Positions 1 to 44,197 of a stretch of DNA of 44,197 nt are shown here, one piece after another; the first letter of the stretch is position 1, and each line of letters starts with the position of its first letter. The stretch is from Candidatus Melainabacteria bacterium. GTDB lineage: Bacteria > Cyanobacteriota > Vampirovibrionia > 2-02-FULL-35-15. The notes beneath the pieces are model-generated. The model searched no databases, was not told the DNA's origin, and saw only the letters and a list, made by a program, of their open reading frames with translations. A program made the translations under genes and the position numbers. The stretch spans positions 1 to 44,197 of the forward strand of contig JACQBQ010000049.1 of assembly GCA_016201905.1 (NCBI GenBank), given 5' to 3'.

Positions 1-2
1 TA

Positions 3-143
3 CAAGAACATATGGCTAATCGTTATGTCAGGTGTTACAAATCTATTTACACTAAACTTGAAATGAGAGCTGCTCATCTAGCTCATACATTCTCAAAATG
101 GGTTAAGCTGCTTTTGAATATAATTTTTCACAAGTCGTTCTAG
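3..143 (+). CDS. C-terminal fragment of an unidentified protein (cut by window edge)
   Basis: An open frame enters from the left edge and ends at TAG 141-143, giving about 46 codons. An ATG inside it at 12 could also be a start for a roughly 43-residue protein. The peptide is basic and ends in a short hydrophobic patch (KLLLNIIFHKSF). I recognise no family. It lies tail-to-tail with lpxB, 23 bases away. It may be the end of a larger gene or a chance frame. Confidence 0.3.
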   Translation, partial: QEHMANRYVRCYKSIYTKLEMRAAHLAHTFSKWVKLLLNIIFHKSF

Positions 144-166
144 CAAAATAATCTTAACTATTTTTT

Positions 167-1357
167 TTACTTTGCAGTGATTACCTTATAATTGGGCAAA
201 AAGTTATCCCTGATTTTTAAGGCTGCTTCATAACTAGCATCTTTCTCAGTAAGCTTTTCTCTTACTTTTTTCAAGTCGTGTCTAATCTTTTCCATATGAC
301 CGTGTACTTGAACGCAAACCTTTGTGATTTGATAGTAATTTTCAGCTGTGGCATCATCTTGAATAAGCTCAGTTACTATTTTTTCTCCCATAATAATATT
401 TGGCAGCCCAATCATTTCTATTCTTCTTAATAAGAGATATAAAAAATAATTTATTTTATTACCCCTATAGCCAAGGATCATAGGTGTCTCATAAAGAGCA
501 GCTTCTAGAGTAACTGTTCCCGATGTAAGCCAGGCAAGATCACTTGCACATAATAATTTGTGGTTATTTCCTGGCGGGAGTATTTTTATTTTTTCCTGAA
601 TCTTTGTAAAACCTTTTTTTTGAAGGAACGTTTGTACGCTTGATTCAAGCTTACTTATAGTAGAGGCTTGAGCAATCATAAACTTGCAATGTGGAGAGCT
701 CTTATAAAGAAGTTCACAGGCTTCAAGTAAAACCGGCAGCATAAAATGGATCTCCGATTCTCTGCTTCCAGGAAATAAACCTATTAACATATCTTCTTTA
801 GTTACTGCAAATTCACTTCTGACCTTTTCACGATCAAGGTTTTCTGTTTCACTTAAAATTGGATTTCCCACATAAAACGCATTAACTCCTCTTTTTCTAT
901 GAAACTCTTCTTCAAAAGGAAGCCCGCATAAAACCAGATCACAATATTTAGCTAAAGTTTTTGTGCGGCCTTCATTCCATGCCCATACTTGTGGCGGTAA
1001 ATAATAAACGATTTTTGTCTCAGGTAATAATTTTTTAATTTTTTTTGTAAGTCTTAAATTAAAACCTGGAAAATCTACAAGGATTAATACATCAGGTCTA
1101 AACATACTTAGTTCAAATAAAAGTTCTCTCTCAAGGTTTAAATACATTGAAAGTTTCTTTAGTACCTCTGTTAACCCTATTGAGCCTAAATATTTACAGT
1201 CAAAGAATATTCTTGCGCCTGCTTTTTCTAGATAATTTGAGCCGATTGCCTCAACAATTAAATCTCTTGGTGGTATCATCTTATAAAGCTCATTTAAAAG
1301 ACTTGCTGCATGCATGTCCCCAGATGATTCACCAGTTACAAAAAAGAGTTTTTTCAC
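167..1357 (-). CDS. lpxB: Lipid-A-disaccharide synthase LpxB
   Basis: LpxB is a GT19 glycosyltransferase that joins UDP-2,3-diacylglucosamine to lipid X, making the tetraacyl disaccharide of lipid A at the inner membrane. The N-terminus carries the family signature GESSGD (residues 9-14) followed by MHAASLL. Downstream are FPGSRESEI and the C-terminal sugar-nucleotide region with TSGTVTLEAAL. I chose the GTG at 1357, which gives 396 aa starting VKKLFFVTGESSGD. The open frame runs further upstream to 1444, but that extension is not LpxB-like and would overlap rarA. The gene is divergent from rarA with 43 bases between starts. Its presence says the cell makes LPS. Confidence 0.92.
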   Translation of the reverse strand: MKKLFFVTGESSGDMHAASLLNELYKMIPPRDLIVEAIGSNYLEKAGARIFFDCKYLGSIGLTEVLKKLSMYLNLERELLFELSMFRPDVLILVDFPGFNLRLTKKIKKLLPETKIVYYLPPQVWAWNEGRTKTLAKYCDLVLCGLPFEEEFHRKRGVNAFYVGNPILSETENLDREKVRSEFAVTKEDMLIGLFPGSRESEIHFMLPVLLEACELLYKSSPHCKFMIAQASTISKLESSVQTFLQKKGFTKIQEKIKILPPGNNHKLLCASDLAWLTSGTVTLEAALYETPMILGYRGNKINYFLYLLLRRIEMIGLPNIIMGEKIVTELIQDDATAENYYQITKVCVQVHGHMEKIRHDLKKVREKLTEKDASYEAALKIRDNFLPNYKVITAK

Positions 1358-1400
1358 GTATATAATTCTATGATAAAAAGTAATATAAAGAAGTGAAAAT

Positions 1401-2603
1401 ATGCAAATATCAATATTCAAAGAAGAACAACCACTTGCATACAAAATAAGACCATCTTCTGTTGAAGATCTTATAGGTCAGGAACATTTGCTTGGTAAGA
1501 ATGGAGTATTAACAAGCTATTTTAAAAACAATGTTTCATATTCAATTATCTTATGGGGTCCTCCAGGCTGTGGAAAAACTTCAATTGCATTTCTTGTACA
1601 GGCAAACTCCGGGAAAGAATTTATTTATCTTTCAGGTGCAAGTACATCTGTAGCAGAGTTAAGAGATGCAATAAACAAGTCAAAACTGCTTTTTGGAAGA
1701 GTGATTTTATTTATTGATGAAATTCACAGATTAGCAAAAAATCAGCAAGATGTTTTACTTGAGCCGCTTGAAAGTGGTCACTTAATTTTAATTGGGACTA
1801 CTACTGAAAACCCTCATGTTTCTTTAACAAGAGCACTTCACTCAAGGGTAAAAGTACTTGAGCTTAAACCGCATACTGAGGATGACTTAAAGAAATTGAT
1901 TGATAGAGCTTTATCTTACCCTAATGGTTTCCCGAAACATAAGGTTACAGAAGGTGCAATTAAGCTTTTGGTTTTAAGTGCAAGTGGCGATGCCAGAAAG
2001 TTACTTTTTAATTTAGAAGAAGCAGCTAAAGTCACAGAAGATTTTTTAATTAATGAGGATGTTGTTAAAAATATTTTGAATAATACTCAGCTTCAAATTG
2101 GCGCAGATCCTGAAAGTCATTATAATTTTATTAGTGCACTACAAAAATCAATTCGTGGCTCTGATCCAGATGCAGCGCTATATTGGCTGGGAAGATTGCT
2201 TTCAGGCGGCGCAGATCCAGTGCATGTGGCAAGGAGAATATTGGTTACAGCATCAGAAGATATAGGGCTTGCTGATAACAATGCCCTGACGGTTGCAGTT
2301 AATGCTTATCAGGCTGCTCAATTTCTCGGTATGCCTGAAGCAAGAATTCCGTTGGCTCAGGCAGTAATATACTTATCCTGTGCTCCAAAATCAAATACAA
2401 CAATTGTTTCAATCGATAAAGCTATGCGTGATGCCAGCGAGCTAATACCTTATTCTGTGCCAATACACATAAGGAATGTAGGTGGTGAAGGTTATAAATA
2501 TCCTCATTCATATAAAGGTGCAAAGGTAAAACAGGATTACTTACCAAAAGAGTTGGTTGATAAGAAGTATTTTCAACCCAACGAAAGAGATAGAATAGTA
2601 TAA
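1401..2603 (+). CDS. rarA: Replication-associated recombination protein A (RarA/MgsA AAA+ ATPase)
   Basis: RarA is a clamp-loader-like AAA+ ATPase that acts at stalled replication forks and binds SSB. Visible are Walker A GPPGCGKT (residues 53-60), Walker B with DEIH (106-109), the sensor-1 region GTTTENPHVSL, and the arginine-finger/sensor-2 region with SGDARKLL. The C-terminal half has the MgsA-type tetramerisation domain (LSGGADPVHVARRI, ASEDIGLADNNAL). At 400 aa it is slightly shorter than the E. coli protein (about 447). The start is ATG 1401, divergent from lpxB. Confidence 0.93.
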   Translation: MQISIFKEEQPLAYKIRPSSVEDLIGQEHLLGKNGVLTSYFKNNVSYSIILWGPPGCGKTSIAFLVQANSGKEFIYLSGASTSVAELRDAINKSKLLFGRVILFIDEIHRLAKNQQDVLLEPLESGHLILIGTTTENPHVSLTRALHSRVKVLELKPHTEDDLKKLIDRALSYPNGFPKHKVTEGAIKLLVLSASGDARKLLFNLEEAAKVTEDFLINEDVVKNILNNTQLQIGADPESHYNFISALQKSIRGSDPDAALYWLGRLLSGGADPVHVARRILVTASEDIGLADNNALTVAVNAYQAAQFLGMPEARIPLAQAVIYLSCAPKSNTTIVSIDKAMRDASELIPYSVPIHIRNVGGEGYKYPHSYKGAKVKQDYLPKELVDKKYFQPNERDRIV

Positions 2604-2642
2604 ATAAGTGGACAATCTTTTCACTTTAGGAGAAAAATAAAA

Positions 2643-3212
2643 ATGAGCATAAGATCAATTTTAAAAACAATCAAACATTATGTAGTTGGTGATCCTTATG
2701 GAAATCCGAGAGCTGTAACTTGTACCGAACTTCCAAAACCAATACAAATAAGTAAGCTAAAAAGAGAAAAAGGATCTGATATTACTGAGTACAAAAGAGA
2801 AATAGATTTTACCAGTCTTTCCAAATATAAAGCACTTGGAATGATGAGTAGATTAGTTGAAATAGTTGCTGATAGCTATAGACCACAAGACAAAGAATTT
2901 TTAAAGGCACTTGATGTGGAGTATATTGATAAAAATACTGGGGAAAAAAAGAATTTCCAAATGCGGTATCCTTGCATAGCTGGGTTAATAGCTAGCCCTG
3001 ACAACAACTATATTAATGGCTATAGTTCCAATTATTTTACTGGCAAGATTGAAGAAGATCAGCATCAAGAAAATGCTAAAAAAGGATTAAAGATCCTTGT
3101 ATGTGATGATAAGACTTTTAATAATGGAGAAAAAGAAATTGAGCCATATATACTTACGAACTATAATAGGCTAATTAAGCTTGGTGTTATAACACAGTAC
3201 ATTACTAAATAA
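2643..3212 (+). CDS. Hypothetical protein, 189 aa
   Basis: A cytoplasmic-looking, lysine-rich protein with no signal peptide or membrane segment and no motif I recognise. It starts at ATG 2643, about 40 bases behind rarA on the same strand, with TAGGAG upstream as a possible ribosome binding site. The middle (residues 50-115) contains most of the hydrophobic positions and a single Cys in MRYPCIAGL. The distance to rarA allows co-transcription, but nothing links the functions. Confidence 0.65.
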   Translation: MSIRSILKTIKHYVVGDPYGNPRAVTCTELPKPIQISKLKREKGSDITEYKREIDFTSLSKYKALGMMSRLVEIVADSYRPQDKEFLKALDVEYIDKNTGEKKNFQMRYPCIAGLIASPDNNYINGYSSNYFTGKIEEDQHQENAKKGLKILVCDDKTFNNGEKEIEPYILTNYNRLIKLGVITQYITK

Positions 3213-3313
3213 TGTAAGCAAATTAATGATGAAAAAGTAATTCAGCCCTGATGTCTAGAATGTCATGCACTGGAAACGTTTTAAAGCAAAGGATATTCCG
3301 GTAAAATAAACTA

Positions 3314-4090
3314 ATGCTTACCAAAGACTTTTTATTGAACTTAGAAAAAAATCTCTCAAAAACTTACTGTGTTACAGATATTGAAACTACAGGCCAAAAG
3401 CCAGAAGATTCAGAAATTATTGAAATTGCAACTGTTAAAGTTCAAAATGGTCAGATTAAAGAAGATTTCTGCTCATATATAAAACCCCAGTTTCCTATTC
3501 CTTTATACATAACTCAGATGACTGGGATAAAAAATGAAGATGTAAAAGATGCCCCGAAGGTAGAAAATGTTTTAAAACCATGGCTTGATTTTATTTATGG
3601 CGCAGATTATTTTTGTGCACATAATGTAATGTTTGACTATGATTTTATTTATAAATATTTAGAAGTATGTAAGTTACCACTGAAAAATTTAATTGATTTA
3701 AAATTCTTTTGTACAGTAAAAGCAACTCGTGTCTTATACCCGGATTTGCAAAGTAGAAAATTAGGTGATCTGATTAAGCATTTTAACCTTGCTACTGAAA
3801 AGCGTCACCGTGCGCTTGAGGATGCAAAGGCTACAGCTAAGATTCTGCTTATTTGCTTTGAAGAAATTAATAAGAAGAAAAAGGAACTACTTGCTGCTTT
3901 AGAAACTATGCAGATGGATAAATTAAAATCCTTTGAAGCTGCAGAGTATTTAAGTGTACCTAAAGAAAAGATTTATGAAATGGTAAGAAATGGAATACTT
4001 AAAGTAAATGAGACTTACACTACGAAAAACGGACATGAGGGGTATTTATTTTTAAGGAAAGATATAGAGGAATTAGTCAGGCAAGTTTAA
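3314..4090 (+). CDS. DEDDh 3'-5' exonuclease (DnaQ/PolC epsilon-like) with C-terminal helix-turn-helix
   Basis: The N-terminal domain is a DnaQ-type exonuclease. It has ExoI DIETTG (D22, E24), ExoII with HN at 103-104 and D108, and ExoIII with H165 and D170 (HRALED), the complete DEDDh set for two-metal nucleotide hydrolysis. Residues 203-258 form a separate small domain beginning KSFEAAEYLSVPKEKIYEMV. It resembles the excisionase/MerR-like HTH_17 fold and is followed by a wing-like segment (GHEGYLFLRKDIEELV). That tail is absent from the standard DnaQ epsilon subunit. A role in DNA proofreading or repair is inferred. The gene stands alone and is convergent with deoC. Confidence 0.88.
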   Translation: MLTKDFLLNLEKNLSKTYCVTDIETTGQKPEDSEIIEIATVKVQNGQIKEDFCSYIKPQFPIPLYITQMTGIKNEDVKDAPKVENVLKPWLDFIYGADYFCAHNVMFDYDFIYKYLEVCKLPLKNLIDLKFFCTVKATRVLYPDLQSRKLGDLIKHFNLATEKRHRALEDAKATAKILLICFEEINKKKKELLAALETMQMDKLKSFEAAEYLSVPKEKIYEMVRNGILKVNETYTTKNGHEGYLFLRKDIEELVRQV

Positions 4091-4113
4091 TTTTTAATTC
4101 TGCATTCTTAATT

Positions 4114-4863
4114 CTAAATTATCTTATCTCCGCTGCTTGTGCCTAGAATATGTGCCCCTGCTTCCAGCAGTTGAATCCCATCCTCTCTTTTTTTAATACG
4201 GGCTGAAGCTTTTATTCCTATTTTACCAAGAGATATTTCTTCTATTTTATCTGCATAAAGCCCATGTTTTTCTAGCCTTTCCTTAATAGCTTTTACTGCT
4301 ATAAGGTTTGAGAATTCATTTTTTGCATAACCAGTATTTGTCTTTATGATTACATTTTTTGCTTTGATTTCTTTTACTACTTTGCAGATTATATCTGTAG
4401 CTGTTTTTATTAACTCTTCATTATTTAAGTAATCTGTTTCTAATATTATTTTAAAAGTTCTATCACTAGCTGCTTCTACAACAGCTCTTATGTCCTCTTC
4501 AAAACCACTGAAGTCATTATCAAGCAAAAGGTGATATTTAGAAACAATATCAACATCATCCATTCCCTTTTCAAATAATGATTTAACGTTTTCTTTTCTT
4601 ATGTCTGTTAAACTCATGCCGTCCGGGAAATCACAAACCACACAGGTTAAAACATTGCTGCCTTTTAGTAATCCTTTTACAAAAGGTCCATAATATTCTC
4701 TAACTACAAAAGATCTAAAGCCATGTTTTTTTGAAACTTCTGCTCCCTGTCTTATTTCTTCTTTTGTTGCTGTACTTCTAAGCAAAGTGTGATCAATAGT
4801 GTTTGCTAAATATTGAGGAGTATAAGTTTTTTGAGGATTGTTATTCGGTGCTTGTACTATCAT
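4114..4863 (-). CDS. deoC: Deoxyribose-phosphate aldolase DeoC
   Basis: DeoC cleaves 2-deoxyribose-5-phosphate to acetaldehyde and glyceraldehyde-3-phosphate in deoxynucleoside salvage. The TIM-barrel markers are TIDHTLLR (residues 22-29), the acidic strand MDDVDIV (101-107), the Schiff-base lysine K174 in IIKTNTGYA, and the second active-site lysine K218 in GIKASARI. Length 249 aa is normal. The strand that usually reads SVCV is divergent here (SFVVREYYG). The gene lies 24 bases downstream of gyrA on the same strand and may be co-transcribed with it. Confidence 0.85.
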   Translation of the reverse strand: MIVQAPNNNPQKTYTPQYLANTIDHTLLRSTATKEEIRQGAEVSKKHGFRSFVVREYYGPFVKGLLKGSNVLTCVVCDFPDGMSLTDIRKENVKSLFEKGMDDVDIVSKYHLLLDNDFSGFEEDIRAVVEAASDRTFKIILETDYLNNEELIKTATDIICKVVKEIKAKNVIIKTNTGYAKNEFSNLIAVKAIKERLEKHGLYADKIEEISLGKIGIKASARIKKREDGIQLLEAGAHILGTSSGDKII

Positions 4864-4887
4864 ATTAAATTTTCCTTTCAGTTTTGG

Positions 4888-7383
4888 TTACTCTTCTTTT
4901 TCTGCTTGATTGACATTGCTTTCTTCTTCAGTGTGTTTTGTAACTGAAGCTACATAATCTTCTTCATCCAGCTTTTGTAATCTAACGCCTGTTGCCATTC
5001 TGCCTTGACAGCTTATGTCGTTAACTTTTGAGCGTAAAACAACTCCATGAGCTGAGGCAATAATCACTTCATCAGTTTCTTTGACGATATCTAATGATGC
5101 CAGGTGACTCGATTCAGATTTAAATTTAGTGCCAATTAACCCAACTCCAGAACGATTTTGAACACGAAACTCTTCAAGCTCAACTCTTTTTCCGAAACCA
5201 TCAGTAGTTACAAGTAAAACCTGCTCTTTTGATTCAGCAGGGAATGTATCAAATCCAACTACATAATCACCCTCGCGCAGATTTATGGCTCTTACACCTC
5301 TTGCTGTTCTGCCAAGCGGCCTTAAATCTTCCTCATTAAATCTTAAAACCATTCCATCATAAGTACCGATAATAATATTGTCTTTTCCATAGCTTGTTCT
5401 AACCCAGCCTAACTGATCGCTTTCATCAAGGTTCATAGCTACGATCCCAGATCTTCTTACGCTTTCAAAATTATCCATTGAAATCTTTTTTACTACCCCT
5501 TGTTTTGTAAGCATTACGAAGTAGTTATCTTCCTTAAACTCACTTGTTGTATAAATAGCAGTGACTTTATCATCCTGGCTGATTGAAACTAAATTAAAAA
5601 TTGCTTGACCTTTATGCTGTGTGCTTCCTTCAACGACATCATAGACCTTAGAACTATAAATCGATCCACCCTGTGTAAAGAAAAGGAGAGTATCGTGCAT
5701 ATTTGCAATCTGAAAATGCTCAACTGCATCTTCTTCTCTTGTCTTAATTCCGCCTTTTCCTCTTGTCGCTCTGTTTTGTCTTTCAAATTTTACAAGGGGT
5801 ATTCTTTTTATATAACCTTTTTCAGTAAGGAAGACTACCACTCTTTCATTTGGAATAAGGTCTTCTTCGGAAAAATCTTCAGCTGCCTGGACGATCTTTG
5901 TACGACGAGCGTCGGCATATTTTTTCTTGGATTCTGTTAATTCTTGTTTGATTATGTCTAATATTAACTGTCTTTGTGAAAGTATTTTCTTTAGTTCTTT
6001 AATTCTCTTATTTAGCTCTTTGTTTTCTTTTTCGATCTTTTCTCTTTCTAAGCCAGTTAATTTTCTAAGCTGCATTTCTAAAATTGCATTTGCTTGTGGT
6101 TCGTCTAAATTAAACTTTTTAATTAAACCTTCTCTTGCTTTTTCTGCATCTTCAGCAGCTCTTATAAGCTTTATGATGGCATCGATACTTTCAAGAGCAA
6201 TTAAAAGCCCTTCTAAAATATGAACTCTGGCTTCAGCTTTTCCAAGCTCAAACTTACAGCGCCTGGTGATAATTTCAACACGATGTTCTATAAACTCATT
6301 TAATATTTCTTTTAATTTTAAAGTTTTTGGCTGTTTACCAATAAGGGCTAAAGTATTTATAGAAAATGTTTCTTGAATTTGTGTGTATTTGTATAAGTTA
6401 TTTAAAACAACATCTGGCTTGGCATCTCTTTTAAGTTTAACAACTACACGAAGTCCATCTTTTCCTGACTCGTCATTTAAGTCAGCAATGCCAGTTAGTC
6501 TTTCATCCTTAACAAGATCAGCAATTTTATTTATTACCATTTCAGGTCCGACCAGATAAGGCAACTCAGTTATAACAATTCCTGTTACCATGCCGCGACC
6601 TGAACTGCTCGGCACTTCTTCTACGGTGGCATGACCACGAACAGTGATAGATCCTCTTCCTGTTTCAAATGCTTCTTTAATTCCGCTTGTTCCCATGATC
6701 TGACCACCTGATGGAAAGTCCGGACCTTTAATGTGCTGCATTAGTCCTTCTGTATTAATTTCTGGATTATCAATTAAAGCAATTGTGCCATCTATAACTT
6801 CGCTTAAATTATGTGGAGGAATATTTGTAGCCATTCCAACTGCAATTCCGCTTGAACCATTTAAAAGTAAAATTGGAAGTTTTGATGGAAGAAGAACAGG
6901 TTCTTTTAAGCTGCCATCAAAGTTATCAGTAAAATCGACAGTTTCAGAATCAAGATCAGCTAGGATTTCCATTGAAATACCTGTAAGCCTTGCTTCTGTA
7001 TAACGCATGGCTGCTGGCCCATCGTCAAGTGAACCAAAATTACCGTGGCCATCTACAAGTGGATAACGTGAACTGAATGACTGAGCTAATCTGACAAGTG
7101 CTTCGTATACAGCAGTATCACCATGTGGGTGGTACTTACCTAAAACTTCTCCAACTATACGTGCACATTTTTTATATGGTTTGTCTGGAGTAAGACTAAG
7201 CTCACTCATTGCAAATAAAATTCTTCTGTGAACAGGCTTTAGTCCGTCTCTAGCATCAGGTAGTGCTCGGCTGACAATTACACTCATGGCATAGTCTATA
7301 AAACTACGCCTCATTTCATCTTTAATATCTACTTCTACAAGTTTGCCTGGGTTAGGTGCTGGTGTGTCTTTTGCTTTTGCCAT
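4888..7383 (-). CDS. gyrA: DNA gyrase subunit A
   Basis: GyrA is the breakage-reunion subunit of type IIA topoisomerase, pairing with GyrB to introduce negative supercoils. The catalytic tyrosine is Y128 in AMRYTEARL. The quinolone-determining region reads [13 protein letters not shown], with T90 and E94 at the positions of E. coli Ser83 and Asp87. A coiled-coil tower lies near residues 430-490. The C-terminal domain has beta-pinwheel blades, and a diverged GyrA box ([10 protein letters not shown]) favours GyrA over ParC. Length 831 aa is typical. ATG 7383 gives [20 protein letters not shown] before the conserved start of the core. Confidence 0.95.
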
Positions 7384-7488
7384 AGGGTATTATTTTAGCG
7401 TATTTTGGAGGTGTTTTCAGTAAGAATTACAATAAAAATATTGATGTAATGACAATCGTTAACTTGTCATTGCCTAGAGCAACAGTGT

Positions 7489-7584
7489 GTTTTTAATTTT
7501 CTGCAGCAGGGTGCCCTTCAGTTTCTTTCACCCTTCGGGATACGAAACTTTCGGGCACACCTGCCTGCTATGAAAATTAAAAAC
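7489..7584. repeat. Nested inverted repeat (long hairpin) between gyrA and the HTH gene
   Basis: Four arms nest around one centre. GTTTTTAATTTTC (7489-7501) pairs perfectly with 7572-7584. GCAGG and GTGCCC (7506-7516) pair with GGGCAC and CCTGC (7553-7564), with one bulged A. AGTTTC (7520-7525) pairs with GAAACT (7544-7549), and CCC-TTC-GGG forms the tip (7531-7539). The whole could fold into one cruciform or RNA hairpin of about 96 nt. It has no coding frame of note. It could be a small non-autonomous repeat, a terminator shared by both sides, or a structured leader. Confidence 0.6.
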
Positions 7585-7645
7585 TGTAATTAGATAGATA
7601 AAGATGAATTTTAATGACATGATGTTGATATAATCTCGATGAGTT

Positions 7646-8104
7646 ATGGATCTTCCTAAATATATACATGGTAAGAACATTGATTTGCCAAAAACACTGG
7701 CATCAAGAGTTTCCTTCCTAAGGAATGCAAGGAGAATTCATATTGCAGAGTTGGCACATGAAGCAAGGATATCGATAAGATTTCTTGAAGACATAGAAGC
7801 TGGAATCGAAACATGGTTACCTGTTACTGTCAGGCAAAGAATAGCAAGAGTTTTAAAAACAGATCCAAATATTTTAGAAGAAGTTGAAGTTAAAAATGAA
7901 AATCAAGATTTTTCTAAAAATATTCCACTTGAAATTATTGAAAGAATTCAGGATGAAATACTTTCCGGGGAAAAAAATATTAAATGTCCGCTTTGTCAGA
8001 ATCCATTAAGACCATGGGTTCAAGAAGGTTTTGATTTGAATGGTCTGCCTATTAAATCAGCAAAGGCCCATTGTACGGTTTGTATTTTTCAATTAAGATC
8101 GTGA
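7646..8104 (+). CDS. XRE-like helix-turn-helix protein with C-terminal zinc ribbon
   Basis: Residues about 16-75 form a Cro/CI-type helix-turn-helix (LASRVSFLRNARRIHIAELA...ISIRFLEDIEAGIETWLP), a pattern of DNA-binding regulators. The C-terminus has two CxxC pairs (C114/C117 in CPLC and C143/C146 in CTVC), 25 residues apart, which would hold a zinc ion. A charged linker joins the domains. No effector domain is visible, so the target is unknown. ATG 7646 is the start, 62 bases after a long hairpin. The gene stands alone between divergent gyrA and a run of tiny genes. Confidence 0.75.
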   Translation: MDLPKYIHGKNIDLPKTLASRVSFLRNARRIHIAELAHEARISIRFLEDIEAGIETWLPVTVRQRIARVLKTDPNILEEVEVKNENQDFSKNIPLEIIERIQDEILSGEKNIKCPLCQNPLRPWVQEGFDLNGLPIKSAKAHCTVCIFQLRS

Positions 8105-8281
8105 TTAATGAATCCAGGTGTTTGCTAACCTGAAAGATAATTTCGGTAAGACTTTGGAAAGAAAATGTTTTAATCTTTGATTTAACCTTTTTCACTATTC
8201 ATACTTTCATAACCTACGTTAAAGATAATTTTTAAGTTATCATTTTAACCTCTTAGTAAATCTTAAAACAAATATTATTTT

Positions 8282-8299
8282 TTTCTTTAATTAAAGAAA
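8282..8299. repeat. 18-bp perfect palindrome upstream of a tiny membrane-protein gene
   Basis: TTTCTTTAATTAAAGAAA is self-complementary and lies 32 bases before the ATG at 8332, in an AT-rich gap of 227 bases. It could be an operator or half of a promoter region. In DNA this AT-rich, chance is a real alternative. Nothing else is recognisable in 8105-8331 apart from a weak CAGGT/ACCTG stem just after the HTH gene. Confidence 0.35.
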
Positions 8300-8331
8300 G
8301 GTTAATGTTTAAGTTATAAAATTTAATTACC

Positions 8332-8472
8332 ATGATTCGATTTAACAAAATAGATCCTACATTAGAAAAATATGCTTCGCCACTGGTGACATTGATGATT
8401 TTAATCTCGATTATTTGCTATGTATTTGCAATGGATAGCTTAGTTCCGCCTGGTGGTTTGTTCATAAAGTAA
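8332..8472 (+). CDS. Putative 46-residue single-span membrane protein
   Basis: ATG 8332 to TAA 8472. The N-terminus is charged (MIRFNKIDPTLEKY), followed by one membrane span (about residues 17-33, LVTLMILISIICYVFA), and it ends in a short tail SLVPPGGLFIK. The composition is like a real small membrane protein rather than random AT-rich frame. It is convergent with two other tiny membrane genes at 8550-8897. No family recognised and no strong ribosome binding site seen. Confidence 0.45.
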   Translation: MIRFNKIDPTLEKYASPLVTLMILISIICYVFAMDSLVPPGGLFIK

Positions 8473-8488
8473 GCAGATTAAAGACTTA

Positions 8489-8538
8489 CAGCATTTTTTC
8501 ATTTGTCATATGGATAATAAAGAGAATAATTGAAATCT
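8489..8538 (-). pseudogene. Decayed copy of the surE 3' end
   Basis: These 50 bases align without gaps to 9066-9115 inside the 3' end of surE. The first 21 bases are identical (8489-8509 and 9066-9086), the last 12 are identical, and 10 of 17 match between. Six of the seven mismatches are transitions. In the surE frame both copies read HMTNEKML. The fragment is therefore a leftover of a duplication, with two small membrane genes lying between the copies. Confidence 0.65.
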
Positions 8539-8549
8539 AATCAATTTAG

Positions 8550-8669
8550 TTATTTTAGCTCTCTCTCGATTTCTTTTGATCTTTTATTTAATCTGTAAAA
8601 TAAGTAGGAAAAACCAATCAAGGCATTCCCAAAAATAAAAATTGTAACTAATATTGTTGTTGTATTCAT
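8550..8669 (-). CDS. Putative 39-residue single-span membrane protein
   Basis: ATG 8669 to TAA 8550. It has one N-terminal membrane span (TTTILVTIFIFGNALIGFSY) and a basic/acidic amphipathic tail (RLNKRSKEIERELK), the layout of a small membrane-anchored protein. Its start codon immediately follows the stop codon of the upstream 75-residue gene with no gap, which suggests translational coupling. Family unknown. Confidence 0.5.
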   Translation of the reverse strand: MNTTTILVTIFIFGNALIGFSYLFYRLNKRSKEIERELK

Positions 8670-8897
8670 TTAATGCTTCTTCTTTATTTCAGCTGTTTTT
8701 TCAAGACTCTTTAATAAAACTATTATACCAAGGTAAAAAAGTCCCATTGAGAGTGGTAGGTTTAAGAAAAATAGTGCTGTAAAGTCAGCTGGTTTTAATC
8801 CTGGAAATCCTAAAATTACATTTCCAAAAGGTGTCATTAATGCAAAACCAGCAATTTTAAAAATTTCAGCCAATTGCTTTTGCTCTTCATTGACCAT
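8670..8897 (-). CDS. Small membrane protein, 75 aa
   Basis: ATG 8897. The sequence begins with an acidic segment (MVNEEQKQLAEIF). Two hydrophobic stretches follow (about residues 13-31 and 42-62), separated by the loop LKPADF, and it ends in a lysine-rich tail, so a two-span hairpin topology is likely. It directly abuts the 39-residue membrane gene downstream, and surE lies 126 bases upstream on the same strand. No family is recognised. The two small proteins could form a membrane pair. Confidence 0.6.
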   Translation of the reverse strand: MVNEEQKQLAEIFKIAGFALMTPFGNVILGFPGLKPADFTALFFLNLPLSMGLFYLGIIVLLKSLEKTAEIKKKH

Positions 8898-9023
8898 AAG
8901 TACTCAGAAGTATATAAAAAGAATTTTTTAAAATCAAGTCTCTATTCTGTACATCTTTTGTAAATTTGTAATCGAGGGTTACATGAAATGATTAAATTTT
9001 TTTAATGTCCGCAGGTTTAACTT

Positions 9024-9794
9024 CTAAAATAACCTTATCTGCTTTACCCATGCCTTTAACTCTGGCAGCATTTTTTCATTTGTCATGTGAATGGTAACGG
9101 GAGTAATTGAAATCTGATTATTTCTTACTGCAAAAACATCAGTGCCTGGCAGTTCATTTTCTTCAATAGCTTCTCCGGCAAGCCAGTAGTAAGTTCTTCC
9201 ACGTGGATCCACCCTTTTTACAAAGTAATCATTGTATGGTCTTACACCAAGCTCTGTAATTTCAACACCAGCAATTTCAGAGAGAGGCAAAGCAGGAATG
9301 TTTATATTCAATAAAGTTCTATCCGGGAATTTTATTTCTTTGATTTTTTTTAAAAGCTCAGAAATAAAAGTAACTGCACCAGTAAAATCCTGAGGTTTGT
9401 GATCAGCTAAACTAATAGCAATACTTGGAATGTTATAAATAGCACCTTCCATAGCAGCACTTACAGTACCCGAATAAAGTACGTCAGAGCCCATGTTTGG
9501 ACCGTGGTTTATGCCAGATAAAACAATATCAGGTGGCTCTTTTAAAATTGCACCTATAGCAATTTTTACACAGTCACTTGGCGTTCCATCTGTGGAGCAT
9601 GAAAGTTTTACACCGGGCAGGTGATTTACTTCATCCAGCCTGAGAGGCCTGTGTAGTGTTAAAGAATGTCCTGTTGCACTGCGCTCGCGATCAGGTGCTA
9701 CTACAAACACTTCATTGTTTTGTACTAAACCCTCTGTAAGAGCTCTTATTCCACCTGAATGAATTCCATCATCATTTGAAATTAAAATGCGCAT
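9024..9794 (-). CDS. surE: 5'/3'-nucleotidase SurE
   Basis: SurE is a divalent-metal-dependent survival phosphatase acting on nucleoside monophosphates. It begins with the metal-binding NDDG motif (N7, D8, D9). It continues with VVAPDRERSATGHSLTL, the STDGTPSDCV active-site loop, and SGINHGPNMGSDVLYSGTV, all diagnostic. Length 256 aa is usual. The last about 20 codons are duplicated in decayed form at 8489-8538. ATG 9794 is the only sensible start. Confidence 0.93.
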   Translation of the reverse strand: MRILISNDDGIHSGGIRALTEGLVQNNEVFVVAPDRERSATGHSLTLHRPLRLDEVNHLPGVKLSCSTDGTPSDCVKIAIGAILKEPPDIVLSGINHGPNMGSDVLYSGTVSAAMEGAIYNIPSIAISLADHKPQDFTGAVTFISELLKKIKEIKFPDRTLLNINIPALPLSEIAGVEITELGVRPYNDYFVKRVDPRGRTYYWLAGEAIEENELPGTDVFAVRNNQISITPVTIHMTNEKMLPELKAWVKQIRLF

Positions 9795-9870
9795 GCGTAT
9801 GATTATATCTCACAATATTTTTCTTGGTTATAATTGTTGTATACTGAACGATATATGTTCTCAAGTTATA

Positions 9871-9923
9871 GGCTTTGTTCCGCCTTAGGTGGACAAAGCC
9901 GGTCCAGCGAGAAGGATTGACCG
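9871..9923. repeat. Two adjacent inverted repeats before the CDF gene
   Basis: GGCTTTGT (9871-9878) pairs with ACAAAGCC (9893-9900), with further partial pairing of CC/GG pairs inside. Directly adjoining, CGGTC (9900-9904) pairs with GACCG (9919-9923). CAAGTT near 9863 and AACTTG near 9934 could close an outer stem. The stretch 9795-9964 holds no gene and is less AT-rich here than its surroundings, as the other palindromic repeats in this window are. Confidence 0.45.
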
Positions 9924-9964
9924 ACGAAAGCACAAACTTGTTTTGCGCTATTTAGAGAAACGGA

Positions 9965-10834
9965 ATGCCAGAAATTAAACAAACCAAGCAATATTCGCAC
10001 GATGTTAAAAAGGTTTTATGGATTATTCTTGTTTTAAACCTTTTTGTTTTAATTGTAAAAATATTTGCAGGTCTTATTACGAGGTCATTAAGTATTTTTG
10101 GTGATGCAGCACATACTGGTGCTGATACTTTAAATAATATTGTTGGTTTAGTCGTGTTGAAATATGCAAGTGAACCGCCTGATAAACAACACCCATACGG
10201 GCATGGGAAATTTGAAACGCTTGCTGCATTTGCCATTGTTATGTTTTTAGCAATTGCATCGGTTGAAATAGTTCAAAGCTCTATAGGCAGGCTGATTCAC
10301 CCTGTTAAGCTGCCTCTGTTTAGTAAAGAAGTAGTTTGGCTTTTAATTTTAACTTTAATTGTAAATTTATTTGTCTGGGTTTATGAAAGGAACCAGGGAA
10401 AAAAAATAAAAAGTGATCTTTTAATTGCAGATTCTTCACATACAGGCTCTGACGTGCTAATTACCTTTTCTGTTTTAGCTTCACAGTTTTTTATTGCTCG
10501 TGAAATGTACTGGATAGATCCTATAGTTGCAATTCTAATAGCAGGATTTATTGCAAAGGCTGCCTATGAAATTATTACAAGTACTGTGCCTGTTCTTGTG
10601 GATGAAGCATGGCTTGAGCCTAAGATGATTTCAGGTTCAGCGCTTTCCGTAAAAGATGTAGTGGATTGTTATGATGTTTATTCAAGACGCAGCCCGTACT
10701 CTGCTTTTATTGAGTGTAAGATAAAAGTAGTACCGAAAGATCTCTATAGTGCTCATAAAATAGCAGATCGAGTAGAAGAAAAATTAAGAAAAGATTTTGG
10801 AAACTGCAAAGTAACAGTCCATGTGGAGCCATAA
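9965..10834 (+). CDS. Cation diffusion facilitator (CDF) family metal transporter
   Basis: An inner-membrane proton-coupled efflux protein for divalent metals such as Zn, Fe or Mn. About six hydrophobic segments are seen. The transport-site pairs are H50-x3-D54 in AAHTGADTL and H159-x3-D163 in SSHTGSDVL. The HPYGHGKFE motif of the TM2-TM3 loop is at residues 76-84. The C-terminal 80 residues form the usual cytoplasmic ferredoxin-like domain (KIKVVPKDLYSAHKIADRVEEKL). The histidine-containing sites suggest zinc rather than manganese, but specificity is not settled. Length 289 aa is normal. Palindromic repeats flank the gene on both sides. Confidence 0.9.
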   Translation: MPEIKQTKQYSHDVKKVLWIILVLNLFVLIVKIFAGLITRSLSIFGDAAHTGADTLNNIVGLVVLKYASEPPDKQHPYGHGKFETLAAFAIVMFLAIASVEIVQSSIGRLIHPVKLPLFSKEVVWLLILTLIVNLFVWVYERNQGKKIKSDLLIADSSHTGSDVLITFSVLASQFFIAREMYWIDPIVAILIAGFIAKAAYEIITSTVPVLVDEAWLEPKMISGSALSVKDVVDCYDVYSRRSPYSAFIECKIKVVPKDLYSAHKIADRVEEKLRKDFGNCKVTVHVEP

Positions 10835-10835
10835 A

Positions 10836-10935
10836 TGTCATTGCGAGCCGAACAAAGTGAGGCGTGGCAATCCCAAACAATTTGCGCAAGTTAGATCGGG
10901 ATTGCTTCGCCTGCCTCAGCGGGCTCGCAATGACA
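10836..10935. repeat. 100-bp palindromic intergenic repeat (TGTCATTGCGAG type)
   Basis: The ends are a perfect 14-bp inverted repeat, TGTCATTGCGAGCC at 10836-10849 and its complement at 10922-10935. Inside, GCAATCCC (10867-10874) pairs with GGGATTGC (10898-10905). The element begins one base after the CDF stop codon and occupies most of the gap to hisD. TGTCATTGCGAG...CTCGCAATGACA elements are common dispersed repeats in many bacterial genomes. A shorter relative sits at 12226-12266. Confidence 0.8.
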
Positions 10936-10957
10936 AGAATAGCTTATAATAATCTCT

Positions 10958-12262
10958 ATGCCAATAATAAAAGATTTAAAAAAGGCACATAAGAAAATCT
11001 TAGAAATCAATTCCCGCTTTGATTTAGCTAAGAGAAAAAATGAACTTAAAGCTGTAGAAAAGATTATTGATAATGTAAAAAGGGGTGGTGATAAAGCTTT
11101 AATTTATTACACAAAGAAATTTGACAAAGTTAATTTAAAAAATATCAAAGTTTCAAAAGCTGAAATAAAAAACTCTACAAAAGATATTTCTTATAAGTTA
11201 CTTACTTCGATAAAAAAGGCCATTGAAAGAATTAAAATATTTCATAAAACAAATGTTCCTTCTACATGGATTAAATCATTTAAGTTAAAAGAAAGATTAG
11301 GCTATAAATATGTGCCTTTAGATTCAGTTGGCATCTATATTCCAGGCGGTCAGAGTCCTTTAATATCTACAGTCTTAATGACAGCAGTTCTGGCTAAAGT
11401 AGCTGGTGTAAAAAGAATAGCTATATTTACACCACCACCAGTTCATAAAGGGATTTTAGCAGCATGTAAGCTCTTAGGTTTAAATGAGATTTATCAGGTA
11501 GGCGGAGCACAGGCAATTTCTGCAGCTGCATTTGGTACAGAAAGTATAAAATCAGTTGATAAGATAATAGGTCCTGGAAATATTTATGTTACGCTTGCAA
11601 AAAAACTAGTCTTTGGGAAAATTGGCATTGATGGACTTTATGGACCAAGTGAAATTGCAATTATTGCAGATAAAAGTGCAAGACCAAACTATTTAGCAAT
11701 TGATCTTTTAAGTCAGCTTGAACATGGTTCAGGACTTGAATCAGCGTTTATAGTGACAAACAGTGAAATCATAGCTAAAGAAACACAAAAAACTCTTTTT
11801 AAATTAGCTAAAAATCTGCCAAATAAAAAGATAGTATTGAATTCCTGGAAGAAAAACAGTGCAATTGTAATCGTTAGAGATTTAAATAAAGCCAGTGACT
11901 TAATTAATATGCTGGCTCCTGAACACCTTGAAATTATTACAAAAAATCCAAGTCATATATTAAATAAAATAAAACATGCAGGTGCCGTTTTTCTGGGTGA
12001 GTACTCATGTGAATCAATCGGAGACTATATTGCAGGACCAAGCCACTGTCTGCCTACAGGTGGCAGTGCAAAGTTTTCAAGTGGACTTACAGTGATGGAT
12101 TTTATGAAAAAAATATCTGTTATATCTTTTGATAAAAAATCATTTAATAAAGTAGCAAAAGATGTAATAAACCTTGCAGATGCTGAAGGACTTAAAGCAC
12201 ATGGAGATGCTGTAAGAGTGCGGTTCAGGTCATTGCGAGGAGCGTTAGCGACGAAGCAATGA
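10958..12262 (+). CDS. hisD: Histidinol dehydrogenase HisD (C-terminus encoded by a repeat)
   Basis: HisD oxidises L-histidinol to histidine in two NAD-dependent steps using a zinc site. Motifs seen are VGIYIPGGQSPLIS (substrate loop), VGGAQAISAAAFGT, GPGNIYVTLAKKL, the zinc/catalytic segment LSQLEHGSG, APEHLEI, and GPSHCLPTGGSAKF. The family usually ends shortly after EGLxAH. Here the frame continues after AEGLKAHGDAV into RVRFRSLRGALATKQ, which is read through the palindromic repeat 12226-12266, and stops inside it. The tail therefore looks like a late repeat insertion. Other his genes in this window (hisG, hisZ) lie 11 kb away. ATG 10958 follows another repeat copy. Confidence 0.93.
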   Translation: MPIIKDLKKAHKKILEINSRFDLAKRKNELKAVEKIIDNVKRGGDKALIYYTKKFDKVNLKNIKVSKAEIKNSTKDISYKLLTSIKKAIERIKIFHKTNVPSTWIKSFKLKERLGYKYVPLDSVGIYIPGGQSPLISTVLMTAVLAKVAGVKRIAIFTPPPVHKGILAACKLLGLNEIYQVGGAQAISAAAFGTESIKSVDKIIGPGNIYVTLAKKLVFGKIGIDGLYGPSEIAIIADKSARPNYLAIDLLSQLEHGSGLESAFIVTNSEIIAKETQKTLFKLAKNLPNKKIVLNSWKKNSAIVIVRDLNKASDLINMLAPEHLEIITKNPSHILNKIKHAGAVFLGEYSCESIGDYIAGPSHCLPTGGSAKFSSGLTVMDFMKKISVISFDKKSFNKVAKDVINLADAEGLKAHGDAVRVRFRSLRGALATKQ

Positions 12263-12266
12263 CCTG
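12226..12266. repeat. 41-bp palindromic repeat overlapping the hisD stop codon
   Basis: CAGGTCATTGC (12226-12236) is perfectly complementary to 12256-12266, with a GC-rich centre (GAGGAGCGTTAGCGACGAA). It shares the TCATTGCGAG core with the element at 10836-10935, so the two are members of one repeat family. The hisD stop TGA (12260-12262) lies in the right arm. It could double as a hairpin at the transcript end. Confidence 0.75.
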
Positions 12267-12320
12267 TTACATTTGATTTTGCTTTGTTCAGGTCTTCTGA
12301 TTGTATTGTAGAATAATCTC

Positions 12321-13100
12321 ATGATAAAAGTCCTTCATCGCTTTTTTTATGCCTGGCTGTTTTTAACTAAACTCCCGGCTCCTCCCATGCCAAAAGCTAC
12401 AAAAGAAGACTGGGGAAGGATTGCACCGTATTTTGTTTTAATCGGATTTATCTTAGGATTTATACTTTATTTTTTCTCAAGATTTTTTACTTCTCATAAA
12501 TTGCCGGTTATGTTTTCAGCACTATTGATTTTGCTTATTTGGAATTTGATTACAGGAAGTTTGCATCTGGATGGTTTAATGGATACCTTCGATGGAATAA
12601 ATTGTCAGGATAAAGATAGAAAAGTAGAAGCTATGAAGGATAGTAGAATTGGGGCTTTTGGCGCTATAGGTGGTATTTTTGTAATCCTTTTTAAATTAAT
12701 AGCGCTATGTACGATTTTATTAAACAAATTGGTTTTTGTTCTTGTGATTTCTTTACCGTTAGCCAGATTGCTTTGTGTTTATTCATTTACTTTTTTAAGC
12801 CAAAACCAAAAATCAGGACAAAGTTCTTCTTTACTTCTTTCTGGCGTTAAAAAGCCAGCTGATTTTTTAGTAAATCTTTTTTCTTTTATTGTTCTTTTCT
12901 TATGTTGTTATTTTACTTTTCACTTAAGGACTTTTTATGTATTTTTTATTTTTATTTGTTTTATTCTAAGTCTGTTTTGGGCTTATTGGCTGAATAACCA
13001 TTTCAAAGGACATACCGGTGATACTTTTGGTGCATTGATTGAACTTAGTGAGGTGACAGTCTTGTCTTTAGGGGTGATTTTAAGAAATTATTTATTGTAG
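12321..13100 (+). CDS. cobS: Adenosylcobinamide-GDP ribazoletransferase (cobalamin synthase) CobS
   Basis: CobS is a polytopic inner-membrane enzyme that joins adenosylcobinamide-GDP with alpha-ribazole(-5'-phosphate) in the last steps of B12 assembly. The N-terminus FFYAWLFLTKLPAP, the substrate motif GSLHLDGLMDTFDGI, the downstream KDSRIGAFGAIGG, and the C-terminal GHTGDTFGA are all family markers. About six to seven hydrophobic helices are present. Length 259 aa is normal. The 3' end overlaps convergent cobT by 9 bases, so the pair of lower-ligand genes sits tail-to-tail. No cobalamin riboswitch was seen upstream. Confidence 0.93.
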   Translation: MIKVLHRFFYAWLFLTKLPAPPMPKATKEDWGRIAPYFVLIGFILGFILYFFSRFFTSHKLPVMFSALLILLIWNLITGSLHLDGLMDTFDGINCQDKDRKVEAMKDSRIGAFGAIGGIFVILFKLIALCTILLNKLVFVLVISLPLARLLCVYSFTFLSQNQKSGQSSSLLLSGVKKPADFLVNLFSFIVLFLCCYFTFHLRTFYVFFIFICFILSLFWAYWLNNHFKGHTGDTFGALIELSEVTVLSLGVILRNYLL

Positions 13101-14228
13101 AGCCATAGCTGCTGTGTAAACCTTCTCTATCTGAGAAACGATATTCTCAATTGATATATCTTTATATAAATCACTAATTACCATAAGTCCGCCAGCACCT
13201 ATGCCTTCTTTAATGTGTCCCTGTTCATATGCATATAAACCTTCTATTTTTGAATCTTTAAAATGAACATTTGATGAGATTAGTGGAGCGCCAACCATTT
13301 CAGCTAATCTTTTTGTTTTTGCATTTTTATCATTTGTAATCCAGGACGTTGTGGCTACCACGGTGTCATGCGGATCATGTTCTAAAATCTTTTTAGCCAG
13401 GTAATAAACTGCAAGCATTTGCGAACCACCAGCTAACATAATGGGCAGATGTATTTTCATAGCGCCTTTTATTAAGCCAGAAACAAAAACCTGCATTGGG
13501 TCGCCAAAATATTCTGCTGCTTTTAAAGGATTTTTATTTATAGTAGAAAACAAATCTCCGTTTGCAAGAAGCGCATCTTTTACTGTCTGGTTTTTCCAGA
13601 AATTATTTCCTTCAGGAAAGCTACTGCTAACAAGGTCAAAAGCATTTATTCCAAGAGAACATAAAACGCTAAGAGCTGTAGTTGTACCCCCGGGAACACA
13701 CTCTCCGATTACTATGTAAGGATGCTCAGTTAAGCTGTTTCCTAGTTTTTCTCCTTTTTGAAATAAAAAGCTGGTTTTTATTGGACCAAGAGCATTGCCT
13801 GTGGTTAAGCATTTTGCTGGACCCATATTTAAGCTAATGTGTTTACCCTGTGGTTTTACAAATGCACCGACGTCAATTACAGAGATATCTAGTTCAAGCA
13901 GTTCTATTATGGCTTTAGAAAGTATGGCTGGCGAAGGAATGCCATTTGGTGAGACAGGGATTTTCTTTTTAAATTCTTCTTTTTTAAAAAGTAAAAAGTC
14001 AGCATCAAGCGCAGGAGTTAGTTTTAATTGTTCTGTATTTTGTCCGGCTGCTGAGATTCCGGGAATCAGTGCTGTTTCTGTAGAACCAATGACTAAGATA
14101 AACAAAGGCTTTGTACCCTTAACTTTATTTGCAAAGTTTTGACATTCTCTTCCTTTTGTAATAAATGAAAAAGGTTTTAGTTTTGGGTAATTTATATCTT
14201 TTACTTGTTCGATTAATGTCTTAAACAT
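13092..14228 (-). CDS. cobT: Nicotinate-nucleotide-dimethylbenzimidazole phosphoribosyltransferase-like protein (TIGR00303-type CobT)
   Basis: The long N-terminal segment FILVIGSTETALIPGISAAG and the later PGGTTTALSVL, SLGINAFDLVSSS, MLAGGSQMLAVYYLAKK and LYAYEQGHIKEGIGAGGL fit the TIGR00303 family. That is the CobT form I associate with cyanobacteria and archaea rather than the proteobacterial one. The expected role is activation of the lower-ligand base to alpha-ribazole phosphate for CobS, whose gene is convergent and overlapping. At 378 aa it is the normal size. Its start at 14228 lies back-to-back with the next gene. Confidence 0.85.
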   Translation of the reverse strand: MFKTLIEQVKDINYPKLKPFSFITKGRECQNFANKVKGTKPLFILVIGSTETALIPGISAAGQNTEQLKLTPALDADFLLFKKEEFKKKIPVSPNGIPSPAILSKAIIELLELDISVIDVGAFVKPQGKHISLNMGPAKCLTTGNALGPIKTSFLFQKGEKLGNSLTEHPYIVIGECVPGGTTTALSVLCSLGINAFDLVSSSFPEGNNFWKNQTVKDALLANGDLFSTINKNPLKAAEYFGDPMQVFVSGLIKGAMKIHLPIMLAGGSQMLAVYYLAKKILEHDPHDTVVATTSWITNDKNAKTKRLAEMVGAPLISSNVHFKDSKIEGLYAYEQGHIKEGIGAGGLMVISDLYKDISIENIVSQIEKVYTAAMALQ

Positions 14229-14250
14229 AATAATGCTATCATTTTACATT

Positions 14251-14907
14251 ATGAATGAAAGAACGACTAGAAAATTTCAGGATAAAGGAATTACGATCTT
14301 AGATCCGCGAAATACTTATATTGGCAGTGGTGTTCAAATTGCAAAAGGAAATGTAATTTACCCGAATACTTTTTTAAAGGGAAAAATAAAAATTGGTCCA
14401 AGAAATACATTAGGTCCAAATCTATACATTGAAGGAAAGGTAACTATTGGCTCAGGTAATACCATTACTTATTCACACATTACAAATTCAAAAATGGGAA
14501 ACAATAATCAAATTGGACCGTATGCAAGGCTAAGGGATAATGTTATTTTGACAAATAATATTAAAGTAGGTAATTTTGTAGAGATGAAAAACAGCAATAT
14601 TGGTAATGGTACGCAGATTGCACATTTAAGTTATATTGGGGATTCTAAAATTGGTAGCCGTGTAAATATTGGAGCAGGGACAATTACTGCAAATTATAAT
14701 TCAGCTACAGGAAAAAAGAGTAGAACAATTATCAAAGATAGAGCATCTACAGGATCAAATTCTGTTTTAGTAGCGCCAGTTATAATCGGTGAAAATGCAA
14801 TAGTAGCTGCCGGCTCAGTAGTTACAAAGAACGTTCCAAAAAACGCACTGGCAATTACAAGACCAAAGCAGGAAAATAAATTAGAGTGGGTAAAGAAAAA
14901 GTCGTAA
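14251..14907 (+). CDS. Stand-alone GlmU-type left-handed beta-helix acetyltransferase
   Basis: The 218 residues correspond to only the C-terminal half of GlmU, the acetyl-CoA:glucosamine-1-phosphate acetyltransferase. Hexapeptide repeats run through most of it (for example IGPRNTLGPNL, VTIGSGN). GlmU active-site positions are conserved: R95 in ARLR, K113 in VEMKNS, H125 and Y128 in AHLSYIGD, and the ANYN segment (147-150), followed by SNSVLVAPVIIG and AITRPKQ. The uridyltransferase half is absent, and the upstream DNA is cobT on the other strand. I chose ATG 14251 because it aligns with the GlmU linker; ATG 14233 would add six residues. It may work with a separate nucleotidyltransferase or have another sugar as substrate. 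Confidence 0.82.
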   Translation: MNERTTRKFQDKGITILDPRNTYIGSGVQIAKGNVIYPNTFLKGKIKIGPRNTLGPNLYIEGKVTIGSGNTITYSHITNSKMGNNNQIGPYARLRDNVILTNNIKVGNFVEMKNSNIGNGTQIAHLSYIGDSKIGSRVNIGAGTITANYNSATGKKSRTIIKDRASTGSNSVLVAPVIIGENAIVAAGSVVTKNVPKNALAITRPKQENKLEWVKKKS

Positions 14908-14921
14908 GCTCAGCTAAATAG

Positions 14922-15560
14922 CTATAATACCTTCTTATATCTATCTTTGCTTAAAGAGGTACTCATATAGCGGTAACAATGCTTTGCAAACTGATCTGTA
15001 TACTTGTAGGTGTCTCCTTTATAAGCTACCAGAGATTGGAGAGAATTCGTTCTTTGTAATTCAAAATCACGAATTAATACAACCTTGTTAATAAGTGAAG
15101 GGTTTACCTTATAAATAGCTTCTAATATATGAGGAGTAGAAAGTGAATCAATCTGACTTCCTGGCATAATTTCAATTTCTGAATCTTTGAGATTGATGCC
15201 TAGTGAACTAGCTTTTATTAAAGATTTTTTAATATCATCAGGCTCTGTGTCGTATTGATAAGCATGTAACATATAGTGAAGGTTTCCTGCTGTTGGATCT
15301 ATTACTTTTAAAACGGCACATGATGCAATCCCATCAGTTCCAAGTGCTACAGAACCTTCTCCTACTACAGCATGTCCCCAGCCCGTATAAATTTTTTTTA
15401 GAGATGGATCATCTTTTTTACTGAAAGGTATAGAAACGTTTTTGAATCCTTTTTTTTGCAGATCAAGATATAAATCCTTAAAAGAAATTTCTTTTTTCTT
15501 TTGTATAGATTGAGGAAGGCTATCTGTCCTTAAACTAGAAGGTTTAGTTCCTATTAGCAT
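14922..15560 (-). CDS. CheD-like (putative deamidase-fold) protein
   Basis: No close family was recognised, but residues 65-100 read VVGEGSVALGTDGIASC, then 13 residues later NLHYMLHAY. This mirrors the CheD arrangement, a nucleophile Cys after a small-residue turn with the catalytic His about 14-18 residues on in a GxxHxxL setting. Here the candidates are C81 and H95 (or H99). CheD deamidates chemoreceptor glutamines, and the same fold appears in some toxin deamidases. The N-terminal 50 residues are polar. It lies 20 bases behind the 162-aa gene on the same strand, probably in one transcript. The assignment rests on pattern resemblance only. Confidence 0.45.
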   Translation of the reverse strand: MLIGTKPSSLRTDSLPQSIQKKKEISFKDLYLDLQKKGFKNVSIPFSKKDDPSLKKIYTGWGHAVVGEGSVALGTDGIASCAVLKVIDPTAGNLHYMLHAYQYDTEPDDIKKSLIKASSLGINLKDSEIEIMPGSQIDSLSTPHILEAIYKVNPSLINKVVLIRDFELQRTNSLQSLVAYKGDTYKYTDQFAKHCYRYMSTSLSKDRYKKVL

Positions 15561-15580
15561 GTGAGCTTTAAACCTTTGTA

Positions 15581-16069
15581 TTAGCCAATGCCAACTTGTT
15601 TACCGGCTTTAATGTCTAGCTTGCCTATTTTAATTCCATCAGCGCCTGGCTTATATAAGAACGAATGTGGTAAGGAATTAATTGTGAGTTCGGCTGATTT
15701 ACTTGTTCTTACTGGTACTTTTTCATGATTTGAAATTCTGGTAAGAATTGTATATGCTGGCTTCCAGTTAGTGTCAGCTTTTTTTCTATTTGCAATACTA
15801 CGGTTCCAGCCAGCTTGTGGTGTTGGAGGAGCTTTTTTCTGCGGAGGAGCACTTGAATTGTTTCCTAACTTGTTTTTTAGTGTCTCTATTAATTTTTTCA
15901 AGTCATCGTTTGCTTGAGTTTGACTTGAATCTTTTTCCTGGGCGAATTCTTCTGAAACATGCTCTGTGTTTAAAGCTGTCCTTGCTGTACTTGCAGTAGC
16001 AATACTTACTGTAGGGTCGCTACCTCTTGATCTGCTTATTGGTCTTCTTTGTGGCATTCTTGGGGGCAT
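15581..16069 (-). CDS. Hypothetical protein with disordered Pro/Arg/Ser-rich N-terminus
   Basis: The first about 105 residues are low-complexity, with an Arg/Pro/Ser start (MPPRMPQRRPISRSRG), an Ala/Thr stretch, a short charged helix (DDLKKLIETLKNKLG) and a proline-rich linker (APPQKKAPPTPQAG). The last about 55 residues look folded and end in KIGKLDIKAGKQVGIG. No signal peptide or membrane segment is visible. AGGAAATAAAA precedes the ATG at 16069. It leads a two-gene transcript with the CheD-like gene. Function unknown. The 210-base gap to carA (divergent) shows nothing recognisable. Confidence 0.6.
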   Translation of the reverse strand: MPPRMPQRRPISRSRGSDPTVSIATASTARTALNTEHVSEEFAQEKDSSQTQANDDLKKLIETLKNKLGNNSSAPPQKKAPPTPQAGWNRSIANRKKADTNWKPAYTILTRISNHEKVPVRTSKSAELTINSLPHSFLYKPGADGIKIGKLDIKAGKQVGIG

Positions 16070-16279
16070 TTTTATTTCCTTCTTTTGTATTATAGGTTAA
16101 GAACTGTTTAAGGTCTCTTACTTCTGATTTTAAACATTTTAAGGACAAAGTCAACTGCTAAATATTAAATTTAATGTCTTATAAGCTTAAATCTTTTTAA
16201 GGAAATAAGCACTTATTTAGTTATTTTGGTTAAGAGAATTAGCTTATTTGTGATAGCCTTTAAATGAAAATATAAAAAG

Positions 16280-17378
16280 ATGGCAAAAAACGCAATATTA
16301 GTACTTGAGGACGGAACTATTTTCGAAGGAAAAAACTTTGGGAAAGATGGCACAAGTTTTGGAGAAATTGTCTTTAACACAAGCATGACTGGCTATCAGG
16401 AAATAATTACTGATCCAAGTTATGCTGGGCAGATAATTACGTTTACTTATCCTGAAATTGGAAATTATGGCACAAATAAAAATGACAATGAAGCTAAAAA
16501 AAGTTTTGCAAAAGGTGTTGTTATTAAAAACCTAAGCCCTCTTGAAAGTAACTGGCGCTCAGAAGCCACGCTTAGTGAGTTTTTAAAATCAGAAAACTTA
16601 ATTGGAATACAGGGTGTTGACACCAGAGCAATTACAAAAAAAATCAGATCTATTGGTGCAATGAGAGCTGGAATCTCAAGCGAGATTCTGGACTTGAAAG
16701 AACTGCATAAAGAAGTTCTAAAATCACCTTCAATGCTTGGAGCAGATCTAACGAAAGAAGTTTCAACGAAGGAGAATTACCGTGGACTAATGCCAAAAAC
16801 CCAGCCAGCTTTTCCAATAGTAGCAATGGATTTTGGCATTAAAAAAAAATATTTTAAACAGGTTAAGCTTTTATGGACTTGCTCCACTTGTAGTTCCGGC
16901 ATGGACTACTTTTGATGAAATAAAAGCAATAAATCCTTGTGGACTTTTTTTATCAAATGGTCCTGGTGATCCTGAGCCTGTTAAATATGCTACTGAAACT
17001 ATTAAAAGGATAATTGGAAAATTAAACATTCCAATATTTGGGATTTGTCTTGGGCACCAGCTTTTAGCTCAGGCATTTGGAGCTAAGACTTATAAAATGA
17101 AGTTTGGACATCGTGGAGCAAATCAACCCGTTAAAAATCTTCTTACAGGAAAAGTAGAAATTACATCTCAAAACCATGGCTTTGCAGTAGATAGTGAAAC
17201 TCTTCCAAAAGCCCTGGAAGTCACGCACTATAATTTAAACGATAATACTAATGAAGGTTTTAAGCACAAAGAACTTCCGATTTTTTCTGTACAGTATCAC
17301 CCTGAAGCATCTCCGGGTCCACATGATAGTGATTATCTTTTTAAAAACTTTGTAAAGATGATAAAAAAAGCCCCCTGA
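16280..17378 (+). CDS. carA: Carbamoyl-phosphate synthase small subunit CarA, interrupted by a +1 frameshift in an A9 run
   Basis: CarA is the glutamine amidotransferase subunit that supplies ammonia to CarB for pyrimidine and arginine synthesis. The 5' part (16280 onward) has the CarA-specific N-terminal domain ([34 protein letters not shown]). The class I glutaminase part has the nucleophile Cys codon at 17046 ([11 protein letters not shown]) and the His/Glu pair in [10 protein letters not shown]. The frame breaks at the nine adenines 16841-16849. With eight the protein would read [19 protein letters not shown] without interruption and be about 365 aa, the normal size. As given, frame 1 stops at 16915. 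This could be an assembly/sequencing error, a real mutation, or slippage-dependent expression. Confidence 0.9.
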
Positions 17379-17393
17379 CATTTCAGGGGGCTT
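17368..17393 (-). terminator. Rho-independent terminator of the fliJ-fliK-flgG transcript, overlapping the carA end
   Basis: AAGCCCCCTGA (17368-17378) pairs perfectly with TCAGGGGGCTT (17383-17393) around a CATT loop. Read on the minus strand, the stem is followed at once by seven Ts (plus-strand A run 17363-17369), as required for termination of the flagellar genes coming from the right. The carA stop codon TGA is part of the left arm, so the hairpin also closes the carA message from the other side, where no T run follows. Confidence 0.85.
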
Positions 17394-17433
17394 AACATGA
17401 ACTTGCTAGTTGACAGGGGTAATTGGGTGGGAT

Positions 17434-18315
17434 TTAACCAACAAGTTCAATAGCTTGATTTATCATTCTGTCTGCAACTTTATGTGCATTAATTGCAGCA
17501 GCATATTGTCTCTGTGCTTCAATGATGTAATCTACTTCAACTTTAGACCATACATTAGACTTTTCTAATGCTTCATTGAATACCAGTGCGCTGCATGGTA
17601 ATGCTGGACCGGATTCTGAAGTTTGTTTCCAGTAGACATCACGGAAGTTTTTTAGTCCGTTTAAGTTTTGGAAATTATGAAGTGATACTTTGTACAGTGA
17701 TACTTCACTGTCACCATATTTTCCCCAGACAATACCATTTTTGTCAATTCTAAGTTTTTCATATTTACCCAGATATAGTCCATTTGTAGGATCGATACCT
17801 AAATTAATGGGCTGTGGTTTTCCGATTTCGCCTCCTGGTCCGACTTGTGGGTATTGTCTATTTGCAGGATTATTAAATGGATCTGCAAATAAACCAATCT
17901 CATACTTTGGTCCAAGTTGATTGAACTTAGTATTTCCTTGTGGCTGAACGTTGGATTGAAGAGGGGTGCCTAATACAAGGAATCCTTCATTTGATGCAAG
18001 GTATCCGTTTCTGTCAAAATGAAAATCACCAAGTCTTGTGTAAAGAATTTCATGAGTGTGTGGATTGATCGTTGTAAAAAATCCTTTTCCTCTAAGCATC
18101 ATTTTGGTTGGTTCACCGACTCTGACGATTTGTCTGCCTTGTTTCCATGAATAGCCAGCATCTTCAATGCTTCCGCCATAGAGATAATCTCTAAATGTAA
18201 ATCGTTTTGCGTTGTAGCCTGGAGTATCGCTGTTTATAACATTTTCTGTCATAAGGTCAATCATCTCCAGTGATGATTGTGCTGCATTTGCTGCTATTGT
18301 CGTTGCTCTTAACAT
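17434..18315 (-). CDS. Flagellar basal-body rod/hook family protein (FlgF/FlgG-like)
   Basis: The N-terminus has the axial-protein motif (SLEMIDLMTENVINSDTPGY, NxxNxxTxGY-like) needed for export and rod assembly. FLVLGTPL in the middle is typical of the FlgE/F/G core, and the C-terminus (VEVDYIIEAQRQYAAAINAHKVADRMI) forms the second coiled-coil half. At 293 aa it has no large hook insertion, so rod or proximal hook is more likely than FlgE. It is last in a minus-strand run fliJ, fliK, flgG-like (23 bases behind fliK) and is followed by a strong terminator. Confidence 0.85.
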   Translation of the reverse strand: MLRATTIAANAAQSSLEMIDLMTENVINSDTPGYNAKRFTFRDYLYGGSIEDAGYSWKQGRQIVRVGEPTKMMLRGKGFFTTINPHTHEILYTRLGDFHFDRNGYLASNEGFLVLGTPLQSNVQPQGNTKFNQLGPKYEIGLFADPFNNPANRQYPQVGPGGEIGKPQPINLGIDPTNGLYLGKYEKLRIDKNGIVWGKYGDSEVSLYKVSLHNFQNLNGLKNFRDVYWKQTSESGPALPCSALVFNEALEKSNVWSKVEVDYIIEAQRQYAAAINAHKVADRMINQAIELVG

Positions 18316-18338
18316 ATTTTTTTTCTCCTCTTTCCTTT

Positions 18339-19142
18339 TTAAATTAAATCTAGATTAGCTGCTTTTGTAGCCTGTTTTGCTTTACGTTTTTGTTTTTTCG
18401 TACCTGATTCAGTATTAAACGTAAGCTGAGAACTATAAGTGTTAAATTCTTTTAATGACAATTGATGGTGTCTTAAATTTCTGTCTAATTTATCCTTATT
18501 TTCTTTAATAAGTTTTCCCATTGCTTTAGAGCCTAGTAGTGAAGCTGTTATGCTTTTATCTGGGTTTAGTCTCAGAACAAGTGCCTGAACATCGTTTAAC
18601 AGTGGTATATCAATTCTTACGGATTTTTTGGTTATATCTTCTGAAACAGTAGGTGCAAGCTTTTCCCATTTTTCTAACATCTGGGATTTTGTCATTCTTC
18701 TTTGATTTTGATCATAAACCGGTTGAAATAATGGCTGACCTGCAATATTGTTAGCGTTATTTAAAGTTTGCTGTCTGAGTCCACCACGTGGCAGATCGTC
18801 ATCTTCTTCTTGTGATTTTTTGTTTTGCTTAAATTTGTCTAAGAGGAGGTATGTCTTTTGTGTTTCCAATGAATTTTTTCTGTCAGCGTTTTGAATGATT
18901 TGAGTGATGTTTGGTAATCCATCGTTTAAGTTTTTACTTGTTTTCTTCTTTTTTGAATCGCTATTATCTTCTGCAACGTCACTAGCTTTTTCTTTGACTT
19001 TTTGAGATGCTTCTTTTACCTGTGTTTCTAGAACTTCATCAAATGACTTGCCAAAAGCAGACTTGGTGTATGAATCCTTTATTAGGCTAGTGCCAAGTCT
19101 GAAGCTATCTAAATCATTAGGTTGTAGTATTGGTCCAACCAT
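18339..19142 (-). CDS. fliK: Flagellar hook-length control protein FliK-like
   Basis: FliK is an exported ruler that measures hook length and switches the export apparatus via FlhB. The first about 170 residues are polar, Lys/Gln-rich and low-complexity, as expected for the ruler part. The C-terminal about 85 residues carry a Flg_hook-like domain (VQALVLRLNPDKSITASLLG...LDRNLRHHQLSLKEFNTYS) in which the LRLxP core is visible. At 267 aa it is on the short side. The gene is 2 bases from fliJ upstream, so they are translated together. The assignment depends on the C-terminal pattern and context. Confidence 0.7.
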   Translation of the reverse strand: MVGPILQPNDLDSFRLGTSLIKDSYTKSAFGKSFDEVLETQVKEASQKVKEKASDVAEDNSDSKKKKTSKNLNDGLPNITQIIQNADRKNSLETQKTYLLLDKFKQNKKSQEEDDDLPRGGLRQQTLNNANNIAGQPLFQPVYDQNQRRMTKSQMLEKWEKLAPTVSEDITKKSVRIDIPLLNDVQALVLRLNPDKSITASLLGSKAMGKLIKENKDKLDRNLRHHQLSLKEFNTYSSQLTFNTESGTKKQKRKAKQATKAANLDLI

Positions 19143-19144
19143 TT

Positions 19145-19588
19145 TTATTCCTCCCTGCTTTCTATAAGTTCTCTTGCATGTTTTGACACGCCGATTTCAT
19201 CTAACATTATTCTTTCTTTTCTGTTTTCCTCGTCTACGAAGTCTTTGTGTTTTTTTTGTCTGTGTCTTTTTAATGCTTCAAGTCTCATTTTTGCTTCTAC
19301 TACTTCTTCTTTTGCTTTGATTAATGCGTCCTGAGCTGCTTGTAGATCTTTTTCTAACTTTGCAATAATTTCATTTAGTTGTTTAATTCTTCTTACATAA
19401 AGAGTTGCATGTGAAATACCTTCTCTTATTAGTTCAGAATGCAGTTCATTTCTTCTTTCAGTAGTAACGCTTAGCTGGTGTGAAACAGATCGTAGGTGAT
19501 CTTCAGCCTTTTTCATTTCAAGAATAGCTGTATCAAGCTCTTCTTCTCTAATCTTTAATACTTTTTCCAAACGATATTTGAATGGCAT
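19145..19588 (-). CDS. fliJ: FliJ-like flagellar export chaperone/stalk protein
   Basis: A 147-residue protein that is almost entirely heptad-like coiled coil. It starts PFKYRLEKVLKIREEELDTA, a FliJ hallmark (FRLQ-L...R), and ends with a charged helix. FliJ is the central stalk of the FliI ATPase and escorts export chaperones. It is the first gene of the fliJ-fliK-flgG transcript. Coiled-coil character alone is weak evidence, but the N-terminal motif and the fliK neighbour support it. Confidence 0.8.
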   Translation of the reverse strand: MPFKYRLEKVLKIREEELDTAILEMKKAEDHLRSVSHQLSVTTERRNELHSELIREGISHATLYVRRIKQLNEIIAKLEKDLQAAQDALIKAKEEVVEAKMRLEALKRHRQKKHKDFVDEENRKERIMLDEIGVSKHARELIESREE

Positions 19589-19700
19589 AATGCTCCTTTA
19601 TGCGGTAGGGATAAACTACATGAAGTTGGTTAAGAGAAAGTTTAGGAATTGAAAAATTATTTTAGTACAAATGAACTAGGGTTATCCCTATAGTGATATC

Positions 19701-21188
19701 TTAGCTCAATAGTTTGTTAAATGCGGCTAGTAAGCTTACATAGTTTGGTGAATATGCACTAATAAAGTTCTTGATTCTCGGGACAATTTCTAAATCATGT
19801 TCTAAACCTGCTGAAATTACAATTAAATCTGAGTATTTATCCAAAAGAAGGTTTATTAAATTCTTTTGCATTTTTTTGCTTGCTACATTATATGTAATTA
19901 AAATTTTCTTTTTCTTTGTTTTTACCTTATTTAGAACATTCTTAATACTTTCAAAATCAGGATTTAACTTGTAATTAATCAGATTGTATTTTTTGATTTT
20001 AAGTTCTTTTAGAATTCTTTCTAAGTCTTCATTTCTGAGTTTTTGGGTGACTGGATAAATGATTTCAATAGGTTCGTTTTTTCTGACAGGCAAGAAAAAT
20101 AAGTCTTTTTTTATCCAGTGAACAACCTTGTTTGCTAAGTTAGAAGCGATTTTTTTGTTGACTGTAGTGCTGCGTGGCTGTGTATTCCTACTTTTAGCAT
20201 GAGAAAATCTATTCTTTATTGATAGTATTCTTTTATAAGACTCCTCAACTCTGGTTAATAATTTTTTATTCTTAGAACATATTCTTTTTACATACTCAAA
20301 AGCTTTTAGAGTTGGCTTTTCCTGAAAGTTAAATAAAACCATATCAGCTCCTGATTTAATTGCTTTATAAGAAGCCATGCTTAAAGTATAATTTTTTGTC
20401 ACGCCTTTCATATTGAGTTCGTCTGTAATAATTAGTCCCTTAAATCCCAGAGTGTTTCTAAGTAATCCTTGTAAAACATTTTTTGAAAGACTTGCCGGAC
20501 TCTTTTTTTCTTTTTCAATCTCAGGTAGTTGAATATGACCTACCATTATGACTGGTACTTTGTTTTGAATTGCTTTTTTAAATGGAATTAATTCAAAATT
20601 GCTTAACTCTGTTTTAGTTTTAGATAAAACCGGCAGTGATAGATGAGAATCTGTGTTTAAATCACCATGACCTGGGAAATGCTTTGCGACAGGGATAATG
20701 TTATGTTTTAAATATAAATTAATTATTTGTGAACCATATTCTGAAACAATTTTTGGATTAGCACTAATAGATCTACTTCCTATTATAGGGTTGGCAAAAT
20801 TAGAATTTATGTCTAAAATTGGTCCCAGATTCATATTAAACCCAAGCTCTAAAAGTTCTTCGGCAATAATTTTTTGTGCAGTTAAAAGCTCTTTTAATCC
20901 AAGCTTAGCGAGTCCCCAGGGGCTAGGCACAGATGTACAAATTTTTCTTAGTCTTTCTACTGAGCCACCTTCTTGATCAATAGCTATAAATGGTTTGATT
21001 TCAAGACATTCTTTTATTTCATTAATTAAATTTTTAACTTGCCTCTTGTCTTTTATATTACATTCGAAAAATATAACCCCACCTGGCTGAATCTTTTTAA
21101 GAAATAATCTTGTTTCTTTTGATAGAAAATATCCCTCAAATCCTACAAAAAAAAGTTGACCGAGTTTTTTAAATAAATTATTTTCCAC
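19701..21188 (-). CDS. nagZ: Beta-N-acetylhexosaminidase NagZ (glycoside hydrolase family 3)
   Basis: NagZ removes N-acetylglucosamine from anhydromuropeptides during cell-wall recycling in the cytoplasm. Numbered from the GTG at 21188, the signature KHFPGHGDLNTDSHLSLP lies at residues 169-186, with the Asp/His acid-base dyad (D180, H182). The nucleophile is D256 in LIITDELNMKGV. Earlier are LGQLFFVGFEG and AIDQEGGSVERL. A further 150 residues after the barrel look like the poorly conserved second domain. GTG 21188 starts at ENNLFKKLGQLF. The frame also extends to an ATG at 21218, but that lies inside the palindrome 21200-21235 and adds residues not seen in the family. Confidence 0.85.
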   Translation of the reverse strand: MENNLFKKLGQLFFVGFEGYFLSKETRLFLKKIQPGGVIFFECNIKDKRQVKNLINEIKECLEIKPFIAIDQEGGSVERLRKICTSVPSPWGLAKLGLKELLTAQKIIAEELLELGFNMNLGPILDINSNFANPIIGSRSISANPKIVSEYGSQIINLYLKHNIIPVAKHFPGHGDLNTDSHLSLPVLSKTKTELSNFELIPFKKAIQNKVPVIMVGHIQLPEIEKEKKSPASLSKNVLQGLLRNTLGFKGLIITDELNMKGVTKNYTLSMASYKAIKSGADMVLFNFQEKPTLKAFEYVKRICSKNKKLLTRVEESYKRILSIKNRFSHAKSRNTQPRSTTVNKKIASNLANKVVHWIKKDLFFLPVRKNEPIEIIYPVTQKLRNEDLERILKELKIKKYNLINYKLNPDFESIKNVLNKVKTKKKKILITYNVASKKMQKNLINLLLDKYSDLIVISAGLEHDLEIVPRIKNFISAYSPNYVSLLAAFNKLLS

Positions 21189-21199
21189 AAGAAAATGAT

Positions 21200-21235
21200 A
21201 GCAGTAGAGGCATGCCATGGCATGCCTCTACTGCT
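21200..21235. repeat. 36-bp perfect palindrome at the nagZ start
   Basis: The 36 bases are fully self-complementary with the axis between 21217 and 21218 (half site AGCAGTAGAGGCATGCCA). The right half contains an ATG in frame with nagZ, so the element either forms part of the nagZ leader or supplies ten extra codons. Its base composition is richer in GC than the surroundings. Such perfection suggests a recent repeat, a cruciform site or a protein-binding site. Confidence 0.85.
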
Positions 21236-21256
21236 GTAATGAAATAATATTGAAAC

Positions 21257-21279
21257 AAAAAAAGAGCCTTGAAGCTCTT
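21257..21279 (-). terminator. Rho-independent terminator after pdxJ
   Basis: AAGAGC (21262-21267) pairs with GCTCTT (21274-21279) across a six-base loop. On the minus strand the stem runs into seven Ts (plus-strand A run 21257-21263). It lies 80 bases downstream of the pdxJ stop. Confidence 0.7.
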
Positions 21280-21360
21280 AGTATGAAGTGTTTAATTTTA
21301 ACGTACAAGTATTATTCCACGTTAGCTGGCCTTTATAACATAGGGTAACCCCAGAAGAAA

Positions 21361-22068
21361 TTAGAGATTGATTAAATCTTTTATTTCTTTAACAGCTTCT
21401 TTTATGCCTACCATAACAGCCCTGCTAATTATTGAATGCCCAATGTGTAATTGTTCAATATTAGGAATTTGAGCTATGGGTTTTGTGTTTTGGTAATTTA
21501 AACCATGACCAGCATTTGTTTTTAGTCCTAACCCTTGTGCAAAAAAAACAGCCTCTTTGACTATATTAAATTCTTTTTCATTTGGATTTTCTGCATAAGG
21601 CCCTGTGTGAATTTCAACAAAATCAGCACCTATATCTTTAGCTGTTTTAATTTGTTCTTTGTCAGCATTTATAAAAATACTAACTGTTAAATTGTTTGAA
21701 TGAAGTTTTCTAAGATAGTCACTTAAATACTTTTTTTGACCAATTGCATTTAGTCCGCCTTCGGTAGTGAGCTCTTGTCTTTTTTCTGGAACAAGTGTAA
21801 CGAGGGCAGGTTTTACTTTTGATGATATGTCCAGCATTTCATCTGTAGCAGCCATTTCTAAAGTAAACAAATGTCCTTTTATACTTTGACTTAAGAGAAG
21901 TACATCACGATCATTTATATGCCTTCTGTCCTCTCTTAAATGAACGGTTATTCCATCTGCACGGCCAAGTATTGCAAGCTTTGCACCTAAAATAGGATCA
22001 GGCTCAGTTGTTTTTCTGGCTTCACGAACTGTTGCTATGTGATCAATGTTTACACAAAGTTTTGGCAT
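21361..22068 (-). CDS. pdxJ: Pyridoxine 5'-phosphate synthase PdxJ
   Basis: PdxJ condenses 3-amino-1-hydroxyacetone phosphate with deoxyxylulose 5-phosphate to make PNP in vitamin B6 synthesis. The start LCVNIDHIATVREARKT, the barrel motif ADGITVHLREDRRHI, FVEIHTGPYAE, and GLKTNAGHGLNY followed by LHIGHSIISRAVMVG are diagnostic. I chose ATG 22068 (235 aa, MPKLCVNIDHIA), as the open frame upstream is not PdxJ-like and overlaps the tyrA region. Divergent from tyrA. PLP is the cofactor of the cysteine desulfurase encoded at 31 kb. Confidence 0.94.
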   Translation of the reverse strand: MPKLCVNIDHIATVREARKTTEPDPILGAKLAILGRADGITVHLREDRRHINDRDVLLLSQSIKGHLFTLEMAATDEMLDISSKVKPALVTLVPEKRQELTTEGGLNAIGQKKYLSDYLRKLHSNNLTVSIFINADKEQIKTAKDIGADFVEIHTGPYAENPNEKEFNIVKEAVFFAQGLGLKTNAGHGLNYQNTKPIAQIPNIEQLHIGHSIISRAVMVGIKEAVKEIKDLINL

Positions 22069-22072
22069 ATAA

Positions 22073-22126
22073 AAAAGTATACCGTACTCCTTTCTGTATG
22101 CGGTGTGTAGGATACGATATACTTTT
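22073..22126. promoter_or_regulatory. Symmetric inverted repeat between divergent pdxJ and tyrA
   Basis: AAAAGTATA (22073-22081) is mirrored by TATACTTTT (22118-22126), and each arm sits 3-4 bases before a start codon (pdxJ at 22068, tyrA at 22130). The 61-base gap must hold the leaders of both genes. The symmetry might reflect a shared operator or simply matching AT-rich leaders. Confidence 0.35.
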
Positions 22127-22129
22127 CTT

Positions 22130-23053
22130 ATGGCTTCACAGAAACAAATTAAACGCATTGCAATTGTTGGACTTGGCTTAATAGGTGGTTCACTGGCAAT
22201 GACATTAAAATCCAGCGGTTATGAAATCATTGGCATAACTAAAAAAAATGAAACACTTGAAAAGGCAAAGAAGCTTAAATTAATTGATTCAGGTAGTACA
22301 GAGTTAAATTCTGATGTGCTTAAAAATGTAGATGTTATTTTTCTCTCACCACCGCTTTCTTATATTTCTTATTACATAAAAGAAGTTTCAAAAATTGTTA
22401 AGCATGAAGTAATACTTACAGATGTAGGAAGTACAAAACTGGATATTTGTAAAACTGCAAAAAGTGTTTTGCCTGAAAATATAGCCTTTATTGGTGGTCA
22501 CCCAATGGCTGGAACTGAGCAGTCAGGCTTTAATTCTGCACAGACAAATCTTTTTAAAAACTGTGCTTGGGTATTAACTCCTATTGATAGTAGTGAAAAA
22601 TCAAAAAAAGCATTATCATTACTACAAAACATCATTAAGCAAATCGGTGCAAAGCCTGTTATTTCAAATCCTGAAAAACATGATCAAGCTGTTGCACTAA
22701 TAAGTCATTTACCGCTGCTTGCATCGATTGGTCTTTGTAGGGTAGTAAAAGATATAAAAGACTCTAAACTTAAAAACTTAGCATTATTATTAGCTTCCAG
22801 TGGTTTTAGAGATATGACAAGAATAGGTGGTGGAAATCCAGAATTAAATTCTGATTTGCTTGCTTCAAATATTTCACAGCTTATAAATCTTTTGCCAAAG
22901 TATTATTCCGAATTAGAAAAAATGCTCGAACTTGCAAAAGATAAGACAGATGAGTTAAGAAAAGTTCTCTCTGTGGTAAACAGTTGGCGTGGAAATTTAT
23001 ATAACTCTGAAGGAAAAAATAATTCATTAAGTAAAGAATCAAATATTCATTAA
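22130..23053 (+). CDS. tyrA: Prephenate/arogenate dehydrogenase TyrA
   Basis: An NAD(P)-dependent dehydrogenase of tyrosine synthesis. The N-terminus is a Rossmann fold with GLGLIGGSLAM. The active-site segments are IGGHPMAGTEQSGF and KHDQAVALISHLPLL, where the His residues bind prephenate, and SSGFRDMTRIGGGNPEL is conserved in the all-helical C-terminal domain. Length 307 aa is typical of the single-domain form without chorismate mutase or ACT. The start ATG 22130 (MASQKQIKRIAIVG) is better than the TTG/ATG upstream because it leaves a gap to pdxJ. The 3' end faces hisG at 7 bases. Confidence 0.9.
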   Translation: MASQKQIKRIAIVGLGLIGGSLAMTLKSSGYEIIGITKKNETLEKAKKLKLIDSGSTELNSDVLKNVDVIFLSPPLSYISYYIKEVSKIVKHEVILTDVGSTKLDICKTAKSVLPENIAFIGGHPMAGTEQSGFNSAQTNLFKNCAWVLTPIDSSEKSKKALSLLQNIIKQIGAKPVISNPEKHDQAVALISHLPLLASIGLCRVVKDIKDSKLKNLALLLASSGFRDMTRIGGGNPELNSDLLASNISQLINLLPKYYSELEKMLELAKDKTDELRKVLSVVNSWRGNLYNSEGKNNSLSKESNIH

Positions 23054-23060
23054 TCCTGAA

Positions 23061-23693
23061 TTACTCTGATATTTTAGAAAATTTGCTGTAGATTCCCTTA
23101 AATTTATAAGAGACTGGATTTGCAATTAAAATCGCACTGCTTTCTAGAATTGTTTCAATTGGGATTAGGTTATTTGCTGCCAGTGTTTTACCAGTGGCTA
23201 CAAGATCAATTATTGCATCACTGAGTCTGACAATTGGGCCAAGTTCTACTGAACCATAAAGCTTTATAATTTCTGCACTAAGTCCGTTTTTATGGATAAA
23301 ATCATTGGCTAGTTTTGTGAATTTCGTTGCAATTTTAAAATTTGCTGGTAAGTCCTTTGCTGATTTATAAGAAGAATCTTTTTTTACTGCCAAAACCAAC
23401 TTGCACTTACCGAATTTTAAATCTTTTAATTTAATTACATCTGGAGTTTGTTCTTTTAATAAATCTAAGCCAACTATTCCAAGATCAGCGCTGCCATGTT
23501 CTACGTAAACAGTTACATCGTTTGGTCTTACCAGAATACCTTTAACATTATTTTTTTTGTCCAGATAAACTAACTCTCTGTTACTGCTGTCTGTATTAAA
23601 ATTAATCCCTAAATGCGAAAGATATTTATAGCTCCCTTCATGTAGAAAGCCTTTTGGAATTGCAATTGTCAGTTCTGTCTTATTTTTTTTCAT
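23061..23693 (-). CDS. hisG: ATP phosphoribosyltransferase, short form (HisG-S)
   Basis: HisG transfers phosphoribosyl from PRPP to ATP, the first step of histidine synthesis. At 210 aa it is the short form that lacks the regulatory C-terminal domain and therefore needs HisZ. Motifs are TIAIPKGFLHEGS, ILVRPNDVTVYVEHGSADLGIVGLD and ELGPIVRLSDAIIDLVATGKTL (PRPP-binding region). It overlaps hisZ by 4 bases (ATGA), the expected partner in a hetero-octamer. Last gene of the SPFH-SPFH-hisZ-hisG run. Confidence 0.93.
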   Translation of the reverse strand: MKKNKTELTIAIPKGFLHEGSYKYLSHLGINFNTDSSNRELVYLDKKNNVKGILVRPNDVTVYVEHGSADLGIVGLDLLKEQTPDVIKLKDLKFGKCKLVLAVKKDSSYKSAKDLPANFKIATKFTKLANDFIHKNGLSAEIIKLYGSVELGPIVRLSDAIIDLVATGKTLAANNLIPIETILESSAILIANPVSYKFKGIYSKFSKISE

Positions 23694-24778
23694 GTTTTTA
23701 AAGTGGCATGTTTGTTTTTTTTATGAAGCTTGTCAATGGTTTCAAAAACTTTTTTTGTGCTTTGTTGACTTAGCGAAATAAATCGCGGCAGTTTAAATTT
23801 TGGAAAAACTTTTCCTTGTCTTTCAAGAGCCAGAAGCAAATCTTCTAAACATAATGAAAATCCAACTGCAGGAGTATTAAAACCAAATTTACTTAGTAGC
23901 TGATCGTACCTGCCTCCTGAACCAACATTCCTTCCAAGGTATGAAGTAATTACTTCAAAGTAAATTCCTGTGTAATAATCTACATCGCTTGTTAAGCTTA
24001 AATCAACCTCAATATTTTCAGGAAACACTAGAAATATTTTTTCAAAATAAGAAATGATTTTGTTAAGCTTTAATTTTTTTATCTTTTTAGCCAGCGTTTT
24101 TAATTGTTTTATTGCTTCTTTATTTCCCCTTATTTGAATGAGCTCACTCCAGAATGCTTTTACTGTAGATGGTGCTCTGGATTTATCAAGTATAGATTTG
24201 AACAATATTAAATCTTTTTGAGACAGAGCCTTGTATAAATCCCTGGCTAACTCACCAAAACATCTAAACAGCTCAGTCCATAAACCAGTGTGATTTACTG
24301 AAATAAGATATTTTTTTAATCCCAGCTTATCTAAGCTATCAGTAATAATTTTTAAACACTCCAGATCGGATGCGCCCTCTTTTGTGCCGATAAGTTCAAT
24401 CCCAATCTGGTACAGTTCTCTTTCATTTGTTGTCTTCCTTGCATGGTACCTGAAAACCTTTCCTACATAATAAAACCTAAATGGCAATGATTTTCCTTGA
24501 AGTCTTTCTGCAGCTACTCTTGCAATAGGTGTAGTCAAGTCAGCCCTTAAGGCTAATATTTCTGCCTGTTGTCCGATTAATTTAAATGCAATGTCTGAAA
24601 GTTTATTGCTTCCCAGGCTTAAAGTATCCCAGTTAATAAGTATCGGGGTTTGAATCGGCTGATATCCCCATAGTTCAAAAACATTTACCAGTGATTTTCT
24701 TACAAACTCTTGTTTTATGACTTCATCTGGAAGCCAGTCTCTGGAGCCCTTTGGATTTCTTAAAAACACTTTCTTCAT
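23690..24778 (-). CDS. hisZ: ATP phosphoribosyltransferase regulatory subunit HisZ
   Basis: HisZ is a catalytically idle paralogue of histidyl-tRNA synthetase that activates and regulates short-form HisG. The class II synthetase core is clear (KGSRDWLPDEVIKQEFV, GYQPIQTPIL, ALRADLTTPIARVAAERL, LPFRFYYVGKVFR). It keeps the ARADxT motif-2-like region but lacks the anticodon-binding domain. Later come VDYYTGIYFEVIT and GSGGRYDQLLSKFG. The overlap with short hisG settles HisZ over HisS. Its ATG overlaps the stop of the upstream SPFH gene by one base. The C-terminus (about residue 320 on) is low-conservation, Lys-rich. Confidence 0.9.
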   Translation of the reverse strand: MKKVFLRNPKGSRDWLPDEVIKQEFVRKSLVNVFELWGYQPIQTPILINWDTLSLGSNKLSDIAFKLIGQQAEILALRADLTTPIARVAAERLQGKSLPFRFYYVGKVFRYHARKTTNERELYQIGIELIGTKEGASDLECLKIITDSLDKLGLKKYLISVNHTGLWTELFRCFGELARDLYKALSQKDLILFKSILDKSRAPSTVKAFWSELIQIRGNKEAIKQLKTLAKKIKKLKLNKIISYFEKIFLVFPENIEVDLSLTSDVDYYTGIYFEVITSYLGRNVGSGGRYDQLLSKFGFNTPAVGFSLCLEDLLLALERQGKVFPKFKLPRFISLSQQSTKKVFETIDKLHKKNKHATLKT

Positions 24779-25680
24779 TATTCTTTTTTTACTGTTTCAG
24801 TTGAATCGAATTCAGAATTTTTCAATGACTCCTTGAATAATTCCCCAATAGACAAAATCGCATTTCTGGTTCCGGTTATTACTGGTATATCAGTGCCCCT
24901 TTGATCAAGCTGCTCCAAAAACTCAAGCTCAGCGATTCTTGGATCTATCTGTAGTGCTTGTCCTTTAACAGCAAGAGCTTGTGCATCGCCTTCGCCTTCA
25001 ATGATTCTTCTTTCTTTTTCACGCTCAGCTGTTTTTTTAATCCAGTTTTGTCTCTGTGACTCTTGCAGTGCAATTTGTTTTCTTTCAACAGCTTCTGCAA
25101 ATGCAGGAGAAAATCCTATAGTCCTAATTAGAAGCTCATCCAGGTAGACGCCACTTTTCAAGAAAGATTCCCTTAAGGCTTCTTGAGCATCTTGAGCAAG
25201 CCCTACTCTCCCTGAAGTGTAGACAGTGCTTATAGGATATTTAGCAACTATATTTCTAAAAATACTTCTTGTTTGAGGCACTATTAATTTTTCGGCATAA
25301 TCTTTTCCTAAATCCTGATGCAATTTCCAGGCTTTGTTTTTATCCAGATGTGCAATAACTGTTACATCAATATCAACCTGTTGACCGTCGTTTGTCTGGC
25401 ATTTAATACTTTGCCCTACATTACCTTCTTCATAAGTGTCGGTAAAATTATATGAGATTTTTCTGGCATCGTATGTTGTAACGCTCTCAATAATTGGAAT
25501 GATAACATTTACTCCTTCTCTCAGTATCCGTTTTTCAACCCCGCCAAATAAATTGAATACAACACCTACTTGACCTGCAGGAATAATATTAACTAATGAA
25601 CCGCTAAAAATAACTGCAGAGGAGATGAATATTGCTAGTCCGACTGCTATTAGGTTTTCTTTTTCTACTGGTTTTCTCAT
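24778..25680 (-). CDS. SPFH/band 7 (prohibitin-like) membrane protein, second copy
   Basis: An N-terminal membrane anchor (about residues 9-33) is followed by the band 7 domain (AGQVGVVFNLFGGVEKRILREG...VTTYDARKI) and an Ala/Glu-rich helix that ends the domain (AEAVERKQIALQESQRQ...AEREKERRIIEGEGDAQA). Proteins of this type (HflK/HflC, prohibitins) form large rings at the inner membrane and often control FtsH or membrane order. It abuts an upstream homologue with one-base overlap, so a hetero-oligomer is plausible. Its coupling to hisZ downstream is positional. Confidence 0.85.
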   Translation of the reverse strand: MRKPVEKENLIAVGLAIFISSAVIFSGSLVNIIPAGQVGVVFNLFGGVEKRILREGVNVIIPIIESVTTYDARKISYNFTDTYEEGNVGQSIKCQTNDGQQVDIDVTVIAHLDKNKAWKLHQDLGKDYAEKLIVPQTRSIFRNIVAKYPISTVYTSGRVGLAQDAQEALRESFLKSGVYLDELLIRTIGFSPAFAEAVERKQIALQESQRQNWIKKTAEREKERRIIEGEGDAQALAVKGQALQIDPRIAELEFLEQLDQRGTDIPVITGTRNAILSIGELFKESLKNSEFDSTETVKKE

Positions 25681-26561
25681 TAGTTTAAATTCTCAGAAAA
25701 AATTAATTTTGCCCTCTTCCCAAAAACCTGTGCTCGCCTGTATTTAATATAGTAGGGATTTGCTTTTAAAGCATTTACTCTTAGATTAATTGCCCTTGCT
25801 TCTCCCTCAGCCTGTAAAATTTTTGAATCTCTTTTTGCATGTTCAGCTGCAATAACATACTCCATTTTTAGATATTCCTGATAAGCTTGTTGTTTGCGAT
25901 CAATTGCATCTTGAAATTCCTTGGAGAATCTTGCATTTCTAATTAAAACCTCTTCAATATCAATGAAATATTTTTTAGCAAGATCTTTTTGAAGATTTTC
26001 CTGAATTTTGTTTTGAATTTCTTGCCTTTTCACACTGTATACATCTTCAACTGGATAGCTTGCTAAAACTTCTCTTAGAGTTGTTCTTGCTTTGGGAAAT
26101 ATGATCTTTACCGCATATTTTGGACCGATGAACTTGTGTAATTTCCACAGTTCATCTGGTTTAGGTTTTACTCTTACAGAAAGTTCAACATCTACTTTTT
26201 GACCGTCAGAGGTTAATGAGTGAATCTCTCCACCTGCAATTTTGCCTTGTTTGATCTGATCTTCAGAAGCAAAATTATATGTAATTTGTTTTACGTCATA
26301 AACCGTGGCTTGTTGAATTATAGGAATTGTAAAATGTATACCTTCTCCTAAAACTCTTTTTTCAACTCCTCCAAAAAGATTAAAGATTACAGCTCTCTCG
26401 CCTGCATCAACTTTTACTATTGCTCCTCCTAAGAAATAAAATAATAAAAGAAAAACAATCAAGTATCCCCAGTACTTGTTAAACCAATTGAACAGTGTAT
26501 TCAGCTCCTGTTGCTTTTTAGGATTTGGTGTAAAAAAGTCTGGTACATTAACTTCTGGCAT
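25680..26561 (-). CDS. SPFH/band 7 (prohibitin-like) membrane protein, first copy
   Basis: A short polar N-terminus (MPEVNVPDFFTPNPKK), one membrane span (about residues 31-50), and the band 7 domain with AGERAVIFNLFGGVEKRVLGEG. It shares the phrase VIFNLFGGVEKR with the next gene and so is a paralogue. Further on the helix KQQAYQEYLKMEYVIAAEHAKR leads to the coiled-coil end. First gene of the operon with the second SPFH gene, hisZ and hisG. The 200-base gap to the divergent flagellar operon shows no other gene. Confidence 0.85.
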   Translation of the reverse strand: MPEVNVPDFFTPNPKKQQELNTLFNWFNKYWGYLIVFLLLFYFLGGAIVKVDAGERAVIFNLFGGVEKRVLGEGIHFTIPIIQQATVYDVKQITYNFASEDQIKQGKIAGGEIHSLTSDGQKVDVELSVRVKPKPDELWKLHKFIGPKYAVKIIFPKARTTLREVLASYPVEDVYSVKRQEIQNKIQENLQKDLAKKYFIDIEEVLIRNARFSKEFQDAIDRKQQAYQEYLKMEYVIAAEHAKRDSKILQAEGEARAINLRVNALKANPYYIKYRRAQVFGKRAKLIFSENLN

Positions 26562-26761
26562 AGTTTTACCTTAAAATATCACAAAAATACTAATTTAAGA
26601 TAACATCTATAGCAAATTTATCCTAATATCTTTGCTTATTAATCAAAAACTAATACTTATGAGGGAATAATACTCTTAAGAAGGCGGATTGAGCTTAGTG
26701 AAAGTAACACAAAAATGCTAAAGAAACAAAGTAAGAAAAAGCGAGATTTTTCCAAATACAA

Positions 26762-27952
26762 ATGAAAAACAGAAATAAAGAATTAATCAGAAATATAGGA
26801 ATGAATCCACTTAAGCCAGATTCTTTTCAGGCTGTAAATGAGCCACTTATGAATAATTTGCTATTGTGGTCTAATGAAAGTATTGATTTGCATGATATCA
26901 TTCAAAGTTTTTTTGGAGTAAAAGTACGAACTAAAATTGTTGCTATTTTGCTTGACCTGGATTTAAATAATTGGATTGGTGTGGCTGGAGCATGGCAGCA
27001 CAATAATCATAATGGTCAAATAAGGATAGATGCTAAGCTTACGGAATTTTTATTAAACAATGCTTTTGGCTTGTCCCCGGTTAATCAACCGTTTAACATA
27101 AAAAAAATTAACCAACTTGAATTAAATATTTTACAGACATTTTTATCAAACATTGAAACTAAAATGAAAGAGTTTTGGGAAATCGATGCTAAATATCCAT
27201 TTTTAATGGATATAATTTATCTGGTCTGGCTTGTACAGTCAGAGGAAGGTGATATAGGAAGGATAGCGTTTGGATTACCGGCAAGCTTTAAGCCTAAAAG
27301 AAGTGCAAAAGCTGAAGGTGATGATGCCATTGATATCACCAAACTTGCTAATACTGGTATAAAAGTGCCTATAAACCTCTTAGTTGGTTCAACAAGGTTA
27401 TCGGTAAGCGAAATAAAGTCATTTGAGGCTGGAGACCTCGTTATATTTGAAGATAGTGATACTGGCAAATTTCAATGGCACTTAGGTGAAATAGGTCTCG
27501 TCTTACCAGAAGAAGATCATCCGGTTTTTTTAAGAGACATTGATAGCATTCAGGAATTGGCCAAAGAAATGGTAAAAACTACACATAATATTGATGAAGA
27601 TCCACTCTCAAGCTTGCCTTTAGAATTGTCTGCAGAATTTCAAAAGGTATTAATACCTCTGAAACAAGTTTTAGAACTTAAATCAGGTGGTGTTCTTCCG
27701 CTTGGTCCTGTCTTAGATTCTGAACTTGTTTTAACTGCTCAGGGAAGACCAGTAGCAAAGGGAGAATTAGTTATTGTTGGTAATCAGTTTGGTATGAGGA
27801 TTACAGATCTTTTAATTGGGCTTAAAAAAAGTGCAAAGAGTTCATCTGGTGTTGAATTGGAAGATCTTTTTGGTAAACAGCAGCAAACAAAAACAAAAGC
27901 AGAACAGCCCGGGACGTTTGCTGATGAGCTACAAGATCTTGAAGAAAGCTAA
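26762..27952 (+). CDS. Dual SpoA-domain switch/C-ring protein (FliM/FliN fusion or SctQ-like)
   Basis: Two SpoA (FliN-type) domains are visible near residues 198-250 (IKVPINLLVGSTRLSVSEIKSFEAGDLVIFE) and 285-352 (LPLGPVLDSELVLTAQGRP...GELVIVGNQFGMRITDLL). Ordinary FliM has one and FliN one, while type III secretion SctQ proteins carry two. The N-terminal about 180 residues lack the obvious GGxG-type CheC core of FliM. The protein leads the export genes fliO-P-Q-R on the same strand, and chemotaxis-type FliM/FliN is not otherwise in the window. It probably forms the cytoplasmic C-ring or sorting platform. ATG 26762 follows a TTTTTCCAAATACAA leader also seen before fliQ. Confidence 0.75.
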   Translation: MKNRNKELIRNIGMNPLKPDSFQAVNEPLMNNLLLWSNESIDLHDIIQSFFGVKVRTKIVAILLDLDLNNWIGVAGAWQHNNHNGQIRIDAKLTEFLLNNAFGLSPVNQPFNIKKINQLELNILQTFLSNIETKMKEFWEIDAKYPFLMDIIYLVWLVQSEEGDIGRIAFGLPASFKPKRSAKAEGDDAIDITKLANTGIKVPINLLVGSTRLSVSEIKSFEAGDLVIFEDSDTGKFQWHLGEIGLVLPEEDHPVFLRDIDSIQELAKEMVKTTHNIDEDPLSSLPLELSAEFQKVLIPLKQVLELKSGGVLPLGPVLDSELVLTAQGRPVAKGELVIVGNQFGMRITDLLIGLKKSAKSSSGVELEDLFGKQQQTKTKAEQPGTFADELQDLEES

Positions 27953-27954
27953 AA

Positions 27955-28224
27955 ATGGAAGTTTTTTTTGCCTTTCTTGTTAAACTAACAATAATTTTTC
28001 TTGGCAGCGGATTGGTTTTACTACTGGCTTTGTGGGTATCTTATGAGTCCAGTGCAATTGCAAGATCAGTCTTAAAATTAGAATTTGGAAATATTCAAGA
28101 AGATAAACTTAAAGTTCTAAAACATGAAAAGGTAAGTGCTCAGTCGGGAGTATATGAAGTTCTTGTTCCAGGAAAAGATATAGTCAAGTTATTCTCATCA
28201 CATAAAGGGATGAAAATAGTATAG
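27955..28224 (+). CDS. fliO: FliO-like membrane protein
   Basis: 89 residues with one N-terminal span (FFAFLVKLTIIFLGSGLVLLLALWV) and a short cytoplasmic domain. FliO assists assembly of FliP in flagellar export. Sequence alone is too short for a firm call. Position is the argument: two bases after the SpoA protein and nine before fliP, the usual fliO slot. The tail SGVYEVLVPGKDIVKLF resembles the short FliO domain only loosely. Confidence 0.5.
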   Translation: MEVFFAFLVKLTIIFLGSGLVLLLALWVSYESSAIARSVLKLEFGNIQEDKLKVLKHEKVSAQSGVYEVLVPGKDIVKLFSSHKGMKIV

Positions 28225-28233
28225 GGGACACGA

Positions 28234-28884
28234 ATGAATTGGAATAATGTTCTTCCAAACTTAGAACCATCACTTCAAATAGTTGTTTTGCTGGTAATTC
28301 TATCAATGCTTCCATTGATAGTAGTTACAATGACACCTTTTTTAAGAATACTAATTATTTTATCTTTGCTTAGAACAGCTCTGGGAACGCAGCAAGTCCC
28401 TCCTAACCTGGTTATAATTGGAATCGCAATGATTATTACTGGCTATGTGATGGGACCTAGTTTATCCCAGATGAATGAAACAGCACTAATTCCTTTAAGC
28501 AATCAACAAATTACAGTGCCAACAGCAATTGGTGAAGCATATAAACCACTAAGAAAGTTTATGCTTAAGCAAACTGAAATGAAAGACTTGGCATTTTTTT
28601 ACCGTATCAGCAATGAACCAAATCCTAAAAGTCCTGAAGAGGTTGGTTTTAGACAATTGATTGCTGCTTTTTTGCTTAGCGAACTTAGGACAGCATTTCA
28701 GATAGGGTTTTTAATTTTTATTCCTTTTTTAGTAATTGATCTTATAATTGCTAATATACTATTGGCTTTAGGTATGATTATGTTATCACCGACAATTGTT
28801 TCTTTACCGTTTAAGCTTTTAATATTTGTAGCAGTTGACGGCTGGACGTTGATCATAAAGGGATTAGTGGAGAGCTTCAATTAA
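28234..28884 (+). CDS. fliP: Flagellar biosynthetic protein FliP
   Basis: FliP (SctR family) forms the five-subunit core of the export gate in the inner membrane. Very well conserved segments are PFLRILIILSLLRTALGTQQVPPNLVIIG, FFYRISNEPNP, LIAAFLLSELRTAFQIGFLIFIPFLVIDLI, and MLSPTIVSLPFKLLIFVAVDGWTLI. At 216 aa it lacks the N-terminal signal peptide and extra part found in many FliP proteins, more like SctR of type III systems. GGGG before ATG 28234 is the likely ribosome binding site. Confidence 0.93.
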   Translation: MNWNNVLPNLEPSLQIVVLLVILSMLPLIVVTMTPFLRILIILSLLRTALGTQQVPPNLVIIGIAMIITGYVMGPSLSQMNETALIPLSNQQITVPTAIGEAYKPLRKFMLKQTEMKDLAFFYRISNEPNPKSPEEVGFRQLIAAFLLSELRTAFQIGFLIFIPFLVIDLIIANILLALGMIMLSPTIVSLPFKLLIFVAVDGWTLIIKGLVESFN

Positions 28885-28947
28885 TGGAAATCAGAATTTA
28901 AGAATATATAAGCGAAGAATGTTGCACTGAGCAATATTCTGAGCGTC

Positions 28948-28994
28948 GGGAGGAAGAGCAAAAATTTAAGCCTAAATTTTTGCAAATACAAATG
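28948..28994 (+). promoter_or_regulatory. fliQ leader: Shine-Dalgarno, hairpin, then start
   Basis: GGGAGG (28948-28953) is a strong ribosome binding site, but it is 38 bases before ATG 28992. Between them a perfect 11-bp inverted repeat GCAAAAATTTA (28958-28968) and TAAATTTTTGC (28973-28983) can fold, which would leave only about 12 unpaired bases between the site and the start. The segment ATTTTTGCAAATACAAATG (28976-28994) recurs with one mismatch immediately before and at the start of the SpoA gene (26746-26764). Confidence 0.5.
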
Positions 28995-29765
28995 GACTGG
29001 ATGCCACAAGCAATAAGAGATGGAATCGTGGTGGTTCTGGTTATTTCAGGTCCACTGGTTTTAGCTGCAGCTTTTATTGGATTATTAATCGGTATATTAC
29101 AAGCAGCAACCCAGGTCCAGGAGCAAACAATAGGATCTGCTTTAAAAATAATAGGTGTATTTGCGATTATAATTTTTGCAGGTTTCTGGATGTATCAATA
29201 TTTAAATCAATATACAGCCAGAACACTTTCGTCAGCGTTTACTTTTGTACCTAGGCAAACTCAAAAAGCAATTCCAGCGCATGTTTCAGATGAAAACAGT
29301 AATGAAGACGATAAATTTAATGTTCGATTTGAAGGTGAATCTGAAGCTGAAAAACCGTTAAAAGTAATTCCTCCTGAAAAACTGGAAGAGCAAAATTTAC
29401 CTAAAGGTGCTATACCAGCTGGCATTCCATATTTAGGTTCTCCAGGGATTCCAAAATCTCCTCCTATAAGTAAGCTTTTACCATCCAATCTTCCTAAGTT
29501 GCCAAAACAGCCATTAGGACCTAAATTGCCTCTAGCAGATTTTCAGGAACCAAAACCACTTTCTCCAAATGCTCCTAAAGTCCCGCCTAATTTACAGCTT
29601 CCACAAGGCATAAATGTGCCGGCAGGCGATGGAATGAATGCTCAGAAGGAAAAAACTGACTTGCAGAAAATAAATTTACTTCCAGAAAAACCTGAAGATG
29701 AGTCTTCCTTAGAAGTTCAAGATGACAATGCTGGAGAAGAGGATTCTCCTAGCTGGCTGAATTAA
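28992..29765 (+). CDS. fliQ: FliQ with a long proline-rich C-terminal extension
   Basis: FliQ is a two-span export-gate subunit normally of about 90 residues. The first about 85 residues here match (DGIVVVLVISGPLVLAAAFIGLLIGILQAATQVQEQTIG... then FAIIIFAGFWMYQYL). They are followed by roughly 170 extra residues, hydrophilic and Pro/Lys-rich (PKSPPISKLLPSNLPKLPKQ, LGPKLPLADFQEPKPLSPN), with an acidic end. That tail would be cytoplasmic and disordered. I use ATG 28992 (MDWMPQAIRDG). The TTG at 28980 is less likely. No frameshift is needed, so the fusion is real in this sequence. Confidence 0.88.
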   Translation: MDWMPQAIRDGIVVVLVISGPLVLAAAFIGLLIGILQAATQVQEQTIGSALKIIGVFAIIIFAGFWMYQYLNQYTARTLSSAFTFVPRQTQKAIPAHVSDENSNEDDKFNVRFEGESEAEKPLKVIPPEKLEEQNLPKGAIPAGIPYLGSPGIPKSPPISKLLPSNLPKLPKQPLGPKLPLADFQEPKPLSPNAPKVPPNLQLPQGINVPAGDGMNAQKEKTDLQKINLLPEKPEDESSLEVQDDNAGEEDSPSWLN

Positions 29766-29793
29766 ATTAGTAAATGATAAGTAAGAGGGTAAA

Positions 29794-30564
29794 ATGTTTG
29801 ATATATTCTTAAATCAAACGAAGCTTCTGGAACAGTTTGGCGGTGTATGGATTATTGGTCTTCTGGTTTTTACACGCACAATGGGTTTTGCAGCTACTGC
29901 GCCACTAATAGGCAGCAAGCAGATTCCAGCCCTTGTTAAAATTAGTTTTGCAATCGTTATTACTTTAATAATTTTTCCACTTATTGATGTGCCGCCGGAG
30001 TATCCGCGAAATTATGAGTTTATTTATTATATTGTAATTAATGCTACTGTTGGAATGCTTGTAGGGTGGATAAGCAGTTTGATTTTAGAAATTGGCAGAG
30101 TGGCAGGTGAAATGCTTGACATGCAAATGGGTTTAAATGCAGCTACTATGTTCGATCCTGTCACACAATCTCAAACAACAATTGTAGGACACTTTTTTGA
30201 ATTTATAGCTTTGACTATTTTCATTTCAGTTGGTGGGATGGAAAAGACTCTTGAAGGTTTATACAAAAGCTATAATACTTTTCCTGTGGTTTTTGAACAA
30301 ATCAATTTTAATCTCGATAAAATTATTAAAGCAACTGCAGAGCTCATTGCAATTGGTTTTTTAATAGTTTCACCAATAGTAGTTATAATTCTTGCTGTTG
30401 ATTTAATATTAGGATTAATGTCCAGAGCTGCTCCACAAATAAATGCATTTCAAATAAGTTTTTCTATAAAACCTACTCTAGGACTATTACTTCTTATGGT
30501 TCTGTTGCCTGCACTTCTTGAAATATTTGCAAAATTGTTTAATAATCCAAACCGGTATTTTTGA
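29794..30564 (+). CDS. fliR: Flagellar biosynthetic protein FliR
   Basis: FliR (SctT family) is the single-copy subunit of the FliPQR export gate. Six or more hydrophobic helices are seen. Conserved pieces are FTRTMGFAATAPLIGSKQIP, AGEMLDMQMGLNAATMFDPVT, and AVDLILGLMSRAAPQINAFQISFSIKPTLGLLLL. Length 256 aa is standard. AAGAGGGT precedes the ATG. It ends the run SpoA, fliO, fliP, fliQ, fliR. The FlhB and FlhA genes that usually follow are not in the window. Confidence 0.93.
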   Translation: MFDIFLNQTKLLEQFGGVWIIGLLVFTRTMGFAATAPLIGSKQIPALVKISFAIVITLIIFPLIDVPPEYPRNYEFIYYIVINATVGMLVGWISSLILEIGRVAGEMLDMQMGLNAATMFDPVTQSQTTIVGHFFEFIALTIFISVGGMEKTLEGLYKSYNTFPVVFEQINFNLDKIIKATAELIAIGFLIVSPIVVIILAVDLILGLMSRAAPQINAFQISFSIKPTLGLLLLMVLLPALLEIFAKLFNNPNRYF

Positions 30565-30603
30565 GATGAGCTTTAATAAGGTAAGTCGTTATATAATCTT
30601 TAT

Positions 30604-31035
30604 ATGAAGCTTACGACTAAAGGACAATACGCAATTCAGGCAATGATTGGTATTGCAGTGCATTGTACAAAATCAAGTGAGCCTATTTCTTTAAGAGAAG
30701 TTGCAAGTAATCAAAGTATTCCGTTGCCTTTCTTAGAACAAATTGCAATAAAACTCAGGCGAGCAGGCTTGGTAAAAAGCACACGTGGCCCTACAGGAGG
30801 ATATGTGTTATTAAAAGACAAAAAACAAATATCGCTTGTTGATATTATACAGGCTGTAGAAGGTCCACTTAATGTTGCACCAAGTGCAGGAAATGAATTT
30901 GAAGTTACTTGCCAACTCTGGCAAAAACTTAATCGAAGTATTTTTACCCTTTTAAAATCAATTACGCTTGAAGATCTTTACTATGATTCAATTAGTCTTA
31001 AGGCGTCAAAGGATAATCAAGCCTATGTTCAATAA
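30604..31035 (+). CDS. Rrf2-family transcription regulator
   Basis: The N-terminal winged helix starts MKLTTKGQYAIQAMIGIA and continues SLREVASNQSIPLPFLEQIAIKLRRAGLVKSTRGPTGGYVL, the standard Rrf2/IscR signature. IscR-type iron-sulfur binding needs three Cys in residues about 90-105. Here there is a single Cys (VTCQLW), so the usual cluster cannot form and the protein may act as CymR- or cluster-independent regulator. It is translationally coupled to the cysteine desulfurase gene downstream, a classic pairing that suggests control of Fe-S or sulfur supply. Confidence 0.88.
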   Translation: MKLTTKGQYAIQAMIGIAVHCTKSSEPISLREVASNQSIPLPFLEQIAIKLRRAGLVKSTRGPTGGYVLLKDKKQISLVDIIQAVEGPLNVAPSAGNEFEVTCQLWQKLNRSIFTLLKSITLEDLYYDSISLKASKDNQAYVQ

Positions 31036-32248
31036 TACAAAAATGATTTATGTTGACAATAGTGCAACTACCCGGGTAAGACCTGAAGTAGTTGAAGCTA
31101 TGCTGCCCATTTTAAAAGATGACTTTGGTAACCCATCTTCAATGCATGGGTTTGGAAGAAAAGCAAAAAAGCACTTAGATGACGCAAGGATAAACATTGC
31201 TTCTGTAATTAATTCTGAAGCTGAACAAATATTTTTTACAAGTGGTGGAACTGAATCTGATAATGCTGTAATTTTTGGTTTAGTAAGATATTTCGAGGAA
31301 AATGAAATAAAAGGGAAGAAGAAACATATAATTACTAGCAAGATTGAACATCCTGCAATTAAAGAACCACTTGAATGCCTGCAAAAAGATGGCTGGCATA
31401 TTACATGGCTAAATGTAAATAGGGAAGGATTTCTGGATTTAAATGAATTGCAGTCTTTAATCACAAAAGAAACACTTTTAGTCTCTGTAATTCATGCAAA
31501 CAATGAAATGGGTACGATTCAGGATTTAAATAAAATTTCAAATATTTGTAAAACTAACAATGTGTTATTTCACACGGATGCTGTTCAATCATTTGGGAAA
31601 ATTCCAATTAATGTAAAAGATCTACAACTTGATTTTTTATCCATGTCTGCGCATAAAATATATGGACCTAAAGGAGTTGGTGCTTTATATATTAAGTCTA
31701 AAGATCATTTTGCACCTTTATTAATTGGAGGTGGTCAGGAAAATCAAATTAGGCCTGGTACAGAGAACCTGGCTTCTATTGTAGGTTTTGGTATAGCAGG
31801 CAAATTATTAAAAGGTGAAATGTCTGAACATACAAAAAACCTTTGTGGGCTTCAAATTGAGCTAATGAAAGGTTTATCAGATATAGAAAATGTAATGTTA
31901 ACTGGACCTTCTCTTCAAATGATCAAAGAAAACACTTTGACTGAGAGATATCTTTATAGAATTCCGGGCCATATAAGCATATGTGTAAGAGATGTTGAAG
32001 GAGAAAACATTGTTTTACAAGCTGACTTAAAAGGAATTGCAGCTAGCTCTGGATCGGCATGTTCTAGCGGTACTATGGAACCCTCACATGTTTTAGTGTC
32101 TCTTGGAGTTCCACATAACTATGTAAGAGGTTCTTTGAGATTAACTTTAGGAAGAGAGAATACTGAAGATGACGTGAGATATATCATTGAATCTGTTAAA
32201 GACATTGCAGGAAATTTACAGAGAAAAGCATTGACTTTAAACAATTAA
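31025..32248 (+). CDS. Cysteine desulfurase (NifS/IscS family)
   Basis: A PLP enzyme that moves sulfur from cysteine to an active-site Cys for Fe-S clusters and thio-cofactors. From ATG 31025 the PLP lysine is K211 (SAHKIYGPKGVGALY) and the persulfide Cys is C346 in SSGSACSSGTMEPSHVL, an IscS/NifS-like loop. HANNEMGT and HTDAVQSFGK bind PLP. Length about 407 aa. ATG 31025 has an AAGGA site 11 bases upstream and overlaps the rrf2 end. ATG 31043 is the alternative. The 3' end overlaps the convergent ABC gene by 12 bases. Confidence 0.92.
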   Translation: MFNNTKMIYVDNSATTRVRPEVVEAMLPILKDDFGNPSSMHGFGRKAKKHLDDARINIASVINSEAEQIFFTSGGTESDNAVIFGLVRYFEENEIKGKKKHIITSKIEHPAIKEPLECLQKDGWHITWLNVNREGFLDLNELQSLITKETLLVSVIHANNEMGTIQDLNKISNICKTNNVLFHTDAVQSFGKIPINVKDLQLDFLSMSAHKIYGPKGVGALYIKSKDHFAPLLIGGGQENQIRPGTENLASIVGFGIAGKLLKGEMSEHTKNLCGLQIELMKGLSDIENVMLTGPSLQMIKENTLTERYLYRIPGHISICVRDVEGENIVLQADLKGIAASSGSACSSGTMEPSHVLVSLGVPHNYVRGSLRLTLGRENTEDDVRYIIESVKDIAGNLQRKALTLNN

Positions 32249-34051
32249 TTTAGGTTTTAAAAAATAATTAAGATCTGATTCTTTAGCTGAAAATAGCTTG
32301 TAAAACCTTCCGTTTTTATTTGAGACAAGACTATTCCAGTCTCCAGTTTCAACTATTTTACCTTTATCTAAAACATAGATTCTGTCTGAGTTACAAACCA
32401 TAGATAACCTGTGACTTATAATTAAAACTGTAATTTCACCATGAAGTTGTTCTATTGCTCCTTGAATTTGTTTTTCGTTTTCTGAATCTAAGGAACTAGT
32501 TGCTTCGTCTAAGATTAAGAGTGATGGCTTTCTAAGCAATGCTCTTGCTAAAGCTAGTCGTTGCCTTTCTCCTCCTGATAAACGAATGCCTCTGTCACCT
32601 AAAATTGTTTCCAATCCTTCTGGGAGTGTTGAAATAAATTCTTCACAGGCAGCAAGTTTTAACGCTTGTTTTATTTCTTTTTCACTAGCATTTGGACATG
32701 CCCAAAGAAGATTTGCATGCACAGTGTCATGAAATAGAAATGTATCCTGGGTAACATAGCCAATATGACTTCTCCAGGAATTTATTCTTTCCGCAGACAG
32801 TGGATTATTATCTATCTTAATATAGCCTTTGTCTGGGGTAAGTAAGCCCATAATTAAATCTGCGATAGTACTTTTCCCGCTGCCAGATGGACCAACAATT
32901 GAAATGAACTCTCCCCTTTTAATAATTAAATTTAAATTTTCAATAACTGCCTTTTCTTTTTCATAACTAAAAGAAATATTATTAAGTTCAATAGTCTTTT
33001 GAAATTCAATTGTTTCTTTATCTTCAATCTTTACTTCTTTTGCAGCTTCACATTTTATCTGCAGATCATTTACATTGGCAAAAGCAGGTAACATGTTTAT
33101 GACCTGGTGGTAGTCCTGTTGAATATTAGAAAATCTTGGCATAACTCTAGCAAACAAATAAAGTAATAATAGAACACTGGCAGTGTTAATCTTTAGAACA
33201 TTAAAAGAAACATAGAGTATAAAACTTAAAATTAAAACAGAACCAACAGCAAACCAAAACCTTACATTAGCCAGTAAGCGGTTAAGGTTTATAAACATTT
33301 GTGCTCTATGAGAAGACAGATTAGAAAATATGTTAACGTTTTTTTCTTCAGCACAGTAACTTTTAGTAGTTTTCATCCCACTGAAATGTTCAATGCTGGC
33401 AGAATAAAAAGAACTTGTTTCTTTTGATATTTGCTCTCCAGATCGGTAAACTTTATTAATTTGTCCTTTAAATAAAAACAAGAGTATTACACCGCAAATT
33501 AATGTAATTAGTGTCATTTGTGGTGAAAGTTGTAATGCTAACAATAAGTACACCAATGTTATTATGCTGTTTGCAATTACTTGTAGAAAAAAATGAGTTC
33601 CTATGCCAACACGATCAAGTTCATTAATTAAAATTTGTGTAAAATCAGAAGAACGCTTCTTAGAAAAAAAGAGCCAACTTGTGTTAGAAATAGCCTTATG
33701 GAGTTCCACTCTTAGATAAAGCACAAATTTGTTTTCGAGATAATTATTAACTAATGTTTGTGAACGGCTTAATAGTGCACTTATACTTGTAATAGATACA
33801 TAAACAAGAAGCACAGTAATTAGTGTTATTGGAATTCCAAATTTAGTAAAAACAGATGATATAAATCTTGCTAATTGTCCTATAGTACCTTCTGTTGTAT
33901 GAAGTCCAACCAATTGTAATAGTGGGATAAAAAGTAGTAGTCCTATTCCTTCTGTAAGTCCAACACTAATTATTAATATGAGTGACAGTGCTACTCTACA
34001 CTTCATGTTTGAAATTAAGCTTTTAAAATATGTCCAAAAAGTGTTTTTCAT
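32237..34051 (-). CDS. ABC transporter, fused membrane and ATPase domains (lasso-peptide exporter type, LasD/McjD-like)
   Basis: Residues 1-320 hold about six membrane segments of an exporter-type half-transporter. Residues 355-590 hold the ATPase with Walker A GPSGSGKST (387-395), Q-loop region YVTQDTFLFHDTV, signature LSGGERQ (491-497), Walker B LILDEATSSLD (512-522) and switch H547. There is no C39 peptidase domain, fitting a cluster in which a separate B2 protease cuts the leader. It is last in the cluster, overlapping the nucleotidyltransferase gene by 4 bases. As in other lasso clusters it would export the finished peptide and give self-protection. Confidence 0.85.
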   Translation of the reverse strand: MKNTFWTYFKSLISNMKCRVALSLILIISVGLTEGIGLLLFIPLLQLVGLHTTEGTIGQLARFISSVFTKFGIPITLITVLLVYVSITSISALLSRSQTLVNNYLENKFVLYLRVELHKAISNTSWLFFSKKRSSDFTQILINELDRVGIGTHFFLQVIANSIITLVYLLLALQLSPQMTLITLICGVILLFLFKGQINKVYRSGEQISKETSSFYSASIEHFSGMKTTKSYCAEEKNVNIFSNLSSHRAQMFINLNRLLANVRFWFAVGSVLILSFILYVSFNVLKINTASVLLLLYLFARVMPRFSNIQQDYHQVINMLPAFANVNDLQIKCEAAKEVKIEDKETIEFQKTIELNNISFSYEKEKAVIENLNLIIKRGEFISIVGPSGSGKSTIADLIMGLLTPDKGYIKIDNNPLSAERINSWRSHIGYVTQDTFLFHDTVHANLLWACPNASEKEIKQALKLAACEEFISTLPEGLETILGDRGIRLSGGERQRLALARALLRKPSLLILDEATSSLDSENEKQIQGAIEQLHGEITVLIISHRLSMVCNSDRIYVLDKGKIVETGDWNSLVSNKNGRFYKLFSAKESDLNYFLKPKLIV

Positions 34052-35307
34052 AAACCTACGCTATAACCTACATCTTTTTCTTTTGTATTACTAGAGCTTG
34101 GTAAAGAACCTATAAGTGGCTTCAATGATCCAAACATATACTTCTTTATAAGACGGAGAGGTCTTGTTATGTAATATAAAAATGAAAGATATTTTGGGAA
34201 TGATATAAATGACCAGTCTCCAATAGTTGGGGTAATAACAAGGGAAAAACAATATCTGATTTTATGTAAAAAGCTATCCAGTATTTTAAGCTGAAAAATA
34301 CATTGTTCTTTAATTTCTGGAGGACCAGAAATGTTATTAAATGTTTTTGTGCAGACTTCTTTAGAAAGTGATATTACAAGTGGATCTGCTTTAGCTTTTT
34401 CTAAAACTGTTTTTGGGATTTCTATTTTAAATAGTATGTTAGTTAGAAGAATCCCTAGATGAAACACTTTTTCCATGTCAAGTATTCTAGCTCTCTTGGT
34501 TACTGCCTCCCATTTTATCTTCTTGTTTTTTATTAGCTGAGCAATATCAATAATTAATTTTAATTCACTCCAAGAGTCTTTAGCACCATGAATGCAAAGA
34601 ATTAAAAGCAGGTCTTCAGGTGATAAGCTCTTTATGGTTTGTCCGCCAAATTCTATTTCCTGAAGATTATTCCATAGCTCATTAAATTTAAAATTGTTAT
34701 TGAAGTATTTTTGTACAACTCTCCAGTGAATATCTATTTCTGGTCCCGTTTTGGTTTGAAAGACAAGCTGGTAGTGATATTTAAAGAAAGCATCTTCCTG
34801 TGATTTCGCTAAACTATATTCGGGTATGTATCCTTCAGAAATGAGTATTTCTTTTATTAAGTGCATGTCGTTTTCTTTAACTAAAAAATCAAGATCACTG
34901 AACTCACGTAAAGAAAGGTTTCCATAGAGATAAGAAGTGATTACAGGTCCTTTAAAAGGAATTATTGAAATATTTTTAGCCTTAAATAATTTAAGTAATT
35001 TCAACAATTCCTGACTTATGGATAAGTTACTTAATGTGGTTTTGTGGCAATACTCTCTTAGATAATTTAAATATTTATCTGGAATAAGTTCTAAGCAAGA
35101 ATTATTTATATGAAAATATAAGAGCAGCAATATATTATTTGCTAAAGCCATAGTAAACAAATATTCCCAATTTATTCCATTTTGAAGAATTCTCTTTAAT
35201 CTTTTAGTTCTTTCAGAATCAATATTTGTACTTGTGCAGGAAAGCAAAAACTCTGCTTCAGGAGAAGATGGTATATAGCCATCGTTTGAATTTGTTTTAG
35301 AACGCAT
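34048..35307 (-). CDS. Nucleotidyltransferase-fold protein (PF14907-type) of a lasso cluster
   Basis: The segment KGPVITSYLYGN (119-130) followed by REFSDLDFLV, with D138 and D140, is the metal-binding pattern of the uncharacterised NTP_transf_5 family. Residues 180-260 contain the HWRV and SLSPEDLLLILCIHGAKDSW motifs of the same family. Its substrate is unknown. Homologues are recurrent neighbours of lasso-peptide and similar RiPP genes. Here it overlaps the oxygenase gene upstream by one base and the ABC gene by four, so it is part of the same transcript. A role in peptide tailoring is inference. Confidence 0.7.
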   Translation of the reverse strand: MRSKTNSNDGYIPSSPEAEFLLSCTSTNIDSERTKRLKRILQNGINWEYLFTMALANNILLLLYFHINNSCLELIPDKYLNYLREYCHKTTLSNLSISQELLKLLKLFKAKNISIIPFKGPVITSYLYGNLSLREFSDLDFLVKENDMHLIKEILISEGYIPEYSLAKSQEDAFFKYHYQLVFQTKTGPEIDIHWRVVQKYFNNNFKFNELWNNLQEIEFGGQTIKSLSPEDLLLILCIHGAKDSWSELKLIIDIAQLIKNKKIKWEAVTKRARILDMEKVFHLGILLTNILFKIEIPKTVLEKAKADPLVISLSKEVCTKTFNNISGPPEIKEQCIFQLKILDSFLHKIRYCFSLVITPTIGDWSFISFPKYLSFLYYITRPLRLIKKYMFGSLKPLIGSLPSSSNTKEKDVGYSVGL

Positions 35308-36248
35308 TAATTTATATTACTTACAAGCCCGATATTTTTAAATTCTTGAACTTGATTTAATATGTCTCTCTTTAGAATGTCAGGAGAGACATCATATTCA
35401 TCTTTCATAGCGTGAAACGTTTCTTGTAAATTACTTGTTTCATTAAGAAGCTCCCATAAACGACTCCCAACAGGATTAAATAAATATTGTAAGCCAGTAT
35501 TCATATTAAATATAGAAATTTGATCATGATTTGTTCGACTAATAACTGCTTTATTAAGCTTAAGATGATTTTTTAGTAAAGTTTTTGTTTCTGTAAATTT
35601 GGTATTATGTTTTAATGATTTTTTTTCAGTAAGTAGTTTCTCCCTAGCTTTTGATACAAACCACCCAGCTAAAGCAGTTTTTGGCACTTTACCATTAACA
35701 TGAGTAACCCTATGCTCTAAGTTCTCCCCTACCCGGAAAATAATTGTGTTGCCAAATCCAATATTAGAAACCTCATGAATTATTTTTTTTGAATACCTGT
35801 TACGTATTTGAAGAACTCCACCAGAGTAAACTCCTGTACTTAAATTTATACTTACAGCAATTAAACGATTTTCCGCATCATCATCATGCCAATAGTTAGC
35901 CTGTTTAATTCCTGGCATGAAACGGTATACCCTTCCTGTAAAACCTTCAATATTTTTACACTCTGTTATTTCTTTAATTATGTGAAATAGTTTTTGTTGG
36001 CTAAGCATGAAAAACAATAAACCGGTTAGTTTATTATTTCTCAAACATAATTCTTCATCTAATCCTTTATAAATTTTTCGAGAGAATTTAGATAGTTCGA
36101 TCTCATCTTGAATAGATTTTAAAAGATCATGCTGTATGAATTTTGGCAATAATATACAGTGGCTTTTATTAAACTCTTTTTTTAAAGAGGCTAAATCTTT
36201 TAAAGAAAGAGAGATTTCTGTGTCATTTTTTGTAAGTTGAATTGTCAT
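35307..36248 (-). CDS. 2OG-Fe(II) oxygenase fused to a PqqD-like recognition domain (second copy)
   Basis: The N-terminal about 200 residues form a prolyl-4-hydroxylase-like double-stranded beta helix. The iron ligands are H121-x-D123 (YWHDDD) and H179 (LEHRV), and K190 is a candidate 2-oxoglutarate-binding base before AGWF. Residues about 226-311 form a PqqD-like domain (LNKAVISRTNHDQ, LFNPVGSRLWELLNE, then the helical end QEFKNIGLVS). Such a domain usually grips the leader peptide of a RiPP precursor. The enzyme is therefore likely to hydroxylate the lasso precursor. It is a tandem copy of the gene 1 base upstream. Confidence 0.75.
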   Translation of the reverse strand: MTIQLTKNDTEISLSLKDLASLKKEFNKSHCILLPKFIQHDLLKSIQDEIELSKFSRKIYKGLDEELCLRNNKLTGLLFFMLSQQKLFHIIKEITECKNIEGFTGRVYRFMPGIKQANYWHDDDAENRLIAVSINLSTGVYSGGVLQIRNRYSKKIIHEVSNIGFGNTIIFRVGENLEHRVTHVNGKVPKTALAGWFVSKAREKLLTEKKSLKHNTKFTETKTLLKNHLKLNKAVISRTNHDQISIFNMNTGLQYLFNPVGSRLWELLNETSNLQETFHAMKDEYDVSPDILKRDILNQVQEFKNIGLVSNIN

Positions 36249-36249
36249 G

Positions 36250-37221
36250 TTAATTTATACTGCTTACAAGTCCAATATTTTTAAATTCTTGAACTTGATT
36301 CAATATATCTTTCTTTAGGATGTCAGGAGAAACATGATACTCATCTTTCATAGTGTGAAATGTTTCTTGTAAATCACTCGTTTCATTAAGAAGCTCCCAT
36401 AAACGACTTCCAATAGGATTGAATAAACAAAAGGAACCAGAGTCTGTCTTAAAAATAAGAACTTGATTACCATCTTTTCGACTAATAACTGCCTGATTAA
36501 TCTTAAGATGATCTGTAAGTGTAACTTTTGATTTCTTGTTGTTTAGGGGTAGATAATAATTTTTTTTAATTTTACTGCCATGTTTTAAGAGTTGTTTTTT
36601 AGTGAAGTTGTTGGTTCTGGGTTTTACTCTAAACCACCCAGCATAGGCAATTTTTGATACCTTACTTCTAACATTAGTAACCTTATGTTCTAAATCTTTT
36701 CTTAAGCGAAAAAGAATTGCATCGCCAAATCCTGTGTTTTTAATTTCATGAATTACTTTTTTTGAATATCTATTACGTATTTGAAAAACTCCTCCAGAAT
36801 AAATATCTGTACTTAAATTAATACTTAGGGCAAGTAAACGATTATCTTTCAAATCATTATGCCAGGTATCAAAATGTCCTAACCTTGGTACAAATTTGTA
36901 TACTCTTCCTAGAAAACTTTCAATTTTATTACACCCTGTTATTTTTTTAATTATATGAAACAGTTTTTTTTGGTTAAGCATGAAAAACAATAAGCCAATT
37001 AACTTATTATTTTTTAAGTATAATTCTTCACCTATGCCTTTATGAATTCTTTTAGAGAATTTACATAGCTTGATTTCATCTTGAATAGACTTTAAAAGAT
37101 CAGAGTGTATAAATTTTGGCAATAAAATACAATGTTTTTTATTAAACTCTTTCTTAAAAGAATCTAGTTCTTTCGAAGAAAGTGAGTTTTTTGTATCATT
37201 TTTTGTGATTTGAATTGTCAT
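36250..37221 (-). CDS. 2OG-Fe(II) oxygenase fused to a PqqD-like recognition domain (first copy)
   Basis: Same architecture as its downstream twin, with strong similarity along its whole length (both end VQEFKNIGLVS-xIN). Counting from the TTG at 37233, the iron ligands are H125-x-D127 (TWHNDL) and H183 (LEHKV), and K194 is the candidate 2OG base. The PqqD-like part starts near residue 240. I prefer ATG 37221 because it matches the twin's MTIQxTKND start; subtract four from the numbers above for that start. A linker of about 35 residues is longer than in the twin. The iron ligands are intact in both, so both may be active. Confidence 0.75.
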   Translation of the reverse strand: MTIQITKNDTKNSLSSKELDSFKKEFNKKHCILLPKFIHSDLLKSIQDEIKLCKFSKRIHKGIGEELYLKNNKLIGLLFFMLNQKKLFHIIKKITGCNKIESFLGRVYKFVPRLGHFDTWHNDLKDNRLLALSINLSTDIYSGGVFQIRNRYSKKVIHEIKNTGFGDAILFRLRKDLEHKVTNVRSKVSKIAYAGWFRVKPRTNNFTKKQLLKHGSKIKKNYYLPLNNKKSKVTLTDHLKINQAVISRKDGNQVLIFKTDSGSFCLFNPIGSRLWELLNETSDLQETFHTMKDEYHVSPDILKKDILNQVQEFKNIGLVSSIN

Positions 37222-37225
37222 GTTA

Positions 37226-38173
37226 TTATGCAATTAAAGTTAACCTTTCATTAGCATTTATGTCTAATAGTAATATTTTACTAAGCTCTTCTATATTTGG
37301 AATACCTTTTGGGTAAGTTAAAGTCTTTGCAGGAACGTGTTTTGTTACTTGGCTTAGATTTAAAAACAGGCGTTTTAATATATTAAAATCACTAGCGTCT
37401 AGAATCTGAGCATTTTTTATTAATTCGTAAAGAGCTTCTTTTTTACTAATAGATGTAATTGCTGCAGGGCTTATTTCTTTAATAGGATTTAAGAAATAGA
37501 TTTGAACTAAAGGAAAACTTCCTGCAGCATGTTGTAAAGTAGTAAAGGAGGTGAAAATTTTTTTTTGAGATTCTTGGATTATAGTTTTTAAGTTAAGTGC
37601 TTCTCTTACACGTGGCCATAAGTTCATTTCAGGTGGTCCACTTTTTATAAAGATTTTTTCACCATGAAGATAAAGGGGTATTTTGTCATCTGAAACCAAG
37701 TGAAATCCTTTCTGTATAAGGCTTGCAGCAATAGTTGATTTTCCATCACCACTTCCTCCGATAAAAGCAATTGCACCTTTTGAAGTTAAAACAGAACTTG
37801 CATGCAAGGTTTCTATATTTTTATGATTCATAACCAGAGGAATTACAGTATTTAAAAGTAAATGTCTTACTTCTTCTTTTGCTTTTTGTGTAGGTGCCCA
37901 ATAGTATATTTCTGAACAGTCTGGGCTAATAGTAAAAACTACACCATCAGTATGAAAATCTAAAACAAACCACTTGTCATCTCTTTTCCCAAATGAAAGA
38001 ACAATACCTGAGTTTACCCCCTTCCAGGTCTCGTACCACACAACCTTGTTTGAACTGTACAACTTCGTAGAAGATGGTTTAATATAGATATCAGTAGTCT
38101 TATTATTAGTTTCTGTAAGTCCTCTTGCAACTTCTTCAGGAAGGGACAAAGTAATTCCATAGACTTCATACAT
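37226..38173 (-). CDS. HPr-kinase-like protein of a lasso cluster
   Basis: A P-loop protein with GGSGDGKST (residues 139-147), the pattern of bacterial HPr kinase/phosphorylase, followed by LVSDD (159-163) and KSGPPEMNLWPR. H124 in TLHASSV and the N-terminal beta-rich segment fit the family. It has no HPr-specific features I can confirm. Related kinases phosphorylate the C-terminal Ser of the lasso peptide paeninodin. Here the precursor ends in SFLA, with Ser52 four from the end, so phosphorylation would need a different site. It starts 15 bases after the precursor gene. Confidence 0.75.
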   Translation of the reverse strand: MYEVYGITLSLPEEVARGLTETNNKTTDIYIKPSSTKLYSSNKVVWYETWKGVNSGIVLSFGKRDDKWFVLDFHTDGVVFTISPDCSEIYYWAPTQKAKEEVRHLLLNTVIPLVMNHKNIETLHASSVLTSKGAIAFIGGSGDGKSTIAASLIQKGFHLVSDDKIPLYLHGEKIFIKSGPPEMNLWPRVREALNLKTIIQESQKKIFTSFTTLQHAAGSFPLVQIYFLNPIKEISPAAITSISKKEALYELIKNAQILDASDFNILKRLFLNLSQVTKHVPAKTLTYPKGIPNIEELSKILLLDINANERLTLIA

Positions 38174-38188
38174 AAAAAGATTTAGTTA

Positions 38189-38356
38189 TTATGCTAGAAA
38201 TGATGGCCCATCCGACTTGCCAGAAAGTTTTCTGTCTACAGATAGTGTTAACTTCTTAATATTCCCATAAGAAACTATTTTAGGTGTAGCATAAGCTTTT
38301 TTTGTTTTGTTTTTTTGCTTTGTTTTTTTGTTTTGTTTGTTTTTATCTGATTTCAT
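38189..38356 (-). CDS. Lasso-type RiPP precursor peptide, 55 aa (candidate)
   Basis: The ATG at 38356 is preceded by AGGAAGG (38364-38370) with seven bases between, one of the better sites in the window. Residues 2-20 are an unusual Lys/Asn/Gln-rich run. Residues 22-37 match the lasso leader pattern Y-x2-P-x5-G-x5-T (Y22, P25, G31, T37; YATPKIVSYGNIKKLT). The C-terminal part is SVDRKLSGKSDGPSFLA (39-55). It lies exactly where a precursor is expected, between the cyclases and the kinase. If cleavage follows the usual rule (Thr at -2), the only acids are at core positions 3 and 11, not the canonical 7-9. Confidence 0.82.
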   Translation of the reverse strand: MKSDKNKQNKKTKQKNKTKKAYATPKIVSYGNIKKLTLSVDRKLSGKSDGPSFLA

Positions 38357-38449
38357 TTTTTTACCTTCCTTAGTTTATAAAACAATATCATTCTAACAAA
38401 TATATTGTGAATAAGAAATAATATACAAAGTACTTTAATCCTAATTTAA

Positions 38450-40366
38450 TTACTTCTTGTTTAATTTTAGGTTACTTCTGTTTTCTATTTCTCTTAACCA
38501 TGCTTCTAAATACAATAAAGGGTATAACTTTGATATAGCACCTTTAGTTTTACTTACCTGGTTTGTATACTTCTTAGAAAAAGCTTTATACTCATTACGA
38601 GCAGCAGCTCCATTTATAATTCCAAGAGCTTCTAAACGGGATGAAGTTAGTAATTTTTTTATATTTTCAGTATTGTTTCCTATTAATTGCTTGTTTAGGT
38701 GGGTAGTGAAAGATGTTTTCCATGTACGGTTACGGATTTTTTCAGGGAGATATGAATTAAGCACTCTTCGCAAAAGACCTTTTTGTTCTTCATCATAGTC
38801 AAGAACATCAGGTGGAACGCTTAAAGTAAATTCTATTAATCTTTTGTCTAAAAAGGGCATTCTAAGTTCTATGTTAGATGTGCGTAAAAATGTTTTTTCA
38901 AGGTCTTGAATAGTTCTAGTTAAATGTCCGTAATAGGATGCATGGTAAAGTGTTCTCATGTCGTTAGTTTTAAGTTTATGGTTCTTGAGAGAGGCTGGTC
39001 TTCTTCGAAGGTGTTGTACTGCCAAGTTTTTATATTCTTTAGTTAACCATGGATAGCGTCTATAGACAGCCAGATAAGTTCGAAGTTTTTTTAAAGGGTT
39101 TGGTATAAAATCTCTAACTATTTCAGGAAGAATGTGTTTTATAGCATACCAATAAGAAGTGTCATGAAACTTTCCAAAGTTCTTTGTATACTTCCAGGCA
39201 CGAAATAGATGCCCAGATAAGATTAGATCAGTGGCAGAACTAAGAGATGTAGATATAATGTCATCACCGCCTAATCCAGAAAGTAATACTTTTATCTTGT
39301 CCTCTTTAGCTTTAATAGCAATTTCTTCAAATGTAAACGTATCATACCAAAATGGTTGTGAATCAGCCCATGAAGTATTTTGTAATTCCCAGGGTGCATG
39401 TAACATTTTAGATTCAACAAAATGAATTTCAGTTTGCCACTTTTTTTGAACTGAGAGTATGTATTCTTTTTCATCACAAGGTTCTCCAGGGTACAGTGTT
39501 GAATATGCACAAACATCTGCTATAACTTTTTTTTGTGTTATTAGATCTTCAGCCATGCATAAAATTGAAGATGAGTCAAAACCACCACTAAAAAGTACAC
39601 CAGTGTTACCATTTGTACGTAAATTAGAAATAACAGCTTTCTTAAAAACATCTAAGAAAGCTTCTTCATACTCTTTTATGGAATTTAATTTTAATGTTTT
39701 AATTTGATCTATGCTCATATACTCATTATCTTCTAAAGAACATTCTTTAATTGAGAGAGTATGAGCTGGTATTAACTGATATATGTTTTCAAACTCTGTA
39801 TCCTCAAGTCCAAAATTAAAGAGTATAAAATCAAGTAGAGCAGCTTTGTTTAATTTTTTATTGATGAATGGCAAAGCAAAAATAGCCTGTGGATCGGAAG
39901 CAAATATAAAAAAGCCTTCTCCTTTATAATAATAAAAAGGTCTAGCTCCTTCAATATCTCGAGCACAGAAAAGTTTTTGATTGTTTCTATCCCAGATAGC
40001 AAAAGCAAAATCCCCAACTAATTTTTCAGCACATCTTTCTTTCCATGCTTCATATGTGGTGAGTATAAGTTCGCTATCTGTAATATTTGAATTAGAAATA
40101 TTAAGTGTTTTCAAAAGCTCATCGCGATTATCGATTCTTGCATCAGCAATAAGCACAAGATCACCTCTTTTACTTATTAATGGAAGCTTTTCATTTAAAG
40201 ACTCTGGTGTGGTACGAAGCAAACAATTTCCAAGACCAATAGCTCCTTCAAACCAAATCCCAGAGTCATCAGGACCTCTGTAGGAAATAGCTTCCAGCAT
40301 TTTCTCCAAATGATGTTTTTCAACAGGTCTTTTGTCAAAAAAATAAATACCAATGATTCCACTCAT
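38450..40366 (-). CDS. Asparagine-synthetase-like lasso cyclase (LasC), second copy
   Basis: An AsnB-type protein, N-terminal Ntn-like domain plus an ATP-pyrophosphatase domain. The PP-loop is SGGFDSS (residues 260-266), and a later SGLGGDD binds the adenylated intermediate. The glutaminase nucleophile Cys2 is missing (residue 2 is Ser, MSGIIGIYF), so it cannot be an ordinary glutamine-dependent asparagine synthetase. In lasso cyclases this domain is retained in that inactive form. It would adenylate an Asp/Glu side chain and close the macrolactam. ATG 40366 overlaps the first copy's stop by 4 bases. Confidence 0.82.
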   Translation of the reverse strand: MSGIIGIYFFDKRPVEKHHLEKMLEAISYRGPDDSGIWFEGAIGLGNCLLRTTPESLNEKLPLISKRGDLVLIADARIDNRDELLKTLNISNSNITDSELILTTYEAWKERCAEKLVGDFAFAIWDRNNQKLFCARDIEGARPFYYYKGEGFFIFASDPQAIFALPFINKKLNKAALLDFILFNFGLEDTEFENIYQLIPAHTLSIKECSLEDNEYMSIDQIKTLKLNSIKEYEEAFLDVFKKAVISNLRTNGNTGVLFSGGFDSSSILCMAEDLITQKKVIADVCAYSTLYPGEPCDEKEYILSVQKKWQTEIHFVESKMLHAPWELQNTSWADSQPFWYDTFTFEEIAIKAKEDKIKVLLSGLGGDDIISTSLSSATDLILSGHLFRAWKYTKNFGKFHDTSYWYAIKHILPEIVRDFIPNPLKKLRTYLAVYRRYPWLTKEYKNLAVQHLRRRPASLKNHKLKTNDMRTLYHASYYGHLTRTIQDLEKTFLRTSNIELRMPFLDKRLIEFTLSVPPDVLDYDEEQKGLLRRVLNSYLPEKIRNRTWKTSFTTHLNKQLIGNNTENIKKLLTSSRLEALGIINGAAARNEYKAFSKKYTNQVSKTKGAISKLYPLLYLEAWLREIENRSNLKLNKK

Positions 40367-42300
40367 TGTCTTTTACCGCTCATGATGATTTCACTATTTA
40401 CTTTTTGCTCTTTCGATTTATAAAACGTATTTTGTAGCCATGATTCTAAGGTAAGCAGGTTCCATAAGCTTGTGCTGATATTAGCTCTATTTAACTGATT
40501 AACATTTCTTTGACAGTAGTTATCATATTCAGCGCGTGCAATTTTACTGCTTATAAATCCAAGATCTTCTAAAGCAGGAGAGCTTAACAAATTATTTACT
40601 TTTTCTGGATGCTTGATTATTAATTCCTTATTCATGATAAAAGTATAGCCTGATTTAACTCTTCTATTTAAAATTGTTTTTGGGAATTCTGAATTGAGTG
40701 CTTTGCGTAAAATTCCTTTTGGTTTTCCACTGTAAGCCATTATGCTTCCTGGAAAGCTAAAAACCAGCTCTACCAGCCTTCTGTCATAAAATGGCATTCT
40801 AAGTTCTATAGAGCCAAAGTTTAATGCAATCCTCGAACATTCTTCAATAACTCTTTTGTAATATCCATGATGTATTGAGGAATATAATGTTTTGCGAAGA
40901 TCGTTTCGAATGTTTTTACCTTTTAGATACCATGGACTTGTTCTGTAATCATCAAACACTTCCTTTAAATGTTTCTTTTGTATCCAAGTATATTCTTTGG
41001 AGAATTCATGAAAATTATAGAACTCTTTTAAGTCTCTAGGGATAAATTTTGCAAGTATGCGCCTGGTGAAATAATTTAAAATGTTAAAATATTTTATTTC
41101 ATGAAACTTGGCAAAATTATTTATGTGATTTAGTGCTTCAATTGGATGACCACTGAACATTAATTCAAAAGCTAAGCTAGAAGATGAATCCATAAATTCA
41201 TCTCCACCATGACCAGAAAGTAAAACTTTTATTCCATTCTTAGAAGCTTTTTGTACTAAATCCTGAAATATATAAAATTGAGGAGTAATGAGTGGCAAAC
41301 CATAGCTGGGAATTAATTCTGAAAATTGCCAAAGCGGGAGAGTCAGCCTTGGAGAAATAAAATCAATTTTACTTCCCCATCTTTTTTGTATTGAAAGTAC
41401 ATATTCTTCTTCGTTAAATGATTCTTTAGGAAAGACTGCAGAGTATGCAGAAACACTTTGAGTGATTTTATTCTTATTTCTCAAATCCTCAATCGTGCAT
41501 AGTATTGAAGAAGAATCTAACCCACCGCTTAGTAATACACCAGCATTACTATTAGTCCTTAGTCTGTCTTTTATGGATTTTTTAAATACATCTAGAAAAA
41601 GTTCTTCATATTCATCAATATTTTTTAACTCAAGCAAATAATCAGGCTTAACATCCCAATATTGACGATACTTTAAAGAATTTTCACTAACAGTTAACGT
41701 ATGGGCTGGGCGAAGACGGAACAGATTTTTAAACTCAGTAATTTCAGAATCTCTAAAGTTACCTGTCAAATAATTAAACAGAGCCTCTCTGTTTAGCTGC
41801 TTATTAACAAAAATTAAAGTAAAAATGGCTTCTGGATCTGAAGCAAATGCTAAAAAATCACCTCCTTTGTAATAATAAAATGGTCTAACTCCAAGCGCGT
41901 CCCGAGCACAAAAAAGTTTTTGATTGCTTTTATCCCAGATAACAAAAGCAAAATCACCGACTAGATTTTGAACACAATTTTCTCCCCACTTTTCATAAGT
42001 ATTGAGGATGAGTTCACTGTCAGATATTGATGGACTTAACTTAAGTGTAGCTAAAAGCTCACTGCGATTATCAATCCTTGCATCAGCAGTAAGCACAAGA
42101 TTATTTTTTAATAGTGGGAGCTTTTCACTTACAGACTCAGTTGTTGTGCGCAGTAAGCAATTACCCAAGCCAATCGGTCCTTCATTCCATAGACCTGAAT
42201 AATCTGGACCTTGGTGGCTAGATATTTCTAGCATTCTTTGAAGCGATGTAAGCTCAACAGGAATCTTATTGTAAAAATAAACACCAAAAATTGCAGTCAT
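40363..42300 (-). CDS. Asparagine-synthetase-like lasso cyclase (LasC), first copy
   Basis: A full-length paralogue of the next gene (645 aa). The PP-loop is SGGLDSS (258-264) and SGHGGDE is intact. Residue 2 is Thr (MTAIFGVYF), so again no Cys2. The two share long stretches (IGLGNCLLRTT, ADARIDNR, VGDFAFxIWDxxNQKLFCARD) but diverge in the C-terminal third. Two cyclases in one cluster suggest either a heteromer or two substrates or steps. It begins 10 bases after B2. Confidence 0.82.
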   Translation of the reverse strand: MTAIFGVYFYNKIPVELTSLQRMLEISSHQGPDYSGLWNEGPIGLGNCLLRTTTESVSEKLPLLKNNLVLTADARIDNRSELLATLKLSPSISDSELILNTYEKWGENCVQNLVGDFAFVIWDKSNQKLFCARDALGVRPFYYYKGGDFLAFASDPEAIFTLIFVNKQLNREALFNYLTGNFRDSEITEFKNLFRLRPAHTLTVSENSLKYRQYWDVKPDYLLELKNIDEYEELFLDVFKKSIKDRLRTNSNAGVLLSGGLDSSSILCTIEDLRNKNKITQSVSAYSAVFPKESFNEEEYVLSIQKRWGSKIDFISPRLTLPLWQFSELIPSYGLPLITPQFYIFQDLVQKASKNGIKVLLSGHGGDEFMDSSSSLAFELMFSGHPIEALNHINNFAKFHEIKYFNILNYFTRRILAKFIPRDLKEFYNFHEFSKEYTWIQKKHLKEVFDDYRTSPWYLKGKNIRNDLRKTLYSSIHHGYYKRVIEECSRIALNFGSIELRMPFYDRRLVELVFSFPGSIMAYSGKPKGILRKALNSEFPKTILNRRVKSGYTFIMNKELIIKHPEKVNNLLSSPALEDLGFISSKIARAEYDNYCQRNVNQLNRANISTSLWNLLTLESWLQNTFYKSKEQKVNSEIIMSGKRQ

Positions 42301-42310
42301 TTGTTAATCT

Positions 42311-42748
42311 TTAATTTATTTCTAAGAGAGGTTTGTAATGTTCAGCTTCATGTTCACCCAGGATAACTTTACCATTACTTTCTAGCCAGGCATGGGCTTG
42401 CAGATTGTTTTTATTTTCAGTGTTCTTGGCTACACCAATGCAAAGATTAGACTCATAGCCATAGTGTGCAAGCAAAATTTGTCCTGTTATTGATTTTATA
42501 AGACAAGTCTTGGTCCCAGGTATAAAATTGCAAGCTACTTCTATAGCCCAGATTATGCGATTTTTAATTGGCGGGTTAACCTTATTAAATTTCTTGGTTT
42601 TTTTAATAATATGATTTATGTAGCTTGAGATAATTTTTATCGGAAATATAAACAATATGATTCTAATAATGAAAACCAGGATAACTGCTTTAATTAATAA
42701 AAATTTTTCGCTTAGTGGAAGAATAAGAAATTTACTTAAGAGTTTCAT
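42311..42748 (-). CDS. Transglutaminase-like leader peptidase B2 (LasB2)
   Basis: A 145-residue protein of the Transglut_core3 family that removes the leader from the lasso precursor with B1. The catalytic Cys is C82 (GTKTCLIKS) and the His is H119 (LQAHAWLES). In McjB-type enzymes an Asp follows 12 residues after the His; here that position is Gly with Glu next (GE, 131-132). A hydrophobic stretch (about residues 18-38) could be a membrane anchor. I use ATG 42748. The upstream TTG at 42769 would overlap B1 by 38 bases. Confidence 0.82.
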   Translation of the reverse strand: MKLLSKFLILPLSEKFLLIKAVILVFIIRIILFIFPIKIISSYINHIIKKTKKFNKVNPPIKNRIIWAIEVACNFIPGTKTCLIKSITGQILLAHYGYESNLCIGVAKNTENKNNLQAHAWLESNGKVILGEHEAEHYKPLLEIN

Positions 42749-43031
42749 TTTTAATTTCAATAAGTCCAATTGTTTTTAAATCATTTAAAAGTGCAATGAG
42801 ATCGTTTTTGCAATGGTCAGGCTCAACATCATAATTCTCTAAGATAGAATCACGGATTTCTTTTACTGTTTTTGACTTTTGAATAAGCTCCCAAACTGAT
42901 GCTCCAATTGCATCAAGTCCATAATATATACCATCTTTAAAATTAAGAATCACTGCTTCTCCTGCTAAATCACAGGAGACTTGCTCTTTAGAAGGCATAA
43001 AAATTGATCGTTCAGATATTGTAGATTTCAT
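42732..43031 (-). CDS. PqqD-like RiPP recognition protein B1 (LasB1)
   Basis: A 99-residue protein with the PqqD/RRE fold, two beta strands then helices (EAVILNFKDGIYYGLDAIGASVWELI, then TVKEIRDSILENYDVEPDHC, then LLNDLKTIGLIEI). It binds the leader peptide and hands it to B2. The first gene of the cluster, with a strong GGGAGGG site (43035-43041) just before ATG 43031. It overlaps B2. Its fold repeats in the tails of both oxygenases, so the cluster has three leader-binding domains. Confidence 0.88.
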   Translation of the reverse strand: MKSTISERSIFMPSKEQVSCDLAGEAVILNFKDGIYYGLDAIGASVWELIQKSKTVKEIRDSILENYDVEPDHCKNDLIALLNDLKTIGLIEIKNETLK

Positions 43032-43034
43032 GTA

Positions 43035-43089
43035 CCCTCCCTTAATGTTTGATTCTTTTAATGAGAAAACTGATTGTAGAAATATTATA
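43035..43089 (-). promoter_or_regulatory. Leader of the lasso operon: Shine-Dalgarno and possible -10
   Basis: GGGAGGG (43035-43041, minus strand) is an excellent ribosome binding site for B1. TATAAT (43084-43089) could be a -10 box about 50 bases ahead of the start codon. I find no convincing -35 at the right distance. The remaining gap 43090-43201 is AT-rich with nothing further I recognise. Confidence 0.4.
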
Positions 43090-43201
43090 ACCTAAGTAAT
43101 TTGTTTAGCTACTTTATTATATAAAATAAGCTTTTATGTATTAGATACTGGGTGTAGCAATACCTGAGCTTTAGTGATGAAATCTTAGGTAATATCATTG
43201 A

Positions 43202-44083
43202 TTATGAAGATATTTTCTTGAGGAGCTGATCATAGATTTCTTTTTGATTTGTTTTTATGGATAATTCAAGAGCTCCAGCTATATCTCCTCTCTTTATTAA
43301 ATTTTGAATTTCATTGACTGCTTCTTCGTTGCTTATTTGTAAAGTCTCTAATTTTTCTTTTTGTATGCCTTTACTGATTTTTAAATCTTTATCTAGTATA
43401 AAAGGAATTACATTGCCATTTGTTAAAAATACTTCTGGTTGCTTCCTGAATAATTTTTCTACGAAAGGCAAACCAACTCCATTTAACCCTCCCCAGATAA
43501 AATCAGATATTCCGTTTTGTCTTGCTGAGAGTAACCCATTAACAAGAAAGCTTATTCCAAGGCTTGAGCCAAGAGTTATTGGACTTGTAGCTAGAGATAA
43601 ATTTGTAATAGTTTTGGCAAGCCTTAAGGAACTTGAGTCTGCATGAGGAGGATTTATACTAGTAAATTCTGGAGATGTAGCAGAAAAATATACTTCTTGC
43701 CCATCGTCTAAAATTAATTTATTGGTTGAAAGTTGAATGGAACCATATTTGGAAAACCTTTTACCTGATGTGTTTACCGATGTAGTTGCTGTCGCATTAA
43801 TATTTAAGTTTTCATTAGTAGGAATTCTAAGGCTAATTGGATCGTTTTCTTGGGTTTGTTTTGTAGAAACATCATTTAGTAAAATCAGATCTAAACTTGT
43901 CCCTTTTTTTAGTACATGAAAATCTTCTAATGAATCAGGGTTAACTTTGTAAATATTTAATGGAAACAATTGATCACAATATGTTTCAGGATTAGCCTTT
44001 GTACCGGAAAAGTTTATTGCAAGAGCACCAATAAAGAGTAATATTGGGATTCCCATTCTAGATTTTCCAATGAGGTTAATCAT
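43202..44083 (-). CDS. Hypothetical secreted or membrane-anchored protein
   Basis: From ATG 44083 it has a signal-like start (MINLIGKSRMGIPILLFIGALAINFSG). The frame continues upstream towards the window edge, so the true start is uncertain. The middle contains an Asn/Thr/Ser-rich beta-like segment and a hydrophobic region with Gly (SLGISFLVNGLL, GGLNGVGLPFVEKLF). The end is a charged helical tail (EEAVNEIQNLIKRGDIAGALELS). No domain recognised. It lies 170 bases upstream of the lasso operon on the same strand, and no functional link is seen. Confidence 0.5.
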   Translation of the reverse strand: MINLIGKSRMGIPILLFIGALAINFSGTKANPETYCDQLFPLNIYKVNPDSLEDFHVLKKGTSLDLILLNDVSTKQTQENDPISLRIPTNENLNINATATTSVNTSGKRFSKYGSIQLSTNKLILDDGQEVYFSATSPEFTSINPPHADSSSLRLAKTITNLSLATSPITLGSSLGISFLVNGLLSARQNGISDFIWGGLNGVGLPFVEKLFRKQPEVFLTNGNVIPFILDKDLKISKGIQKEKLETLQISNEEAVNEIQNLIKRGDIAGALELSIKTNQKEIYDQLLKKISS

Positions 44084-44197
44084 TATTATTAATATTGCGT
44101 TCCAGCTTGTTGTTGCCAAAGATGATGAAAGGGGAATTGCTACCGGCTTGTTGAGAGCCAGGTAAGCTACTTTTATTTGCCCTAACAACTCTGTTAA

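Follow-up and report, generated by a model that had tools for sequence, protein, structure and literature searches.

A lasso-type precursor with a displaced ring acid in Candidatus Melainabacteria, a candidate for an 11-residue ring

The lasso rings described in the literature consulted here normally contain 7–9 residues. A small gene at 38189–38356 (minus strand) of a contig from Candidatus Melainabacteria, a group related to cyanobacteria but not photosynthetic (JACQBQ010000049.1, assembly GCA_016201905.1; the whole stretch of 44,197 nucleotides is named the window), encodes a precursor of the lasso type that lacks an acid at these positions. The preliminary description of the locus had proposed a non-canonical ring or a related RiPP. 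This holds in part: the precursor is of the lasso type, has no acid at 7–9, and has relatives sharing the displacement, and the ring size stays a prediction. We favor the reading, with a probability of about 0.4, that the precursor exemplifies a long-ring variant that recurs, its own ring being predicted to span the 11 residues from S39 to D49 (38210–38242, minus strand; D49 codon at 38212–38210).

The precursor gene (named A) begins with ATG and encodes the 55 residues MKSDKNKQNKKTKQKNKTKKAYATPKIVSYGNIKKLTLSVDRKLSGKSDGPSFLA, as given in the ORF list. Reading of the sequence located a Shine-Dalgarno, AAGGAAGG, at 38371–38364 on the minus strand, 7 nt 5' of the ATG, which confirms both the frame and the good Shine-Dalgarno first reported for it. 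The leader M1–L38 (38243–38356, minus strand) carries Y22 (−17), P25 (−14), I27 (−12), and T37 (−2), assigned from the published spacing and that of relatives, and is followed by the putative core S39–A55, SVDRKLSGKSDGPSFLA (38192–38242, minus strand), as predicted from the T(−2) rule. The leader pattern Y..P.[ILVM]...G.....T has a single match in the window, which is the 55-residue frame; in 200 dinucleotide-shuffled copies of the whole window it matched 7 times in total, or 0.035 expected per window. The frame is a real gene, the lasso leader pattern claimed for it is borne out, and a chance ORF is ruled out by this low expectation. The match to the NCBIfam model lasso_cyano (NF033528; E=3e-4, residues 19–37, that is, the leader only, with 20.7 of 33 bits and under the cut-off) is weak evidence taken alone. 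The preliminary description had set its proposal against another short gene fitting the lasso core rule; we looked for one in the ORF list and by the leader-pattern scan, and no second, canonical precursor is present in the window. The core was found in one genome, and the viral contigs scanned with the precursor gave no match.

The gene belongs to an operon on the minus strand. Upstream of the precursor lie a leader-binding PqqD-like RRE protein (named B1; 42732–43031; PF05402, E=1e-18; lasso_PqqD_Bac, E=4e-20, under the cut-off), the leader peptidase (named B2; 42311–42769; NF033537, 92 bits versus a cut-off of 33; PF13471), and two lasso cyclases with intact conserved motifs, C2 (40363–42300; NF033535, E=1e-134, under the cut-off; PF00733) and C1, which adjoins the precursor (38450–40366; NF033535, E=8e-134, under the cut-off; PF00733). 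The cyclase and B1 lasso models are "exception" models, and the matches to them are strong yet under their cut-offs. Downstream lie an HPr-kinase-like kinase (named K; 37226–38173; PF07475, E=2e-6, under the cut-off) with an intact His-Lys-Asp-Asp set, two 2OG-Fe(II) oxygenases fused to a PqqD-like domain (36250–37233 and 35307–36248; PF13640 and PF05402 above the cut-off in both), the second 66% identical to the first, an NTP_transf_5 nucleotidyltransferase-like protein (named N; 34048–35307; PF14907, E=7e-61), and an ABC exporter (32237–34051; PF00005 and PF00664). The cyclase–A–kinase order is conserved, with the same placement of the precursor in relatives. C1 and C2 (38450–42300) are 46% identical, giving two cyclases for a single precursor. 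The genome measures 2.28 Mb, and B2 was found there just once, in the window.

The B1, B2, and cyclase genes of a lasso cluster are thus all in place, and Y(−17), P(−14), and T(−2) are all matched in the leader. With the T(−2) cut, the acids of the core are at positions 3 and 11 only, in agreement with the preliminary description, and an Asp or Glu at 7–9 appears only with a shifted N-terminus. Published lasso precursors have the Tyr, Pro, and Leu of the leader at −17, −14, and −12 (PMC10368454), and Y22, P25, and I27 match these positions exactly if S39 is residue 1, with T37 then at −2. Recognisable precursors kept the same leader spacing even in a first survey that left the position of T free to vary, and among them the T-to-acid distance varies while the leader spacing is constant. 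The spacing of Y(−17), P(−14), and T(−2) thus points to a cut after L38, with the core starting from S39. Judged by these residues, the oddity lies in the core and not in the leader.

Precursors of the same family support D49 as the acceptor. A second lasso-type cluster of the same genome (named L029) has a precursor that ends with LTQ followed by GTRSRGKETTRRSA. Two further precursors end with LTQ followed by GRSPMKSEPPGTYQS (G009, carried by the related Candidatus Melainabacteria contig L057) and with LTK followed by GDVGSVDDGGGQLAG (G008). All three are canonical, with Gly1, an acid at 8 (or 7), and a tail of 6–7 residues. In an alignment with the L029 and G009 types, T37 and the acid of the window precursor are three residues further apart, and Gly1 is missing. 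Its tail after D49, GPSFLA, has 6 residues, matching the family; since the same post-acid tail of 6–7 residues is found in all four precursors, D49 is the likely acceptor. The Lys-rich N-terminal run, earlier regarded as unusual, is common to all four, the three relatives having Lys-rich extensions of similar length.

We then asked how often the acid is displaced. Loci were obtained from B2 searches and comprise the lasso loci of the phylum and one large family, with precursors taken beside cyclase genes. The final count kept the Y-to-T spacing fixed and thus describes the T-to-acid distance for canonical leaders alone. It covered 104 cyclase-bearing loci with 159 distinct precursors, of which 143 have an acid at T+8 to T+10 (ring positions 7–9). 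The other 16, about one in ten, have their first later acid at T+11 (6), T+12 (6), T+13 (2), T+15 (1), or T+16 (1); that of the window precursor is at T+12. The one precursor at T+16 (L150) shares its locus with a canonical sibling and may not be in use. The type EQVKPKKLG[AS]SDDF, with the acid at T+12, occurs in three genomes (L074, L078, and L103), with full clusters at L074 and L078. Further displaced-acid precursors are QNKTKNLGSSDAL and QGRVKQLGSSDAL (both T+11), EQTFSKSAGTGDS (T+12), QANAPNFPFNGFDGGSS and LTSSTLSPTLAGDGGS (both T+13), and EQSNPNITKNVGSGDTF (T+15). Such precursors occur in otherwise complete clusters, and their one-in-ten share suggests natural lasso-type peptides with rings beyond 7–9 residues. 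A conserved SDG, expected earlier to mark a family, did not hold up: several displaced-acid relatives carry SD or DG at the acid, and the literal SDG varies, with SDD or SDA in a Nostocaceae group with W leaders and [IFG]DGG in another cyclase clade, so that SDG was rejected as a strict family motif. NTP_transf_5 was rejected as a marker of long-ring clusters because it is widespread in the surveyed loci.

The displaced acid could also reflect an ordinary ring with a shifted start, which we consider rather unlikely. B2 would cut later, or the end would be trimmed, and the core would begin at R42 (8-residue ring), D41 (9-residue ring), or K43 (7-residue ring, KLSGKSD). Cuts before D41 or R42 had been proposed in the preliminary description; they do give known ring sizes, and the leader spacing argues against them. 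A core starting at R42 would have 14 residues, like that of the genome's second cluster, and Val at −2, a position at which Ile or Val is known in other kinase-type lasso precursors. Furthermore, the ring acid of the W-leader relatives is likewise the last residue of a K-x-x-G-x-x-D block. However, Y and P would be three residues too far from the cut, recognisable precursors keep their spacing with Thr(−2), and no peptidase for trimming was recognised among the genes of the cluster.

Three comparisons from the survey bear on this choice. At L205 and L081, the nine pre-acid residues form an ungapped alignment and the extra residues adjoin the cut, so a shifted start fits better there. At L098, NAFG follows T in the three sibling precursors, and a single additional residue precedes the acid in one of them, which points to a ring that has grown from within. 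In the W-leader group, QQVKTFGRQD (9-residue ring) and EQVKPKKLGASD share QVK by the cut and K-x-h-G-x-x-D before the acid, and this likeness at both ends argues for an insertion inside the ring. Collectively, these alignments lean towards larger rings.

The distribution of the displaced acid was further compared with the cyclase phylogeny. On a midpoint-rooted tree of 107 cyclases, with 10 rows labelled as displaced-acid by hand from the survey and ambiguous ones left out, the displaced type takes 4 changes versus 7–10 in 300 label shuffles. This shows lineage-specific inheritance from few origins, and it says nothing of function. The window cyclases group with those of L029 and L030, whose precursors are canonical, and the window case would therefore be an origin of its own; given the midpoint root and the long window branches, we are unsure of the deep placement of C1 and C2. 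We put forward tentatively that cyclases of several cyanobacterial and Melainabacterial lineages may in nature form rings of 10 to about 14 residues, with the window precursor as an 11-residue-ring member.

Under the 11-residue-ring reading, the gene supplies the precursor for a lasso cluster of the kinase type. B1 would bind YATPKI of the leader, and the kinase, probably together with the PqqD-fused oxygenases and N, would modify the core before the leader is removed, a serine being phosphorylated in a kinase-dependent step ahead of folding. B2 would cut two residues past T37 to free the core, and a cyclase, most likely the adjacent C1, would activate D49 and join it to the amine of S39. The product, a macrolactam ring of 11 residues followed by a tail of 6, would be exported by the ABC protein. 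Six residues make a short tail to thread through a ring of this size, and the product could therefore be a lariat without threading. In engineered lasso cases, altering the ring size by one led to a lower yield. No natural lasso ring of more than 9 residues was found in the open-access papers searched, reviews included, a set that leaves out most subscription papers and is not proof of absence; as far as this literature shows, the recurrent long-ring variant is apparently undescribed.

The proposed order of steps has parallels in known systems. PadeK, BsfK, and PsmK carry out kinase-dependent Ser phosphorylation before folding (PMC10368454, PMC9266682, PMC8498205), and PsmN adds hexoses. The systems of paeninodin (PadeK), pseudomycoidin (PsmK/PsmN), and Bradymonas BsfA (BsfK) resemble the window in B1, B2, cyclase, HPrK-like kinase, exporter, and YxxP leader; pseudomycoidin also shares N, and paeninodin-type clusters share the cyclase–A–kinase order. 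Unlike the window precursor, they have the ring acid at 7–9. Their kinases phosphorylate the C-terminal Ser (PadeK type) or Ser3 (BsfK type), both missing in the window core, which has Ser at 1, 7, 10, and 14, Asp at 3, and Ala at the C-terminus. Oxygenase–PqqD fusions are present in the window, and none is reported in the papers on these three systems. Cyanobacterial lasso_cyano precursors beside B2, cyclase, and kinase genes are like the window in leader, gene order, and kinase; their acid is mostly at T+9 or T+10, in contrast to T+12. The Nostocaceae EQVKPKKLG[AS]SDDF type and the precursors of L165 and L191 come with full clusters that include a kinase, have no acid at 7–9, and have it at T+12 or T+13, as in the window, but their cores are otherwise different and their cyclases belong to other clades. 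They are uncharacterised, and no characterised cyanobacterial core was found in the open-access papers searched, most subscription papers being outside this coverage.

A linear, uncyclised phosphopeptide, with the core phosphorylated, perhaps also glycosylated and hydroxylated, and D49 unused by a cyclase, seems improbable to us. The linear polyphosphorylated peptide systems (PMC13381572) do share an RRE, an HprK-like kinase, an NTP transferase, an exporter, and a [Y/W]xxP leader with the window, four Ser are available in the core, and neither a cyclase match nor a suitable acid is present in some cyanobacterial loci that carry B2 and this kinase. Those systems, however, have no macrolactam cyclase and a SipW-like peptidase, whereas the window has B2 and two cyclases with conserved motifs, one adjoining the precursor, and relatives of the same layout carry canonical lasso cores. 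Decay of the precursor, by an in-frame insertion that spoiled the ring and left the cluster or one cyclase without a working substrate, would fit two cyclases with one precursor, a core from one genome, and canonical nearest relatives, but is very improbable with an intact ORF, a strong Shine-Dalgarno, a perfect leader, a conserved tail length, and intact partner genes.

Intact clusters that break the 7–9 range in a lineage-specific manner make the ring limit testable, and long-ring clusters could supply cyclases for larger rings. Filters on ring size may miss real precursors. Should the large-ring reading be true, lasso or lariat peptides with large rings would form a class that the 7–9 rule conceals. 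Should the N-terminus prove to be shifted, the exception would be to the rule of cleavage at T(−2).

The second cluster of the genome (L029, 4583–17837) has its canonical precursor and is without a B2 of its own, so the window B2 may serve both clusters. The kinase motif reads SDN in L029 versus SDD in the window, and an NTP_transf_5 protein at 6373–8115 of L029 is fused to a methyltransferase domain. The genome has seven 2OG-Fe(II) oxygenases, two at 35307–37233 of the window and five in a row at 11143–15982 of L029, most of them bearing a C-terminal PqqD-like domain. Full-length oxygenase matches in the phylum sample came from this genome only, plus one in L057, and a search for sister clusters via oxygenase relatives led to few related clusters beyond the order and to no other precursor like that of the window.

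The survey also returned loci of other kinds. Seven Nostocaceae loci (L012, L014, L016, L069, L071, L072, and L100) have B2, kinase, and NTP_transf_5 genes with no strong cyclase match in the stretch examined; their paired precursors, SYSEPELKAHGKISGLTQQVGGSGGFGTT, are without a suitable acid, and they resemble the linear polyphosphorylated peptide systems. The cyanobacterial loci L192–L203 have low-scoring B2 and cyclase matches and no kinase, and their precursors show canonical spacing and cores rich in Arg, His, and Trp, for example LGWRGWRRDHRHHRRRRRHGGGHGG. In an acidobacterial ORF (L065, 10899–11957), a lasso-type leader, KKPFEAPRLTVYGD, runs straight into an apparent kinase frame, which looks like a fusion or a lost core.
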